Source: Nitrospira sp. (lineage in GTDB: Bacteria > Nitrospirota > Nitrospiria > Nitrospirales > Nitrospiraceae). Taken from it: DNA of 64,000 nucleotides. This document shows, one piece after another, positions 1 to 64,000 of the stretch. The stretch's first letter is position 1. Each line of letters opens with the position of its first letter. Under the pieces are notes generated by a model. The model made no database searches, was not told where the DNA came from, and saw nothing but the letters and a program-made list of their open reading frames with translations. The stretch covers positions 1-64,000 of the forward strand of contig VOPT01000005.1 of assembly GCA_009594865.1 (NCBI GenBank). Direction: 5' to 3'. Made by a program: the position numbers and the translations under genes.

Positions 1-71
1 GTTGACTTGCGTTGTTACGGGGGAATACGGTGCACTCGTCCTCGCTCGTAGATCAGTATGGGACACTCTCC

Positions 72-778
72 ATGCCGACCGAGATCGAGATACACATCAC
101 GCCGCTCTTTTCCACGCCTCTGCCGGTCTTCACTCTGGCTGACCATCAACGCATCAACGCCCCGCTCTCGACCTTGATTCTTGAACGGGAGGCGTCCGTG
201 CCGATCCATCGAGATACCGAAGTCGTCGGCTGGTCGTCGCCTCACGACCGGCCCATGCTCGAATGGGCGAACCGTTGCGTGAACTGGTTGTTCCGGTTTT
301 GGAAATGGCGAAACAGGTTACCACCGTGTCGCAGCACTGCGGACCGGGCACCGGCCGACCGGACTGGAATGTGGTCGAACTATGGGTGAACATGCAGCGA
401 AACGGCAGCATCAATGCGGCCCATTTCCACCCCGGCAGTTTCTGGGCCGGCGTGTTCTATGTGGATGTCGGCGAGGTCTATTCCACGAAAGAGACGGGCG
501 GAGAGTTACTGATGTACGATCCTCGCGGCTGTTTACCGCGCATGCTGGCGCCGTATCTTCAGTACAGCATGCCCGAATTGCACGACGCGGGAACCAGTAT
601 CTCCTCTGCGCCGGTATCGGTCCAATGTGTGCGGTTTCCCGGATGGCTCTTCCATGCCGTGAACACCTACCACGGAACAGCACCACGCATCAGCGTGGCA
701 TTTAACCTCGATCCGGTCCTCGCGCCCGGCATGATGAACGGCGCCCACAAACATTCCGTCCGCGAATACCGCCGCTGA
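72..778 (+). pseudogene. 2OG-Fe(II) oxygenase family gene split by a frameshift
   Basis: The N-terminal part runs from the ATG at 72 in one frame (through MLEWANR near 275). The rest continues in another frame from about 263. Read together they resemble the putative 2OG-Fe(II) oxygenases of the TIGR02466 type. The second frame has the HFHPGSFWAGVFYV core (the HxxxG-type iron-binding stretch), a PGWLFHAVN segment with the distal histidine, and RISVAFN, which carries the 2-oxoglutarate-binding arginine. The shift lies around 262-276, where both frames read the same bases sensibly. Either the gene is broken or the base call is wrong; a shortened protein starting at the ATG at 263 would keep the iron site. 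Nothing convincing lies in bases 1-71. Confidence 0.6.
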
Positions 779-808
779 CGGATCTGTTGACGATCTTTTA
801 CGCTCACA

Positions 809-1411
809 CTACGGCAACGTGCTTGCCTGAATGAAGAGCGCCTGTTCCAATGTGCGAAAAAATTGCTGGTAGGGCTCGGGAGACTCGACCGCTTTCAGGT
901 AGTACTGTGCACTGGCCCGCACGACCAATTGCGCCTCTCCGCGCGGCCGAACAGTCACCGTGAGACGAACGAGATTGCTCCGATGGTAAAACGGTCCCCA
1001 GCTGCGGAAGTGTTGATTCACGATCAACAGCCCGTCGTCCCGATAGAGATGATAGGACGCGTCGCCCAAACGAGACGGCTCGTAGTCATCGAACTTCTTT
1101 GCCGAGACGATACCGAGGACTTCATCCAGCACTTCCACGGCAAATCCCAGATCCTGACAGGTGGAGACGACCGCCTGAATGGTCTTGAGCCGGTCAGCCT
1201 GGTCGAATACCCGGCTTTGCGCCGCCCGTACCTTGACCTGGCTTGCCTCTGACAGCCAGATCTGGTCACGCGATTCCCATTGATTTTCATGTCGCCACTC
1301 ATAGGGCGAACAGCCGGCCGTCAATACGCTTAACAGAACGAGACCCTGCGCGAGTGATCGACTGGTAGAACGGCGAAATGGGGATAGCATTGAACAACGG
1401 AGGCCGGTCAC
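809..1411 (-). CDS. Lipoprotein, third member of a tandem paralogous family
   Basis: A 200-residue protein with an N-terminal hydrophobic segment and a lipobox (LTAGC, Cys at about residue 34), so probably a lipid-anchored envelope protein. After the anchor it shares with the next two genes upstream a QSRVFDQAD segment, a CQDLGFAVE segment, a VRP strand motif and a C-terminal YQQFFRTLEQALF block. GTG at 1411 is chosen because an AAGGA sequence sits about 8 bases before it; the ATG at 1390 lacks one. It lies 4 bases after the neighbouring family member, so the three genes are probably one transcript. The function is not known to me. Confidence 0.8.
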   Translation of the reverse strand: MTGLRCSMLSPFRRSTSRSLAQGLVLLSVLTAGCSPYEWRHENQWESRDQIWLSEASQVKVRAAQSRVFDQADRLKTIQAVVSTCQDLGFAVEVLDEVLGIVSAKKFDDYEPSRLGDASYHLYRDDGLLIVNQHFRSWGPFYHRSNLVRLTVTVRPRGEAQLVVRASAQYYLKAVESPEPYQQFFRTLEQALFIQASTLP

Positions 1412-1415
1412 AGAG

Positions 1416-1853
1416 CTAGTCCTTCACTAAAAACAATGACCGCTCCACCGCGGCAAAAAAGTTCTGATAGACCTTCGGATCCTCGATCGGCTTGCTGTTA
1501 TAGATCGCATTGGCCCGGATCATGGTCTTGCCGGCTTCTTGAGGCCTCACCGTCACCGTCACCCCGAGCACGTCATAATAATTGGGCTCGGCGAAACGTG
1601 CCGCGGTCACCAGGCCAAGCGGCGCGTTGGCCCGTTCAATAATAAATCCCAAATCCTGCAAGGCCGCGATCACGCCGCGCATAGCCACCGCAGAATCGGT
1701 CACCTCGAACATGCGGCTCTGCGCACTCCGGATCTTCATCTGCGCATCGGTCGGCGCGAACAGCTCTTGCCGCGGCTCCGGAGCCGCACAGCCTTGCAAC
1801 GCCAAAGTAGCCGCCACGATCCCCACAGCTCCGATGAATTGTGTCCGATTCAT
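1416..1853 (-). CDS. Lipoprotein, second member of a tandem paralogous family
   Basis: A 145-residue protein with a signal peptide and lipobox (LQGCA, Cys at about residue 22). It is the shortest of three tandem paralogues: QSRMFEVTD, LQDLGFIIE, TVTVRPQ and YQNFFAAVERSLFL align with the same blocks in both neighbours. The spacer between the LQDLGF block and the VRP strand is much shorter than in the upstream paralogue, so the family tolerates a variable middle. It sits 12 bases after the 1866-2510 gene. The envelope location is inferred from the lipobox; the function is unrecognised. Confidence 0.82.
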   Translation of the reverse strand: MNRTQFIGAVGIVAATLALQGCAAPEPRQELFAPTDAQMKIRSAQSRMFEVTDSAVAMRGVIAALQDLGFIIERANAPLGLVTAARFAEPNYYDVLGVTVTVRPQEAGKTMIRANAIYNSKPIEDPKVYQNFFAAVERSLFLVKD

Positions 1854-1865
1854 GTGTCCTCGCCG

Positions 1866-2510
1866 TTAAATCGAATGTGGTTCCAAGAAGACGGCCTTGG
1901 AAAGCTTCGCAAAAAATTGCTGATAGATCTCGGGATCCCGAATCATTTCCATTTTCTGCTCGCCGGGCGGGATATAATTGCGATCGGCCTGCCCGTCCCC
2001 CTTCCAGATCACCCGATAGAACATGATCCGGACTTCCCGCCTCGCGTCACCCTGGTTCGCCGGACGTATCACGATTGTCGCCGCAATTTTTTGATGTAAA
2101 TCGACAGGGATCACCAGGTGACCGAGCGACATCAGCCAGATCAGGAAGCGGTTGCGATACTGACCATACTCCCGGGCGCTGCGCTCTTTCGCCGCGCGCA
2201 ACAGCCCCACTTCGCGCACACTCTCTTCTATCTGAAACCCGAGATCTTGTAGCGAGGCGGCCGAGGCCGACAACAATTCATGATCAGCCCCGGTTTCAAA
2301 GAGACGGGTTTGCATCGCCCGATTGGCACTGCTCTGTGGCGAGAGCTCAAAAAAATGCGCCGGCGGCGTACGCTCCGCACAGCCGCCAAGGAACATCCCG
2401 CAGGCGAGCGCCAGGATGAGGGCAGCACACCCGCGTCCGACTCTTGGGACAGACCGGTTAGAATTGAGTCGAGTTGTAGGCAAAATCTCTGACCTTCTTC
2501 TCTTCGTCAT
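1866..2510 (-). CDS. Lipoprotein, first member of a tandem paralogous family
   Basis: A 214-residue protein with a long basic N-region, a hydrophobic stretch and the lipobox FLGGC at about residue 44. It carries the family blocks QTRLFETGA, LQDLGFQIEE, IVIRP and YQQFFAKLSKAVFL. An extra insert of about 50 residues in the middle contains a hydrophobic segment (FLIWLMSLGHLVIPV) that could be a second membrane-associated helix. Its start overlaps the end of the upstream BamE-like gene by 53 bases. No good internal ATG/GTG/TTG start exists before the signal sequence, so the overlap is probably real. Function unknown. Confidence 0.78.
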   Translation of the reverse strand: MTKRRRSEILPTTRLNSNRSVPRVGRGCAALILALACGMFLGGCAERTPPAHFFELSPQSSANRAMQTRLFETGADHELLSASAASLQDLGFQIEESVREVGLLRAAKERSAREYGQYRNRFLIWLMSLGHLVIPVDLHQKIAATIVIRPANQGDARREVRIMFYRVIWKGDGQADRNYIPPGEQKMEMIRDPEIYQQFFAKLSKAVFLEPHSI

Positions 2511-2910
2511 ACTTAATGATGATGGTCAACGTGCGCTGGCGCTGAGAGCTGGAGTGATCACTGGAGTTGACGCCCAGAATAATGAGCCCTGCATACGATG
2601 AGCTGGAGGTATCGACCCGATCCGTCGACACCTTGTCATAAATCCACACCTCCCGCCGCTTGTCGTCGGTGGTCACGATATTCGGCGAGCCCAGGAGTTC
2701 GGCCACCTGCGCGGCCGACATGCCGACTTTCACTTCCCCCTGCACGCGTCCGACAGTCAACCGGTCTTCCTTGATCTCAGCCTGCTTCCCGCCGCAGCCA
2801 TTCAAACCGATCACAACACAGATACCTGCCAGCGCGAATCCCCATTGCATGTGTCTCATGGTCTGCGTCTCCCTTGTTCTCATCACCTTCTGCGCTATCG
2901 CCAGGGGCAC
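2458..2910 (-). CDS. SmpA/OmlA (BamE-like) domain lipoprotein
   Basis: A 150-residue protein with a signal peptide and lipobox (LNGCG, Cys near 39). After it comes a BamE/SmpA-type fold: GRVQGEVKVGMSAAQVAELLGSP is the usual G-M-(S/T)-xx-qV-xxllG-P signature, followed by a DKRREVWIYDK strand. A Ser-rich loop and a C-terminal strand complete the domain. BamE-like domains often take part in outer-membrane protein assembly. This one could instead be a free-standing envelope lipoprotein, because it heads the cluster of three family lipoproteins and not a bam operon. The start at 2910 gives a normal signal peptide (MRHMQWGFALAG is an alternative internal start). Confidence 0.75.
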   Translation of the reverse strand: MPLAIAQKVMRTRETQTMRHMQWGFALAGICVVIGLNGCGGKQAEIKEDRLTVGRVQGEVKVGMSAAQVAELLGSPNIVTTDDKRREVWIYDKVSTDRVDTSSSSYAGLIILGVNSSDHSSSQRQRTLTIIIKYDEEKKVRDFAYNSTQF

Positions 2911-3045
2911 ATATTAGCTTGCGCCCATCTTGGACGCAAAGCGTGATTCGCCAAGAGCTTCCGTCGGCAACTGTCTGCATTGTCAGATGACTGGACAATC
3001 GATCCGGGGCAGCTACAATGGCTCTACGGAGGGTGGACCATACCT

Positions 3046-3558
3046 ATGCCCATGCCAGATGCCATGCGAACCGAAGAGGTTCAGGCCGCGTGCGATGCAC
3101 TTGTCGTGCGCGTGCGAGTCGCCGTGCTGTTGACGCTCAAACAGGGTCACCCCTTCGGCTCTCATGTCCCCTATCTCCTTGGAGACGATTGGTCCCGCGT
3201 CTACCTCCACCTCAGCCGTCTGGCCTCGCACACCCAACACATGCTCGGAGATTCACGCGTCAGTCTGTTTATCGCCCAACCGGACGGAGCCGGAAAAAAC
3301 CCGTCAGCATTGCAGCGCCTCAACCTGCAAGGTACCGGCGCCATTCTTCCTCCGTCCCACGAGTCGTATGACAAGGTGAAGGAGCGATACCTGGCACAAT
3401 TTCCACAATCACGGATGTTATTCGGCTTCGGCGACTTTGGCATCTGGGAGCTGCGCATGACCGACGCCCACCTGGTGCTCGGATTCGGCCATGCCTACCA
3501 AGCCCACTCTGCCAATCCGCGGGAGTGGCAGCACCAGAAGCCTGAAACAAAACCGTGA
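3046..3558 (+). CDS. Pyridoxamine 5'-phosphate oxidase-like FMN-binding split-barrel protein
   Basis: About 170 residues. The region FGSHVPYLLGDDWSRVYLHLSRLASHTQHM, followed by VSLFI and a QRLNLQGTG strand, is typical of the HugZ/PNPOx-like split barrel that binds FMN or haem. The tail (YLAQFPQSRMLFGFGDF, then FGHAYQAH) matches the usual C-terminal helix and strand of the family. An upstream in-frame ATG at 2980 exists, but the ATG at 3046 has a strong GGAGGGTGG ribosome site just before it, so I use 3046. The substrate cannot be read from the sequence. The gene stands alone, divergent from the lipoprotein cluster. Confidence 0.75.
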   Translation: MPMPDAMRTEEVQAACDALVVRVRVAVLLTLKQGHPFGSHVPYLLGDDWSRVYLHLSRLASHTQHMLGDSRVSLFIAQPDGAGKNPSALQRLNLQGTGAILPPSHESYDKVKERYLAQFPQSRMLFGFGDFGIWELRMTDAHLVLGFGHAYQAHSANPREWQHQKPETKP

Positions 3559-3581
3559 GCCCTCGCTTCCGGGCCGTTTTT
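3550..3581 (+). terminator. Possible intrinsic terminator
   Basis: A GCCC/GGGC stem with an eight-base loop, flanked by AAAAC on the left and CGTTTTT on the right, begins at the stop codon of the split-barrel gene. The stem is short, so this is a moderate call. Confidence 0.4.
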
Positions 3582-3664
3582 GCTCTCGCCTAGCCGTACC
3601 ACTAGGCTGACCCTCCAGCGGGCACTCTCCCCTCCAAAGCACTATCCACTTGGCCGAAGGACCG

Positions 3665-4165
3665 ATGGTGCGCTCCGCGTCCTGCACAGTACTCTGCGCA
3701 AGGTCACGTGAGCTCACCGGAGTCGTCCCTCGTATGGTGTTTGCCGGCCTCGTCATTCTGAGCTACATGCTGTTGCTGGTCGGACTCGCGGTGGCCGCCC
3801 CAGGCATCGGATGGGGTGGTTCCCTCATTGAACTCGTACCGGGAACCTGGCGCGATGGAGCGCATGCGCCGGCCTACGGGGTGTTTGCCTGGTTAGTGAT
3901 GTGGGGACTGCTTCGTCGCGGCTGGCCGGTCATTCACGCGACCTGCATCGGAATCCTAACAACGGGCGTATTCGGCCTTTGGACGGAAGTGGCGCAAGGC
4001 ACGGCTCCCGGGCGGGAAGCCTCCCTCGACGATGTGTGGAATGACCTGCTGGGAGGCATGATCGCCGCCGCACTGATGCTGGGCCAGGACAGGGTATCGA
4101 AACGTTGTACGGTGGCACGGGAGACGAACCGTCGCCACGTGATGAAAGGAACTGAGACGAGATGA
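3665..4165 (+). CDS. VanZ-like family membrane protein
   Basis: About 166 residues with four predicted membrane helices (near VFAGLVILSYMLLLVGLAV, AYGVFAWLVMWGLL, ATCIGILTTGVFGLW and LLGGMIAAALML). The VanZ-type pattern is clear: a helix ending in a conserved His-Ala region, then E-V-A-Q near the fourth helix, then GREASLDDVWNDLLG. VanZ-like proteins are integral membrane proteins of mostly unknown function. The ATG at 3665 follows a GAAGGACCG ribosome site; the TTG at 3650 is less likely. The last four bases overlap the following PilZ gene, so the two are translationally coupled. Confidence 0.78.
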   Translation: MVRSASCTVLCARSRELTGVVPRMVFAGLVILSYMLLLVGLAVAAPGIGWGGSLIELVPGTWRDGAHAPAYGVFAWLVMWGLLRRGWPVIHATCIGILTTGVFGLWTEVAQGTAPGREASLDDVWNDLLGGMIAAALMLGQDRVSKRCTVARETNRRHVMKGTETR

Positions 4166-4503
4166 ACGCTTCCTATCGCGAACGCGGAACCAGACGCATC
4201 CCCGTGCAATACCCGATCTACTATTCCAATGGCTCCTTTCAAACCATCGGGGTGACGGAGGATTTCAATATCGCCGGGGGACGCGTGCGCGGAAGCGAAG
4301 CCGTGACGGTCGGTATGGAGTTGGTGGTCATCGTGATTCAAGCCACTCCCGACATTCCCATGCTGATCCGCCGCGCGACCGTGCGCTGGTCAAAAGGCCA
4401 CGACTTCGGTATCGCCCTGGCTGATGTTCCCCCGCAATCGGAAGCCGAACTCAAAGCCATGGCGAAAGTGATGTTGCCGGGCCTTTGGTCCTGCTTGAAC
4501 TGA
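4162..4503 (+). CDS. PilZ domain protein
   Basis: A 113-residue single-domain protein. RRIPVQYPIYY near the start matches the PilZ RxxxR-type arginine motif, and EDFNIAGGRVRG matches D/NxSxxG, so both c-di-GMP-contacting elements are recognisable although the second is slightly off consensus. The rest alternates strands (IRRATVRWS, HDFGIAL), as in PilZ barrels. It overlaps the VanZ-like gene by four bases and probably gives the pair c-di-GMP responsiveness. The target process is not visible. Confidence 0.8.
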   Translation: MNASYRERGTRRIPVQYPIYYSNGSFQTIGVTEDFNIAGGRVRGSEAVTVGMELVVIVIQATPDIPMLIRRATVRWSKGHDFGIALADVPPQSEAELKAMAKVMLPGLWSCLN

Positions 4504-4506
4504 ATG

Positions 4507-4629
4507 TTATTTCCGCGGTGACTGATCCACGGGATGCCGAGGCCCGGCAAAGAACAGCTCCATCAAGCCGAAGAACATCATAAGGAGCGTGCCGAATCCG
4601 ATCGCCACAGCCCAGTTCTCCCACGACAT
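4507..4629 (-). CDS. 40-residue single-helix membrane peptide
   Basis: The reading frame begins at the ATG whose complement is at 4627-4629 and ends with TAA at 4507-4509. The product starts MSWENWAVAIGFG, continues with a hydrophobic stretch rich in Leu, Met and Phe (TLLMMFFGLMELFF), and ends in a polar tail (PRHPVDQSPRK). A strong AGAGAGGAGG ribosome site lies at the right spacing, which is the main reason to believe it is translated. It follows the 4685-5632 membrane-protein gene on the same strand and is separated from it by a strong hairpin. It may be an accessory subunit of a membrane complex. No family recognised. Confidence 0.65.
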   Translation of the reverse strand: MSWENWAVAIGFGTLLMMFFGLMELFFAGPRHPVDQSPRK

Positions 4630-4647
4630 AATCGACCTCCTCTCTGG

Positions 4648-4676
4648 CCCTGGGAATCGCCCATCGATTCCCAGGG
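4648..4676 (-). other. Perfect 12-bp stem hairpin in front of the small membrane peptide gene
   Basis: CCCTGGGAATCG (4648-4659) pairs perfectly with CGATTCCCAGGG (4665-4676) around a five-base loop. It lacks a T-run on either strand. It lies between two minus-strand genes, and on the RNA it ends about seven bases before the AGAGAGGAGG ribosome site of the 40-residue gene. It could be a transcript-stabilising or processing element, or a partial terminator that lowers or separates expression of the small gene. Confidence 0.7.
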
Positions 4677-4684
4677 GGATCCGC

Positions 4685-5632
4685 CTATCGACCCGACCGA
4701 TGCAACTGCAGTAATGTTTCCAGCTTCCAGAGCGGGATACTCTCCACCTCGCCTTTCCGGCTACTGAAGGCTAACCCGCCCACGAACAGCGCAATGAGCC
4801 CGATGCACGCCAGAATCAGAGACCCGCGAGAGACGTCGGCGCTCGCAATCCGGTGATGGGCGATCATTGTCCGATCAGCCGACATGTTTTCCAAGAGGGC
4901 CAACCGCTCCATCAACGCATCGGTACGGACCGCCGCAACCGTCGCACTCGCCAACTGGATCTGCCGCTCGGCCTTCGCCTCCGCATACTGTTCCTGCGCC
5001 TGAGTGACCTGGACCACAGCCCGACCGACTCGTTCCTGCGCCGTGGCATTCATCCGATCTTCTTCTTGAATAGCCTCGATGATCGATTGACCTAGTGCCG
5101 GCTGCCTGGTGGCCTCAAACTGGTCATGCATCCGCTGCCCGATCAACTCGGCCGTCCTGATCAGGTTGGTATTGAATTCTCCGCCGTACTGGTCAGCGGA
5201 AAGAATTCCGGCCGCGATGCCGCGGCGCGTCTGATTGACGATGGACTTGCCCATCACATACTGCATTCGCGCCCGATGATCGGTCTCCTGCCCGAAGGCG
5301 CGCAATTCCGCCAGCACCAGCGGACTCAACAGCGCGGTGAATATCCGCTCCGATTCACTGACGGCTCGATTCAGTTCCATGGCAGAAGCCGACAAGGCTG
5401 CGCCAGCATCCCGGTCCAGCAACAAATCTTGCACGATGGCTTGTCCTAACACCGGCTGGAGATACTGCATGCCGGTGGAAGGTTCATTGCCGGCGATGAC
5501 ACTGTTCATGGTGGGAGAGATCGGCGCCTGCCAGAATCCGTCGGCAGCCGTGACGAGCAGATATCCGCCGAATAATGTAGCCACCAATCCGACAGCTGCC
5601 ATGACATCCACGAGGTCATATTTGCGTCCCAT
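4685..5632 (-). CDS. Two-helix membrane protein with a coiled-coil-like central region, unrecognised
   Basis: A 315-residue protein. One hydrophobic segment is near the start (VMAAVGLVATLFGGYLLVTA) and one is near residues 270-290 (LILACIGLIALFVGGLAF). The roughly 240 residues between them are rich in Ala, Gln, Glu and Arg and look helical, probably periplasmic, with the short tail in the cytoplasm. The central QVTQAQEQYAEAKAERQIQ stretch could form a coiled coil. I do not recognise the family. It is followed on the same strand by the 40-residue peptide gene, which suggests a joint membrane function. Confidence 0.7.
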   Translation of the reverse strand: MGRKYDLVDVMAAVGLVATLFGGYLLVTAADGFWQAPISPTMNSVIAGNEPSTGMQYLQPVLGQAIVQDLLLDRDAGAALSASAMELNRAVSESERIFTALLSPLVLAELRAFGQETDHRARMQYVMGKSIVNQTRRGIAAGILSADQYGGEFNTNLIRTAELIGQRMHDQFEATRQPALGQSIIEAIQEEDRMNATAQERVGRAVVQVTQAQEQYAEAKAERQIQLASATVAAVRTDALMERLALLENMSADRTMIAHHRIASADVSRGSLILACIGLIALFVGGLAFSSRKGEVESIPLWKLETLLQLHRSGR

Positions 5633-6133
5633 GGCCCCCTCCTTCCTGCCTCAGATAATCCGGCGCGGGGCAAACTGGCAGGATGCCGGCACGCCGTAGG
5701 TTGAACGGCACGGGATCCCTGTCGTCTCTGCATACACAGGCCTCCTTTGAGTAAGGTGATACCTGCGGTTCGTGAATATACGCCTTCGGCTGGGCACACA
5801 CGGACAGACTCCCGGACGCGCCTGCCAAGCAATATGGACGTGGTGGAATAGAGAAGGAGGAGGGAGACGAGACAGAACTGGCGTGGTCGGGGCCGCGGTC
5901 ATGTCTGCCACGGGAGACCATGTCACCACCTGATCAAAGGGTGGTACTAAATACGATGCGATCAGTCTACGCTTCGCAAAAAAATCGGTCAAGACGGGAA
6001 AAGTCGAGAGCCGGCGCGGCCTGCCAGCCATCGGGACATGTCGACCCTCGACTGACGTGTCATTCCCGTCGGACCTCCGCCTTCTGATAGGATGTTTACA
6101 GTACGGTGGCCTGGTTTCTTCGTGAGAGGCTGC
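5633..6133. other. Intergenic stretch without a supported gene
   Basis: About 500 bases between the divergent membrane protein and the small secreted protein. Overlapping open frames on the minus strand (for example 5651-6031) have no ribosome site and no family resemblance, and their composition looks like non-coding sequence. The stretch must hold promoters for the genes on both sides, but I see no clean -35/-10 pair. Confidence 0.5.
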
Positions 6134-6529
6134 ATGCCAACCATTGCGACAATGTTGTTGCTCTTCATGTGGTCACTGGCCTCGCCACTCTGCGACGCCA
6201 GTGCACAGCCCTTTCCGTTTCGGGAATCCAATGGCACCACCGGCACGATATCTCCGCTGGGCGACGGCAGTGCCATCTATTCTGATACGCACGGAAATAA
6301 AAATCCTACGCTGCTCGGATCAGGCATTCCCTCTCACAGTTTTAGCGGGCCGCATGGGGCCACTCCCGGCACGGTCACCCCTTTTGGAACGCCGACGCCG
6401 CCCAATCTCCTGACACCTGCCCCTCTGCTCCCGCTACAGCCCAAGGGCATGGCCATCCCCCAGCCGCAAGCGCCTGCCGTCCCGCCCACTCCGGGACGCT
6501 TCGGCCCATCCGGCGGACACCAACGATAG
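6134..6529 (+). CDS. Secreted Gly/Pro/Thr-rich small protein
   Basis: About 131 residues with a signal peptide (MPTIATMLLLFMWSLASPLCDASA; cleavage likely after ASA). The mature part is low in complexity: repeated G-T-x-(S/T)-P segments such as GTTGTISPLGDG and GATPGTVTPFGTPTPP, then a Pro-rich tail. The ATG at 6134 has a GAGAGG site just before it; an in-frame ATG at 6092 would add 14 residues before the signal. No domain is recognised; a periplasmic or surface location is inferred. Confidence 0.6.
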   Translation: MPTIATMLLLFMWSLASPLCDASAQPFPFRESNGTTGTISPLGDGSAIYSDTHGNKNPTLLGSGIPSHSFSGPHGATPGTVTPFGTPTPPNLLTPAPLLPLQPKGMAIPQPQAPAVPPTPGRFGPSGGHQR

Positions 6530-6627
6530 CAATCTGCTCGACGGCATCTCCAAAACCAGGACGATGCGGAATCGACCGCGAAACAGGACTGTTGAATCTA
6601 CTCAAGGCTTTCGTTAAGTTACGGCTA

Positions 6628-8259
6628 ATGACCATCTCCCGCGCACGCCTCATTCTGCTTGCCTGCGCGAGCGGTTTTCTCTACCCCCTATCATTTCCGG
6701 CATTCGACCTCGGCATCGTGGCCTGGTTTGCCCTGGTCCCGCTGCACATCGCCGTGGAATATGTCTCGCCACGGCGCGCCTTCCGTGTGGGATGGCTCGC
6801 TGGTACCCTGGCCTTCACCGGCGCCATGTTTTGGGTGATCACGGCCATGAACGTGTACGGCAAGGTGCCCCTGCCGATTGCCGTGCTGGTAATGTTGTTG
6901 CTCACGGTGTATCTCGGCCTGTATCTGGCGGTCTATGCAGGGGCGCTTTCCTGGATCAGAACCGCCTTCCCCACGCTGGGATTTCTGCCGGCGCCCTTCC
7001 TGTGGGTCACGCTCGAATTGATCCGCACCTATTTTCTCTCCGGGTTGCCATGGGCGCTGTTCGGCTATTCTCAGTACCAATGGCTGTCCATCATTCAGTT
7101 CGCCGACCATTTTGGAGTCTACGGGGTCTCGTTCCTACTCGTGCTGGTGAATGCCGCGTTGGCGGAAACACTCATTTGGAGCTTCAAAGCCTATCGCGGT
7201 TTCCAAATCCGTTCTTTTCCGTGGCCCTCACTGGTTGCAGCCGCGTCAGGATTTGGCGTGGCCCTCTTTTACGGCACAAGCGTCTTGTCCGCCGCGCAAC
7301 ATGCCACACCGCGCACGTTGTCCGTCGGCCTCGTTCAACCCAACGTCGAACAAGCTCAGAAATGGGATGTGGCCTTCCGCCAGGAAACCATGTCTCGCTA
7401 TGATCGATTGACCGCCGGGTTGGGAGAGAACCTGGATCTTATCGTCTGGCCGGAAGCCGCCACACCCTTTGTGTTCGAAATGGAGCCGCAATACCGGGCC
7501 ATCGTCAATGATATGACACGCCGCGCCGGCGCGCCGCTGTTATTCGGCAGCCCGGCACTACGGCGTTATCCGGATGGAAAACCGTTTTTGCTGAACAGCG
7601 CCTACCTCTTGGCCACCGACGGCCAGATCCTCGGACGCTACGATAAGCAGCATCTCGTGCCCTTCGGGGAGTACATTCCGTTTCACAACTCACTGCTGTT
7701 TTTTCTCGACAAGCTGGTGGAGGGGATCGGCGACTTCGAGGCCGGCCCGGGCTCGACGCTGTTGATGTTCAAACCGCACGAGAAGACACCCTCCATGACC
7801 GCCGCCACCAACGCGGATTTCCATCTGAAGTTCGGCGTGGTCATTTGTTATGAAGTCATTTTCCCCAATCTCGTGCGACAATTTGCCGCAAATGGAGCGG
7901 ACTTCATGGTCACCGTCACCAATGACGCCTGGTTCGGTCCTTCGTCGGCCCCCTATCAACATTTCGGCATGGTGGTCTTTCGCGCGGTGGAGAATCATGT
8001 CGCCTTCGCGCGGGCGGCGAATACCGGCATTTCAGGATTCATCGACCCGTACGGCCGTGTATTGCAACAATCCTCCATCTTCACGCAGGAAGCCTTGCGA
8101 GGGACTATTCCTGTCAGTCATCCACAGACCTTTTACGCCCAATACGGTGATCTCTTTGCCTATGCCTGTGCTATACTCATCACGCTTTTGTGCCTGACCG
8201 GCTACTTCTCGCCTAACGCCGAACCAGCCGGAGGCGAACCTGCCGGGCGACCAGCCTGA
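6628..8259 (+). CDS. lnt: Apolipoprotein N-acyltransferase
   Basis: About 543 residues, the normal Lnt size. Lnt attaches the third acyl chain to the N-terminal cysteine of lipoproteins in the inner membrane. Six or more hydrophobic helices fill the first 230 residues, followed by a carbon-nitrogen hydrolase domain. The catalytic triad is visible: Glu in WPEAATP, Lys in YDKQHLVPFGEYIP, Cys in VVICYEVIFP. The ATG at 6628 gives the usual Lnt N-terminus (MTISRARLILLACASGFLY); the TTG at 6592 is possible. The many lipobox proteins and the lol genes in this window fit its role. prfB follows after 18 bases. Confidence 0.95.
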   Translation: MTISRARLILLACASGFLYPLSFPAFDLGIVAWFALVPLHIAVEYVSPRRAFRVGWLAGTLAFTGAMFWVITAMNVYGKVPLPIAVLVMLLLTVYLGLYLAVYAGALSWIRTAFPTLGFLPAPFLWVTLELIRTYFLSGLPWALFGYSQYQWLSIIQFADHFGVYGVSFLLVLVNAALAETLIWSFKAYRGFQIRSFPWPSLVAAASGFGVALFYGTSVLSAAQHATPRTLSVGLVQPNVEQAQKWDVAFRQETMSRYDRLTAGLGENLDLIVWPEAATPFVFEMEPQYRAIVNDMTRRAGAPLLFGSPALRRYPDGKPFLLNSAYLLATDGQILGRYDKQHLVPFGEYIPFHNSLLFFLDKLVEGIGDFEAGPGSTLLMFKPHEKTPSMTAATNADFHLKFGVVICYEVIFPNLVRQFAANGADFMVTVTNDAWFGPSSAPYQHFGMVVFRAVENHVAFARAANTGISGFIDPYGRVLQQSSIFTQEALRGTIPVSHPQTFYAQYGDLFAYACAILITLLCLTGYFSPNAEPAGGEPAGRPA

Positions 8260-8277
8260 GAATGAAAGGACCGTGCC

Positions 8278-9421
8278 ATGTTGGATGATGTCCGGACCCG
8301 TGTGCGAACCCTCGGTGAACAGTTAGCGCAGCTACGGGGGCATCTTTGACCTGGCTCGGATGACCGCTGAACTCAACGACATCGACGTCAAAACCTCCCA
8401 GCCGGATTTCTGGAAAGATACGCAGGCTGCCGCCAAGGTAAACCGCCGCAAGGCTGCCCTGGATCGAGAACTCTCGCGCTGGCGCGACACCGAACGCCGT
8501 CAGAGCGATATCGAGGCGCTCCTGGAACTGGCGCTGGAATCAGGCGATGCCGGATTGGAGCAGGAATTGACGGCCGACCTCGAGCCCTTCGAAAAAGCCG
8601 TCGCCCAGTTCCGCATCGAGTTGCTCCTCTCGGGCGAACTGGACGCGAACAACGCCATCTTCGCCATCCACCCCGGCGCCGGCGGCACCGAGTCGCAAGA
8701 CTGGGCGCAAATGCTCCTGCGGATGTACGTTCGCTGGGCCGAGCAGAAGGGCTTCAAGGTCGAGACCTTGGATTTGCAAGGAGGCGATGAAGCCGGCATT
8801 AAGAGCGCGACATTGTCCGTCAACGGCCCCTATGCCTATGGCTATTTGAAAGCCGAAGCCGGAGTGCATCGTCTCGTGAGAATTTCTCCGTTCGACGCAA
8901 ACAAGCGCCGACATACGTCCTTCGCCTCCGTGTTCGTCTATCCGGAGCTCGACGATGACGTAGAGGTGGTCATCGAGGATAAAGACCTGCGGGTCGATAC
9001 GTTCCGGGCCGGCGGCGCAGGCGGTCAAAATGTGAATAAGGTCGAGACGGCCATTCGCATCACCCACATTCCCACCGGCATCGTCGTGCAATGCCAAAAC
9101 GAGCGGTCTCAGCTTCAGAATCGTAACGGGGCCATGAAGATTTTGAGAGCCCGTCTCTTCGAAGTGGAACAGCGCAAGAAGGAAGCCGAGTTCAACGCGA
9201 TCGTCGGCGAGAAAAAAGATATCGCCTGGGGCAGCCAGATTCGCTCCTACGTCTTCCAGCCGTACCAGATGGTCAAAGATCATCGAACCGGCTATGAAGT
9301 CGGCCAGGTATCGGCGGTGATGGACGGCGACTTGGACGGCTTCATCGAAGCCTATCTGCAGAGAAAAATGACCGGCGGCAAGACGCCCCAGCCGGTGGCC
9401 ATGACGGATGACGACCTGTAG
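8278..9421 (+). CDS. prfB: Peptide chain release factor 2, made by programmed +1 frameshift
   Basis: RF2 ends translation at UGA and UAA codons. The first frame starts at the ATG at 8278 (AAAGGA site before it) and stops after 23 codons at the TGA at 8347-8349. The ribosome must skip the T at 8347 to join the main frame, which runs from GAC at 8348 to 9421, giving about 380 residues. The GGQ peptidyl-hydrolysis motif is in [15 protein letters not shown], and the class-2 ISPFD region and the QLQNR segment are present. It follows lnt closely and precedes lysS, a frequent bacterial neighbour of prfB. Confidence 0.96.
8336..8350 (+). promoter_or_regulatory. prfB: prfB +1 frameshift signal
   Basis: GGGGG (8336-8340) acts as an internal Shine-Dalgarno sequence three bases before the slippery CTT TGA C (8344-8350). 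This is the well-known autoregulatory site: when RF2 is scarce the ribosome pauses at the in-frame TGA and slips forward one base. Confidence 0.95.
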
Positions 9422-9436
9422 CGTACAGCGCGAGGC

Positions 9437-9484
9437 GTGAAACGTAAGACGAGAGACGAAATACGAACGACGAGAGACCCATCC
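9437..9484 (+). repeat. Degenerate operon-spacer repeat, copy 1
   Basis: GTGAAACGTAAGACGAGA at 9437-9454 is followed by loosely repeated ACGAAATACGAACGACGAGAGAC units, filling the space between prfB and lysS. The same 18-base word occurs exactly, in the reading direction of its operon, near 56.1 kb. There is no clear ribosome site between this tract and the lysS ATG. Confidence 0.7.
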
Positions 9485-10966
9485 ATGGATGAATTAAACG
9501 ATCAACGGCAACAACGCATCAAGAAACTCGACTACCTCCGTCAGCTCGGTGTGGCGCCCTATGGCACGCGCTACGAGATCAAGGACCGCGCCGGGCAGCT
9601 CATCCGCCTGCATGGAGAGAAGAGCAAAGAGGTGCTCGAACAGGAACAGGTCGGCTGCACTATCGCCGGCCGTATCGTCGGGTTGCGCCGCTTCGGCAAA
9701 GCCGCGTTCGCCGTGTTGCAAGACGGCGCGGACCGTCTCCAGGTCTATTTGAAGAAAGACACGCTGGGCGACCAGGCCCACCAGATTTCCGAGGGATTGG
9801 ATCTCGGCGATTGGATCGGCGTGACGGGCATTCTCTTTCGCACCAAGACCAACGAATTCACCGTCGAGGCGAAGACGCTGACATTTCTCAGCAAGGCGCT
9901 TCGCCCGTTACCGGAAAAATGGCACGGGCTCACCGACGTGGAAACCAGGTATCGGCAACGCTATGTCGACTTGATCGCCAACCCGCAGGTGCACCAGATT
10001 TTCGCGCTACGCAGTCACATCGTGTCCGGGATTCGCGCGTTCCTCATCGAGCGCGGCTTCCTCGAAGTAGAAACGCCGATGATGCATCCGATTCCCGGCG
10101 GCGCGGCGGCCAAACCCTTTGTCACCCATCACAATGCCTTGGATGCAGAACTCTATCTCCGCATCGCACCGGAGCTCTACCTCAAGCGGCTGATCGTCGG
10201 TGGGTTTCCCCGCGTCTTCGAAATCAATCGCAATTTCCGGAATGAAGGCATTTCGACAATTCATAACCCCGAATTCACGATGCTGGAGTTTTACGTCGCC
10301 TATGCCGACTACCAGGATCTCATCATTCTGACCGAGGAACTCTTCAGCCGATTGGCGCAGGACATTCTGGGCACGACGACGATCGAGTATCAGGGCGCCC
10401 AGATCAATCTGGGATCTCCCTGGCGCCGTTGGTCCTACCATCAGGCGATCCTGGAGGTGAACAGCTTGCCCCCGTCGGTCCTCACACATCGCGACGAAGC
10501 CCTCGCCGCAGCCAAACAGCTCGGCGTCGAGGTGTCCCCGAAGGAACCGCTGGTCAACATCTTGAACGACATTTTCGAAGAAACCGTCGAACCGAAACTC
10601 CAGCAACCGACATTCATTACCGACTACCCGATTGAGATCTCTCCCCTCGCACGCCGCAAGGATTCCGATCCCTCGTTGACCGACCGGTTCGAGCTGTATA
10701 TCGCCGGGCGCGAGATCGCCAATGCCTTCTCCGAGTTGAACGATCCGCTCGATCAGCGGGAGCGCTTTGAAGCCCAAGCCGCCCAACATGCGGCCGGCGA
10801 CGAAGAAGCCCATCGGGTGGACGAAGACTTCTTGCGCGCCCTCGAATACGGCATGCCGCCGACCGCCGGCGAAGGCATCGGCATCGATCGTCTCGTCATG
10901 CTGTTCACCAATCAGGCTTCCATCCGGGATGTCGTCCTCTTCCCGCAACTCAGGCCTGAAAAGTAG
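9485..10966 (+). CDS. lysS: Lysyl-tRNA synthetase, class II
   Basis: A 493-residue enzyme that charges tRNA(Lys). The N-terminal OB-fold anticodon-binding domain covers roughly residues 55-140 (AGRIVGLRRFGKAAFAVLQDG). The class II catalytic core follows: motif 1 in FLIERGFLEVETPMMHPIPGG, motif 2 in FEINRNFRNEGIST, and motif 3 in GEGIGIDRLVMLFT near the end. The ATG at 9485 fits family N-termini; the longer frame from a GTG at 9437 would translate the spacer repeat and is rejected. The lol permease gene begins two bases after the stop codon. Confidence 0.96.
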   Translation: MDELNDQRQQRIKKLDYLRQLGVAPYGTRYEIKDRAGQLIRLHGEKSKEVLEQEQVGCTIAGRIVGLRRFGKAAFAVLQDGADRLQVYLKKDTLGDQAHQISEGLDLGDWIGVTGILFRTKTNEFTVEAKTLTFLSKALRPLPEKWHGLTDVETRYRQRYVDLIANPQVHQIFALRSHIVSGIRAFLIERGFLEVETPMMHPIPGGAAAKPFVTHHNALDAELYLRIAPELYLKRLIVGGFPRVFEINRNFRNEGISTIHNPEFTMLEFYVAYADYQDLIILTEELFSRLAQDILGTTTIEYQGAQINLGSPWRRWSYHQAILEVNSLPPSVLTHRDEALAAAKQLGVEVSPKEPLVNILNDIFEETVEPKLQQPTFITDYPIEISPLARRKDSDPSLTDRFELYIAGREIANAFSELNDPLDQRERFEAQAAQHAAGDEEAHRVDEDFLRALEYGMPPTAGEGIGIDRLVMLFTNQASIRDVVLFPQLRPEK

Positions 10967-10968
10967 AC

Positions 10969-12246
10969 ATGGCGCTTCCCTACGAAATCTTCATCGGCCT
11001 GCGCTACCTGCGCGCCAAGCGGCGCAACCGCACCATTTCCTTCAATACGATCGTGTCCATCGTCGGCATTACGCTCGGCGTGGCAGCCTTGATCGGCACC
11101 GTCGGAATCATGACGGGGTTCAAGGAGGATGTGCAGGCCAAGATCCTCGGCACCACCGCCCATATTCTCGTGAACGACCGCATGAAAGAGTCCATGGTCG
11201 ATTACGAGGAGCAGGTGAAGAAAGTCGCAGGTGTCCCGGAGGTGCTGGCGGCGACGCCCTTCATTTTCAGGCAAGTCCTGCTCACCTCTCCATCCGGCGT
11301 CCAAGGCATCATCCTGCGCGGGATCGATCCGGCGCGTGAAGGCACCGTGACCGAGCTGGCGCACAACCTGGTGAATGGTAACCTCGACGATCTTTCCCAT
11401 TCGACCAAAGTCGTCATTCCTGAAAAGGAACGCGAACCGAACGGACCGGATACCGCCATGCGGCCGGGGATCATTCTCGGCAAAGAATTGTCGATGCGGC
11501 TTGGCGCCTTCCCGGGAGACACCCTCAATGTGGTCTCTCCGGTTGGCCCGGTGACCGGCGCCAGCATGACACCGAAAATTCGGCAGTTCGTCGTTGTCGG
11601 CATCTTCCAATCCGGCATGTACGAATACGATTCCTCGCTCGCGTATATCGAACTTGGTGAAGCGCAAAAATTTTTCAACATGGGTGCCACGGTGACAGGC
11701 ATCGAGGTCAAGGTTGCCGACGTGTTTCGCGCAGCCGACGTGGCTCGTTCAATCGAGCAACAGCTCGGCTTTGCCTTTTGGGCCAGAGACTGGATGCAGA
11801 TGAATCGCAACCTGTTCTCCGCGCTGAAGCTGGAAAAGACCATGATGTTTTTGCTGCTGGTCCTGATCACGATCGTGGCATCGTTCAACATCGTCAGCAC
11901 CCTGACGATGATCGTGACGGAGAAACAGCGCGAGATTGCGATCCTCAAGGCGATGGGCGCGACCCGTAAAGGCATCATGCGGATTTTTATGCTCAACGGC
12001 CTGATCATCGGCTGCTCAGGCGCGGCCATCGGGGTCCCGCTCGGGTATGCGTTTCTCTGGCTGATTCAAACATTTTGGACGTTTGATCCCACGGTCTATT
12101 ACATCTCTCGTATTCCAGTGCATGTTCTGGGATCGGATGTGGTCCTGGTCGCTGGATCGGCTATCCTGATTAGTTTCGCCGCCACGCTGTATCCCTCGCT
12201 CCAGGCGGCCAAACTCGACCCGGCTGCCGCGCTCCGGTATGAGTGA
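10969..12246 (+). CDS. Lipoprotein-releasing ABC transporter permease (LolC/LolE family)
   Basis: A 425-residue inner-membrane permease that extracts outer-membrane lipoproteins for transfer to LolA. It has the typical N-terminal FIGLRYLRAKRRNRTISFNTIVSIVGI segment and one helix, then a large periplasmic domain (about residues 45-270), then three C-terminal helices with VTEKQREIAILKAMGA, the FtsX-type coupling motif. A single LolC/E-type gene beside lolD suggests a homodimeric LolF-type permease, or a second permease elsewhere. It starts two bases after lysS, and lolD follows. Confidence 0.92.
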   Translation: MALPYEIFIGLRYLRAKRRNRTISFNTIVSIVGITLGVAALIGTVGIMTGFKEDVQAKILGTTAHILVNDRMKESMVDYEEQVKKVAGVPEVLAATPFIFRQVLLTSPSGVQGIILRGIDPAREGTVTELAHNLVNGNLDDLSHSTKVVIPEKEREPNGPDTAMRPGIILGKELSMRLGAFPGDTLNVVSPVGPVTGASMTPKIRQFVVVGIFQSGMYEYDSSLAYIELGEAQKFFNMGATVTGIEVKVADVFRAADVARSIEQQLGFAFWARDWMQMNRNLFSALKLEKTMMFLLLVLITIVASFNIVSTLTMIVTEKQREIAILKAMGATRKGIMRIFMLNGLIIGCSGAAIGVPLGYAFLWLIQTFWTFDPTVYYISRIPVHVLGSDVVLVAGSAILISFAATLYPSLQAAKLDPAAALRYE

Positions 12247-12318
12247 CAGGTATGGCATGCCGAGAGATCTACGAGCGTTACGCAGTGATCGTTCACGATT
12301 CCATAGTGCAGTAACCCC

Positions 12319-12987
12319 ATGATTGACGTCGTCAGCCTCTATAAAACCTTTCCAATGGGCGGGCGCGAGTTGGTGGTGTTGAATAACATCAACTTGCGGA
12401 TTCAGCGCGGCGAGCTGATCGCCATCATGGGCGCATCGGGAGCCGGCAAAAGCACCCTCCTCCAAATACTCGGGACACTGGATCGGCCGACCAAAGGCAC
12501 CGTGTCGTTCGATGGGCAGAATCTGTTCCAGCTCACCGAGCAACAGCAGGCAGAGTTCCGCAATAAGCGAGTGGGATTCGTCTTCCAGTTTCACCACCTG
12601 CTGCCGGAATTCACGGCGCTCGAGAATGCCTGTTTGCCGGCGATGATTCAGAAACGCGAGATGGCCGATGTCGTCGGCGAAGCCACAAAACTCCTCGGCG
12701 AAGTCGGTCTGGGCGACCGCCTGCATCACAAACCGGGCGAACTGTCCGGCGGCGAGCAGCAACGGGTCTCCGTGGCGCGGGCCCTGATGCAGCAACCGGA
12801 TCTGGTGTTGGCCGATGAACCGACAGGCAACCTCGACAGCCATACGGGCGACGCGCTCTTTGCCCTCATGCGCCAACTGAATCGCTCGCGAGGCACCACG
12901 TTTGTGATCGTCACGCACAACGATAAACTCTCCGCTCAGGCCGACCGCATCGTCTCCATGCAAGACGGCGCGATCATCTCGTCGTAG
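12319..12987 (+). CDS. lolD: Lipoprotein-releasing ABC transporter ATPase
   Basis: A 222-residue ATPase of the LolD/MacB subfamily that drives the adjacent permease. Walker A is GASGAGKST, the Q-loop is in FVFQFHHLLPEF, the signature is LSGGEQQRVSVARAL, and Walker B is LVLADEPTGNLD, followed by the switch His in VTHND. The FQFHHLLPEFTALEN stretch is characteristic of LolD. There is a 72-base gap after the permease gene and only a weak ribosome site. Confidence 0.94.
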   Translation: MIDVVSLYKTFPMGGRELVVLNNINLRIQRGELIAIMGASGAGKSTLLQILGTLDRPTKGTVSFDGQNLFQLTEQQQAEFRNKRVGFVFQFHHLLPEFTALENACLPAMIQKREMADVVGEATKLLGEVGLGDRLHHKPGELSGGEQQRVSVARALMQQPDLVLADEPTGNLDSHTGDALFALMRQLNRSRGTTFVIVTHNDKLSAQADRIVSMQDGAIISS

Positions 12988-13094
12988 GCGAAGCTTCTCC
13001 GATGAGCTCCGAGCGGCAATCATTTCTTGACGGCTTCAGCATGTTTTCGTAGACTGCGCCATCGATCCTTCCGAGCCGGAGTTCCACTGAGTCT

Positions 13095-14240
13095 ATGAAC
13101 ACACAGGTCAGATCCTCCATTCGATATACGGCCGTCCTGCTGGCCATCCTCCTGCCGCTTCAGGCGGCAGCCGTTGAATTTGTGTTTGTCGGATCACGCC
13201 AGATGGGCATGGGCGGGGCCGGAGTGGCCACGACAACCGACTCGCTCGCCACCTACTGGAATCCCGCCGGCATGGCGATGAGCAAAAAATTCGATATGCG
13301 GATTCAAGGCGGCGGTCAGGTGATTGATCGCGGCGACGTCTTCGATACGATCAAGGACATCAATAACCTGAACTTGAACGACACGTCTGGCGGCAACATC
13401 GCCAGGCTCCAACAGCAGATCGATCGCATGAACAAGCCCGGCACCAACCTGACGGCGGCCGCCTCCGGCGGATTTTACGTCAAGGGCAACTTCGGCGAAC
13501 ATGCGTTGGGATTCAACGTCTCGGACGTCGCCACATCCGGCGGCTTTTTGCGCGGCCCGGTGGGGTTTTCGAACAACGGCACAAACCTCACGGTCAACGG
13601 GCAATTCGCCATGAACGGACTGGAAGTCCGGCAGGCAGCACTGTCCTATGCCTATGCGTTTATGGACCGGACGTTTTCCATCGGCATCACCGGCAAGGTC
13701 ATCCAAGGCGCGGCCTATACCGGCGCCACCAATATCCGCGGCGCGAGCGACGATGTGAAGGTCTTCGAGGATATGGGACGCGCCAAAATCTCGAGCGCGC
13801 TCGGCATCGACGTGGGAGCCATGTTCCGCCCCTCCTCCTGGTTGCGGATGGGTATCGTCGCAAAGGATATCAACGCACCGACCTTCGATGCGCCGAACGG
13901 CGACAAATTTAAACTCTTGCCGCAGGTCCGGACCGGCATCGCCGTGAACCCGTACAATTCCCTCACATTGACGGCAGATGTGGACGTGACGAAGAACAAT
14001 ACCCTCACTCCCGGCGTGCATAGCCAGGTCCTGAGCCTCGGTGCAGAACAGACGATCCTCTCCGAACTGCTGTCCTTTCGGCTCGGTGCGTTCAAAAATA
14101 TGCAGGATGCGAAAACACCCTTTATTCCGACGGCAGGCTTCGGCATTCGTGTCTTAGCCTTGCGCATCGATATTGCCGGCGGGTATGATTTCAGGGACCA
14201 GGCTGCCTTGGCCTCAGGATCCATCGCCGTGACCTTCTAA
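13095..14240 (+). CDS. TraF/FadL-like outer-membrane beta-barrel protein
   Basis: A 381-residue protein with a signal peptide (AVLLAILLPLQAAA). The mature N-terminus FVFVGSRQMGMGGAGVATTTDSLATYWNPAGMA is the hallmark of the PF13729-type 'conjugal transfer TraF' and FadL-like barrels. It is followed by alternating strands and a C-terminal Phe (GSIAVTF), as in outer-membrane proteins. It is probably an outer-membrane channel or transport protein; a conjugation role is unlikely because no conjugation genes are near. It follows the lol genes after about 107 bases. Confidence 0.78.
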   Translation: MNTQVRSSIRYTAVLLAILLPLQAAAVEFVFVGSRQMGMGGAGVATTTDSLATYWNPAGMAMSKKFDMRIQGGGQVIDRGDVFDTIKDINNLNLNDTSGGNIARLQQQIDRMNKPGTNLTAAASGGFYVKGNFGEHALGFNVSDVATSGGFLRGPVGFSNNGTNLTVNGQFAMNGLEVRQAALSYAYAFMDRTFSIGITGKVIQGAAYTGATNIRGASDDVKVFEDMGRAKISSALGIDVGAMFRPSSWLRMGIVAKDINAPTFDAPNGDKFKLLPQVRTGIAVNPYNSLTLTADVDVTKNNTLTPGVHSQVLSLGAEQTILSELLSFRLGAFKNMQDAKTPFIPTAGFGIRVLALRIDIAGGYDFRDQAALASGSIAVTF

Positions 14241-14287
14241 GGTCGCCTCCGACAGTGAATCAATCTGCTACACTTATTGCACGAACC

Positions 14288-14893
14288 ATGACCCGACACA
14301 CATTTTCTACCATTAGCGTTGTTCTCTGTCTCATGATGACCGCACTGCTGGCAGGCTGCGGAGGCTTGCAGGAGATGTGGGAAGGACCAGCCGCGCGGGG
14401 GTTCTACCCGAAGACGATGGCGATCCTTCCGATCTCCGGCACTTATGACAGTGCGCGTGAAGACGTGGAAGAAGTCGTCGCGAAGGTGCTGATCAAGAGC
14501 CGCCGGGTCGAAAAAGTCGTCCCGCCGGATCAGGTCACCGACACATTCCAGACGACAAAAGACGCTTTTGATGCACTCGTCACCTATTTCTCGCGCATGG
14601 AAACAACCGGCCAATCGGACAAGAATTCCGCAATCAAGATCGGACATGCCCTGGGCGCAGATTCCCTGTTGGTGGTGAAGGTGAATGCGTGGGAATACAC
14701 CAGAGAGGAGGGCGATAACATCGCGCGCGTCGGGTTAAGTATGCGGTTGGTTGACGCCATCAACGGCGCCATCGTCTGGAAGGCGCGCCACCAGGTGCAG
14801 GAAAGTTATCTCTTCATCCGCCCCGACATGAAGGACCTTGCCACGAAGCTGGCGGCTGACATGATCAAATACATGCCGCCTGAAAAACGCTGA
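14288..14893 (+). CDS. DUF799 (GNA1162-like) lipoprotein
   Basis: About 201 residues. The ATG at 14288 gives a compact signal peptide with lipobox LLAGC (Cys near residue 24); the frame extends up to 14255. After the anchor, YPKTMAILPISGTYDSAREDVEEVVAKVL and ALGADSLLVVKVNAWEY match the DUF799 family, which includes Neisseria GNA1162 and has a TolB-like fold. GLSMRLVDAINGAIVWKARH is also typical. It lies 47 bases after the barrel-protein gene and may work with it at the outer membrane. Confidence 0.75.
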   Translation: MTRHTFSTISVVLCLMMTALLAGCGGLQEMWEGPAARGFYPKTMAILPISGTYDSAREDVEEVVAKVLIKSRRVEKVVPPDQVTDTFQTTKDAFDALVTYFSRMETTGQSDKNSAIKIGHALGADSLLVVKVNAWEYTREEGDNIARVGLSMRLVDAINGAIVWKARHQVQESYLFIRPDMKDLATKLAADMIKYMPPEKR

Positions 14894-14908
14894 CCCTCTG
14901 CTTGTCCG

Positions 14909-15961
14909 TCAGACCCTGCCCGCGCCCCTTCTCAGATTGTCGATCGCCAGTCCAAACTGATTCGAGAGACTTGCGAGTTCCAACACATCCCAGTTGCTGA
15001 AAGGCTTGCCGCTCCGTCGGTTAACCACTTCCAGCACCCCCACCGCCCGCGCGCCCATGCGGACCGGAACCGACACGAGCGAGGCAACCGAGAGAGCGGC
15101 TTGCCATCCCTGCCCCGCGACCAGTCTCGGATCCTGAGGGCCTTGAGTAATCAGCACGGCCTGCCCCGTGCGATGGACGCCCGCTGCAATCGTCGAATGC
15201 AAGGCCGTGAGCCCGGCGGCGCGTTCTCCGCCGATGGCGGACAAGCTCAACGTTCCCTCGGGGGATGCGAGAAACAACGCGCCGGCTTCCGCTTCAACCA
15301 GCCGAACCGCCGCATCCAAGGCTCTCCGCAATTTTTCTTCCTCGGCCAGGGACGAATTCAAGATATCGCTCACCTGCTCCATATGCTGAATACGAAGAAT
15401 CTTGGCGGCATATTTCACCGTCAACCGGGCATGGTCCAGCAGGACCGCCAGCCAGGGTTCCCCCGCCGTCAACAGCGACAGGAGCTTGCGCGCGGGCAAT
15501 CGCTGGGACTTGCCGGCCTGAAACATCACGACCCCGTCCAACCGGTTAATCCGGTGCAGTCGGATACCGTACAAGTCACCACTGACAACCTGAGCCTGCT
15601 GCTCCGCTTTCTTCAACCCTTCCTGCCACAGCTCCGTCATGGATGGATCGCTGCTGCCGGCTTCAGCCAGGCAGGCCATTTCGCGGGTTTGCTCATCCCT
15701 TACGTAGAGCGCCACAGCCTGGACCTTGGTCAGCTGCAGGAATAATTGCACGAACACTGCGGCCACCCCGATGGGCGAACGCCCTTCCCCTTCAGCACTC
15801 GACAGGGTGTTGAACAGACCCTGCTGCAGCGCACGCAGGAGCCGGTCTTCTCCAACAGCAACCGGCTTGCGCACGGTGGTTTTTCTCCGCGCGGCGACTG
15901 ACGCATTCGTGGATGTCGTCTTGCGAGTGGTGCGGCTGATCTTCCGGCGAGCTACGGCCAT
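14909..15961 (-). CDS. GAF domain protein
   Basis: A 350-residue protein with a Lys/Arg/Thr-rich N-terminus (first 40 residues, possibly nucleic-acid binding or disordered). A first GAF-like region at about 55-160 (VFVQLFLQLTKVQAVALYVRDEQTREMACLAEAG) precedes a helical linker. The clear second GAF domain at about 195-345 includes AGALFLASPEGTLSLSAIGG, SLVSVPVRMGARAVGVLEVVNRRSGKPF and the closing helix. There is no output domain, so it may be a small-ligand or redox sensor that passes its signal by partner binding. It converges on the DUF799 gene with only 15 bases between stops. Confidence 0.75.
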   Translation of the reverse strand: MAVARRKISRTTRKTTSTNASVAARRKTTVRKPVAVGEDRLLRALQQGLFNTLSSAEGEGRSPIGVAAVFVQLFLQLTKVQAVALYVRDEQTREMACLAEAGSSDPSMTELWQEGLKKAEQQAQVVSGDLYGIRLHRINRLDGVVMFQAGKSQRLPARKLLSLLTAGEPWLAVLLDHARLTVKYAAKILRIQHMEQVSDILNSSLAEEEKLRRALDAAVRLVEAEAGALFLASPEGTLSLSAIGGERAAGLTALHSTIAAGVHRTGQAVLITQGPQDPRLVAGQGWQAALSVASLVSVPVRMGARAVGVLEVVNRRSGKPFSNWDVLELASLSNQFGLAIDNLRRGAGRV

Positions 15962-16162
15962 GGCATCTCCTCATGTGAACCATCGATCGTTGCAGGACAG
16001 AGCGCGACCGCTCTGCTTGATTGTTGCTGAAAATTGATTGCGGGCAAGGGACCGAGAAGGATATGAGTCAGGCACGATGCGGAAGAATAGCGTACAATCG
16101 GCCTGCAAACAGAACTGGAAACGAGCGAAGGTGATGACGAAGGAATACCGACGTTGAACCGC

Positions 16163-16963
16163 TTATCCGGGCTGCATGGCAGCCTTAAGGGAACGAACGA
16201 AGGACCCCACTTCGTGAACGAGTCGGCCATCCTGCCCATGTTCTCCAACACGACGGACAATCGCACTCCCGACGATCACGCCATCTGCGGTTTCGGCGAT
16301 CCGCGCAGCATCTTCCGGCGTAGCCACTCCGAATCCCACGGCAACGGGTGTCTTGGTGTGCTTCCTGATCTTGGCGACGTTGTCTCGCACACCCGCCATG
16401 TCGTTCAGTTTAGCCCCAGTAATGCCTGTGATGGAAACATAATAGACAAATCCGCCGGACTCCTTCGCCACGTAGGCGCGGCGCGACGCCGTGCTGGTCG
16501 GCGCCAACAGAAAAATCAGGTGCAGGCCAGCCGTTGCTGCCGGCTCGCGGAGGGGTCCCGCTTCATCGGGCGGCATGTCGGGAACGATGAGGCCGTCAAC
16601 GCCGGCCACAGCGGCCTTGCTGCAAAAATCCGCTTCTCCGAATGCATGAATGTTGTTGTAATAGGCCATCAGGACGATAGGGATCTGCGTCATGGCGCGC
16701 AGACGCGTGACCGACTCGAGAATCCTGCGGAGCGAGGTGCCGCTTTGTAATCCCCGCTCGGCTGCCTGTTGAATCACCGGTCCATCCGCGATGGGATCGG
16801 AAAAGGGTACCCCCAATTCAATGATGTCGGCCCCCGCACGCTCCAATTCGAGCACCAACTGTTCCGTCTCCTGCAAGGACGGATCACCGGCCATGATATA
16901 GGTGATGAGGGCTTTCTCCCCCTTCGCTTTCAACCGCCCGAACGTCTGATCTAAACGATTCAT
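16163..16963 (-). CDS. trpA: Tryptophan synthase alpha chain
   Basis: A 266-residue TIM barrel that splits indole-3-glycerol phosphate to indole. The catalytic Glu is in ADIIELGVPFSDPIADGP and the catalytic Asp is in VDGLIVPDMP. The ATG at 16963 (MNRLDQTFGRLK) is the family N-terminus; an upstream in-frame start at 16993 is less likely. It is the last gene of the trp cluster, and 167 bases separate it from trpB. Confidence 0.96.
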   Translation of the reverse strand: MNRLDQTFGRLKAKGEKALITYIMAGDPSLQETEQLVLELERAGADIIELGVPFSDPIADGPVIQQAAERGLQSGTSLRRILESVTRLRAMTQIPIVLMAYYNNIHAFGEADFCSKAAVAGVDGLIVPDMPPDEAGPLREPAATAGLHLIFLLAPTSTASRRAYVAKESGGFVYYVSITGITGAKLNDMAGVRDNVAKIRKHTKTPVAVGFGVATPEDAARIAETADGVIVGSAIVRRVGEHGQDGRLVHEVGSFVRSLKAAMQPG

Positions 16964-17130
16964 CTCGATGTACCCCTGCCTCTCAGCGATCAAGCAACAT
17001 TGCGCTCTGTAGGATGGTCAAGCGGCCCTTACAGTACGGACGGAAAGAAATGTGTGAGGCGTCTCCAGGTATCCATATCGAAACTCTGACGGCCGCATGA
17101 ACGCAGCCGGCAGGCCAGGTCGACATCCTG

Positions 17131-18321
17131 CTACAGGGTCACGCCTTTGATTCTGGCCACCTGCTGCACATCCTTATCGCCCCGTCCCGACAGATTCACC
17201 ACGAGGATCTGATTCTTTTTCATCCGGGGCGCGCACTTCACCACCTCGGCGATGGCGTGGGCGCTTTCCAGTGCCGGCATGATCCCTTCTTCCCGCGCAA
17301 GCAGGTCAAAGGCGGCCAAGGCCTCGTCGTCCGTCGCCGACGTGTATTCCGCCCGGTTGGTTTCCTTGTGATAACTATGCTCCGGCCCCACCGCCGCATA
17401 GTCCAACCCGGCCGACACGGAATGGGTGAGATTGACCTGACCGTTCTCGTCCTGCAACAAGTAGGTCATGGTTCCCTGGAGCACGCCTGGACGGCCTCCA
17501 GCGAAACGGGCCGCATGTTTGCCGCTTTCCACGCCGAGCCCTGCGGCTTCCACCCCAACCATCCTCACCTTCTTGTCCGGCACAAAGGCGTGAAACAACC
17601 CCATGGCATTGCTGCCGCCGCCGACACAGGCGATCAGACAATCAGGGAGGCGTCCCTCCGCAGCCAGAATCTGCTTGCGAGCCTCGCGCCCGATCACGGC
17701 TTGGAAATCGCGGATCATCATCGGATAGGGATGCGCGCCGAGGACTGACCCAAGCACATAGTGGGTGGTCCGCACATTGGTCGTCCAATCCCGCATGGCT
17801 TCGCTGATGGCATCTTTTAACGTCCGGCTGCCGGCATCCACGCCCGTGACTTTCGAACCGAGCAACCGCATACGGAAGACGTTCAATGCCTGCCGTTGCA
17901 TGTCTTCCGTGCCCATATAAATTTCGCATTCGAGCCCGAACATCGCGGCCACCGTCGCTGTCGCCACGCCATGCTGGCCTGCCCCGGTTTCGGCGATGAG
18001 ACGCGGTTTCTTCATGCGGCGCGCGAGCAACGCCTGGCCGATGGCGTTGTTGATCTTATGAGCGCCGGTATGGCAGAGATCTTCCCGCTTCAGATAGATT
18101 TTTGCGCCGCCCAGCCGCTTCGTCAGTCGCTGAGCAAAGTACAGCGGCGTCGGCCGCCCGACATATTCCTTGAGATAATGTTTCAATTCGGCTTGGAAGC
18201 CCTTATCCTTGCGCGTGCGCTGGTAGGCTTCTTCCAACTCCAGCAACGCCGGCATCAGAGTTTCGGGCACATATCGCCCGCCGTAGGGTCCGAACCGCCC
18301 ATGTCGATCTGGTATCGCCAT
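17131..18321 (-). CDS. trpB: Tryptophan synthase beta chain
   Basis: A 396-residue PLP enzyme joining indole and serine. The PLP lysine is in [15 protein letters not shown], with [15 protein letters not shown] following and the phosphate-binding GGGSNAMG later on. It has full length and the classic TrpB1 sequence. It lies 86 bases after trpF in the operon. Confidence 0.97.
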
Positions 18322-18407
18322 GTGTCTTCCTTCAGCTAATCGTAAAAATGAAAGTATAACAGGATGCCGAAAACGTCCGCCAGCCTCGGCTCACAGCGAA
18401 GCGAACT

Positions 18408-19040
18408 TTAACGCGGCAGACGCTTCACGGCTTCTAGAAACGCGCGGACTTTTGCATGGTCCTTTTTCCCAGGCGTCGCTTCAACGCCGCTGCTGACGTC
18501 GACACCATATGGATGGACCTGCTCGATAGCTTGAGTGACATTGTCGGGAGTCAGCCCGCCGGCCAGGAGAATGCGCGCGACCGATGCGGCTTCGGCGGCC
18601 AATGACCAATCAGCCACCTGACCCGTGCCGCCATAGGCGTCGGGAGAAAAGGCATCCACCAAAAACCCGCGCACGCCGGCTCGGCCCTGCAACTCGGCCA
18701 GGGCGAGAAACGAGCGGCGGTCTCTAAGGCGAATCGCCTTGAGCACCGGACGCCCCAACGATTCGCAGTAGGCCGCTGTCTCATCGCCATGGAGTTGAGC
18801 AAGGGCCAGACCGCAGCTGTCCATGATGTCCCGCACCACCTTGGCCTCTTCATTCACGAAGACGCCGATCGGTAACACGAAGGGAGGCAATTCCCTGACG
18901 ATCGCCTTCACGGCTTCCGCCTCCGCGCAACGGGGACTCTTCTTGTGAAAGACGAACCCGACCGCGTCAGCGCCTGCCTCGACGGCCACCGCCGCATCCT
19001 CGGCATTCGTCAAGCCACAGATTTTCACCTTCACGGTCAT
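18408..19040 (-). CDS. trpF: Phosphoribosylanthranilate isomerase
   Basis: A 210-residue TIM barrel. The general-base Cys is in VKICGLTNAEDA, the general-acid Asp is in FLVDAF, and the phosphate site is in GVDVSSGVEATPGKKDH. It begins three bases after the small lipoprotein gene, so the lipoprotein gene sits inside the operon between trpC and trpF. Confidence 0.96.
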   Translation of the reverse strand: MTVKVKICGLTNAEDAAVAVEAGADAVGFVFHKKSPRCAEAEAVKAIVRELPPFVLPIGVFVNEEAKVVRDIMDSCGLALAQLHGDETAAYCESLGRPVLKAIRLRDRRSFLALAELQGRAGVRGFLVDAFSPDAYGGTGQVADWSLAAEAASVARILLAGGLTPDNVTQAIEQVHPYGVDVSSGVEATPGKKDHAKVRAFLEAVKRLPR

Positions 19041-19043
19041 GCG

Positions 19044-19358
19044 TCAACAGCTCGTCTTACTTTTCTGCATGCCGTAGAATCCGCGATAGGACCATTGGCA
19101 GGCCTGCCCCTTGGGGTTGAAGGACAGGCCAATCAAATCCTGCCGTCCATCTTGCTGCGGGATCATCCACTCACAGACTTCACCCCCGTCTTTGAATGAA
19201 TGACAGCGCGTAGGAATGCCCATCTCTTTGATGCGATCGTCCTTGCTGCTGCCCATCCAGGAATCCCACTTGGGGGAGTATTCGTGAATCTCCTGATTCA
19301 CGCAGCCGGCCAACGTCAATCCCACGGCCATCAGACTCAGAGAAAGCAGCGTCTTCAT
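19044..19358 (-). CDS. Small lipoprotein embedded in the trp operon
   Basis: A 104-residue protein with signal peptide and lipobox LTLAGC (Cys about 19). The mature part has four more cysteines (in TRCHSF, EVCEW, QACQW and the terminal TSC), which could form two disulfides in the periplasm. Its ATG overlaps the trpC stop by one base (TAATG) and trpF follows after three bases, so it is translated with the pathway enzymes. No family recognised; there is no obvious link to tryptophan synthesis. Confidence 0.75.
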   Translation of the reverse strand: MKTLLSLSLMAVGLTLAGCVNQEIHEYSPKWDSWMGSSKDDRIKEMGIPTRCHSFKDGGEVCEWMIPQQDGRQDLIGLSFNPKGQACQWSYRGFYGMQKSKTSC

Positions 19359-20179
19359 TATTTCTCCTTTGTGAACTCGTCACCCAGCAGTTCGCGAATC
19401 TTCGCCCCGGTATCCTGCGCCCGGATCAACGATTCGCCGATCAGCATGGCGTGCACGCCGGCTTCGACCAACCGCTCGACATCTTTGCGTGTATGAATTC
19501 CGCTTTCGCTCACGATCAGCTTGTCGGCCGGAATCCGCTTGGCCAGGCGAAGGGTCACGCCAAGATCTGTCGAGAAGGTCTTGAGATCGCGATTGTTGAT
19601 CCCGATGAGCCGGACGTCCGGCAACCATTCGAGCACCGTGTCGAGTTCCCGCTCATGATGCGTCTCCACGAGCACATCCAGTGACAACTCTTTCGCCAAC
19701 GCCGAAAAATCTATCAACTGGCGTTTTTCCAGCCCGGCCACGATCAACAGGACCGCATCGGCGCCGTAAGCTCTCGCCTCGTAAAACTGAATGTCCGCGA
19801 CCATGAATTCCTTATTCAGCGCAGGCAGGCCGACCTTGCTTTTCACATCGGCCAGGTACGCCAGGTCGCCTTGAAAAAAATCCTTGTCCGTCAGCACGGA
19901 CACCGCCGACGCGCCATGCTCGCGGTACGCCTCGGCAATCTTGACCGGCTCGAACCGCTGCTCGAACTCAGGCCGCAAGAGGCCGAGACTCGGCGAAGCC
20001 TTCTTCACTTCCGCGATGAGCGCCGGCCTCTCCGGTGTACGACGCGCATCGAGGGTGACCGCAAATCCCAGCGTCGGACCGGCGTCGCGAATTCTGGTTT
20101 TCAGATCAGCCAGATATCCGCGGCTGTTCTTATGACGAAGTTCCGCTTTTTTATGTTCGAGAATTCGGTCGAGAATCAC
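19358..20179 (-). CDS. trpC: Indole-3-glycerol phosphate synthase
   Basis: A 273-residue TIM barrel. Key residues are visible: Lys in ALIAEVKKASPSLG, Lys in LNKEFMV, Glu in VLVETHHE, Asn in GINNRDLKTF and Ser in VSESGI. It starts four bases after trpD and is coupled to the embedded lipoprotein gene by a TAATG junction. Confidence 0.96.
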   Translation of the reverse strand: MILDRILEHKKAELRHKNSRGYLADLKTRIRDAGPTLGFAVTLDARRTPERPALIAEVKKASPSLGLLRPEFEQRFEPVKIAEAYREHGASAVSVLTDKDFFQGDLAYLADVKSKVGLPALNKEFMVADIQFYEARAYGADAVLLIVAGLEKRQLIDFSALAKELSLDVLVETHHERELDTVLEWLPDVRLIGINNRDLKTFSTDLGVTLRLAKRIPADKLIVSESGIHTRKDVERLVEAGVHAMLIGESLIRAQDTGAKIRELLGDEFTKEK

Positions 20180-20183
20180 GATG

Positions 20184-21200
20184 TCACGAGGCCTTCTTGG
20201 TAAATGCGATGAGTTGTTCCAATTTTTCCATGGCCGCGCCGGCGTCGATCGTCCGCTGAGCCAGCTCGAATCCTTCTTGCAGCGTTTTGGCCTTGCGCCC
20301 TGCCACGAGTGCCGACGCCGCGTTGAGACAGACGATATCGCGCTTCGGCCCTTTGCGGCCGCGGAAAATGTCCCGCGTGATGGCAGCGTTGTCTTCCGCG
20401 TTGCCTCCGATCAGGTCCTTCGGTCTCACACGCGTGAGTCCGAACTCTGAAGGATCGATCGTGTAGCTGGAGACTACACCGGCCTTACCCTCGGAAATTC
20501 TGGTGCGATCCGTCACGGTGATTTCGTCCAGTCCGTCCATCCCGTGCACCACAAAACAATGTTGCGCGCCGAGATGAACCAGCACCTTGGCCAGCAACTC
20601 GGTCAGTCCGGTATCGAACACACCGACGACCTGGAGGCGAGCTCCGGCCGGATTGGTCAGGGGACCGAGAATATTCAGCAACGTGCGAATGCCCAGTTCC
20701 TGTCGGGGCTGGGCACAATGTTTCATGGCGCTGTGGTACAGCGGCGCAAACAAAAATCCGATCCCCACTTCATTGACGCAATCGGCCACCTGCTCAGGCG
20801 GGAGCTGAATAGCGACACCCAGCGCGGCCAGCACGTCGGCGCTTCCGGACTTGGACGACACGGAACGGTTGCCATGTTTGGCGACCGTGAGCCCCGCCCC
20901 TGCGACCACAAAGGCCGACGTCGTGGAAATGTTGAACGTGTGGGCTCGATCGCCACCGGTCCCGCAGGTATCCACGACCTGGGAATCCTTGACCCGGATT
21001 TGCGTCGCCCTCGCGCGCATGGCCAAGACGGAACCGGCGATTTCTTCCACCGTCTCGCCCTTCATGCGCAGGCCCATGAGATACGCGGCAATCTGGGCGC
21101 AGGTGGCGGACCCGTCCATGATCTCGCCCATCACCGTCTCGGCTTCCTGCTCCGTCAGGTCAGCCCGTTCGGCGAGTTTGTTGATGGCATCTTTGATCAT
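20184..21200 (-). CDS. trpD: Anthranilate phosphoribosyltransferase
   Basis: A 338-residue enzyme transferring phosphoribosyl to anthranilate. The PRPP-binding DTCGTGGDRAHTFNIST loop and the VAKHGNRSVSSKSGSADVL segment are complete. DGLDEITVT and the C-terminal LNAASALV stretch also match. It lies 42 bases after trpG. Confidence 0.97.
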   Translation of the reverse strand: MIKDAINKLAERADLTEQEAETVMGEIMDGSATCAQIAAYLMGLRMKGETVEEIAGSVLAMRARATQIRVKDSQVVDTCGTGGDRAHTFNISTTSAFVVAGAGLTVAKHGNRSVSSKSGSADVLAALGVAIQLPPEQVADCVNEVGIGFLFAPLYHSAMKHCAQPRQELGIRTLLNILGPLTNPAGARLQVVGVFDTGLTELLAKVLVHLGAQHCFVVHGMDGLDEITVTDRTRISEGKAGVVSSYTIDPSEFGLTRVRPKDLIGGNAEDNAAITRDIFRGRKGPKRDIVCLNAASALVAGRKAKTLQEGFELAQRTIDAGAAMEKLEQLIAFTKKAS

Positions 21201-21242
21201 GGGTACAGTTCGATGGGAGGCGGCGGCGCACCGGCCCTCACG

Positions 21243-21806
21243 CTATAACTTGAGGAAGTTGCGCAGCAGCTCCTTGCCGGCGGTGGTGAGAATCGATTCG
21301 GGATGGAATTGCACCCCTTCGATGCCCAGCGTCTTGTGCCGCATGCCCATGATTTCGCCCTCGGCGGTTTCCGCGCTGATCTCAAAACAAGCTGGCAGAT
21401 TCTTCCGGTTTACGATGAGCGAATGGTACCGGGTGGCTTCGAAGGGATTCGGCAGATTGCGAAACAAGGTCCGGCCGTCATGGCGGACCATCGACGTCTT
21501 TCCATGCATGAGGCGCTCGGCACGAATCACCTCCCCGCCAAAGGCAACGGCAAGAGATTGATGGCCGAGGCAGACGCCCAGCAAGGGCAGCTTGCCGCCG
21601 AAATGCTTGATCGCTTCCACCGAGACGCCGGCTTCATTCGGTGTGCAGGGTCCCGGTGAAATGACGAGCCGGCTCGGCTTCAAGGCTTCCATCTCCTGGA
21701 TGGAAATCTTGTCGTTGCGGTAGACGACGACATCTTCCCCCAGCTCGCCAAAATATTGAACGAGGTTGTAGGTGAAGGAGTCGTAATTATCGATCATCAA
21801 TAACAT
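21243..21806 (-). CDS. trpG: Anthranilate synthase glutamine amidotransferase subunit
   Basis: A 187-residue class I amidotransferase. The catalytic Cys is in [12 protein letters not shown] and the His-Glu pair is in [11 protein letters not shown]. The N-terminus [18 protein letters not shown] is typical of TrpG/PabA. As the only such gene seen here it may also serve PabB (an inference). It lies 69 bases downstream of trpE, across a spacer-repeat tract. Confidence 0.95.
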
Positions 21807-21811
21807 CGTGA

Positions 21812-21875
21812 CTACTCGCGGTTCATGATGCGTGGCGCGTACCTCGTCAGGTCGCCGCTCCTGCGTTTCACGCTC
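21812..21875 (-). repeat. Degenerate operon-spacer repeat, copy 2 (weak)
   Basis: On the coding strand the trpE-trpG gap reads GCGTGAAACGCAGGAGCGG, then ACGCGCCACGCATCATGAACCGCGAG. It resembles the GTGAAACGTAAGACGAGA family but is diverged. Confidence 0.4.
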
Positions 21876-23375
21876 TTATTCCAGCCCCTGTTCGGCGAGT
21901 TCAATGGCCTTCATCATCGCCCGGGCCTTATTGCACGTCTCTTCATACTCATGTTCGGGAACTGAATCGGCGACGATCCCCGCGCCGGCTTGAATGTACG
22001 CTTGCCGGCCCTTGATCACCACGGTGCGGATATTGATGCACATGTCCATATTGCCGGAGAATCCGAAATAGCCGACGGCCCCGGCATACGGTCCCCGGCG
22101 CGTCGGTTCCAATTCTTCGATGATCTGCATAGCGCGAATCTTGGGCGCGCCCGACACAGTGCCGGCCGGGAAACAGGCACGCGTCACGTCATAGACGGAT
22201 TTGCCCTTTTCCAATTGTCCGGTCACTTGGGACACGATGTGCATGACGTGAGAATAGCGTTCGACCTGCATCAAGGAATCCACCTTCACGGACCCTCGAG
22301 CCGCCACCCGGCCCACGTCGTTCCGGCCAAGATCGACCAGCATCACATGTTCCGCGCGTTCCTTTTCATCCGCTAAGAGCGCCCGCGCCAGGTCCTGATC
22401 TTCATCCGGTGTTTTCCCGCGCCGCCGCGTGCCCGCAATGGGGCGCAGGGAGATCTGCCCGTCTTCGCACCGCACCAGCGTTTCCGGTGAGGATCCGACC
22501 AGCTCCACTCCCGCCACGCGCAAGTAATACATGTAGGGAGAGGGATTCACGACGCGCAGCGCACGGTAGAGCTGGAAGGGCGTCGTATGGATCTGCGTCT
22601 CCCAGCGTTGGGACAAGACCGCCTGGACGATATCCCCGGCGCGGATATATTCCTTGGTCCGCGTGACCATCTTCTCAAAGTCCGCGCGATTCATATTGGG
22701 TGTGAACGTGATGGGCTTCCGGCGGCGCTTCACACGGGGCTGCCGCACGGGCCGCTTCAGCCGATCGATCATCTTGTCGATCCGTGCCGTCGCATGGCGG
22801 TAGGCCTCACGGATGGCGCGTTCTGTCGTGGATTCGAGATAGGCGTTCGCCACCACTTTGATCTTCTGCGAGACGTTGTCAAAGATCAGCAAGGTGTCGG
22901 TCAACAGAAAGGCCACCTCCGGCATTCCCAGGCTGTCTTTGCGGCGGGACGGCAACTCCTCGAAGGTCCGCACCACGTCATAACTCAAATACCCGACTGC
23001 GCCGCCGACAAACCGAGGCAATCCGGGCACCGTCACCGGCCGGTATTCCGCCATTAATTCACGCACGCGTTCCAGCGGGTTCCCCTGGCTCTGAATCTTC
23101 AGGCGTTTCTTCCCGCGAGTCAGGATCAAGTCACCCTTCTCTTCACGGATGACAGCCGAGGAGCCGCTTCCCAGAAAGGAGTAGCGCGCCCAATTTTCTC
23201 CACCGGCCACACTCTCCAGCAGATAGGCGGTCGGACCCTGGTCGATCTTGGCAAACGCCGACACCGGCGTCTCGTAGTCCGCCAGAATCTCCCGGTATAA
23301 CGGAATCAGGTTGCCTTCCGTCGCCAGGCCTCGGAACTCGTCCAGGGTTAGTGAATACTGTCGCTTGGCTGCCAT
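21876..23375 (-). CDS. trpE: Anthranilate synthase component I
   Basis: A 499-residue chorismate-utilising enzyme. The N-terminal part has the LLES element ([18 protein letters not shown]) that forms the tryptophan feedback site. The C-terminal catalytic region includes [53 protein letters not shown] and [16 protein letters not shown]. Only 22 bases separate it from the upstream LysM gene, leaving no room for a leader-peptide attenuator, so transcription probably comes from before that gene. Confidence 0.97.
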
Positions 23376-23397
23376 ACAGATGATCCGGATGCGCGCG

Positions 23398-24084
23398 TTA
23401 CGGCTGGCTGACGATCAGCTTTTGCCCCACGTTGACGGTGTTATCTTTCAAATTGTTCCACTTGCGCAATTGCTCCGGCGCGACATGGTATTTTTGTCCG
23501 ATGCGGTATAACGTTTCACCGGGCCGGACCGTATGGGTCGTCCCGGCCGCCGCTGCGGAGGTCGCACCAGCACTCTCCATCGCATCGCCGCGCCCGAACG
23601 CATCCTTGGTCGGGCTGGTGGACGGCTCCAGGCTGAGATCCGACGGGACGTCCGTCTTGAGCGCCTCATCCACGGCCGCCGCAAAGTCTTTCTTCGGCGC
23701 GGCTTTTTGGGCCTTCGGAATGGTCGTCAGGCGCTTCATATCCTCATGCGCCCGCTTCTCCAACAGGCTGGCCTCCTTCATCGCCTGCGCTTCTTCCTGG
23801 ATCTGAGCCGCCTGCTGGCGCACCGCCTCGACCTGCGCGCCGAGTTCGCGGTTACGGGCTTCGTACTCGCTGAGTTCGCGCTTGCCGCGCTTCACTTCCG
23901 CATCCAACTCGGCACTGCGTTTTTCTTCCTGCGCGAGAAGCCGCTGGAAGTTGAGACTGCGCGCCTTCTCCGCTTCATATTTTTCCGACATGACACAACC
24001 GCTCAACCCCAGGCTGCCCAGTATCAGCAGACCGATGGGAACTACGATCCCGCGTCTCATCCGTCCCTGTCCTTCGCTCATCAT
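23398..24084 (-). CDS. LysM-domain lipoprotein
   Basis: About 228 residues with lipobox LGLSGC (Cys near 30), then a long coiled coil (about residues 35-110, rich in Glu, Lys, Arg and Gln) and a low-complexity linker. A C-terminal LysM domain (HTVRPGETLYRIGQKYHVAPEQLRKWNN and GQKLIVS) should bind peptidoglycan, so the protein likely bridges an envelope membrane and the wall. The ATG at 24084 has an AAGGAGCT site; longer frames up to 24153 lack one. It is the first gene of the trp transcript. Confidence 0.82.
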   Translation of the reverse strand: MMSEGQGRMRRGIVVPIGLLILGSLGLSGCVMSEKYEAEKARSLNFQRLLAQEEKRSAELDAEVKRGKRELSEYEARNRELGAQVEAVRQQAAQIQEEAQAMKEASLLEKRAHEDMKRLTTIPKAQKAAPKKDFAAAVDEALKTDVPSDLSLEPSTSPTKDAFGRGDAMESAGATSAAAAGTTHTVRPGETLYRIGQKYHVAPEQLRKWNNLKDNTVNVGQKLIVSQP

Positions 24085-24185
24085 ATAGCTCCTTCGTTCA
24101 CCCTCTCGCTGGGAGGCATCCATGCACGTCCCAACGAGAATTTCGTGGCGCATGTGCTGCCGATTCGCAGCCTGAGAAAGTGGGT

Positions 24186-24214
24186 AGAATACGGTCCAAA
24201 GCAGCGAAAGTCAA
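24186..24214 (-). promoter_or_regulatory. Sigma70-type promoter for the LysM-trp operon
   Basis: On the minus strand TTGACT (complement of 24209-24214) and TATTCT (complement of 24186-24191) are separated by exactly 17 bases, about 100 bases before the LysM start codon. No promoter closer to trpE is apparent. Confidence 0.55.
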
Positions 24215-24319
24215 AGTGAAATGGGCAGGCACGGTGTTTGACCCTCTCCCCGCGCCTATGCTACCGTTCGAAGAGGGTTTCATTCTTTCCATTCTAGCGA
24301 ATCACCGGCACGAAAGACT

Positions 24320-25272
24320 ATGGCATCAGGCGCACAACCGGCCTCGTCTCGAGTCATTTCCATTGAGGGCATCACCCTGCACCTGGCTCAACCCATGACC
24401 ATGGGTCAGGAATGGATCGGGAATCGCGAAATCCTGAAACAACTGCTGGCCTGCTGGCTCGTCATTGACGAACGCGACTTGCCCCTCTCGCCCCGCATCA
24501 CCGGTCAGCCGGGAATCGGGAAAACCACCCTGGCGATGGCCGGGGCTCGTGAGCGCAAACAGGATCTCTATGTGTTTCAGTGCACCGCCGACACGCGCCC
24601 GGAAGATCTCCTGATCACGCCCGTCCTGGCGGAATCCGGCACCATCAGTTACCATGCCTCGCCGCTGGTCACTGCGGTCCTCACCGGCAGCATTTGCGTG
24701 CTGGACGAAGGCAACCGGATGAACGAAAAAAGCTGGGCCTCGCTGGCTCCGCTGCTGGATCACCGGCGCTGCGTAGAATCAATCATTGCAGGGATTCTGA
24801 TCAAGGCCCATGCGGACTTCCGCTGCTGCGTGACCATGAACGAAGACGCTTCGACCTATGAGGTGCCCGATTACATCCTGTCCCGCCTGCAACCGACGCT
24901 GGGCATGGGATTTCCGGCGCGCGAAGACGAACTGGCGATCTTAAAATACCATCTCCCGTTCGCGCCGGCGGAGATGCTGGCCTTGACCGTCGAATTTCTC
25001 CAGGAAGCGCATCAACTCAGTCTGGAGTACTCCGTGCGCGACGGCATCCATCTGTTGCAATATGCGTTGAAACGGCGCGCACAAGATCCAACGGATCCGC
25101 TCTCGGTCGACGCGGCCTGGCGGGAATCCCTCATCAAAGTGCTCGGTGAGGAAGCACTCGACCTGCCGATGCAGTCACGCCGTCGGAAACGCGCGCTGGG
25201 CGATCAGGCCCTGCCGCAGGGACTCGGAGATTTTTTCTTCGGGAGTGACGACCCTCTACATCCCGGCCGATA

Positions 25273-25273
<1 letters not shown>
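24320..25273 (+). CDS. MoxR-type AAA ATPase
   Basis: A 317-residue AAA+ ATPase. Walker A is GQPGIGKTT (about residues 61-69), Walker B is CVLDEGNRM, and [20 protein letters not shown] is the sensor 1 and arginine-finger region typical of MoxR/CbbQ/NorQ proteins. The latter activate or remodel a partner protein, usually encoded next door. The stop overlaps the start of the following 632-residue gene (TAATG), so the pair is translationally coupled. Confidence 0.85.
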
Positions 25274-30479
<5,206 letters not shown>

Positions 30480-30744
30480 ACGACCTATCGACGCTAAAGG
30501 TACGGCACAAATGTGTGAGAGTAAATAATGGATCCTTGGATCAGTTCGAAGCCCGGGGTCCGAACTGCAAGACTTGTCCGATGTCGTGAGAAGACGACGA
30601 GAATGGGTCCTCTCGGGTCACCATCATCCATTACCTAATACACTTAGCATAGGCCGAGAGTCGCATCAAGCCTTGAGATGTTTTCTTGCTGCGCCGCAAC
30701 TCTCCGGAAATCAGCCGCTTACGGCATGACAATGATCCCGGAGC

Positions 30745-31452
30745 TCAGGGATTTCCCGTAGGCGTCGATGAACTGTCGTCCCGCACGATAAACGGATCCG
30801 TATCGAGCGCTCGCTTCAGATGCACCGCGGCCTGCTCGGCCTGACTCTCCGAGTGAAATTGCCCGGCATAGACCCGATACCGGCGCCCGTCCGGTAGATC
30901 GACCGGCACCACGCGAGAACCGGGATAGGCAGTGCGGAGCCGTTGCACCAGAGCCAGCGCATTGGCAGGCTCGGCAAAGGAGCCGACCTGTACGCGCAGC
31001 ACGCCGAATTCTCCCGCTCTCCCCTCGTAACTGATGACGCGGAGCTCGATGTCATCCGTCCCGCGCCCGACCATGCCCACCGCTTGAGCGCCGGCCAGGG
31101 AAAGGTCCAGAATTCGTCCCCGTGCAAACGGCCCGCGATCATTGATGCGCACCGTCACTTGCCGTCCCATCGCCAACGACCGCACCACGGCAACAGAACC
31201 CAGCGGCAACGTGCGATGCGCCGCCGTGAGTTTATGCATATCGTAGACTTCGCCGTTGGCTGTACGGTTGCCATGAAAACCGGGTCCGTACCAAGATGCG
31301 CTTCCCCGCTCGACGAATCCCAATGGATACCCGGGCGGATAGGACGGACGCACCGGACTCCAGCCGGAGCAGCCATGAAGCGATGTCGTGAGGAGCAGAA
31401 CAAAGAGGGGGAGAAGAAGACGCGTTGGAGGTATCCTCTTCTCCCCCGACAT
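30745..31452 (-). CDS. rlpA: RlpA-family septal ring lytic transglycosylase with SPOR domain
   Basis: About 235 residues with lipobox TSLHGC (Cys near 27). The double-psi beta-barrel contains GSASWYGPGFHGNRTANGEVYDM, TAAHRTLPLGS and INDRGPFARGRILDLS, with the catalytic Asp and His of RlpA enzymes. A C-terminal SPOR domain (LRVQVGSFAEPANALALVQRL, YRVYAGQF) should bind denuded glycan at the septum. The ATG at 31452 starts the lipoprotein signal; the frame extends to 31575 over the end of the ACT gene. Confidence 0.9.
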   Translation of the reverse strand: MSGEKRIPPTRLLLPLFVLLLTTSLHGCSGWSPVRPSYPPGYPLGFVERGSASWYGPGFHGNRTANGEVYDMHKLTAAHRTLPLGSVAVVRSLAMGRQVTVRINDRGPFARGRILDLSLAGAQAVGMVGRGTDDIELRVISYEGRAGEFGVLRVQVGSFAEPANALALVQRLRTAYPGSRVVPVDLPDGRRYRVYAGQFHSESQAEQAAVHLKRALDTDPFIVRDDSSSTPTGNP

Positions 31453-31460
31453 GCGTGGGA

Positions 31461-31871
31461 TCAAAATTCGTCGAGTGAATGGGTGCGCAGCACCCCGAGG
31501 GCTTTGGTCGTGTTCGAAACGGTCAGCACGACAATAGCGCGTTTGCCTTCGCGCGACGGTGTGCAGTAGCCGCACTTCACGTTGATGCGGGCCCTGGTGA
31601 GCGAATCGGCCACCTGCTTCAAGGCGCCGGGCTTATTCTCCAGGCTGAGGATCAGGGCGGTCTCTTCACGGAATTTGATCTTCGATTTTCTCAGCGCGAT
31701 CCGCGCGGCATCGACATCGGCCACGATCAGCCGCAGCTTTCCCGGTCCTGTCACTTCCGGCGCGGAAAAGGCTTTGATGTTGACCCCTGCGGCTCCCAGC
31801 ACCGCCGCCACTGAGGCCAGCACACCGGGCTTGCTCTGTCCACTCACCACAAATTGCGTCGTTGTCGGCAT
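31461..31871 (-). CDS. ACT-domain protein
   Basis: A 136-residue protein of two ACT-like halves: TQFVVSGQSKPGVLASVAAVLGAAGVNI and LILSLENKPGALKQVADSLTRARINV. The second has the G-A-L amino-acid-binding turn. Stand-alone ACT proteins usually sense amino acids. The ribosome site AGAGGAG is well placed. It sits between the broken cupin and rlpA on the same strand. The ligand is unknown. Confidence 0.8.
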   Translation of the reverse strand: MPTTTQFVVSGQSKPGVLASVAAVLGAAGVNIKAFSAPEVTGPGKLRLIVADVDAARIALRKSKIKFREETALILSLENKPGALKQVADSLTRARINVKCGYCTPSREGKRAIVVLTVSNTTKALGVLRTHSLDEF

Positions 31872-31901
31872 CGGCTCCTCTCCCTCTGCTGAGTCAGTCC
31901 A

Positions 31902-32205
31902 TCAGCCTGTGTGAACCCGCTTGTACCCGTAGAGCCATTGAGCGGCTGTCCCACCGATGTTTCTGACGGTGTGAAGCACACCGGCTGGAATCAGGACTTC
32001 CTCTCCCACAGCGGGTCGCACACACCCGCCCATCGAATTCCAGTTCCAACCGGCCCGCCACCAGCATGACTAATTCATCGGTTGCGTGGCGGTAATCCTC
32101 CCACACTTGCCCCGGCGGATCAACCCAAAGATCACAACTGAAGCCCCGCGCCAGCCATTCTCGGGCTACCGTTTCCTGATCAACCGGAGCCATGATGCGG
32201 TGCAT
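31902..32205 (-). pseudogene. Cupin-domain gene with a +1 frameshift
   Basis: The frame from the ATG at 32205 (or 32193) gives a normal cupin start (TDELVMLVAGRLELEFDGRVC). It then runs into basic nonsense until 31894. If one base is skipped near 32015-32026, at a GTGTGTG run, the reading becomes RPAVGEEVLIPAGVLHTVRNIGG ... LYGYKRVHTG, a perfect second cupin motif with its histidine, ending at the TGA at 31902-31904. So the gene is frameshifted or there is a sequence error. The upstream FBPase gene's stop abuts the first ATG. Confidence 0.8.
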
Positions 32206-33330
32206 TTACAGCGGTGCCCAACGACCTTCGAGTTTCTTCATAATCTGCGGCATCGTCGTGTACTCCATATCCTCCAGCGGCAACCGGTGCGGCTCAAAGG
32301 GACCATGTAACCGCAACACGTCGGCGATGCGATTCGCATCCCGCCGCGCTTCGTCATACGACGGATCATCGAACATGTCCCGCGGCCCGATCAATCGGCC
32401 GTTCGCAAGTTGAAACCCCAGGCAGGCGACGCGCGGAGGGCCGTCGAACCGCGTCGGCGTTGCCTGCTTCACCGAGACCGGCATGAGTGGACCATAGTGC
32501 GAGCCGCGCATCCAGCCCTCGATGATCCAGGGATAGCGGAACGGATCGAGCACCTCCCCCACCGCCGGAAAGTTCTGCTGCGCACGCACGATCATGACCG
32601 GATCATCCTTCCCGACGTATTTGCCCGCAATCAACGAAAGCCGCTCTGTGGAGGTGGAGGCGGCAATGGTCCCATCCGCCCTCGAATACACGGCCTTCAC
32701 GGTAAATTTGCCCGGCGACCCGATGAACATGAGCAGATCATACAATTCTTCCGGACAGTCGAATGTGATCTTCTTGTGTTTATAGATGTCGTGAACCTCG
32801 AAGCGGAACCCCTGATGCAGCGTCGGAGCAATCACCAGACCGGCAGTCGTGAACGGGTCTGCAAACATTTTGTACAGCGGGAGATTCCATGCCCCGGCGG
32901 ATGTTTTATCCGCCATAAAAATGAGCACCGGGTCTGATTTCCGCTCGACGAACTCCATCTCCGCTACGCCAGGCCCCTGCCCGCGCACGTTCCCGCTAAA
33001 CGCATCGGCCAACAGATCCTGCCCCGCGCCGTAAAGATGTAGGTCCTTGGCGACCGCCGTGCCCGCCAAGAATGTCTCCCAGGCCAACCGATGGATGGGT
33101 TCGTGGTCCACCCCTTGGCGATGCGTCATGATCAGCTGCAAATCATCTCCGCAAGCCGACACATGATAATCAATCAACAATCCGCTGTTCTTGGCTGTGG
33201 CGAGCTTCGCGTTCGCGCAATCCAGTAACGCCGGGTGAATGGCCGAATGGCCGACAAACCCGCCGATGTCCGCCTTGATCACACTCAGCGTGAGCTGACC
33301 AGCGCCCTCTGTCTTGTGTTCAGTAGCCAT
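32206..33330 (-). CDS. fbp: Fructose-1,6-bisphosphatase, class V (FBP aldolase/phosphatase)
   Basis: A 374-residue bifunctional archaeal-type enzyme that makes fructose 6-phosphate directly. LTLSVIKADIGGFVGHS with its metal-binding Asp, the YHVSACGDDLQLIMTH segment, the FMADKTSAGAWNLPLYKMFADPF block and RVACLGFQLANGRLIGPRDMFDDP are all characteristic. The ATG at 33330 gives the family N-terminus; the frame extends to 33492 without a match. An irreversible gluconeogenic FBPase fits an autotroph, since hexose must be made from triose phosphates. Confidence 0.94.
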   Translation of the reverse strand: MATEHKTEGAGQLTLSVIKADIGGFVGHSAIHPALLDCANAKLATAKNSGLLIDYHVSACGDDLQLIMTHRQGVDHEPIHRLAWETFLAGTAVAKDLHLYGAGQDLLADAFSGNVRGQGPGVAEMEFVERKSDPVLIFMADKTSAGAWNLPLYKMFADPFTTAGLVIAPTLHQGFRFEVHDIYKHKKITFDCPEELYDLLMFIGSPGKFTVKAVYSRADGTIAASTSTERLSLIAGKYVGKDDPVMIVRAQQNFPAVGEVLDPFRYPWIIEGWMRGSHYGPLMPVSVKQATPTRFDGPPRVACLGFQLANGRLIGPRDMFDDPSYDEARRDANRIADVLRLHGPFEPHRLPLEDMEYTTMPQIMKKLEGRWAPL

Positions 33331-33558
33331 GTTGCACCCCTGGATGAAAGAGGCATGGAAAAGTCTTCGCGCCGCAGGGACGACAGCCTGAGGAAACCCA
33401 GGACATAAGGTGAGCAAAGGCAATGCCCGGGTGTGCAGATAGCATCGAAAGTCGAATAGGCTGAGTTTGCAACATGAACAGCCACCGCACACCTCAGGCC
33501 CGTGGAGAGGTGCTACAGTATCGAAGGGCAGTCTGTAGCAGAAGGCAGCAGGCCTTGA

Positions 33559-34987
33559 GAGATATCGTCAAGAGTTGTGGATTAGGGTGATCAAGCGGCG
33601 ACCCTTCCACCGTTCTTCTCTGATCGTGGCTCCGTTCGTTCCGCCGACTGCCCATCCTTGAAGACGACACCCGCGCGGACGAGCGGGAGGAGGTCGTGGG
33701 CATCGAGCCGGCGCCAGGTGCGTTGCGCGGCCTCCAGCAGTTTGAACGCCATCGTCAGTCCCGCGGCTCGCGAGCCGGCCCCCTTGGTCACTCGCGTGCG
33801 GAGCTTCACCGTGGCGAAGGTGGACTCAATCGGGTTGGTGCTCCGGAGATGTTTCCAGTGCGCGGCCGGGAACTCGAAGTACGTCAGGAGCCGGGAGACG
33901 TCGGTGACCAGCGATTTCACAGCTTTGGGATACTTCGCCTCATAGTCCTGGGCAAATCGGTGGATCGCGCGCTCGCAGGTGGCCCGGCTCTCCGCATACA
34001 TCATCTCGTGCAAGGCTCGTTTGGCCTGGGGCTGGAGCCGGGTGGGGAGTTTATCGAGCACGGTGGCAATGCGATGCACCCAGCAGCGTTGCTCCCGCGT
34101 CTCGGGCCAGACGTCGCGCACGGCGGCCCAGAAGCCGAGCGCCCCATCGCCGATCGCGACGGCTGGGGCCGGCATGCCGCGGACCTTGAGGTCGCGCAGC
34201 ACAGCAAGCCAACTCTCCGTGCTCTCGCGATAGCCGTCCTCGATGGCGATGACCTCCTTGGTCCCATCGGGGCGCGCGCCGACCACGACTAAGGCCGCCA
34301 CACGATCGTCTTCCAGCCGAATGTTGAAATGGACCCCGTCCACCCAGATATAGATGAAGTCGCGATCGGCCAGGGAGCGGCGACGCCACTGGGCATACTC
34401 GGTCCGCCAGGTGGCCGTCAGGCGCGTGATCGCGGCGGGCGAGAGCCCCGCCGCGTCTTTCCCGAGCAGGACCGGCAGCGCCTCGCGGAAGTCCCCAGTC
34501 GAGAGGCCATGGAGATAGAGCAGCGGCAGCACCGCGCTGACCTGGGGCGAGCGGCGCAGATAGGGCGGCAGGATCTGGCTGGTGAACGTCTGCCGAACCC
34601 CGTCGACGCGCCGGCGATCATTCACCCGAGGCGCTCGAATCGTGATCGTCCCGGCTCCCACCGTCAGGCGACGCGGCCGGGCCGGCCCGTTGCGGACGAC
34701 CAAAGCATGGCCGCGGGGGTCGCGGGCGTCACGATGCTGCTGCCGGTCCTCCTCCACTTCGATCTCCAAGGCCGCCAGAATCATGCGGCGGGCCCCTTCT
34801 CGAGCCAACTCGTCCAGCGCCGTCACCACTGCCTGTTCACTCGCTTGCGCGCGCTCCTGCGTTTGGACTATCGTCATCATCGGCGTGCCTTTCCCCGGCC
34901 TGCCAGCCGGTGTGTGCGGGTTCTTTTGTTCACCCGGAAAGGTACGCCACCTTCTCACCCTCGTTCCACAACTTCTGACTATATCTC
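33559..34987. mobile_element. IS256-family insertion sequence
   Basis: Imperfect inverted repeats bound the element: the left end begins GAGATATCGTCAAGAG (33559-33590) and the right end, read on the other strand, begins GAGATATAGTCAGAAG (34955-34987). Both continue with TTGTGGA and then AGGGTGA. They enclose a full transposase gene whose stop touches the left repeat. No matching 8-9 base target duplication is visible outside the repeats, so the insertion is old or the ends have been rearranged. Confidence 0.85.
33591..34880 (-). CDS. IS256-family (mutator-type) transposase
   Basis: About 429 residues, full length for the family. The DDE residues are in YIWVDGVHFN, VAIGDGALGFW and STNPIESTFATVKLR; the CWVHR segment before the last is also typical. 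The ATG at 34880 (MMTIVQTQ) is the likely start; the frame begins at 34958 outside the usual N-terminus. No frameshift or internal stop, so it may be active. Confidence 0.93.
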   Translation of the reverse strand: MMTIVQTQERAQASEQAVVTALDELAREGARRMILAALEIEVEEDRQQHRDARDPRGHALVVRNGPARPRRLTVGAGTITIRAPRVNDRRRVDGVRQTFTSQILPPYLRRSPQVSAVLPLLYLHGLSTGDFREALPVLLGKDAAGLSPAAITRLTATWRTEYAQWRRRSLADRDFIYIWVDGVHFNIRLEDDRVAALVVVGARPDGTKEVIAIEDGYRESTESWLAVLRDLKVRGMPAPAVAIGDGALGFWAAVRDVWPETREQRCWVHRIATVLDKLPTRLQPQAKRALHEMMYAESRATCERAIHRFAQDYEAKYPKAVKSLVTDVSRLLTYFEFPAAHWKHLRSTNPIESTFATVKLRTRVTKGAGSRAAGLTMAFKLLEAAQRTWRRLDAHDLLPLVRAGVVFKDGQSAERTEPRSEKNGGRVAA

Positions 34988-35862
34988 ATACCATCCCCCC
35001 TGGCTGACCAACGGACCCTCGCGCCGCTAAGAGGATTACGAACTTGATCCATCCGAACCTCAACTACCTTCGTAAATATTCGGAAGCGTCAGAATACTTA
35101 CCTCGATACGCCTACACAGTAACCAGCAAGGTCTGTTCCATCGCTGCCAATCCATGGAAATTACGCATGCAGGGCGTGGACATCGCACTTTCCCAACAAT
35201 TCAGTACGAGCAGCGGCAACCAGCACCCCGCATCATGCGGGGATTCTCCCCACGCGGTGCCTGGAGACCTCGCAAAGGATCTATGTGGGAACGATTCACG
35301 AATCGACGCTCTCAGAAACGAGTAAAAAACGAAATCGAATAGACGTGAAATGCGACTGGGAAGAAGAAGAGGCAAGAACAATGCAGTCGTCAATCGATTT
35401 ATTACCATGTAAGACTTACGTAATCACCACGAGGCTGGCGGGATAATACGCTGGGAATCCTTTAAACTCAAGGCTTGAGAGCCAGTCGCAGTTCATTTTC
35501 TTCGATACGGGAGCTTCCCTCTCCGTAGAAATTCAGGCTTGTCAATAAAGCCATGATCCTGCACGCTGTGCTGCATCATCTGAGCAAAACAATACAACCA
35601 TTTCATAGGTAATTGAGAAGTCATGAGTAAATAAACTGTGGTCAACTTCGATCGACTTGGCCTTACGTAGGCCACTCGTCTAACCTTCTCGACGAACTAT
35701 TTACTTTAGGAGGAGCGAGTCTACGACGCTCACATAATGCCGGGACGGAAATACAACCAATTTCCATCGTGTGATCAAACAGACTATGCTGAACTAAGGT
35801 CTCTTCAACCGTTTCCTCCTGAACAAATGAGGCACAAAAAAAGCCGTTCCTACCCTAGGAGG
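34988..35862. other. AT-richer stretch without a supported gene
   Basis: About 875 bases between two insertion sequences, visibly lower in GC than the neighbours. Short open frames (for example 35044-35325) lack ribosome sites and resemble nothing. Palindromes are present: CCCCGCATCATGCGGGG near 35226-35242 and TTACGTAA near 35411. It looks like decayed accessory DNA. Confidence 0.5.
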
Positions 35863-37290
35863 CTGTCCGACATTGGCTCTGGAAACCGGTTGCCCTGAGA
35901 CTCCGAATCGTCTATACGTAGAGCACTGTACTCTGTGTCTCACCGGAGGCTCCGTCATGACGACCCGCACCTTCCGCCCCTCGGACCCCGCCCAACTGCT
36001 GCTGTTGCCGCCCTCCCTGCGGGACTGGCTCCCGGAGGATCACCTGGCCTACTTCGTGGCGGATCTGGTCGATGAACTGGATCTGCAGGCGATCCACAAG
36101 ACGTACGGCGGGGTGACACGCGGCACAGTCCCCTACGATCCCCGGATGCTGGTGCGGGTGTTGCTCTATGCCTACGCCATGGGCATTCCGGCCTCGCGCC
36201 AGATTGCGCGCCGCCTGCAAGAGGACGTGGCGTTTCGGGTGTTGGCGGCGAACCAACGGCCGGATTTTCGGACGCTCAGCGACTTCCGCAAGCAGCATCT
36301 GGCGGCGCTGACCGACCTGTTCGTGCAGGGCCTCCGGCTGTGTCAGCGGGCGGGCCTGGTCAAGTTGGGCCATGTCGCCCTGGATGGCACCAAGGTCCAG
36401 GCGAACGCCTCGAAGCATACAGCCATGAGCTACGACCGGATGGTGAAGGAGGAGGCGCGACTGCAGGCGGCGGTCCAGGCGCTGCTGACGCAGGCCGAGG
36501 CCGCCGATGCGCAAGACGATGTGGTCTATGGCCCCGACCGGCACGGCGATGAGCGGCCCGCCGAGGTGGCGCGCCGAGAGCAGCGGCTCCAGACGATTCG
36601 GGCGGCGAAGGCGGTCTTGGAGCAGGAGGCGCAGGCGGCGGCCGCGGTGCAGCAGGCGGCCCGCGAGGCGGCGGGGCCTCGCCGGGGTCGTCCAGCGCAG
36701 CCGCCCAGCCCCATCCCCTCGCCCACGGCTCAGCGCAACTTTACCGATCCGGAGAGCCGGATCATGCCGGCCCCCGGGGCGAAGGGCAGCGTGATCCAAG
36801 GGTACAACTGCCAGGCCGCCGTCGATGCGACGGCGCAGATCATCGTGGCCGCCGAGGTCACCGATGAGTCGAATGACAAGCAGCAAGCCCAGCCGCTGCG
36901 GACCCAGGTGCTCGCCCAGACGGGCCAGGTGCCTCGGACCGCGAGCATGGACGCGGGCTATTTCAGCGAGGCGAACGTGGCGGCGGTGGCCGCACTGGGG
37001 TGTGAGCCCCTCATCCCGCCGGATCGCCCGCGTCATGGACGCGCCCGGCCGGCCGCCCCGCGCGGTCGGCGCCCGGCGACCCTGTCGGTGGCGGAGCGGA
37101 TGCGGCGCACCTTGCGGACCAAGCGGGGCCAGCATCTCTATGCCCGGCGGAAAGCGATCGTCGAGCCGGTGTTCGGCCAGATCACGCACGGCCGCGGCTT
37201 CCGACAGTTCTTGCTGCGCGGCATGCGGAAGGTGCGGGGGGAATGGGTGCTGATCTGCACGACGCACAATGTGCTGAAGCTGAAATATCT
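35863..37290 (+). mobile_element. IS1182-family element, right end lost
   Basis: The left boundary is placed at GGCTGTCCGACATT (35863-35876), which looks like an IS1182-type terminal repeat. No reverse copy is found to the right. The coding part ends where the IS481-type element begins (37291), so the right end was replaced or displaced by that insertion. The left boundary is approximate. Confidence 0.55.
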
Positions 37291-38143
37291 TGTTGAGAGT
37301 GGGCCCCCTGCATGGACTACAGTCACAGGCCATCACCAAGGGGGATCTCATGCGATTGATCACGACGAAGGAATTGCGAATCTTGCACATCGCGCCACGA
37401 CATCATCACCTCATTCAGAGTCGGCTGGCGATCTTGCGCTATGCCGACGAGTATGGATTCAAAGGCGCCGCTCGACGCTTCGGATTGGATCGCAAGACCG
37501 TCCGGACCTGGCATCGCCGGTGGGTGGCCAGTGGGCCGACGGGGTTAGTCCCACGTCATCCGCGCACGCGCCGCCGCCGTATCTCCGAAGAGGCGGTGCG
37601 GCTGATCGAGCACGCCCGCCGCGAGCTGCACTTTGGCGCGATGCGGACCCGGTTCTGGCTGGACCGGGTGCATCGCATCCGCGTCGCGGCCGCAACGATC
37701 CGCCGGGTCTGCCGGGACCTCGGCTATCCTCCCATCCGACGGACTGGGCCGCGGCACACACGGCAGCCGATCCTGTTCAGCAAAGAGCAGCCGGGCGAGT
37801 GCGTGCAGATCGATGTGAAGGAGGTGAAAGTCGCCGGCCAGAAATGTTTCCAGTACACGGCTCTGGACGACTGCACGCGCTATCGCATCTTGCGCCTCTA
37901 TCCCCGCAAGTATCACGGCACCAGTCTCGACTTCCTGGCCACCGTGCGACAAACCCTCCCCTTTCCCATTCGCAAGGTTCAGGTGGACAATGGGACGGAA
38001 TTCCCCCTGGCTTTTGCGCTGGCCGTGCAAGAAGCCGGTATCCGCTTGCGGCACATCAAGCCCCGCCGGCCCGAACAGAACGGGAAGGTGGAACGCAGTC
38101 ATCGCATCGACGAGGAGGAGTTTTGGAGTCGCGCGACCTTTGA
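35957..38143 (+). CDS. IS1182-family transposase, C-terminus fused by read-through into another IS
   Basis: The start at 35957 has a CCGGAGG site. The first 444 residues are an IS1182 transposase: N-terminal DUF772-type domain (PPSLRDWLPEDHLAYFVADLVDEL ... YDPRMLVRVLLYAYAMG), first Asp in HVALDGTKVQANASKH, second Asp in ASMDAGYFSE, Glu in YARRKAIVEPVFGQITHG. At LKLKYL the sequence enters the IS481-type insertion, and the remaining ~285 residues are out-of-frame translation of that element. The protein core is nearly complete, but the gene is not natural in length. Confidence 0.85.
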   Translation: MTTRTFRPSDPAQLLLLPPSLRDWLPEDHLAYFVADLVDELDLQAIHKTYGGVTRGTVPYDPRMLVRVLLYAYAMGIPASRQIARRLQEDVAFRVLAANQRPDFRTLSDFRKQHLAALTDLFVQGLRLCQRAGLVKLGHVALDGTKVQANASKHTAMSYDRMVKEEARLQAAVQALLTQAEAADAQDDVVYGPDRHGDERPAEVARREQRLQTIRAAKAVLEQEAQAAAAVQQAAREAAGPRRGRPAQPPSPIPSPTAQRNFTDPESRIMPAPGAKGSVIQGYNCQAAVDATAQIIVAAEVTDESNDKQQAQPLRTQVLAQTGQVPRTASMDAGYFSEANVAAVAALGCEPLIPPDRPRHGRARPAAPRGRRPATLSVAERMRRTLRTKRGQHLYARRKAIVEPVFGQITHGRGFRQFLLRGMRKVRGEWVLICTTHNVLKLKYLVESGPPAWTTVTGHHQGGSHAIDHDEGIANLAHRATTSSPHSESAGDLALCRRVWIQRRRSTLRIGSQDRPDLASPVGGQWADGVSPTSSAHAPPPYLRRGGAADRARPPRAALWRDADPVLAGPGASHPRRGRNDPPGLPGPRLSSHPTDWAAAHTAADPVQQRAAGRVRADRCEGGESRRPEMFPVHGSGRLHALSHLAPLSPQVSRHQSRLPGHRATNPPLSHSQGSGGQWDGIPPGFCAGRARSRYPLAAHQAPPARTEREGGTQSSHRRGGVLESRDL

Positions 38144-38320
38144 CGAGTTCACGTCAGCTGCTCAGGCCCTGCGCGCCTGGGAGCATCGCTACAACTACGA
38201 CCGGTTTTCCATGGCCCTCCACGGCCTGACCCCGGCGGAGAAATTGGCGACGTTTCTGTCGCCGCTAAACCCATCATCACCACCCACGCCATGCACCAAC
38301 ACGGGGGCCGCTGCTTGACA
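37291..38320 (+). mobile_element. IS481-type insertion inside the end of the IS1182 element
   Basis: Left end CTTGTTGAGAGTGGGCCCCC (from 37289) and the reverse of the right end, CTTGTCAAGCAGCGGCCCCC (to about 38322), form imperfect repeats starting with TGT, as in IS481. They enclose one transposase. No flanking duplication is evident. Confidence 0.75.
37350..38318 (+). CDS. IS481-family transposase (integrase core)
   Basis: About 322 residues. An N-terminal helix-turn-helix (YADEYGFKGAARRFGLDRKTVRTWHRRW) is followed by an rve integrase core with Asp in CVQIDVKEV, Asp in VQVDNGTEFP and Glu in RPEQNGKVERSH. The ATG at 37350 follows a GGGGGAT site. The frame overlaps the chimeric reading of the IS1182 gene on the same strand. 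No damage visible. Confidence 0.88.
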   Translation: MRLITTKELRILHIAPRHHHLIQSRLAILRYADEYGFKGAARRFGLDRKTVRTWHRRWVASGPTGLVPRHPRTRRRRISEEAVRLIEHARRELHFGAMRTRFWLDRVHRIRVAAATIRRVCRDLGYPPIRRTGPRHTRQPILFSKEQPGECVQIDVKEVKVAGQKCFQYTALDDCTRYRILRLYPRKYHGTSLDFLATVRQTLPFPIRKVQVDNGTEFPLAFALAVQEAGIRLRHIKPRRPEQNGKVERSHRIDEEEFWSRATFDEFTSAAQALRAWEHRYNYDRFSMALHGLTPAEKLATFLSPLNPSSPPTPCTNTGAAA

Positions 38321-38627
38321 AGTCATTACACGGTATCAGACCAGCACAATGGTCCAACTCGGATGAACCCTAGGGGTGGATCACGTGGCCGGACGCCACT
38401 GAGATGTTTGCCGGGAGCTATGAACGAGTCACGCGGAGGGGAGAAGCAGAAAATCTGCCGTATGGTTGAAACAGGGGGCAGCAGCTTCCGGGAACGACCC
38501 GAAAGCCGTCCCGTGAAGCCGCATCGCACGTTGTTAGGTTATGACATGACGTGGCCGGTATTGAGCGGCGGTGAGGAGGGATGGCTGATTTCTTTTTGTG
38601 ACGCCACCCTCCTCTTGCCGGCTAGCG
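38321..38627 (+). ncRNA. Possible group II intron 5' (domain I) fragment
   Basis: This 307-base stretch carries no convincing gene. It contains a GCTATGAACGAGTCACGCGG run, then CTGCCGTATGGTTGAAACAG and a CCGGGAACGACCCG segment. These remind me of domain I of bacterial group II introns, which have purine-rich, structured, non-coding 5' halves. No reverse-transcriptase gene and no domain V hairpin are present, so at best it is a remnant beside the insertion sequences. The recognition is from memory and weak. Confidence 0.3.
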
Positions 38628-38993
38628 TTAACTGTACGCGGCACTCATACAGACAACGGGCTCGCTCCAGTTGGTCTGCGGCGCCCGCTGCTCGACGTAT
38701 CCGGCCAACCAGCGCAACCGGGTCTGATCCGTCTCCGACATCCGGATAAATTCGAGCCCCACCTGCCCGTCGCCGACCCAGCGCACAGCGGCCAGCTTGA
38801 TCTGCATGGGTGCGGGGCTTTTGGGAAACGTCAGCCGGAGGTCCACATACTGGCCAACCTTGAGTTTCATGCGCGTTGCGAGCAGACAGCCCGGCACCGA
38901 GAGATTGACCATTTCCGCCTGGCCGACCAGGCCGTTACAGGACAACAGGCAGGTGCTTTTTACTGACGCTCGTGAACTGTATCGCTTCTTCAT
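38628..38993 (-). CDS. PilZ domain protein
   Basis: A 121-residue single-domain protein. KKRYSSRASV near the start is the arginine-containing c-di-GMP loop, and MVNLSVPGCLLAT is the second motif (NxSxxG). VRWVGDGQVGLEFIRM is the closing PilZ strand. The ATG at 38993 has an AGAGGAGGACGG site; the longer frame to 39110 is not supported. It is distinct from the PilZ protein at 4.2 kb. Confidence 0.82.
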   Translation of the reverse strand: MKKRYSSRASVKSTCLLSCNGLVGQAEMVNLSVPGCLLATRMKLKVGQYVDLRLTFPKSPAPMQIKLAAVRWVGDGQVGLEFIRMSETDQTRLRWLAGYVEQRAPQTNWSEPVVCMSAAYS

Positions 38994-39229
38994 CCGTCCT
39001 CCTCTGGTGTGGGCCGCCGTGTTCACTGATGATTCAAACTTACCTGTGCAAAGGCGTCGGCACATCACCTGGTGTTGGTAACTCGGAAGGGGGGCGGCGG
39101 ATGGAGACAATTGAACAAACTCAATGACTTGCGATGTTGTGGGGCATGAAGGAGGTCTTGCCGCTGTGGCGCAGAGCTCCGGGACTGCCCCTGTCGCCGT
39201 TACAGCCCCGGAAGCACTACGATCGCTAG

Positions 39230-40378
39230 TTATTCGAAAGGGGGTTGCTGATTCACGTGCACCACCTTGGCCGGCGGAAAGCCATTAAAGGACGTGCTGC
39301 TGGCCCCGCAGTACGCTCCCATGTTTTCTGAGTACACCAATTCGCCTAATTCCATGTCGGGCAGGTGCTCGGCCAGGCTGATGGTGTCGAGCGCATCACA
39401 GGTGGGGCCAAAGACGGCACAGAGCTGCGTGGGGTCTTTCCGAAAACTTTTCAGGTGATATTGGCAGTGGTCGAAGATCACCCCGCTGTAGGTGTGATAG
39501 ACACCGTCATCGAGATAGTAGCAGAGCTTCCCTCCCCGGACCGTTTTCCCGATGATCTGTGACACGGCAGTGGCGGCGGAGGCCACAAGGAACCGGCCCG
39601 GTTCGGCGAGAATCTCGATCGGTTCGAGAAAGAGGCGGTCTAATTCGGCATTGATGGTATTGGCGAGGCTCTGGAAGGCAGGAACGGAGTCGTCGTAGTG
39701 CGCCGGAAAGCCGCCGCCGATATCGAGGAGCCTCAGATTGAAGCCACGCACCTTGGCCTCGGAGAAAATTCCTGCTGCAAGGTGCAACGCCTGGCAATAG
39801 TTGTGGACGTTGGTGCACTGGCTGCCGACGTGGAAACTCAGCCCCTCAACCTCGAGCTTGTTGTCATGCGCGAAGGCGATGAGATCGACCGCCTCTCCCG
39901 GTAACGCGCCGAACTTGCTCGACAGCTCGACCATCGACCCGGTATTCGGCACGGCCAACCGCAGGACCAGGCCCGAGCGGGGAGCATAGCGAGCAATCTT
40001 GAGCACCTCCTCGTGGTTATCGTAGGTGATCAAGGGCTTGTACTGATCCAGCTGCTTGAGGGTCTCAATGGCTTTGATCGGATTCGCGTAGATGATCCGA
40101 TCCCATATATAGTCCTGCTGCTGCTTGGCCGGCAGATGCTTGATCTTCTCGTGGACGATCAAAAACTCGGCCATGCTGGCCACGTCAAAGCTGGCCCCCA
40201 AGTCGTAAAACGTCTGTACAATGGCCGGATCGCTGTTCGCCTTGACGGCGTAGTAAATCTGCACGCGCGGCAAGTGCGTCCGGAACTGCTCATAGTTCTC
40301 TCGCAGCACGGTATGATCCACCACAACGAGCGGGGTACTATGCAGTGTGGCCAATTCCAGCAACGTCTGTTCGTCCAT
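39230..40378 (-). CDS. PLP-dependent (type III) ornithine/lysine-type decarboxylase
   Basis: A 382-residue fold-type III decarboxylase. The PLP lysine is in IYYAVKANSDP, the glycine loop is GGGFPAHY, EPGRFLV binds phosphate, and the active-site Cys is in FGPTCDALD. SFHVGSQC is also typical. The gene lies 80 bases after homospermidine synthase on the same strand, so the likely substrate is ornithine, giving putrescine for homospermidine. Specificity for lysine or diaminopimelate cannot be excluded from sequence alone. Confidence 0.88.
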   Translation of the reverse strand: MDEQTLLELATLHSTPLVVVDHTVLRENYEQFRTHLPRVQIYYAVKANSDPAIVQTFYDLGASFDVASMAEFLIVHEKIKHLPAKQQQDYIWDRIIYANPIKAIETLKQLDQYKPLITYDNHEEVLKIARYAPRSGLVLRLAVPNTGSMVELSSKFGALPGEAVDLIAFAHDNKLEVEGLSFHVGSQCTNVHNYCQALHLAAGIFSEAKVRGFNLRLLDIGGGFPAHYDDSVPAFQSLANTINAELDRLFLEPIEILAEPGRFLVASAATAVSQIIGKTVRGGKLCYYLDDGVYHTYSGVIFDHCQYHLKSFRKDPTQLCAVFGPTCDALDTISLAEHLPDMELGELVYSENMGAYCGASSTSFNGFPPAKVVHVNQQPPFE

Positions 40379-40458
40379 GGACTCTCCCTGTATGTGCAAT
40401 GAGCGCTGATTTGTGCGGTGCAATGTCGTGACGCTGCATCCATCTCCCGTCGCCCCAT

Positions 40459-41919
40459 TCAGTCTCCCTCCATGATGAGAAAGTTTTTGAACTGCCACGG
40501 ATCGGATCTATCGAGTTGCGGCTGGTTGTAGCCTCGGAAAAAATTGGAGTAATGCTTCAGCGGGTTCCAATCTGAGGGAGCGGAGATGAAGTCTCCCAGG
40601 TACGGCTTGCTGATGTCGAGGATGTACTCGTGGGGCAGATTGTCGGGTACGCAGAGGCCCAGACGTGGGTGCTCGAGCATCCAGAGACAAGCGGCCACGA
40701 CGGAGATGGCCACCTGCATGGTCGTGGCGTTATGGTGCGGCACCAACCGACGCGACTCTGCGATGTCGAGGTGGGAGCCGCACCACCATGACTGATAGGG
40801 ATGCCCCATCACCAGCACGCCCAGCGTGTCAGCTCCGCTGATGATTTCGTCGGTCATGATACGGATACGCGGTTGCAGTCTATAGTCGGCGCCGCGCAGC
40901 TCATGGAGTGACGCGATGGCGCTATCGCAGGGGCAATAGGCATAGTGCACCGTCGGGCGGTAGATGGCCTTGTCGCCATCCCACACCGTCAGTTTCTCGG
41001 TGATGCTGAACGCTTCGCCATGCCGCACGACCATGCCGATGATGTTATGGTCGGGTGGCACCCAGCTCGCCACGAAGGTGTTCATCCCCATCCGTGCGAG
41101 ACAAATCTGGCTTTTCGGGCCATCGGGGTGCTCGTAGGCAAACGACGGCAGCTGCTTTTCATGCGTCCCCCAGCCCATTTCAGCCGTGGTGGTCCCTTCT
41201 TCGCGAAACCCCTCGACGCTCCAGGTGTTGACGAACTCGTTGACCTGTTTCGGCTGATTCGTAATCTGGGTATCACGCTCGCTGCAATGAATGACCCGGA
41301 CGCCGAGCTGGTGCGCCAGATGGTTAAACTCCTGCATCTTGGCGTGGTGCGCGATCCTTTCCGCTTGTGCGCCGTCAAATTTCTTGTCCGCGAGGGCTTG
41401 CCGCGCAATATCCAACAGTGCGTGCTTGGTGAAATGGCTGATCAGACCCGGATTCGCCCCATGCTCAAGTACCGCAGTCGGCCCCGGTTCCTTCCATGTG
41501 GCCGTCATCTTCCGGAGGTTCATGTGGCGCCAGTAGAGGGTCCGCTCCGTCGGATGCTTGTCGTCCGCCCCGCTGTACGGGTCCCAGAGCTCTACCGAGG
41601 TGTTGACATACAGGACCCCCCGGTCATGGCACCACTGGACGATATCGCAACAATCGATATTCCATGCCAAGTCGATGAGCAAGTCGCCGGACGACACGTA
41701 CTGGCCCAGCAGCGTACCCAGGTTATCCGGCCCCACGCGATCCTTCACAAACGTCACGCCCTGCTCGATCCATGGTCGCAATGCCGCATCGTTCGGCTCG
41801 AAATCGATGATCGTGATCCGCTTGAGGCTGACGCTGAGGTGCTTGAGCAAAATGGGCAACGTACAGCGGGCCACGGCCCCAAACCCGACGAACAAGATGC
41901 GATTCGGAAACACCTGCAT
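40459..41919 (-). CDS. hss: Homospermidine synthase
   Basis: A 486-residue NAD-dependent enzyme that condenses two putrescines to sym-homospermidine. The Rossmann fold begins at ILFVGFGAVARCTLPIL. ELWDPYSGADDKHPTERTLYWRHM, LEHGANPGLISHFTKHAL and EEGTTTAEMGWGTHEKQLP are diagnostic. It heads a two-gene unit with the decarboxylase, making a complete short polyamine route. Confidence 0.93.
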   Translation of the reverse strand: MQVFPNRILFVGFGAVARCTLPILLKHLSVSLKRITIIDFEPNDAALRPWIEQGVTFVKDRVGPDNLGTLLGQYVSSGDLLIDLAWNIDCCDIVQWCHDRGVLYVNTSVELWDPYSGADDKHPTERTLYWRHMNLRKMTATWKEPGPTAVLEHGANPGLISHFTKHALLDIARQALADKKFDGAQAERIAHHAKMQEFNHLAHQLGVRVIHCSERDTQITNQPKQVNEFVNTWSVEGFREEGTTTAEMGWGTHEKQLPSFAYEHPDGPKSQICLARMGMNTFVASWVPPDHNIIGMVVRHGEAFSITEKLTVWDGDKAIYRPTVHYAYCPCDSAIASLHELRGADYRLQPRIRIMTDEIISGADTLGVLVMGHPYQSWWCGSHLDIAESRRLVPHHNATTMQVAISVVAACLWMLEHPRLGLCVPDNLPHEYILDISKPYLGDFISAPSDWNPLKHYSNFFRGYNQPQLDRSDPWQFKNFLIMEGD

Positions 41920-42452
41920 CTGATAATCCTCCCAATCTTCGAACCTGCGTCAGTCAAAACGACACCCGCCCGCGACGGGTACATACGTCTATCGCAACCA
42001 CCTCCGATGGGCTCTAAGTCACGTCTCTACCGCGAATCTCCTGTCTCCACCTGGCAGGGCGCCCTATCGCCTGTAGCCGACACTCATAGAATGCCGCTCC
42101 CGATCTGACCCCATGGCCCTTAGGACAACCTGTGCAATCGCGGCGCTGCAGGTCGCACGATCTCTCCCCGTAAAAAGGGTGTGCATTCTAGCAAAATCAT
42201 GCGGCTCAGAGCTTTCACATTCTTACGAAACGGAAACATTTTTCTCCGGTTGGAAACAGGGGGGCTTCAGCGTACAGCAGCAAGGTTCCACACGGGGAAT
42301 CTATCCTCATAGCACCGTCCCCGACTTCTTCATCTTCGGGCGCTTCGCTGCGGGCTGTTCGACAGACCATCACTTCTCATCAGGCTGGCACCACATTGGC
42401 ACCGGCCTCCGGACGTTTTGACCATGAGCCAAAGAAACCGATACAGTAACGC
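41920..42452. other. Intergenic stretch without a supported gene
   Basis: About 530 bases between the divergent polyamine genes and the CYTH-CHAD gene. An open frame at 42113-42421 has no ribosome site and no family resemblance. Promoters for both sides must be here; I see no unambiguous one. Confidence 0.5.
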
Positions 42453-43913
42453 ATGTCCCCACATTCTCCATCCGTACATCCGATGAAATCGACGATGGAG
42501 CGGGAGATGAAGCTCGCGGTCGATGCGACGTTTCGATTACCCAGCCTGAAAGGGCGACGGCTTCCAGCGAAGATGCTCACCAGTACCTATTACGATACCC
42601 CGGACCTTCGATTGGCTCGATCCAGGATCACCCTTCGCCATCGCCAAGAAGGAGGGGGGGCTCGCTGGCAACTCAAGTTACCGCTGGATGGCGCCAGGCG
42701 AGAGCTGGAGCTGTCGGGTGGCACCGCTCCACCCGCCGCCATGTCCGACGCGCTGTTTATCCATCTGCAAGGCAAGCAGTTGGGCCCCGTCGCGACTCTG
42801 CGTACGCATCGAACAGGCGTCCGTGTTGGAGGAGCGCAGCACGGGGCGGATGTGGTCCTGGATGAGGTGGCTGTTCTCAGAGGGACGTCGGAAGTGTTCA
42901 CGTTTTGCGAGGTGGAAATTGAACAATTGGACAGCCATGTCCCAGTCGACGAGCGCCTTGAACCGATGTTGCGCAAAGCCGGAGCCTCGGATCATGACGG
43001 TCGCCCAAAAGTCTTTCGCGCACTGGAACTCCCCTCACCGAGCCCGCTGAAAGCGCCGGATCCCGACGACACCGACGATGCCCATCTGAGGTACATGTTG
43101 ACCCGTCAGCTGGAAGCGCTTCTCATGCATGACCCCGGGATGCGCGTGGGCGGCGAAATCGAGGACCTGCACCGGATGCGTGTGGCGACACGCCGGATGC
43201 GGTCGATTCTGCGCGTGGCTCGACCGATCGTTGATCCCCTGTGGGCTGAACCGCTGCGTAGGCGTTTGGACTGGCTGGGCCGGCGCTTGGGGGATGCGCG
43301 CGATTTGGATGTCCAGATTCATTATTTCCGGAGTCAGCTGGACAACATCCCCGAGCGAGACCGGCGCGCCCTGGAAGACTTCATCGGCTATTTGGAGCGC
43401 AAGCGCGCGAAAGCGCAGCGAAGGTTGGTGCACGAACTTCGACGGCCACGGTATGTCACGTTGATCGAACGACTCACGCTTGCTGTCCGGACACCGCATT
43501 GCGTCCCGCACAAGACCACATTGCAGGATCTCGCCGGACAAGCGTTTCGAAGGTTATGCACCTCCGTCAAGCATATGGCCGAGGCCGCGCCAAACACTGA
43601 ATGGCATGGCATCCGCATCCGGGCCAAACGAGCCCGATACGCAGCGGAGCTCTCGGAATTGAAAATGGGACAACCTGCGACTCAATTCATCGAACGGCTG
43701 AAGATCATTCAAGACCATCTGGGGGATATACAAGACGCCGAAGTCGCCGAAACGCTGCTCCGGCGTTATACCTTGAAAGGGCTGAGCGGGCACTCACAGT
43801 TTATCGCCGGCCAGATGGTGGAGCGCCAACATCAACGGCAACGGGATGCGAAAAAGGCCTTCGTCTCGGAGTGGAAGGCGCTCAAGAAATGCGGACAACA
43901 CCTATGGACCTAG
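42453..43913 (+). CDS. CYTH-CHAD domain protein
   Basis: A 486-residue protein. The CYTH tunnel domain starts at MEREMKLAVD (ExExK), with LTSTYYDTPDL and RHRQEGGGARWQLKLP. The CHAD helical domain occupies about residues 210-480, with the conserved histidine-rich helix VGGEIEDLHRMRVATRRMRSILR and WHGIRIRAKRARYAAEL. CYTH-CHAD proteins handle or bind polyphosphate or triphosphates. Internal starts at 42483 and 42495 are possible. Confidence 0.88.
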   Translation: MSPHSPSVHPMKSTMEREMKLAVDATFRLPSLKGRRLPAKMLTSTYYDTPDLRLARSRITLRHRQEGGGARWQLKLPLDGARRELELSGGTAPPAAMSDALFIHLQGKQLGPVATLRTHRTGVRVGGAQHGADVVLDEVAVLRGTSEVFTFCEVEIEQLDSHVPVDERLEPMLRKAGASDHDGRPKVFRALELPSPSPLKAPDPDDTDDAHLRYMLTRQLEALLMHDPGMRVGGEIEDLHRMRVATRRMRSILRVARPIVDPLWAEPLRRRLDWLGRRLGDARDLDVQIHYFRSQLDNIPERDRRALEDFIGYLERKRAKAQRRLVHELRRPRYVTLIERLTLAVRTPHCVPHKTTLQDLAGQAFRRLCTSVKHMAEAAPNTEWHGIRIRAKRARYAAELSELKMGQPATQFIERLKIIQDHLGDIQDAEVAETLLRRYTLKGLSGHSQFIAGQMVERQHQRQRDAKKAFVSEWKALKKCGQHLWT

Positions 43914-43998
43914 CAGTCGCCGGGAGCGCAGATGGTCCATTTTGAGGCCAGGAATGTCGGGGGCATTTCTGGAGTCGATCCGTCACCGCAACCGGCGC

Positions 43999-45537
43999 TT
44001 ATGGCGCCAACGGCACGGGCGTAATCCGATCATCGGCTCGAACGTCAACCGCATGAAGACGTTCGATATACTGCATCAACGCACGAGCTTCATCCCGTCC
44101 CTGTTCAGGGGCAATCAGATAGCGCGCGCCCCGAAACATCTCGTATCCATCGCCGCCCTTCACGAGATACCCACTGATCGCGACGGAATAAAGTCTGTTC
44201 TCGTCTAATGCTGCATCACCCACACGTATGTCCACCAGACGTGCCCCCGGCGATCGTCCCGGCATATAGCGAAACGTAAGGCCGGCCACTTGCAAAAACC
44301 GGCCATCGGCTTTTTCGACGCCGATCTTGCTGAGTCCATGCTCGATGGCCGCTCGCAGCACCCGGCCCGTGATTTCGACCGCCACGATAGGATTGTTAAA
44401 AGGCAGGATGTCATAGACGTCGGCCTGTGTAATGGGACCGGGTTCGTAGAGGCGATCGGATCGAATCGACCCACCGTTAACAAGACCAATATCAGCCTGT
44501 GTGGCGTGCCGATAGGCTTCGGCGATGAGGTCTCCCAAATTGGTCTCGCGCGTTCGATTGGTGGCGTGCTTGGCATCGAGTGTGGTGACGACATGTCCCA
44601 GGACCCTACGGCGCTCGTCTTGCGCGTGAAGGGCCATACTACTGGCGACCACCTTCGCGACCTCGACGGATTCAGGAATATCTGCGGTGACGGGAAGCAT
44701 CGCCCAATCCATGCTGACAACGCGTCCCGTCCCGGCTTCCACGAAGAGATCCAGTCTGCCGAGATGTCGCGCGTCTGACCCCACCTTCAGGATCGGGGTA
44801 TGCCCGACGAAGGAATGCAGAGGAACATGTTCGTGTCCGCCGATGATGACATCGAAATTCGCACAAGAGGCCAGCTCTTTGTCACGACTCAGAGGGAGGT
44901 GGGTCACTCCGATGATGACCTGTACACCGGACTCTCGCATCCGCGGGATCACCCGACCTGCGGCTTCGCAAGGATCTTCGAACCGCACACCCGTACCGTT
45001 CGACAGGACCGCCGTGTCCGGTGTCGTCATCCCTAAGAAGCCGACCGTCACCCCGCCGAGGTGACGAATGAGAACGGGGGCTGTCCCGGAAAGGGCCGCC
45101 TGAGAAACACTATCGGTCATGTTCGTCGCCACCCAGGGGAACTGAGATTCCTTGACGCGCTCCAGCAGCACGTCCATGCCGAAATCAAATTCGTGGTTGC
45201 CGGGTACCGCGACATCCAGCCCTACCGCGTTCCACACAGCAATCACGTGAGCACCCTTCGAAACGGAGGAGGCAATCGACGGCGAAATCGTGTCTCCGGC
45301 AAGCACCAGGAGGGTGTGGGGAGACTCTAGAAGGATTTGCTGTCGGATGGTCGCCACCCGGGCCAGGCCGCCATGGCGTCCGTTCTCCACTGGTTCCATC
45401 TCGTACACGTCATTGAGGTGCAACATCGTGAGATGCACGACCTTCGCGTCTTCGCAGAGGGCTGGGGTGGAAAAGAGCGCCGCGGAGAGCGCGATCACGA
45501 GCAGTGTATGGTTCGTCTTTTGGATAAACGCTCCCAT
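43999..45537 (-). CDS. Secreted 5'-nucleotidase/2',3'-cyclic phosphodiesterase family protein
   Basis: A 512-residue protein with a signal peptide (cleavage near ALCEDA). The metallophosphatase domain has LHLNDVYEMEP, LAGDTISPS, VPGNHEFDFG and GGHEH. The C-terminal 5'-nucleotidase domain has TNLGDLIAEAYR, GLVNGGSIRSD and PFNNPIVAVEITG. It probably releases phosphate and nucleosides from nucleotides in the periplasm. It converges on the CYTH-CHAD gene. Confidence 0.9.
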   Translation of the reverse strand: MGAFIQKTNHTLLVIALSAALFSTPALCEDAKVVHLTMLHLNDVYEMEPVENGRHGGLARVATIRQQILLESPHTLLVLAGDTISPSIASSVSKGAHVIAVWNAVGLDVAVPGNHEFDFGMDVLLERVKESQFPWVATNMTDSVSQAALSGTAPVLIRHLGGVTVGFLGMTTPDTAVLSNGTGVRFEDPCEAAGRVIPRMRESGVQVIIGVTHLPLSRDKELASCANFDVIIGGHEHVPLHSFVGHTPILKVGSDARHLGRLDLFVEAGTGRVVSMDWAMLPVTADIPESVEVAKVVASSMALHAQDERRRVLGHVVTTLDAKHATNRTRETNLGDLIAEAYRHATQADIGLVNGGSIRSDRLYEPGPITQADVYDILPFNNPIVAVEITGRVLRAAIEHGLSKIGVEKADGRFLQVAGLTFRYMPGRSPGARLVDIRVGDAALDENRLYSVAISGYLVKGGDGYEMFRGARYLIAPEQGRDEARALMQYIERLHAVDVRADDRITPVPLAP

Positions 45538-45736
45538 CGGATTGATCAGCCCAGGGATTTTTTACTTGATCCACTGTGGTCTCTGTCGTCGTGCGGGCGA
45601 CAGGAGTTTATGCGCGGCTATTCCGCCAACAGCACGAGAAAAGACAAGCCGCAACTCCCCTAGATCGCTAGAGCAGTCGCGGCCCTTCCAGCAAACAACA
45701 ACCTTCTCCCGTCGATACGGTGATTGCACTCTCCCC

Positions 45737-48700
45737 TTATGAGCAGCCGCTCGTTTCTCCGCAGCTCATGCACTTCAGGCACGTGCCGTTACGGACGAGG
45801 GTAAACTGCTTACAATTCTGGCAAGGGTCGCCTTCATAGCCCTTCTCCCTCGCTTCTTGTCTCACCGAGGTCACGGTCAACGTCTCCCGCTTCAACTCCA
45901 ATTTATGGGCGACACTGCCGTTCCCGGCTTTCTGGGTATGACCATTCCCGCCGTTCATGCCGTTTCGACGCACAGGCAAGTGTTCGGTAAGGATGGAGGC
46001 GCTCTTCAATGCCGTCATGTCGACCTCTTCCTCGTCACACTCGGGATCCTGATCATCCTTCTTCATCGAATCCATCCGCAGGTCGTCTTCCTGCACCTGC
46101 GCCAGATCTTTCCGCTCAAGGTAGGTGATCGCCAACTCGCGGAAAATGTAGTCGATGATCGACGTGGCCATCTTGATGCGATCGTTCAGTTTCACCGGCC
46201 CGTTCGGCTCGAAGCGGGTGAACACGAAGGCTTCGACGAACTCCTCCAGCGGCACACCATGCTGGAGGCCGAGGGAAATCGCGATGGCGAAGTTATTCAT
46301 CAAGCTGCGGAAGGCGGCGCCTTCCTTGTGCATGTCGAGGAAGATTTCGCCCAGCGTGCCGTCTTCGTATTCGCCGGTGCGCAGGTACAACTTGTGTCCG
46401 CCGATGATGGCTTTTTGCGTATACCCGCCGCGTCGCGCCGGTAATGAACGGCGTTTATGGAGATACCGCACCAAGACCCGTTCGGCGACCTTTTCCGCGA
46501 CGGTGGCCACGCTGGGAGCCGCCTCAGCACTCTTCCCGCTGTCGGAGGAGGCGTTCAACGGCTGGCTCAACTTCGACCCGTCACGATACAGCGCTACAGC
46601 CTTGACCATGCTCTTCCAGGCGAAGAGGTAGGCGGCCTTCACATCTTCCAAGGTGGCGTCCGCCGGCATATTGATCGTCTTGCTGATCGCGCCGCTGATG
46701 AAGGGTTGGGCCGCCGCCATCATGCGAATATGCGCATCGACAGCGATGTAGCGTTGACCGATCCTTCCACAACGGTTGGCGCAATCGAAGATAGGCAGAT
46801 GTTCGAGCTTGAGGTGCGGAGCGCCTTCCACGGTCATCGTGCCGCAGCAATAGTCGTTCGCGGCCGCGACATCCTCCTGGGTGAACCCCAGGGTCTTGAG
46901 CATGTTGAACGCCGGATCCGCCAACTGCGCTTCGCTGATGCCGAGTTTCTGCCGGCAGAACTCTTCGCCTAACGTATATTTGTTGAAGACGAACTGGATT
47001 TCGAACGCCTGCGCCAGCGATCCTTCCAGCCGTTCCAGCGCCGCCTCGTCGAAACCTTTTTGACGCAGCACTTCATGGTTGATGAACGGCGCGCCCTTCA
47101 AGGTTTGATGGCCCGCGCAATAGGCCACGATGTCCCGGATCTGCGCGGCTGTGTACCCGAGCGCTTGCAGCGCCGGCGGCAGACTCTGGTTGATGATCTT
47201 GAAGTAGCCGCCGCCCGCCAGCTTCTTAAACTTGACGAGGGCGAAATCCGGCTCGATGCCGGTCGTGTCGCAGTCCATGACCAGCCCGATCGTGCCGGTT
47301 GGGGCAATAACGGTGACCTGCGCGTTGCGGAAGCCGTAGGCCGTGCCCAATTCCAACGCTCGATCCCAGGCGCGGCGCGCCGCCAAAAGCATGGCCGGCG
47401 GACAATGTTCCGGTTGAATCGAGGCCGGCAGAATCGTGAGGCCTTCATACTCCTCAACGAGCGAGCTATACGCCGCCCGCCGGTGATTGCGGATGACGCG
47501 CAACATCGAGTCCCGATTCCGGTTGTAGCCGGGGAACGGGCCGATCTCCGCCGCCATCTCGGCCGACGTCGCATAGGATTCGCCGGTCATGATCGCCGTG
47601 ATCGCGCCGCAAATCGCCGTCGCTTTTTGCGAATCATAGGGAATGCTTTGCTTCATGAGGATGGTGCCGAGATTGGCATACCCCAATCCCAGCGTCCGAT
47701 ACTCGTAACTCTTCTGCGCGATCGCCCGGCTCGGGAAGGAGGCCATCAAGACGCTGATCTCCAAAGCCACGGTCCACAACCGGACGGCATGGCGGAAGGA
47801 ATCCAGGTCGAACTCCCCTTCCGCGTTAAAAAACTTCGCGAGGTTCAACGAGGCCAGGTTGCAGGCCGTGTCGTCCAGAAACATGTATTCGGAACAAGGA
47901 TTCGACGCGTTGATCCGCCCGTCTTCCGGGCAAGTATGCCATTCATTGATCGTCGTATCGTATTGCGTGCCGGGATCGGCGCAAATCCAGGCTGCCCAGG
48001 CGATCTTGTCCCAGAGGTCGCGGGCCTTGATCGTCTTGCTGACCTTGCCGTCGATCCGGCGGCGCAATTCCCAGTCGCCGTCACGCTCCAACGCATCGAA
48101 GAAGCCGTTCGGAATACGGACGCTATTGTTGGAATTCTGTCCCGACACGGTCTGGTAGGCCTTGCCGTCCCAGTTGGTGTCATATTCGTGAAACACGAAG
48201 TGCGTATAGCCCTGCTTCGCATAGTCGAACATACGATGGATGTAAGCCTCCGGCACCATATCGCGACGCGCAGCGACGACCGCTTCCCGCAACACGTGGT
48301 TCTGCTTCATATCCAATTCGAGGTGACCCTGGCCCTGCGCATCGACCGATTGGCAGGCCTTGAGCACGGCATTGAGCCGCTGCGCGCAAATCTTGGAACC
48401 GGTGACCATCGCGGCCACCTTCTGCTCCTCGACGACTTTCCAGTCGATGAATTCTTCGATATCGGGGTGATCGAGATCCAGGCAGACCATCTTGGCCGCG
48501 CGTCTGGTGGTGCCGCCCGACTTGATCGCTCCAGCAGCGCGGTCGCCGATCTTCAGGAACGACATGAGGCCGGAGGAGCGGCCGCCGCCCGACAGGGATT
48601 CGCCGTCGCCGCGCAACCGTGAGAAATTGGTGCCGGTACCGGACCCGTACTTGAAGAGCCGCGCTTCGCGCACCCACAGGTCCATGATGCCGTTTTCATT

Positions 48701-49279
48701 GACCAGATCGTCTTCGATCGACTGAATGAAGCAGGCATGCGGCTGCGGATGCTCGAACGCATTCGTGGCCCGCACCACCTCGCCCAACTTGGGATCGACG
48801 TAGAAGTGGCCCTGCGCCGGCCCGGACAGCCCGTAGGCATAGTGCAGCCCCGTGTTGAACCACTGCGGGCTGTTGGGGGCGGCCATCTGATAGGCCAGCA
48901 TGTAGCACATTTCATCGTGGAAGGCGGTCGCGTCTTCCGGCGTCTTGAAATACCCATGGGTTTTGCCCCAGAAGGTCCAGCATCCGGCCAAGCGGTTGAA
49001 CACCTGACGGGAATCGCGCTCGCCGCCCAGCACCGGCCTGCCTGCGGCATCCACCACCGGCGTACCGTCCTCATGCACTTGCGGCACGCCGGCCTTCCGG
49101 AAATATTTTTGCGCCAGAATATCGATCGCCAATTGCGTCCAATGTTCCGGGATATCGATATGCTCCAACTTGAACACGGTCGATCCGTCTGGATTCCGGA
49201 TCTCCGAGGAACGTTTCACGAACGCAAGACCCTCATAGGGGCTCTGCCCACGCTTGGTGAATCTTCGTTCTATTCTCAC
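45737..49279 (-). CDS. nrdJ: Vitamin B12-dependent ribonucleoside-diphosphate reductase
   Basis: A 1180-residue class II reductase that makes deoxynucleotides with adenosylcobalamin, independent of oxygen. [31 protein letters not shown], the [21 protein letters not shown] block with the active-site Cys and Glu pair, and [22 protein letters not shown] are present. A C-terminal zinc-ribbon-like region (CQNC ... [13 protein letters not shown]) carries the redox cysteines. GTG at 49279 is the start, behind a perfect AGGAGG site. Two NrdR boxes lie upstream. Confidence 0.96.
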
Positions 49280-49411
49280 TGGTTCCTCCTTAACAGATGC
49301 CTAACGTTCGGTGCGGGTGCCGGACGGCACGGGTGTATTGGTCGGGGACGGGAAAGAGGCCTGTCCATCCAGGGGCACATTCTCTTCGACACACTCTCTC
49401 GACTGCATTGC

Positions 49412-49458
49412 ATACTAGATATAGTGATCCATTTTTTTTGTCAAACAAAATGTTGTGG
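49412..49458 (-). promoter_or_regulatory. Tandem NrdR boxes over the nrdJ promoter
   Basis: Two 16-base near-palindromes, ATACTAGATATAGTGA (49412-49427) and AAACAAAATGTTGTGG (49443-49458), match the NrdR-box consensus (ACACWATATWTTGTGT-like) at about 13 and 12 positions. Their centres are 31 bases apart, the usual three-turn spacing. Between them on the minus strand lies TTGACA followed by an A-run and TATATC/TATCTA, so the boxes overlap the -10 and the edge of the -35. Repression by NrdR-ATP/dATP is expected. Confidence 0.75.
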
Positions 49459-49607
49459 CACACCTGTGAGTAATGGGGATAAGCTGGTGATAGCGTCTCC
49501 GCTAGATTTGATGCCGCGTTTCACAATTTTTCGCTGAGTTATCCACAGGCTTTCACTAGCTGTGGAAGAAGCTTTTCACAGGGAGGCGAGAAAATTTATG
49601 GCACAGA

Positions 49608-49979
49608 TCAAAATGCGAGCCGACCGACCTTGACCGTCGCCTCCTCAACCCCTCGTAACGGCACAAATTGTCCGGCCACACCAAGCACCAGCACCGGCTG
49701 ATCCAGCACGTTGGTTTCAAACAGACTGAGCAGACCCCAGTTGTTTCTGATCGTATTCGGCCGGACAACCCCCTCCACCAATTTAGGGCCTTGTGCGCGA
49801 AACACTGCCTTGATCAGGTCGCGATCGCGGCGCGGACCGGATTGATCCATCTTCTCGATCTCAGCCGACAAGCGTGCCTCGACAAATTGCAGATAGGTCT
49901 CCATGGTCGGGTTCGTCGCCGCCAACCAGACCGCCACCATCAAACCTCCGACCAAGCCGGCCAACGTCCCAGTACGCAT
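49608..49979 (-). CDS. DUF4359 family protein
   Basis: A 123-residue protein with one N-terminal membrane helix (LAGLVGGLMVAVWLAATNP) and a soluble domain. ATNPTMETYLQFVEARL, then a charged helix and NNWGLLSLFETNV, VLGVAGQFVPL, match DUF4359. The ATG at 49979 is preferred over the GTG at 49982. The family's role is unknown; it is probably anchored facing the periplasm. Confidence 0.72.
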   Translation of the reverse strand: MRTGTLAGLVGGLMVAVWLAATNPTMETYLQFVEARLSAEIEKMDQSGPRRDRDLIKAVFRAQGPKLVEGVVRPNTIRNNWGLLSLFETNVLDQPVLVLGVAGQFVPLRGVEEATVKVGRLAF

Positions 49980-50133
49980 CACACACTTTCAGCGAGCCTG
50001 CGCGCATGCAGAGACGCGACAGGCATGGCGGTTTGACAAATGCACCACGTCTGTTTAGCTTACGCCCCATTTCCCAGGAATGGAATACGCAGGCGCATGA
50101 TCACGCCTATTCGAGATCCACGGAGGGCCTACT

Positions 50134-50424
50134 ATGTTCGTTTGGAGTAAACGTCTCGTCTCCGGCTTGCTGGCGGGATTCGTCCTGTTGATCGGCATCT
50201 TCCTGATTCAGGGAGAGCCGGAATCCATCAGCGGCTTGAAGATCCACACCACCCGCTGGATGGCCGTGAACTATATCGGCCTGCTGGTGTGGCTGTTTAT
50301 CTGGATGTTCGACCAGGCCCGGGTGCGCGGGAAAAACGTGTTGCTGTGGCTGGTGCCGTTCGCGCTCGCTCCGCTGCCGACGTTGATGCTGTTTATTTTG
50401 TTTCTACAGCGAAAGATGAAGTAG
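50134..50424 (+). CDS. 96-residue membrane protein
   Basis: Three hydrophobic segments (LLAGFVLLIGIFLI, VNYIGLLVWLFIWMF and LWLVPFALAPLPTLMLFILFL) leave almost no soluble part. A GGAGGGCC site precedes the ATG. No family recognised. It runs toward the convergent AmpG-like gene, with six bases between stops. Confidence 0.68.
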   Translation: MFVWSKRLVSGLLAGFVLLIGIFLIQGEPESISGLKIHTTRWMAVNYIGLLVWLFIWMFDQARVRGKNVLLWLVPFALAPLPTLMLFILFLQRKMK

Positions 50425-50430
50425 GAGCAG

Positions 50431-51696
50431 CTAGCAGGATGCCTCAACCTCGCCCCTCCCCGCGCTCAAGTCAGCACGCTGGGCGACGGGCTTCCGAAGC
50501 ACCCACAAGAGCCACAGACCGGGTAGTGCAGCAATGAACGTCACAAAGAAAAACGGCCCCCAGCCGGCCAGCCCGACCAGTTTTGCCGCGGGCCAACCGA
50601 GGAACACGCGCCCCAGCGCTTCAACTGAGGACAGCAACGCAAACTGGGTCGCGGTATAGCGATGGTTGCAGAGCGACATGACCAGCGCCACAAACGCCGC
50701 AGTACCCATGCCGCCGGTGAGGTTTTCGACTCCCACGGCAAAGGCCATCACGGCATAACTTTTCCCCGCCCAGGCCAACCACATGAACGACAGGTTCGAC
50801 AGGGCCTGCAAGCAGCCGAACACAAACAACGAACGGAATAATCCCAAACGCGGCATCAAGCCGCCGCCGATAAACGCGCCTAGGATCGTGGCTCCCATCC
50901 CGAATGCGCGGACCACTCCGATCTCCTCCGAGGAAAACTGCATCCCTCGCAGCAAAAACGACGTCGTCAAGGCGCCGGCGAACGCATCGCCCAGTTTATA
51001 GAGCACGATCAATCCCAGCAGCGCCACGGCCATGGGACGGGAAAGGAACTCGCTCAGCGGTCCCCAGACTGCTTCCGCCATCGACTTGGGCGCCACCTGC
51101 GCATCCTCTGGCTCCGGACTCAATAGGATCGTCACAACGCCCAATGCCATCAAGGCGGCCATGCAGAGATAGGCCGCCGACCAGTTCAATCGAGACGCCA
51201 GGATCAGGGCCAGCGAACCGGAGGCAATCATAGCGATCCGGTAGCCCATCACCCATGTCGCCGCGCCCAGTCCCCGTTCCTCCGGCTTCAATAGATCCGT
51301 CCGGTACGCATCGAACACGATATCCTGCGAGGCGGACAGAAACGCGACGGCCAGAGCCAAGGCTGCAAACACCTGTGCGCCCTCAGCCGGGCCGATCAAG
51401 GCCATCACGGCAAGGGCTAGCGCGAGACCGCTTTGCGTGAGAACCATCCAACCGCGACGCCGCCCGAGCCATGGCGGCACGATCCGGTCCATCACCGGAG
51501 CCCAAAGAAATTTCACGGTATAGGGAAGGCCGACGTAGGCAAACAGGCCGATCGTCGTGAGATCCAGCCCGGCCTCGGTGAGCCAGGCCTGTAACGTCCC
51601 GCCCGTGAGGGCCAGCGGCAGCCCCGAGGCAAAACCCAGCGGCAGCATGATGCCCAGCCGGCGAGTGAGAAAGGCGCGAATGGATGAATGGTTCAT
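50431..51696 (-). CDS. ampG: AmpG-like muropeptide permease (MFS)
   Basis: A 421-residue major facilitator with twelve predicted helices. The N-terminus GFASGLPLALTGGTLQAWLTEAGLDLTTIG and LPYTVKFLWAPVMDR are the AmpG hallmark, and SASQDIVFDAYRTDLLKPEERGLG follows. AmpG imports anhydromuropeptides for cell-wall recycling; other substrates are possible for distant members. No beta-lactamase or ampD gene lies nearby. Confidence 0.85.
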   Translation of the reverse strand: MNHSSIRAFLTRRLGIMLPLGFASGLPLALTGGTLQAWLTEAGLDLTTIGLFAYVGLPYTVKFLWAPVMDRIVPPWLGRRRGWMVLTQSGLALALAVMALIGPAEGAQVFAALALAVAFLSASQDIVFDAYRTDLLKPEERGLGAATWVMGYRIAMIASGSLALILASRLNWSAAYLCMAALMALGVVTILLSPEPEDAQVAPKSMAEAVWGPLSEFLSRPMAVALLGLIVLYKLGDAFAGALTTSFLLRGMQFSSEEIGVVRAFGMGATILGAFIGGGLMPRLGLFRSLFVFGCLQALSNLSFMWLAWAGKSYAVMAFAVGVENLTGGMGTAAFVALVMSLCNHRYTATQFALLSSVEALGRVFLGWPAAKLVGLAGWGPFFFVTFIAALPGLWLLWVLRKPVAQRADLSAGRGEVEASC

Positions 51697-51882
51697 GGGG
51701 TTACGGAAACCGGACCATCACGAGGTGCAGCATACCACTGCCCCATGCGCGGACGGCATCAGAATCGTGAATCTCTCTGTCTCGATCCGGAACAGTCCTG
51801 CACATCGAACGTCCTTCGGCCTGAATCAGGGGAGGCTTTTGCATCGCTGAACTGGTATAAGTAGCGAAAGGAGAGGGATGAG

Positions 51883-52287
51883 ATGAACGTGACAAACTTA
51901 GGCTTCACGTGGAATTCCCGCTACCTCGAACTGTCGCCGACAGAAATGGCGATCGCCATCGTGGCGGCCCTCCTGGTGGGCGGCGCGGCCCTGTATTTTC
52001 TCCTCAAAGTCTTACGGAGCAAACCCGTCAAGCTGCTTGGCATGGGATTGTTGATCGTCGGAATCGCGCTGGTCGGCTGGCTGGCGCTCGATCAGCATCA
52101 ACAGGATGAACGCACGCGGGTCTCCGAGATCTGGAGTCGCACCTTCGAAAACAGCGCGATCAAGGACTTCGAGTCCTGCGTCGCCAACCGGACGCCGCGC
52201 AGTCCCGGCCCGCAATACCGTGTCGAAGTGGTGACGGAATGCGGCGATGTGGCGAAAGCGATCAAAGAAGGATTGGACGCCCGTTGA
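51883..52287 (+). CDS. Two-helix membrane protein with a small soluble domain, unrecognised
   Basis: A 134-residue protein. Two hydrophobic helices (MAIAIVAALLVGGAALYFLL and LLGMGLLIVGIALVGWLAL) are followed by an about 60-residue soluble tail (TFENSAIKDFESCVANRTP ... EVVTECGDVAKAIKEG) with two cysteines. An AAAGGAGAGG site lies just before the ATG. No family known to me. It ends about 57 bases before a dispersed repeat. Confidence 0.68.
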   Translation: MNVTNLGFTWNSRYLELSPTEMAIAIVAALLVGGAALYFLLKVLRSKPVKLLGMGLLIVGIALVGWLALDQHQQDERTRVSEIWSRTFENSAIKDFESCVANRTPRSPGPQYRVEVVTECGDVAKAIKEGLDAR

Positions 52288-52343
52288 CCTGCATCCTCGC
52301 CGCCCAGAACTCCGCATTCCATCCACTTGCAACATAGCCCAGA

Positions 52344-52462
52344 GGATGCGCAAAAAGGCCGTCCACCAAGGCCGCAGCGAAAGAAGAGGCGAATCGTACT
52401 CTTGCAGTACGGTGAGCCTCTGAATGATGCGAGAACGCCGCTGGCGGCCTTTTTCCACATCC
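52344..52462. repeat. Dispersed palindromic repeat, copy 1
   Basis: A long imperfect hairpin: GGATGCGCAAAAAGGCCG on the left pairs with CGGCCTTTTTCCACATCC on the right, and the centre forms a second hairpin AGAGGC-GAAT-CGTACT / AGTACG-GTGA-GCCTCT. The conserved core CCAAGGCCGCAG and GAGAACGCCGCTGG reappears near 63.8 kb. It sits between convergent genes (the 51883 gene and focA). The T-run beside the stem would let it act as a terminator in either direction. Confidence 0.85.
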
Positions 52463-52468
52463 GGCCGG

Positions 52469-53314
52469 TCATCGGGGCTGAGAACCGGTCCTCAGGTAGA
52501 TGAACCAGTACACCAGCGCCACCAAAACCGTTCCGCCGATGATGTTCCCGAGGGTCACCAGCGCCAGGTTGCTGAGGGCATCCACTAGCGACAGGGGCAT
52601 CGGGCTTCCGGCCGCCAAAGCTATTCCCAGCGGCAGGAAAAACATGTTCGCGACGGAATGTTCGAAGCCGCAGGCGACGAAGGCGCTGATGGGAAACAGG
52701 ATTGCCCAAATCTTATCCGTCACGCTTCTCGCGCCCATACACAACCAGACCGCCAGACACACCAGGACATTGCACAAGACGCCGCGCGCAAATGCAGACA
52801 GCGGATCGAGGGCGATTTTGCTGCGCGCGATACGCACCATCGTTTCACCGACTGCCCCGTCTGCCAACAGGTGGATCCCCGCCAGCAACACGAGGACCGC
52901 CGTTCCGCAGGCCCCCAGCAAGTTGCCAAGATAGACCCAGATCCAGTTCCGCACCACCTGTCGCGTTTGCACACAGCCGACGGCCCAGGCCATCGCAATC
53001 AGATTGTTCCCGGTAAAGAGTTCCGCGCCGCCGACCACCACCAGGATCAGCCCCAAGCTGAACGTGATCCCTCCGGCCAGCCGCAGCAACCCGAACGGCA
53101 GCGTCGGCCCCTCGTTTCCCACCGTGATCGTGACGGTGTAAAACAACGCGCCCAACGAAATGAACGCACCGGCCAGGACGGCCAACGCCACCATCGTCGG
53201 CACCGCCGTGTTCACCTTAGCCAAGCCCAGCTTGCACACCCGCGCAGCGATTTCCGGAGGCGGATAGGCATCGGCAACGGAGCCGGTGGCGGGAGGAAGC
53301 GGCTCAGAGGTCAT
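52469..53314 (-). CDS. focA: Formate/nitrite channel (FNT family)
   Basis: A 281-residue membrane protein with six helices. Family marks are VNTAVPTMVALAVLAGAFISLG, GAELFTGNNLIAMAW and RGVLCNVLVCLAVW, with the helix break at GFEHSVANMFF containing the conserved His. The four-base overlap with the fdsA stop shows coupled translation, so formate uptake is the most likely role; nitrite transport is possible in this family. Confidence 0.88.
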   Translation of the reverse strand: MTSEPLPPATGSVADAYPPPEIAARVCKLGLAKVNTAVPTMVALAVLAGAFISLGALFYTVTITVGNEGPTLPFGLLRLAGGITFSLGLILVVVGGAELFTGNNLIAMAWAVGCVQTRQVVRNWIWVYLGNLLGACGTAVLVLLAGIHLLADGAVGETMVRIARSKIALDPLSAFARGVLCNVLVCLAVWLCMGARSVTDKIWAILFPISAFVACGFEHSVANMFFLPLGIALAAGSPMPLSLVDALSNLALVTLGNIIGGTVLVALVYWFIYLRTGSQPR

Positions 53315-56052
53315 GTGATCAACATCACATGCATGGAGGGAGTGGGCGTCGCGGTCGGCAGCACTTTTTCAACCCGCACCGTCGAAACTTTATACTCAGG
53401 GCACTTGGAACTTTCGTCGGCGCTCGATGACAGCAGCACGTTCAAATCCGTATCAGGGAAGTGAAAACTCGTGAACAACTCTCCCGGCTGGACACGCTCG
53501 CTGATAATGACGGGGAGCCGGGCCTCCCCGCGCGCGCTGATCAACCTGACCTGATCGCCGTCGCAGAGTTCCAGCCTGGCCGCGTCGTCGGCATGAATTT
53601 CCAGCACATCGGTATCGACCACCTGCATGATGTCGGTGCGTCTCGTCTGCGCGCCGCAGTTGTAATGTTGCAAAATTCTCCCGGTGATCAACACCAGCGG
53701 ATAGGCCTCGCTCGGCGTCTCCCCCGGCGGCAGGTAATCCACCGCCACGAACTTCGCCTTCCCTTTCGGAAACGATACGTCGTGCATTAACACAGTGCCC
53801 GGATGGTCCTTCGAGGGAACGGGCCACTGCAACCCTTCCGGCGCATCCAGTCGATCAAACGACACCCCGGCGAACAGCGGCGCCAGTTGCGCAATCTCAT
53901 CCATGATCGCCGAGGGATGGGAATACTGCATCGGGTAGCCCATCCTCGCCGACACTTCACAGACGACCTGCCAGTCCGGCAGCACGCCCTCCGGCGGCTC
54001 TACAGCCTTTCGAATGCGCTGGATGCGCCGTTCGAGATTCGTGAAGGTGCCGTCCTTTTCCAGGAAAGAAGCACCGGGAACGACGAGATGCGCGAGCTTG
54101 GCCGTTTCGCTGAGAAACAAATCCTGCACGATAAGGAAATCCAGGCGCTTGAGCGCCGCGTGCACTTTTTTCAGATTTGGGTCGGTCTGGGCCACGTCAT
54201 ACCCGATGATCCACAGACTCTTGAGTGTTCCCGCCAAGGCGGCATCCCACATGTCCGGCGTCTTCATCCCTCGGCCCGTCGGCAAGGGTCTCCCGGTCAC
54301 GGCCAGGTGTGCCGCCGCCAATGCTGGATCGGTGAGGGGTTGATAGCCGGCAAAAAACGTCGGCAGGCAGCCGACATCCGATGCACCCTGCACATTGTTC
54401 TGCCCGCGCAACGGGTTGATGCCGGTTCCGGGCTTCCCGATGTTACCGGTGGCAAGCGCGAGGTTCACCAGCGCCATCACCCCATGGCTCCCCCAGCGAT
54501 GTTCGGTCATGCCCAGGCCATGCACCGCCATCGAGCCGCCGCTTGTGGCATACCGTCGCGCAGCTTCGGAAATGAGATGAGCAGGCACGCCGGTCAGCTT
54601 CGACGTCAGCTCCGGCGTGCACTCCTCCACTACCCTCAGCCATTCCTCGAACCCATCAGTCCGGTCACGCACAAACGCCGCATCGGTCAAATGTTCCTTC
54701 GCGATGACATGCCCCAGGCCGTTCAACAGGGCCACGTTGGTGCCCGGGTGCAACTGCAGGTGAAGATCGGCCAGTCGCGCCAATTCCGTTCGGCGAGGAT
54801 CGATCACGATCAACGGCACGCCGCGCCGCGCAGCCTGCTTGATGCGCGCGCCCAGCACCGGATGCGATTCGGTGGGATTGGCGCCGACGACGAGGATCAG
54901 CTTCGCCAGATCCAGATCATAAATGGAGTTGGTCGCTGCGGAGGCGCCCAGGGTTTCCATCATGCCGGTCACGGTCGCGCTGTGACACACGCGCGCACAA
55001 TTGTCGATATGGTTGCTGCCGATCACGCAGCGCATGAATTTGCCGAACAGATAATTTTCTTCATTCGTGCCGCGGCTGGAGGAAATCGTGGCGAGTGCGT
55101 CCGGGCCATCAGTGGCCTTGATGCGGCTCCATTCCTCCGCAATGCGATCGAGGGCCGCAGGCCAGGAGAGTTCGACCCACTTGTCGCCCTGCCGCAGGAG
55201 GGGCATGCGCAGCCGGTCCGGCGCATCGTTGTAGGTCCAGCCGAATCGTCCCTTCATGCAGGCATGGCCCTCATTCGAAGGCCCATCATCCGCCGGCACC
55301 ATCCGGACCACCCGCCCCTCCCGCACACCGGCTTCGAAACTGCAGCCGACACCACAGTAGGCACAGGTGGTACGGACGGCTTGCACCGGCGCGCCCTCCT
55401 CCATCACCGATTTCTCGATCAGGGCCCCGGTCGGACATTCCTTCACGCAAGCACCGCAGGAGACGCAGTTCGATGAGGCAAACCCTGCCGCCTCTCCGCT
55501 CAATGCGGCGTCCCCCGCCGTCGGCCGGCTTGCGAAACCTCGATACAACATCGTCAGGGCATGGGTGCCTTGAATCTCGTCGCAGGCTCGCACACAGCGG
55601 GCGCATGAGATGCACCGCGCATTGTCGAACACAAAAAACGGGTTGGATCGATCGACGACAGGTTCCCTGCCGGCGGGCTGAGGATACCGGACATGCGTCA
55701 AGTCGTACGACCTGGCCAACGCGTGCAGCGGCTCCGGCACTCGATCCCCCGCCGGTTGCTCGGAGAGATAGAGCTCGACCAGGTGTTTCCGCAGACGGGT
55801 GAGTCGTTCGCTTTCCGTGTGAACAACCATACCCTCGCGCACCGGCGTCGTGCAGGAGGCCGGGGTGCCGCTTTGGCCGTCGACCTCGCAGAGACACATC
55901 CGGCAGGAACCGAACGGCACCAGGTGGTCCGACGTACAGAGTCCGGGAATGGCAATACCGGCTTTCTTCGCCGCGGTATAAATCGTATCCCCCGACGACG
56001 CCACGACCACTTGTCCGTTAATTTCCAGCTTCACCTGGCTTGTCCTCGTCAC
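53311..56052 (-). CDS. fdsA: NAD-linked formate dehydrogenase, molybdopterin subunit
   Basis: A 913-residue protein. A [2Fe-2S] domain (CTSDHLVPFGSCRMCLCEV, about 39-60) precedes ferredoxin clusters CISCARCVRAC (about 150) and CVSCGACVKECP (about 198). The Mo-bis-MGD catalytic part then starts at CAYCGVGCSFE. The Mo ligand is a cysteine (NCARVCHSATV), not selenocysteine. Order and domain layout match FdsA of Cupriavidus-type soluble FDH. No fdsC/fdhD sulfurase gene is in the window. The C-terminus couples to focA. Confidence 0.93.
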   Translation of the reverse strand: MTRTSQVKLEINGQVVVASSGDTIYTAAKKAGIAIPGLCTSDHLVPFGSCRMCLCEVDGQSGTPASCTTPVREGMVVHTESERLTRLRKHLVELYLSEQPAGDRVPEPLHALARSYDLTHVRYPQPAGREPVVDRSNPFFVFDNARCISCARCVRACDEIQGTHALTMLYRGFASRPTAGDAALSGEAAGFASSNCVSCGACVKECPTGALIEKSVMEEGAPVQAVRTTCAYCGVGCSFEAGVREGRVVRMVPADDGPSNEGHACMKGRFGWTYNDAPDRLRMPLLRQGDKWVELSWPAALDRIAEEWSRIKATDGPDALATISSSRGTNEENYLFGKFMRCVIGSNHIDNCARVCHSATVTGMMETLGASAATNSIYDLDLAKLILVVGANPTESHPVLGARIKQAARRGVPLIVIDPRRTELARLADLHLQLHPGTNVALLNGLGHVIAKEHLTDAAFVRDRTDGFEEWLRVVEECTPELTSKLTGVPAHLISEAARRYATSGGSMAVHGLGMTEHRWGSHGVMALVNLALATGNIGKPGTGINPLRGQNNVQGASDVGCLPTFFAGYQPLTDPALAAAHLAVTGRPLPTGRGMKTPDMWDAALAGTLKSLWIIGYDVAQTDPNLKKVHAALKRLDFLIVQDLFLSETAKLAHLVVPGASFLEKDGTFTNLERRIQRIRKAVEPPEGVLPDWQVVCEVSARMGYPMQYSHPSAIMDEIAQLAPLFAGVSFDRLDAPEGLQWPVPSKDHPGTVLMHDVSFPKGKAKFVAVDYLPPGETPSEAYPLVLITGRILQHYNCGAQTRRTDIMQVVDTDVLEIHADDAARLELCDGDQVRLISARGEARLPVIISERVQPGELFTSFHFPDTDLNVLLSSSADESSKCPEYKVSTVRVEKVLPTATPTPSMHVMLIT

Positions 56053-56170
56053 TCGTCGTTCGTCTCTCGTGATGCGTAGTTCCTATCTCGTCTTACGTTT
56101 CACGCGTCACGTCTCCCGAATGACACTCATATCTTCCGATGCTTGTCTTACGTTTCACCTTTGACGTTTC
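56043..56170 (-). repeat. Degenerate operon-spacer repeat, copy 3
   Basis: On the coding strand the fdsB-fdsA gap reads GTGAAACGTAAGACGAGA (complement of 56086-56103, identical to copy 1) and a second GTGAAACGTAAGACA (complement of 56144-56158). Around them are ACGAGAGACGAACGACGAG-like units. The left part runs into the fdsA start. Confidence 0.75.
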
Positions 56171-56175
56171 ACCCT

Positions 56176-57672
56176 TCAGGTTCTCAGCTTGCTGCGGAAC
56201 TCGACGGGAAAATGTTCGATGGCGGTCAGCACCGGATAGGGCGCACGTCCGCCGAGCGCGCAAAGACTCGCGAGTTTCATGGTTTCGCCGAGGTCGTCCA
56301 GCAGAGCAAGGTCCTCCAGGGTGCCTCCGCCGGCTTGAATCCGTTCGAGGATTTCGCGCCCGCGCACCGAGCCAATGCGGCAGGGTGTGCACTTACCGCA
56401 GGACTCGTCGGCGGTGAACGCCATAAAGTGCCGGGCCAAATCCACCATGTCGGTCTCATGGTCATAAACCACAATCCCGCCATGTCCCAAGACCGCACCG
56501 GCCTTGGCAAATGCGTCGTAGCAAATCGGCAGCTCCAATCCGGCGGCGGGAAAGAGACTGCCGAGAGGCCCGCCGACTTGCACCGCCTTGAACCGTGAGC
56601 CTGGCGCCATCCCTCCGCCGAACTGCTCCAACACCTGGCGCAGACTCAATCCGAACGGCACTTCGACCAAGCCCGGATGTTTCACCCGCCCGCCCAACTG
56701 CAAGGCGATGGTGCCCCGCGACTGCTCCGTACCTAGAGACGCATGCCAGGCGCCGCCACGCGACAGAATCTGCGGGATCGTGGCAAAGGTGAGGACATTG
56801 CTGACGATGGTCGGCTGCCCGTATAACCCTGCCTGCGCCGGATACGGAGGCCTCGCCCGCACGACGCCCCGCTTGCCTTCGAGTGATTCCAGCAGCGCCG
56901 TTTCTTCGCCGCAGACATAAGACCCGGCGCCTTCCACCACCTCGATGGGAAACGGTTCGCCGTCGATGTCCAACAATTCGGCCTCATCGGCTTTCTGGAT
57001 GGCTGCGCGCAGGGTGACGGCAGCCGCCGGATATTCCTGCCGGCAATAGACATACCCCCGGCTCGCGCCGATGGCCCGGGCACAAATCAACATCCCTTCC
57101 AGCAGCCGAAACGGGTCCCCTTCCAGAATCATGCGATCGCAGTAGGTGCCGGCATCGCCCTCGTCGGCATTGGCGACCACAGACTTCGGCCGGCCCTTCG
57201 CCTGTTGCGCCACCTTCCACTTATTCCAAACGGGAAAGGCCGCACCGCCACGCCCTCGCAACTGCGAGACGCGCAATTCCTCGACGATCGCATCCGGGGT
57301 GAGACGGAACGCCTGCTCCAACCCTTTCAGACCTCCGCGCGCCTGGTATTCATCGAGCGCCAAGGGTTCTGTTTCGCCGAAGTCGGCAAAGGTGAAACGG
57401 GTTTGATTCGCGAGAAACGGAATGGACCTGACCGGTGTCCCGCCGGTTCCGGCCAGTATCGATGGGAGATCTTCCGGCTGGACATTACACCAGGCTAGGC
57501 GCCCGTCCGGACTGTCGCGCTCCACCATGGGCTCGAGAAAAAATGCCCCGCGCGAGGACAGACGGATAAGCTGAACGTCCGGACGGTCGGCCCAGGCATC
57601 AGCCAGCAAACCCGCTCCGGCAGCCCTGGCGGACGTGTCGTTGGAAAGGTAGAGTCGCGTCGCGCTGCTCAT
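56176..57672 (-). CDS. fdsB: NAD-linked formate dehydrogenase, NuoF-like flavin subunit
   Basis: A 498-residue FMN/NADH protein. The N-terminal 90 residues form a separate thioredoxin-like region, as in FdsB. LRGRGGAAFPVWNKW and NADEGDAGTYCDR bind FMN and NADH, and ESCGKCTPCRIG holds a [4Fe-4S] cluster. The ATG at 57672 starts one base after the fdsG stop. It passes electrons from formate to NAD+. Confidence 0.93.
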   Translation of the reverse strand: MSSATRLYLSNDTSARAAGAGLLADAWADRPDVQLIRLSSRGAFFLEPMVERDSPDGRLAWCNVQPEDLPSILAGTGGTPVRSIPFLANQTRFTFADFGETEPLALDEYQARGGLKGLEQAFRLTPDAIVEELRVSQLRGRGGAAFPVWNKWKVAQQAKGRPKSVVANADEGDAGTYCDRMILEGDPFRLLEGMLICARAIGASRGYVYCRQEYPAAAVTLRAAIQKADEAELLDIDGEPFPIEVVEGAGSYVCGEETALLESLEGKRGVVRARPPYPAQAGLYGQPTIVSNVLTFATIPQILSRGGAWHASLGTEQSRGTIALQLGGRVKHPGLVEVPFGLSLRQVLEQFGGGMAPGSRFKAVQVGGPLGSLFPAAGLELPICYDAFAKAGAVLGHGGIVVYDHETDMVDLARHFMAFTADESCGKCTPCRIGSVRGREILERIQAGGGTLEDLALLDDLGETMKLASLCALGGRAPYPVLTAIEHFPVEFRSKLRT

Positions 57673-57673
57673 G

Positions 57674-58123
57674 TTAGCGATAGCGTCCCAGCATCGTTTC
57701 AACCTGCGAGGGCAACACACGCCCGTACAGATCCCGATCGATCAAGACCGTCGGAGAGACGGCGCAGTTGCCGGCGCATGACATGGTGTCGAGCGTAAAT
57801 TTGCCTCCCGACGTCGTTTCGCCCACGTCGGTGCGGAGAGAGTCTTGTAGTACTCGCAACACCCGGCCACACCCGTTCGCATAGCAGGACTCTCCCATGC
57901 AGACACGAATGACATGGCGGCCCGGAGCGGCGACCCGTAGGTCGGGATAATAGGACAGCACTCCGGCGATGTGGGCGTTGGTTGTGCCGAGGTTGTGCGC
58001 GATGTCGGGAATAGCCTCCACCGGCACATGCCCGACCTGTTGTTGAAGGGCCAGCAGCGCCTTGAGAATATTCGGCGGCCCACTGCGCACCTGCCGGAGA
58101 ATCTTCTCAACCAGCTCATGCAT
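57674..58123 (-). CDS. fdsG: NAD-linked formate dehydrogenase, NuoE-like [2Fe-2S] subunit
   Basis: A 149-residue thioredoxin-fold ferredoxin. VCMGESCYANGC and DTMSCAGNCAVSP give the four Cys ligands. YYPDLRVAAPGRHVIRVC is the usual lead-in. The ATG at 58123 follows GAGGGCATCG; a start at 58144 is also possible. It is first in the fdsG-fdsB-fdsA-focA unit. Confidence 0.92.
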   Translation of the reverse strand: MHELVEKILRQVRSGPPNILKALLALQQQVGHVPVEAIPDIAHNLGTTNAHIAGVLSYYPDLRVAAPGRHVIRVCMGESCYANGCGRVLRVLQDSLRTDVGETTSGGKFTLDTMSCAGNCAVSPTVLIDRDLYGRVLPSQVETMLGRYR

Positions 58124-58132
58124 CGATGCCCT

Positions 58133-58184
58133 CGGTCCACGCATGTCGTATCTCGTATGTCGTTTGACGCTTCACGCTCCGACC
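58133..58184 (-). repeat. Degenerate operon-spacer repeat, copy 4 (weak)
   Basis: On the coding strand the gap before fdsG reads GCGTGAAGCGTCAAACGACA, then ACGAGATACGACATGCG. It is diverged from the 18-base word of copies 1 and 3 but of the same style. Confidence 0.45.
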
Positions 58185-59540
58185 TCAGCAGAGGCCGACA
58201 TGCGCTCGCAGAATGTTGTAATCGAACGCCGCTCTGCCGCCGCGGAGGAGACCGACATCACACCGTTCCATCTCATCGATGAGACCGGCCACACGATCGC
58301 GCCCCGCCGGCGTCTTGGCGACGTGTCGGGGAGTTTCTCCACCCAGAGCCGGAGATTCCCGGTCGGCCCATTCCAGATAGACGGTTTCAAGGAAGGCCTT
58401 TAGCAAGGCTCGATCCTCTTCGCCCGTCACCACCACCGTCAGCGGTTCGTTACCGGACAACTCCTCCGTCGTCACCTGCCGTACCGGCGGTTGGACGATC
58501 TCGCCACGAAAGTGCAGCGAATACCCGAAGGTGGCCGCGAGCGTATGTTTGATCGCGTCCAAACGCTCCTGTGAAGCACATTCCAGGAACAGTTCCGTGG
58601 CCGTCACCGTGACCCGCGCCGAGATTTCCGTCTTCAGTCGTTGCACGAAACGACGAAGTTTCGCCGAACCGGCAGTACCCTTCAGTTGGGGCGGCGGGTC
58701 TTCAGTCCACCCTTCGAACTCGGTCATTCCTCCGGCGAGGAAGCTGAATTCGTGATGTTCGTACAGGGCCATGACATAGAAATACGGCGCACCGGCTTCA
58801 GTCCGGTAGCAAATCTCGCTCACCGCTTCCAATAACGCCGCCAAGCGCATGCGCGCAAAATTCTTGAGCAGGAGATGCCCGAACCGTTTGGCAAATTCCG
58901 GCCAATCGCCGAGTTCAAACGAGCCTCCCACCACTTCCATTTCACGCCGCTCTTCACCTGTCGTGTCATAGAGCGACCGCGCGTCCTGAGCGGACAGCCG
59001 CAATATCGGGCCGGCCGGCACCGCCAACGTACTTTCAGGATCACCCGGTTCGCGCACCAAACGGGTGAACAACACCGACCCGGTGTCGGCATCCTGGGGC
59101 AGACTCTGCGCCGGAATCTCGTACAGCCGGCCGTTGCCGATCGAGCGTAGACCTCGCCGGGCCGCCCCGGCCTGGAGCGGGAGGACTTCCACCAGATCCA
59201 GGTAGGAATGTTTCAGCGGATCGAGCCATGCGCGTTCCTCTTCCGGGATGTGTTCCGTGATCACGTCGCGCAGTTGCTCGATCAAGGTCAGTTGCCCGTC
59301 TTCCGGATAGAAGTCGGCATACAACAGGAGATCCGCCAGTTCGACCTCCTCCCGCAGCGGCGACAAGGGCGACTGGTTTCCCAGTTCGACATACACTTGC
59401 AAGGCGCGTTCGAAGGCGATCCGACGTTGCTGCGCGAATGCAGGCACAACGGACAGTCGGTCCAGTCGAGACAAGAGATTTCCAAGGTCCTCGTTGACCG
59501 GGGCCGACCGTCCGGTGCCCCGTTCATTCGCGAGCTTCAT
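58185..59540 (-). CDS. 451-residue protein next to the formate dehydrogenase, unrecognised
   Basis: No signal peptide or membrane helix. It is acidic and mixed alpha/beta. I see no cysteine cluster or nucleotide-binding loop. The GGAGGAGATTC site just before the ATG is very strong, so it should be well translated. It starts inside the last 17 bases of the DUF2934 gene and is followed by fdsG, so it lies in the same transcript as formate oxidation. It could be an assembly or accessory factor for the dehydrogenase, by context only. Confidence 0.72.
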   Translation of the reverse strand: MKLANERGTGRSAPVNEDLGNLLSRLDRLSVVPAFAQQRRIAFERALQVYVELGNQSPLSPLREEVELADLLLYADFYPEDGQLTLIEQLRDVITEHIPEEERAWLDPLKHSYLDLVEVLPLQAGAARRGLRSIGNGRLYEIPAQSLPQDADTGSVLFTRLVREPGDPESTLAVPAGPILRLSAQDARSLYDTTGEERREMEVVGGSFELGDWPEFAKRFGHLLLKNFARMRLAALLEAVSEICYRTEAGAPYFYVMALYEHHEFSFLAGGMTEFEGWTEDPPPQLKGTAGSAKLRRFVQRLKTEISARVTVTATELFLECASQERLDAIKHTLAATFGYSLHFRGEIVQPPVRQVTTEELSGNEPLTVVVTGEEDRALLKAFLETVYLEWADRESPALGGETPRHVAKTPAGRDRVAGLIDEMERCDVGLLRGGRAAFDYNILRAHVGLC

Positions 59541-59748
59541 GAATCTCCTCCATCACGACCGCTTCCGCATCCAGCCAATCCTGCAGCGCATGCCCTTCAC
59601 GAGAACCTCGCTCTTTCCAGAGCTCGTAGGCTTTTTGTGAAATACGCTCCCACATCCCGTCAGGCAGTTCGATCGGATTGGCGGGAGCCTGGCGGGTTAT
59701 CGGAGTCGTCGTGCCGACGGCGGCCGATGGCTTTTTCTTTGGCTTCAT
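59524..59748 (-). CDS. DUF2934 protein
   Basis: A 74-residue protein. A Lys/Pro/Thr-rich start precedes the DUF2934 helix-turn RISQKAYELWKERGSREGHALQDWLDAEAVV. The family is small and of unknown function, often near stress genes. A GGAGTCCTCCC sequence precedes the ATG. It overlaps the next gene. Confidence 0.82.
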   Translation of the reverse strand: MKPKKKPSAAVGTTTPITRQAPANPIELPDGMWERISQKAYELWKERGSREGHALQDWLDAEAVVMEEIHEARE

Positions 59749-59778
59749 GGGAGGACTCCTTCCAGGAGGGCGGACGCC

Positions 59779-60714
59779 TCACGTGTTTCCCAGCGGGATC
59801 ACACGCGCATGGTCCGCGCCGAAGTTGAATTGGCGCACCGTGAGGACCGGACAGGGTGCGTGACGCAGCATCGCCCCGGCGATACTGCCGAGGAGGACAT
59901 GGGAAATGCCCCGCCGTCCGTGCGTCCCCATAATCATCAGATCGAATCCTTGTTGCGAGACATATGACACGATCGAATCGGCCGGGAGCCCCGGCCTCAG
60001 CACATGGTCGGCCTGGATTCCATGGGCCGTCACGCAGGCGGATAACACGCTCAGACGCTTCTCCAAATACTCCCGCTGCTCCTTCCACTCTTTGGCGTGG
60101 CTCAAACTGAAATCCAAGCCATACGCCACCGGTTCCATCGCATGGAGAATGGTGATCGTGGCGCCCAGCGGTTTGGCAAATTGCACGGCATACTCCAGTG
60201 CATCCAGCGAACAGGTCGAGAGATCGATCGGCACGACAATTCGCTCGATCGTCGTCGCTGCTTCACCGGCGCCATCCTTGTCGGCCTTGACTGCCAGGAC
60301 CGGACAGGGGGAGACCCGGACGACCCGCTCGGCCGTGCTGCCGACCAAGACATGATCGAGTCCCGTTCGACCATGCGTGCCGACCACCAGGAGGTCCGCG
60401 CCGATCATCTGGGCCACGGTTTGAAGCGCCCGACTCGGAATGCCGACCTCAATGCGCGTCGTGACCGGTTGGCCGGCCGCCTTCGCCCGCGCCTGCACAG
60501 CGACCAGTTGGCGATCCGCCTCGGCACGCAGGTGGTCGAGGTACATTTTATTGACCGTGTAGTCGGGATCCATACCCGGATAGAGTTCCAACACGGTCAC
60601 CACGGAGAGGTCGGCCTTCCAGGCCCCGGCAAGGCTCAGGGCATACCCCATGGCGCGATCGGCGCAGGCCGAGAAATCGGTGGCAAACAGCATCTGCTTG
60701 ATCAGCGGCGCCAT
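59779..60714 (-). CDS. Tandem UspA-domain universal stress protein
   Basis: A 311-residue protein with two UspA domains (about 1-145 and 155-300). Both have the ATP-binding pattern: VVGTHGRTGLDHVLVGSTAE and IMGTHGRRGISHVLLGSIAG. It lies 3 bases after the cupredoxin gene. Confidence 0.92.
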   Translation of the reverse strand: MAPLIKQMLFATDFSACADRAMGYALSLAGAWKADLSVVTVLELYPGMDPDYTVNKMYLDHLRAEADRQLVAVQARAKAAGQPVTTRIEVGIPSRALQTVAQMIGADLLVVGTHGRTGLDHVLVGSTAERVVRVSPCPVLAVKADKDGAGEAATTIERIVVPIDLSTCSLDALEYAVQFAKPLGATITILHAMEPVAYGLDFSLSHAKEWKEQREYLEKRLSVLSACVTAHGIQADHVLRPGLPADSIVSYVSQQGFDLMIMGTHGRRGISHVLLGSIAGAMLRHAPCPVLTVRQFNFGADHARVIPLGNT

Positions 60715-60717
60715 GAC

Positions 60718-61146
60718 TTATGCCGCCTCCACGTTCAGGAGGAGGAATTCTCCCTTCATGTTCTGATGGATCGAACAACGGAACTCATGCCGCCCCGGCC
60801 GGTCCATCACGAATCGAATGACGGCTGATTTTTTTCCGTCCAAAAACACCCCGCCGATGCCCCGGCCATACGACACGATGCCGCCGGACTCGACGCGTGT
60901 CGGAAGGCCCTCGAACATGGTCGATCCGAAATCGTGACGTTCCTGATCCTCATTGGTGATGGTGATCACCGTGGCCACACCCAGGCGCAGCGGCATCTGT
61001 TTCGTGACAAAGGCAAAATCCTTGACTGCCACCTCGATCCGCTGTTCCGCCTGGGCTCCTCCCTGTGAACACAACGCCAGGACAAAACAGACCGCCAACC
61101 ACACCCGCCCTCCGCTGAGCACCGTCGACCTCTGCTTCAACCCCAT
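60718..61146 (-). CDS. Periplasmic cupredoxin-like protein
   Basis: A 142-residue protein with a signal peptide (cleavage near GGAQA). The cupredoxin strand pattern ends in FRCSIHQNMKGEF, giving Cys, His and Met copper ligands, with the other His in QERHDFGST. This is a type 1 copper site, so it is probably an electron carrier or copper-binding protein in the periplasm. An AAGGAGGCAAG site precedes the ATG. It is flanked by UspA genes. Confidence 0.85.
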   Translation of the reverse strand: MGLKQRSTVLSGGRVWLAVCFVLALCSQGGAQAEQRIEVAVKDFAFVTKQMPLRLGVATVITITNEDQERHDFGSTMFEGLPTRVESGGIVSYGRGIGGVFLDGKKSAVIRFVMDRPGRHEFRCSIHQNMKGEFLLLNVEAA

Positions 61147-61158
61147 AGCCTTGCCTCC

Positions 61159-61662
61159 TTATGATGAACTCTTCCCTGTTCGCGCTTTCCCCCGCTTCAC
61201 GGGCAACGGAACCGTCAAGACCGGACAACCGGCCGTTCGCACCACTTTCTCCGCCGTCGTGCCGAAGAAAATCTTTTCGACCCCGCCGACCGCTCCTCCA
61301 TAACTGCCCATGACGACCAAATCAACCCCTTCCACCCGCGCGGTCCTCGCAATTTCCTCGAATGGAGAGCCCTCCGCCAGGATCCGCTTGATCGAAACCC
61401 CCTTCGCCTCATCCCAGGCGAGGAGTTGGCGGGCATTCAAACGGGCATGGTGACGCAGCTGTTTCTTTTGTTTCGCGGCATCCGACGCAGGCGCCAGCCC
61501 GAGCCGGTTCAACGCATCCAGGCTTTTGGTATCGACGACGTGGAGCAGAAGCACCTCCGACTGATACGACCGCGCAAATGACAAGGCGATCCGGAACGCT
61601 TCTTCGGAGCAGGGCGAAAAATCCACCGGAACCAGAATTTTTGTGAATAACCGGTCGGCCAT
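61159..61662 (-). CDS. Single-domain UspA protein
   Basis: A 167-residue UspA domain (ILVPVDFSPCSEEAFRIALSFA; VVMGSYGGAVGGVEKIFFGTTAE). The glycine loop GSYGGAVGG is less regular than in the other two Usp proteins, but the ATP-binding pattern is mostly kept. A GGAGGGTTG site precedes the ATG at 61662. Confidence 0.88.
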   Translation of the reverse strand: MADRLFTKILVPVDFSPCSEEAFRIALSFARSYQSEVLLLHVVDTKSLDALNRLGLAPASDAAKQKKQLRHHARLNARQLLAWDEAKGVSIKRILAEGSPFEEIARTARVEGVDLVVMGSYGGAVGGVEKIFFGTTAEKVVRTAGCPVLTVPLPVKRGKARTGKSSS

Positions 61663-62030
61663 CAACCCTCCATCATCCTCTTCTCGCTCATGACATCAGC
61701 AATCCCGATGCCATGTAAAGGGAACGCGAGCGTATTGATCCAATAGCATATAGGACCGGAAGATTGCAGGCGCACCTCGGCTATCGGCCACACGCCATCG
61801 GCTCCCGCGGTCTTTTGTGGGTGGTGTCCTGCTACAGGCTCCATCTTCAACCTGTAGCGGAACGCCACAGATTACCGAAAGCGGTTCCTTTACGAAAGAC
61901 CGGTCTGGCGCGACCTTATACCGCTCCTGCATAGACGGGGTACGGCCAAATCACTCGCTAGACGCTGGCGCGCCGGTGCCGCCGTGATGGCACTGCTCTT
62001 GCTCGATCGAGTCTTCGAAAGGAACGCATC
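61663..62030. other. Intergenic stretch with a hairpin
   Basis: About 370 bases between the divergent Usp gene and a short membrane peptide. GCTACAGG (61831-61838) pairs with CCTGTAGC (61851-61858) around a 12-base loop. No coding evidence; divergent promoters are expected. Confidence 0.5.
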
Positions 62031-62126
62031 ATGTCGCGCATTTCCTGGTGGATGATCGGGGCCTTGCTGCTTGGGACGGGCGTCGCACTGTACCTGATTT
62101 TCTTCTGTCCCGCGGAATGCCATTGA
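62031..62126 (+). CDS. 31-residue single-helix membrane peptide
   Basis: The frame opens at the ATG at 62031 (AAAGGAACG site seven bases before it) and stops at the TGA at 62124-62126. The product (MSRISWWMIGALLLGTGVA ... FFCPAECH) is one membrane helix with a short Cys/His end. It precedes the hydrolase gene by 30 bases. Function unknown; the Cys and His end could bind metal. Confidence 0.55.
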   Translation: MSRISWWMIGALLLGTGVALYLIFFCPAECH

Positions 62127-62156
62127 ACCTCCCCTAACCGATGTCCTTCGACACGT

Positions 62157-62831
62157 ATGAGGATGGAGAACCTTTCTCAGATCAGCATCGTGGGGGACGG
62201 GGTCGCACTCGACGGAATCCTCGGACTTCCTGAACGGCCGAAGGGAGTCATTGCCTTTGCCCACGGCAGCGGCAGCGGCCGCTTCAGCCCGCGTAACCAG
62301 TTCGTCGCCCGCGTCCTGGAAGGAGGCGGATTTGCCACTCTGCTCCTGGATCTTCTGACCCCCGACGAAGCGGACGACCGGAGCAAGGTCTTCGACATCG
62401 ATCTCTTGGCGGATCGCTTGCTGCTTGCACAACAGTGGCTACAGACCCATGCCCACACCAAACACCTTCGCGCAGGATATTTCGGCGCCAGCACGGGAGC
62501 CGGGGCTGCCTTGCAAGCGGCCGCTCGCGAGCCTGACGCGGTTGGTGCTGTCGTCTCGCGCGGTGGCCGTCCCGATCTTGCCGGGCCCTACCTCAGTCGC
62601 GTCACGGCGCCGACATTGTTGCTTGTCGGGAGCGAGGACGGCCCGGTGATCGGCATGAACGAAGAAGCCCTCGCGAAACTTACCTGCCCGAAACGGTTGA
62701 TGATTATCCCGGGCGCCACGCATCTCTTCGAAGAACCGGGCACGCTCGAGCAAGTCGCCCAAGCGGCGCTTCAGTGGTTTCGCCGTTATCTCCATCCGGC
62801 ACCGCACCAAGCAAAGGAGTCCCTGCAATGA
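62157..62831 (+). CDS. Dienelactone-hydrolase-like alpha/beta hydrolase
   Basis: A 224-residue enzyme. The nucleophile elbow is in YFGASTGAGAALQ (Ser), the acid is in LLVGSEDGPV (Asp) and the His is in PGATHLFEEP. AHGSGSGRFSPRNQFVARVL is an oxyanion-loop pattern seen in this group. Its stop overlaps the start of the next UspA gene by four bases. Substrate unknown. Confidence 0.82.
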   Translation: MRMENLSQISIVGDGVALDGILGLPERPKGVIAFAHGSGSGRFSPRNQFVARVLEGGGFATLLLDLLTPDEADDRSKVFDIDLLADRLLLAQQWLQTHAHTKHLRAGYFGASTGAGAALQAAAREPDAVGAVVSRGGRPDLAGPYLSRVTAPTLLLVGSEDGPVIGMNEEALAKLTCPKRLMIIPGATHLFEEPGTLEQVAQAALQWFRRYLHPAPHQAKESLQ

Positions 62832-63691
62832 ATACGCTCCTCGCAGTCGATGGATCCGACCATTCCTATGAAGCTGTGCGAGCGCTGAAGTATCTGCGCC
62901 GTGCGGACCAGCTCACGCTTCTCCACGTCGTTGATGCCCCGCGTCCGGCATACCCGATGATGGTGCCGGAAGTGGCACAGGAACTCTATGCACAATTGGA
63001 ACGCAGCATGAAAGAAGACGGCGAAGAGTTGTTGACGCGCATTCAGTCGCTCCTCCCTCTTCACAGCGGGCCGGTCACCAAACTGCTGCACGTGGGGTCA
63101 CCGGCGGAGCATATCGTGGCGGCGGCTCAATCCTGCCATGCGGATTTGATTGTCATGGGGGCCAGGGGTATGGGGCCGGTGAAGGAACGGCTGCTCGGCA
63201 GCGTCTCCCACCGCGTGTTGAGTATGGCCCCTTGCGCAAAATTCGTTCTTCACGGCTCGTTGCGTCAGTTGAAACACATCCTCCTGCCGCTGCAGGGGCC
63301 GTCCGACGCCGAGGCGGCGTTGCGGTTTCTCGCCCAAAAGCCCTTTCAGGAGCCGGTAAACGTGAGCGTCCTGACCGTGCTTCCCCCCACCCGTCCACCC
63401 TGGCCGGTGGACGATTCAGCGGCCGAAAAATTGGAGGCGCAAGCGCTTCGTCACGCCAAGGACTTTGTGGAAGATGTCGCGGCCACCCTTCGCACGCAGG
63501 GTTATACGACCCGCAGTGCGAGCGTGCTGGGCACGCCGCTCACGATGATTCTCCATGAAGCGGAAAAGTTGGGCGTGGATCTGATCATGGTCGGCTCACG
63601 CGCCAGGCACGGCGTCACACGGTTCGTCCTGGGAAGCGTCTCCCATGCCGTACTTCATCGCGCGCCCTGTCAGGTGCTGGTGTTTGAGTGA
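62828..63691 (+). CDS. Tandem UspA-domain universal stress protein
   Basis: A 287-residue protein with two UspA domains. LLAVDGSDHSYEAVRALKYL starts the first, and VMGARGMGPVKERLLGSVSH and MVGSRARHGVTRFVLGSVSH are the ATP-binding segments. The ATG at 62828 (MNTLLAVDGSD) couples to the hydrolase stop; the frame extends to 62774 inside that gene. Confidence 0.9.
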   Translation: MNTLLAVDGSDHSYEAVRALKYLRRADQLTLLHVVDAPRPAYPMMVPEVAQELYAQLERSMKEDGEELLTRIQSLLPLHSGPVTKLLHVGSPAEHIVAAAQSCHADLIVMGARGMGPVKERLLGSVSHRVLSMAPCAKFVLHGSLRQLKHILLPLQGPSDAEAALRFLAQKPFQEPVNVSVLTVLPPTRPPWPVDDSAAEKLEAQALRHAKDFVEDVAATLRTQGYTTRSASVLGTPLTMILHEAEKLGVDLIMVGSRARHGVTRFVLGSVSHAVLHRAPCQVLVFE

Positions 63692-63721
63692 AGAGAGGAA
63701 CGCGACGAGAAGTGTAGTGCA

Positions 63722-63851
63722 CCCCAGGTTGTTCAGAAAGGTCGTCCAGCAAGGCCGCAGGGTGAAGGACGACTGAGGCGTACCTTCGGGGTACGTCGCA
63801 GGGAGACCTGCGACCGAGAACGCCGCTGGTGGCCTTTCGGAATAACCTGGG
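63722..63851. repeat. Dispersed palindromic repeat, copy 2
   Basis: Same element as near 52.4 kb. CCCAGGTTGTTCAGAAAGG pairs with CCTTTCGGAATAACCTGGG, and the centre forms CGTACC-TTCGG-GGTACG. The shared core CCAGCAAGGCCGCAG and GAGAACGCCGCTGG is intact. It lies between convergent genes: the UspA gene and the partial gene at the window end, whose stop codon touches the right arm. Confidence 0.85.
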
Positions 63852-64000
63852 CTAGCAGGGTTGGCCGTTGAACAGACAGGGCTTATACCGTGCAATGTCG
63901 AACTCGACGCCTTCCTGGTAGACCTGCTCGTTCCCGTTCACCCCGTCCTGATCCGGGTCGTTGAACATCGTGTGGTTCCACCAATAGAACAACGGGTATT
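63852..64000 (-). CDS. Partial gene, C-terminal 48 residues only
   Basis: Reading from the window edge gives YPLFYWWNHTMFNDPDQDGVNGNEQVYQEG ... FDIARYKPCLFNGQPC and a TAG stop. DPDQDGVNGNE resembles a calcium-binding DxDxDG loop. Aromatic-rich and with two Cys, it looks like the end of an exported protein. Family not recognised. Confidence 0.6.
   Translation of the reverse strand, partial: YPLFYWWNHTMFNDPDQDGVNGNEQVYQEGVEFDIARYKPCLFNGQPC

Follow-up and report, generated by a model that had tools for sequence, protein, structure and literature searches.

The large, imperfect palindrome at positions 52344-52462 of a 64,000-nucleotide stretch of a Nitrospira draft genome (the window) is very probably the hairpin part of a non-autonomous MITE of the IS5 type, whose relics appear to last where they abut stop codons, probably because the hairpin is useful there. 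Newly observed here is that, in most copies in this genome, one end lies at the stop codon of a gene. No description of this palindrome family in Nitrospira was found in a literature search, whose coverage left out most subscription journals.

Two Copies of the Palindrome in the Window

The palindrome folds with a minimum free energy of -65.7 kcal/mol (z = -4.24), a value reached by 0 of 200 dinucleotide shuffles. A covariance model (CM R1), built from 24 palindrome copies, was used alongside gene calls and Pfam searches to delimit the two copies and their neighbors as follows.

51883..52287, + strand: 134-aa convergent gene, distal neighbor of copy 1 (gene call; without a Pfam match)
52341..52464, + strand (better-folding strand): copy 1, probable palindromic part of a relic MITE (CM R1 match 52339-52468, 126.2 bits; fold z -4.24)
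52465..52468, no strand: copy 1, probable site of the former NTAR target duplication, now CCGG, adjoining the TGA stop of the antisense gene (from the sequence and the NTAR duplications in young copies)
52469..53314, - strand: formate/nitrite transporter gene, with its stop codon abutting copy 1 (Pfam PF01226, 246.6 bits)
62774..63691, + strand: universal stress protein gene, distal neighbor of copy 2 (Pfam PF00582)
63724..63849, + strand: copy 2, probable palindromic part of a relic MITE (CM R1 match 63722-63853, 88.2 bits; sequence)
63852..63855, no strand: copy 2, probable surviving NTAR site, CTAG, whose complement is the TAG stop of the antisense gene (sequence and gene call)

The first-pass annotation had described two copies with a common core and arms that differ in ways that preserve pairing, and this description is borne out by both copies, at 52341-52464 and 63724-63849, and by strong covariation across the family (see below). 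Copy 2, found as two blocks (63726-63760 and 63815-63837; arms CAGAAAGG...CCTTTCGG), differs from copy 1 in its arms, which nevertheless pair (CCCAGGTTGTTC.GAAAGG / CCTTTCGGAATAACCTGGG), and sits between the gene at 62774-63691 (+) and a convergent gene ending at 63852 (-). The A/T runs of the palindrome pair with each other. Within the window, 0 Rfam families reached threshold. A separate repeat family, consisting of intergenic, AT/GC-mixed degenerate repeats of the ACGTTTCACG... type, occupies window positions 9409-9478 and 56045-56186, and motifs like these flank several elements in relatives.

Copy Number, Gene Context and Taxonomic Distribution

In the 3.7 Mb source genome (G000), BLAST returned 44 matches to the palindrome and the covariance model 87, of which about 80 are convincing and distinct, a few of the 87 being one place read on both strands; the genome-wide model and copy count proposed in the first-pass annotation thus yield a number far above chance. 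The genome treated here as N. defluvii (G023; 4,317,083 bp, as is the N. defluvii chromosome FP929003.1) gave 122 model matches. Of 61 relatives covered down to the order level, 60 gave model matches, as did 66 of 148 genomes phylum-wide, those outside the class being weak ones. When 84,980 genomes of named species were scanned with an exact pattern, hits fell in Nitrospira, Nitrospirae/Nitrospirota assemblies and one contig labeled Pseudomonadota (L079, CAUJIO010000057.1); the element and flanks on this contig are as in Nitrospira locus L084, and it is probably misassigned. One relative (G004, 4.2 Mb in one contig) holds 2 copies, as against at least 38-56 in sister species, and may represent a natural loss or a never-invaded lineage. 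N. defluvii also contains a longer subfamily, with a 187-nt palindromic part in a 265-bp unit (G023:C1:650183-650369, 1447923-1448109, 1821007-1821193 and 3604381-3604567).

The first-pass placement between convergent genes holds for both window copies but not genome-wide, where 51 of 78 copies, classified with a home-made hexamer gene caller, lie between tandem genes, 24 between convergent and 2 between divergent ones. Copies inside genes had been named as a sign against the first-pass reading; instead, coding sequence is avoided, and the single overlap among the 78 is with a weakly predicted open frame.

The Complete Mobile Unit and Its Probable IS5-Family Partner

In N. defluvii, nearly identical copies remain alike for about 75 bp past the palindrome and then stop abruptly. 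The complete unit has 199 bp and is a MITE with the ends CAGGATGCGGAAAAA and TTTTTCCGCA[A/G]CCTG and with terminal inverted repeats of the form CAGG[A/C/T]TGCGGAAAAA. Including its target site, the unit reads NTAR, CAGG[A]TGCGGAAAAA...(127-nt palindrome)...CATCCTGC-tail-TTTTTCCGCA[A/G]CCTG, NTAR. The 4-bp NTAR target duplication is exact in 13 of 17 N. defluvii MITEs, and in 14 of 18 units when a 1316-bp insertion sequence is counted too, with the variable bases matching on both sides (CTAG, TTAG, CTAA); GTAG and ATAG duplications were also read directly among the copies. A scan for the terminal-repeat pattern returned exact 15-mer pairs 199 bp apart and others about 1.3 kb apart. The latter include the 1316-bp element of N. 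defluvii, with TTAG duplicated, and a 1314-bp element of a relative (G019), with CTAG duplicated, both of which end as the MITE does; 18 terminal bases are identical between the MITE and the 1316-bp element. Both elements carry a transposase gene of the IS5 family (NF033581, 278.9 bits against a cut-off of 140; Pfam DUF772 and DDE_Tnp_1). In N. defluvii this gene has an in-frame stop after residue 19, and this copy may therefore be inactive. An intact insertion sequence with such ends was not found, nor was any insertion sequence of this kind seen in the draft source genome, which keeps one full-length MITE of 198 bp with both inverted repeats (C24:24654-24851).

These features resemble those of IS5-family MITEs and insertion sequences with a YTAR-type 4-bp target: a short, multi-copy unit without a transposase gene inside, sharing terminal inverted repeats with an insertion sequence and duplicating NTAR. 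The shared ends were found in N. defluvii and, for the insertion sequence, in G019, and the source genome contributes its one full MITE. In contrast to IS5-family MITEs, one half of the present unit forms a hairpin of 127 nt, with covarying stems and an internal loop that is conserved; this hairpin survives after the remainder of the element is gone and is retained at stop codons. The enterobacterial intergenic repeats ERIC/RU-1 are comparable, being imperfect palindromes of about 127 bp that are extragenic and MITE-like (PMC2759123); for the present family a partner insertion sequence and a target duplication are identified, and the comparison is one of size, shape and location.

In most copies of the source genome the other part of the unit (the tail) is unrecognizable, no trace of the far terminal repeat being seen in 64 of 72, yet their stems still covary. 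None of 179 copies showed a matching target duplication at the palindrome's inner end. The palindrome as a stand-alone transposing unit was rejected on this ground, and we infer that the solo palindromes are relics. Two contiguous tandem arrays in the source genome (G000:C41:10415-10808 and C14:43521-43911; L165 and L167) consist of tail-less units of about 131 nt whose arms differ from unit to unit, the unit beside the stop codon being the best preserved. Such tail-less arrays do not fit simply into the MITE-relic account.

The identity of the partner also bears on the suggestion in the first-pass annotation that the repeats are REP-like elements with a RAYT, that is, spread by a Y1/HuH transposase acting on single-stranded hairpins. 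An imperfect palindrome, strand-asymmetric folding and an end TAG from which stop codons derive, a feature reported for GTAG REPs (PMC3733652), would all suit such a system, but the 4-bp target duplications and inverted repeats are those of an IS5 element. Y1 transposases were searched for in 61 genomes, and 22 such loci (inspected as 3-4 kb pieces) contained no full copy of the repeat and one weak partial match (31.8 bits); 10 of the 29 genomes of the genus have no Y1 transposase, and nine of these carry at least 38-56 copies. The only Y1 gene of the source genome (146 aa) has no match to the covariance model nearby. The RAYT reading was accordingly rejected as highly improbable. That single gene, at G000:C24:35571-35930, is of the IS200 type and is flanked by GC-rich hairpins of its own that are unrelated to the repeat. 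GTAG REPs are likewise palindromic, extragenic and located near gene 3' ends, with termini that can serve, and are known to serve, as the source of a TAG stop (PMC3733652). They differ in being 20-40 bp long, as against 127/199 bp here with a target duplication, a DDE (IS5) partner and no adjoining RAYT. The supply of stop codons is a parallel outcome reached by a different route.

Association with Stop Codons

Of 78 copies in the source genome, 50 have the same specific end of the palindrome placed between -8 and +4 nt from the stop codon of the oncoming gene; the estimated chance level for this is about 5% (a computed null of 1.2% omitted positions just inside genes and is too low; the conclusion is unchanged). 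In as many as 27 copies the spacing is exactly the same, a TAG (or TAA) stop being followed at once by CAGGATG, and the commonest spacing at named Nitrospira loci is identical (32 cases). Compared with background genes, those abutting the element more often end in TAG (38/71 versus 166/450) and more rarely in TGA (11/71 versus 169/450). This arrangement can be attributed to the target site, since the duplicated NTAR supplies TAG or TAA: insertion at such a stop keeps the stop and leaves the protein unchanged.

The same target choice underlies the reading that the copies are functionless MITE relics, concentrated at stop codons only through the preference for NTAR and the removal of harmful insertions. 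NTAR does include TAG and TAA, insertions into coding sequence would be expected to disappear, and young copies reach stop codons with either end. Among the N. defluvii units that retain both terminal repeats, the palindrome end lies at a stop codon in 2 of 16 (L332 and L334) and three copies have the tail end there (L328, L329 and L333), which indicates that insertion itself does not fix the orientation. Against a purely passive origin, the palindrome end is found at a stop far more commonly in relics than in young copies (13/18 versus 2/16 in N. defluvii; Fisher P = 0.0006), from which we infer that copies with the hairpin behind a stop persist longer. Covariation of the apical and middle stems, described below, also counts against it. 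Overall, a functionless origin is judged a real possibility, held at less than even probability.

Covariation and the Folded Strand

Among the 24 aligned copies, compensatory changes occur on both sides in 32 of 43 pairs. Paired cells amount to 89.0%, compared with 77.3% in shuffles, and cells with double changes number 116 versus 37, with 0 of 500 shuffles as high; sliding the pairing partners by 1-3 columns lowers pairing to about 34-42%. Arm changes that fail to covary, the other sign against the family named in the first-pass annotation, are thus not what the alignment contains. Covariation of the outer arms could derive partly from terminal repeats having to match one transposase. The apical and middle stems, though, also covary and lie outside the 15-18 bp terminal repeats. 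The apical stem includes three sites at which 5'-GA-3' stands opposite 5'-GA-3'.

On the given strand of 99 copies, non-Watson-Crick cells are biased, with 182 G.T versus 72 A.C (the two pairs on which the search pattern selected being excluded from this count) and 109 G.A versus 15 C.T. The strand that folds better, as RNA or single-stranded DNA, is antisense to the gene whose stop it abuts, and no other argument weighs as heavily against a plain mRNA hairpin.

A folded strand antisense to the gene is also a property of integron attC sites, and recombination sites of this type behind genes were considered. As with attC, the element is an imperfect palindrome behind a stop codon, its arms vary in sequence while the structure is conserved, and its arrays keep the stop-proximal unit best preserved. 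On the other side, an integron integrase (IntI) model scored above cut-off in 4 of 29 genomes of the genus, the source genome not among them; the neighbors are ordinary chromosomal genes in conserved synteny, and the ends carry target duplications. Unlike attC, the element has other ends, no cassettes and no integrase link, and on the basis of the IntI search the integron reading was rejected as exceedingly improbable. A tyrosine recombinase of about 345 aa (G000:C2:61579-62388) is present in most or all of the 29 genomes, besides genes of XerC/D size.

Gain and Loss Across Species

At the formate/nitrite transporter locus of copy 1, the element is present in the source genome and in the sister species G026, a remnant is left in G024, and the orthologous site is empty in 18 other species, in which the C-terminus of the transporter has the same length. 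The mobility proposed in the first-pass annotation is well founded in these empty sites and in the target duplications and inverted repeats of N. defluvii. A 416-aa radical-SAM-like gene, with a CxxxCxxC motif seen in its sequence and without a Pfam match, has the element or its remains at the stop in most of 26 species; four are without it, and their protein length is unchanged. In 26 of 27 species a Memo-family gene has the element precisely at its stop, with arm families that differ between sister species and with older, decayed copies often behind. In G010, an extra unit is placed precisely between the stop codon and an older unit that abuts the stop elsewhere. The stop-proximal unit scores best in every array examined.

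These observations can be set against a family of bidirectional terminators or mRNA 3'-end structures that was never mobile and spread by ordinary duplication. Such a family would account for the location at gene ends, the A/T runs conserved on both sides, the compensatory changes and the persistence at one gene's stop in 26 of 27 species, but precise insertion with target duplications refutes the claim that it was never mobile, empty sites tell against it, and the internal-loop sequence is conserved across the order. A pattern scan for canonical terminators and promoters, whose loop limit excludes long hairpins, returned none at copy 1, including no intrinsic terminator with a GC-rich hairpin and an unpaired U run; with the A/T runs pairing with each other, the double terminator of the first-pass annotation finds no support in this weak test. 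A never-mobile origin is therefore very unlikely, although the terminator or 3'-end reading may be right about present-day function.

Proposed History and Significance

On the preferred reading, that of a non-autonomous IS5-type MITE, a transposase of this family would move the unit in trans into NTAR sites. After insertion, the tail and one duplication would decay, and copies with the palindrome directly behind a stop codon would be retained, with compensatory changes preserving their stems. The likeliest reason for this retention, advanced tentatively, is that the hairpin acts at the 3' end of the gene, as a transcription-end or mRNA-end structure. It is conceivable, with less confidence still, that the hairpin is now a working gene-3'-end element in Nitrospirales, delivered via NTAR, selected on one folded strand and renewed by later insertions at the same stop.

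For Nitrospira, which comprises nitrite oxidizers and complete ammonia oxidizers, these results provide named and dated small mobile elements with the transposase family identified. They also offer a clean case for asking whether bacterial palindromic repeats stay near gene ends through usefulness or through least harm, given that one genome offers young copies with intact duplications alongside old relics for comparison, species by species, at the same stops.
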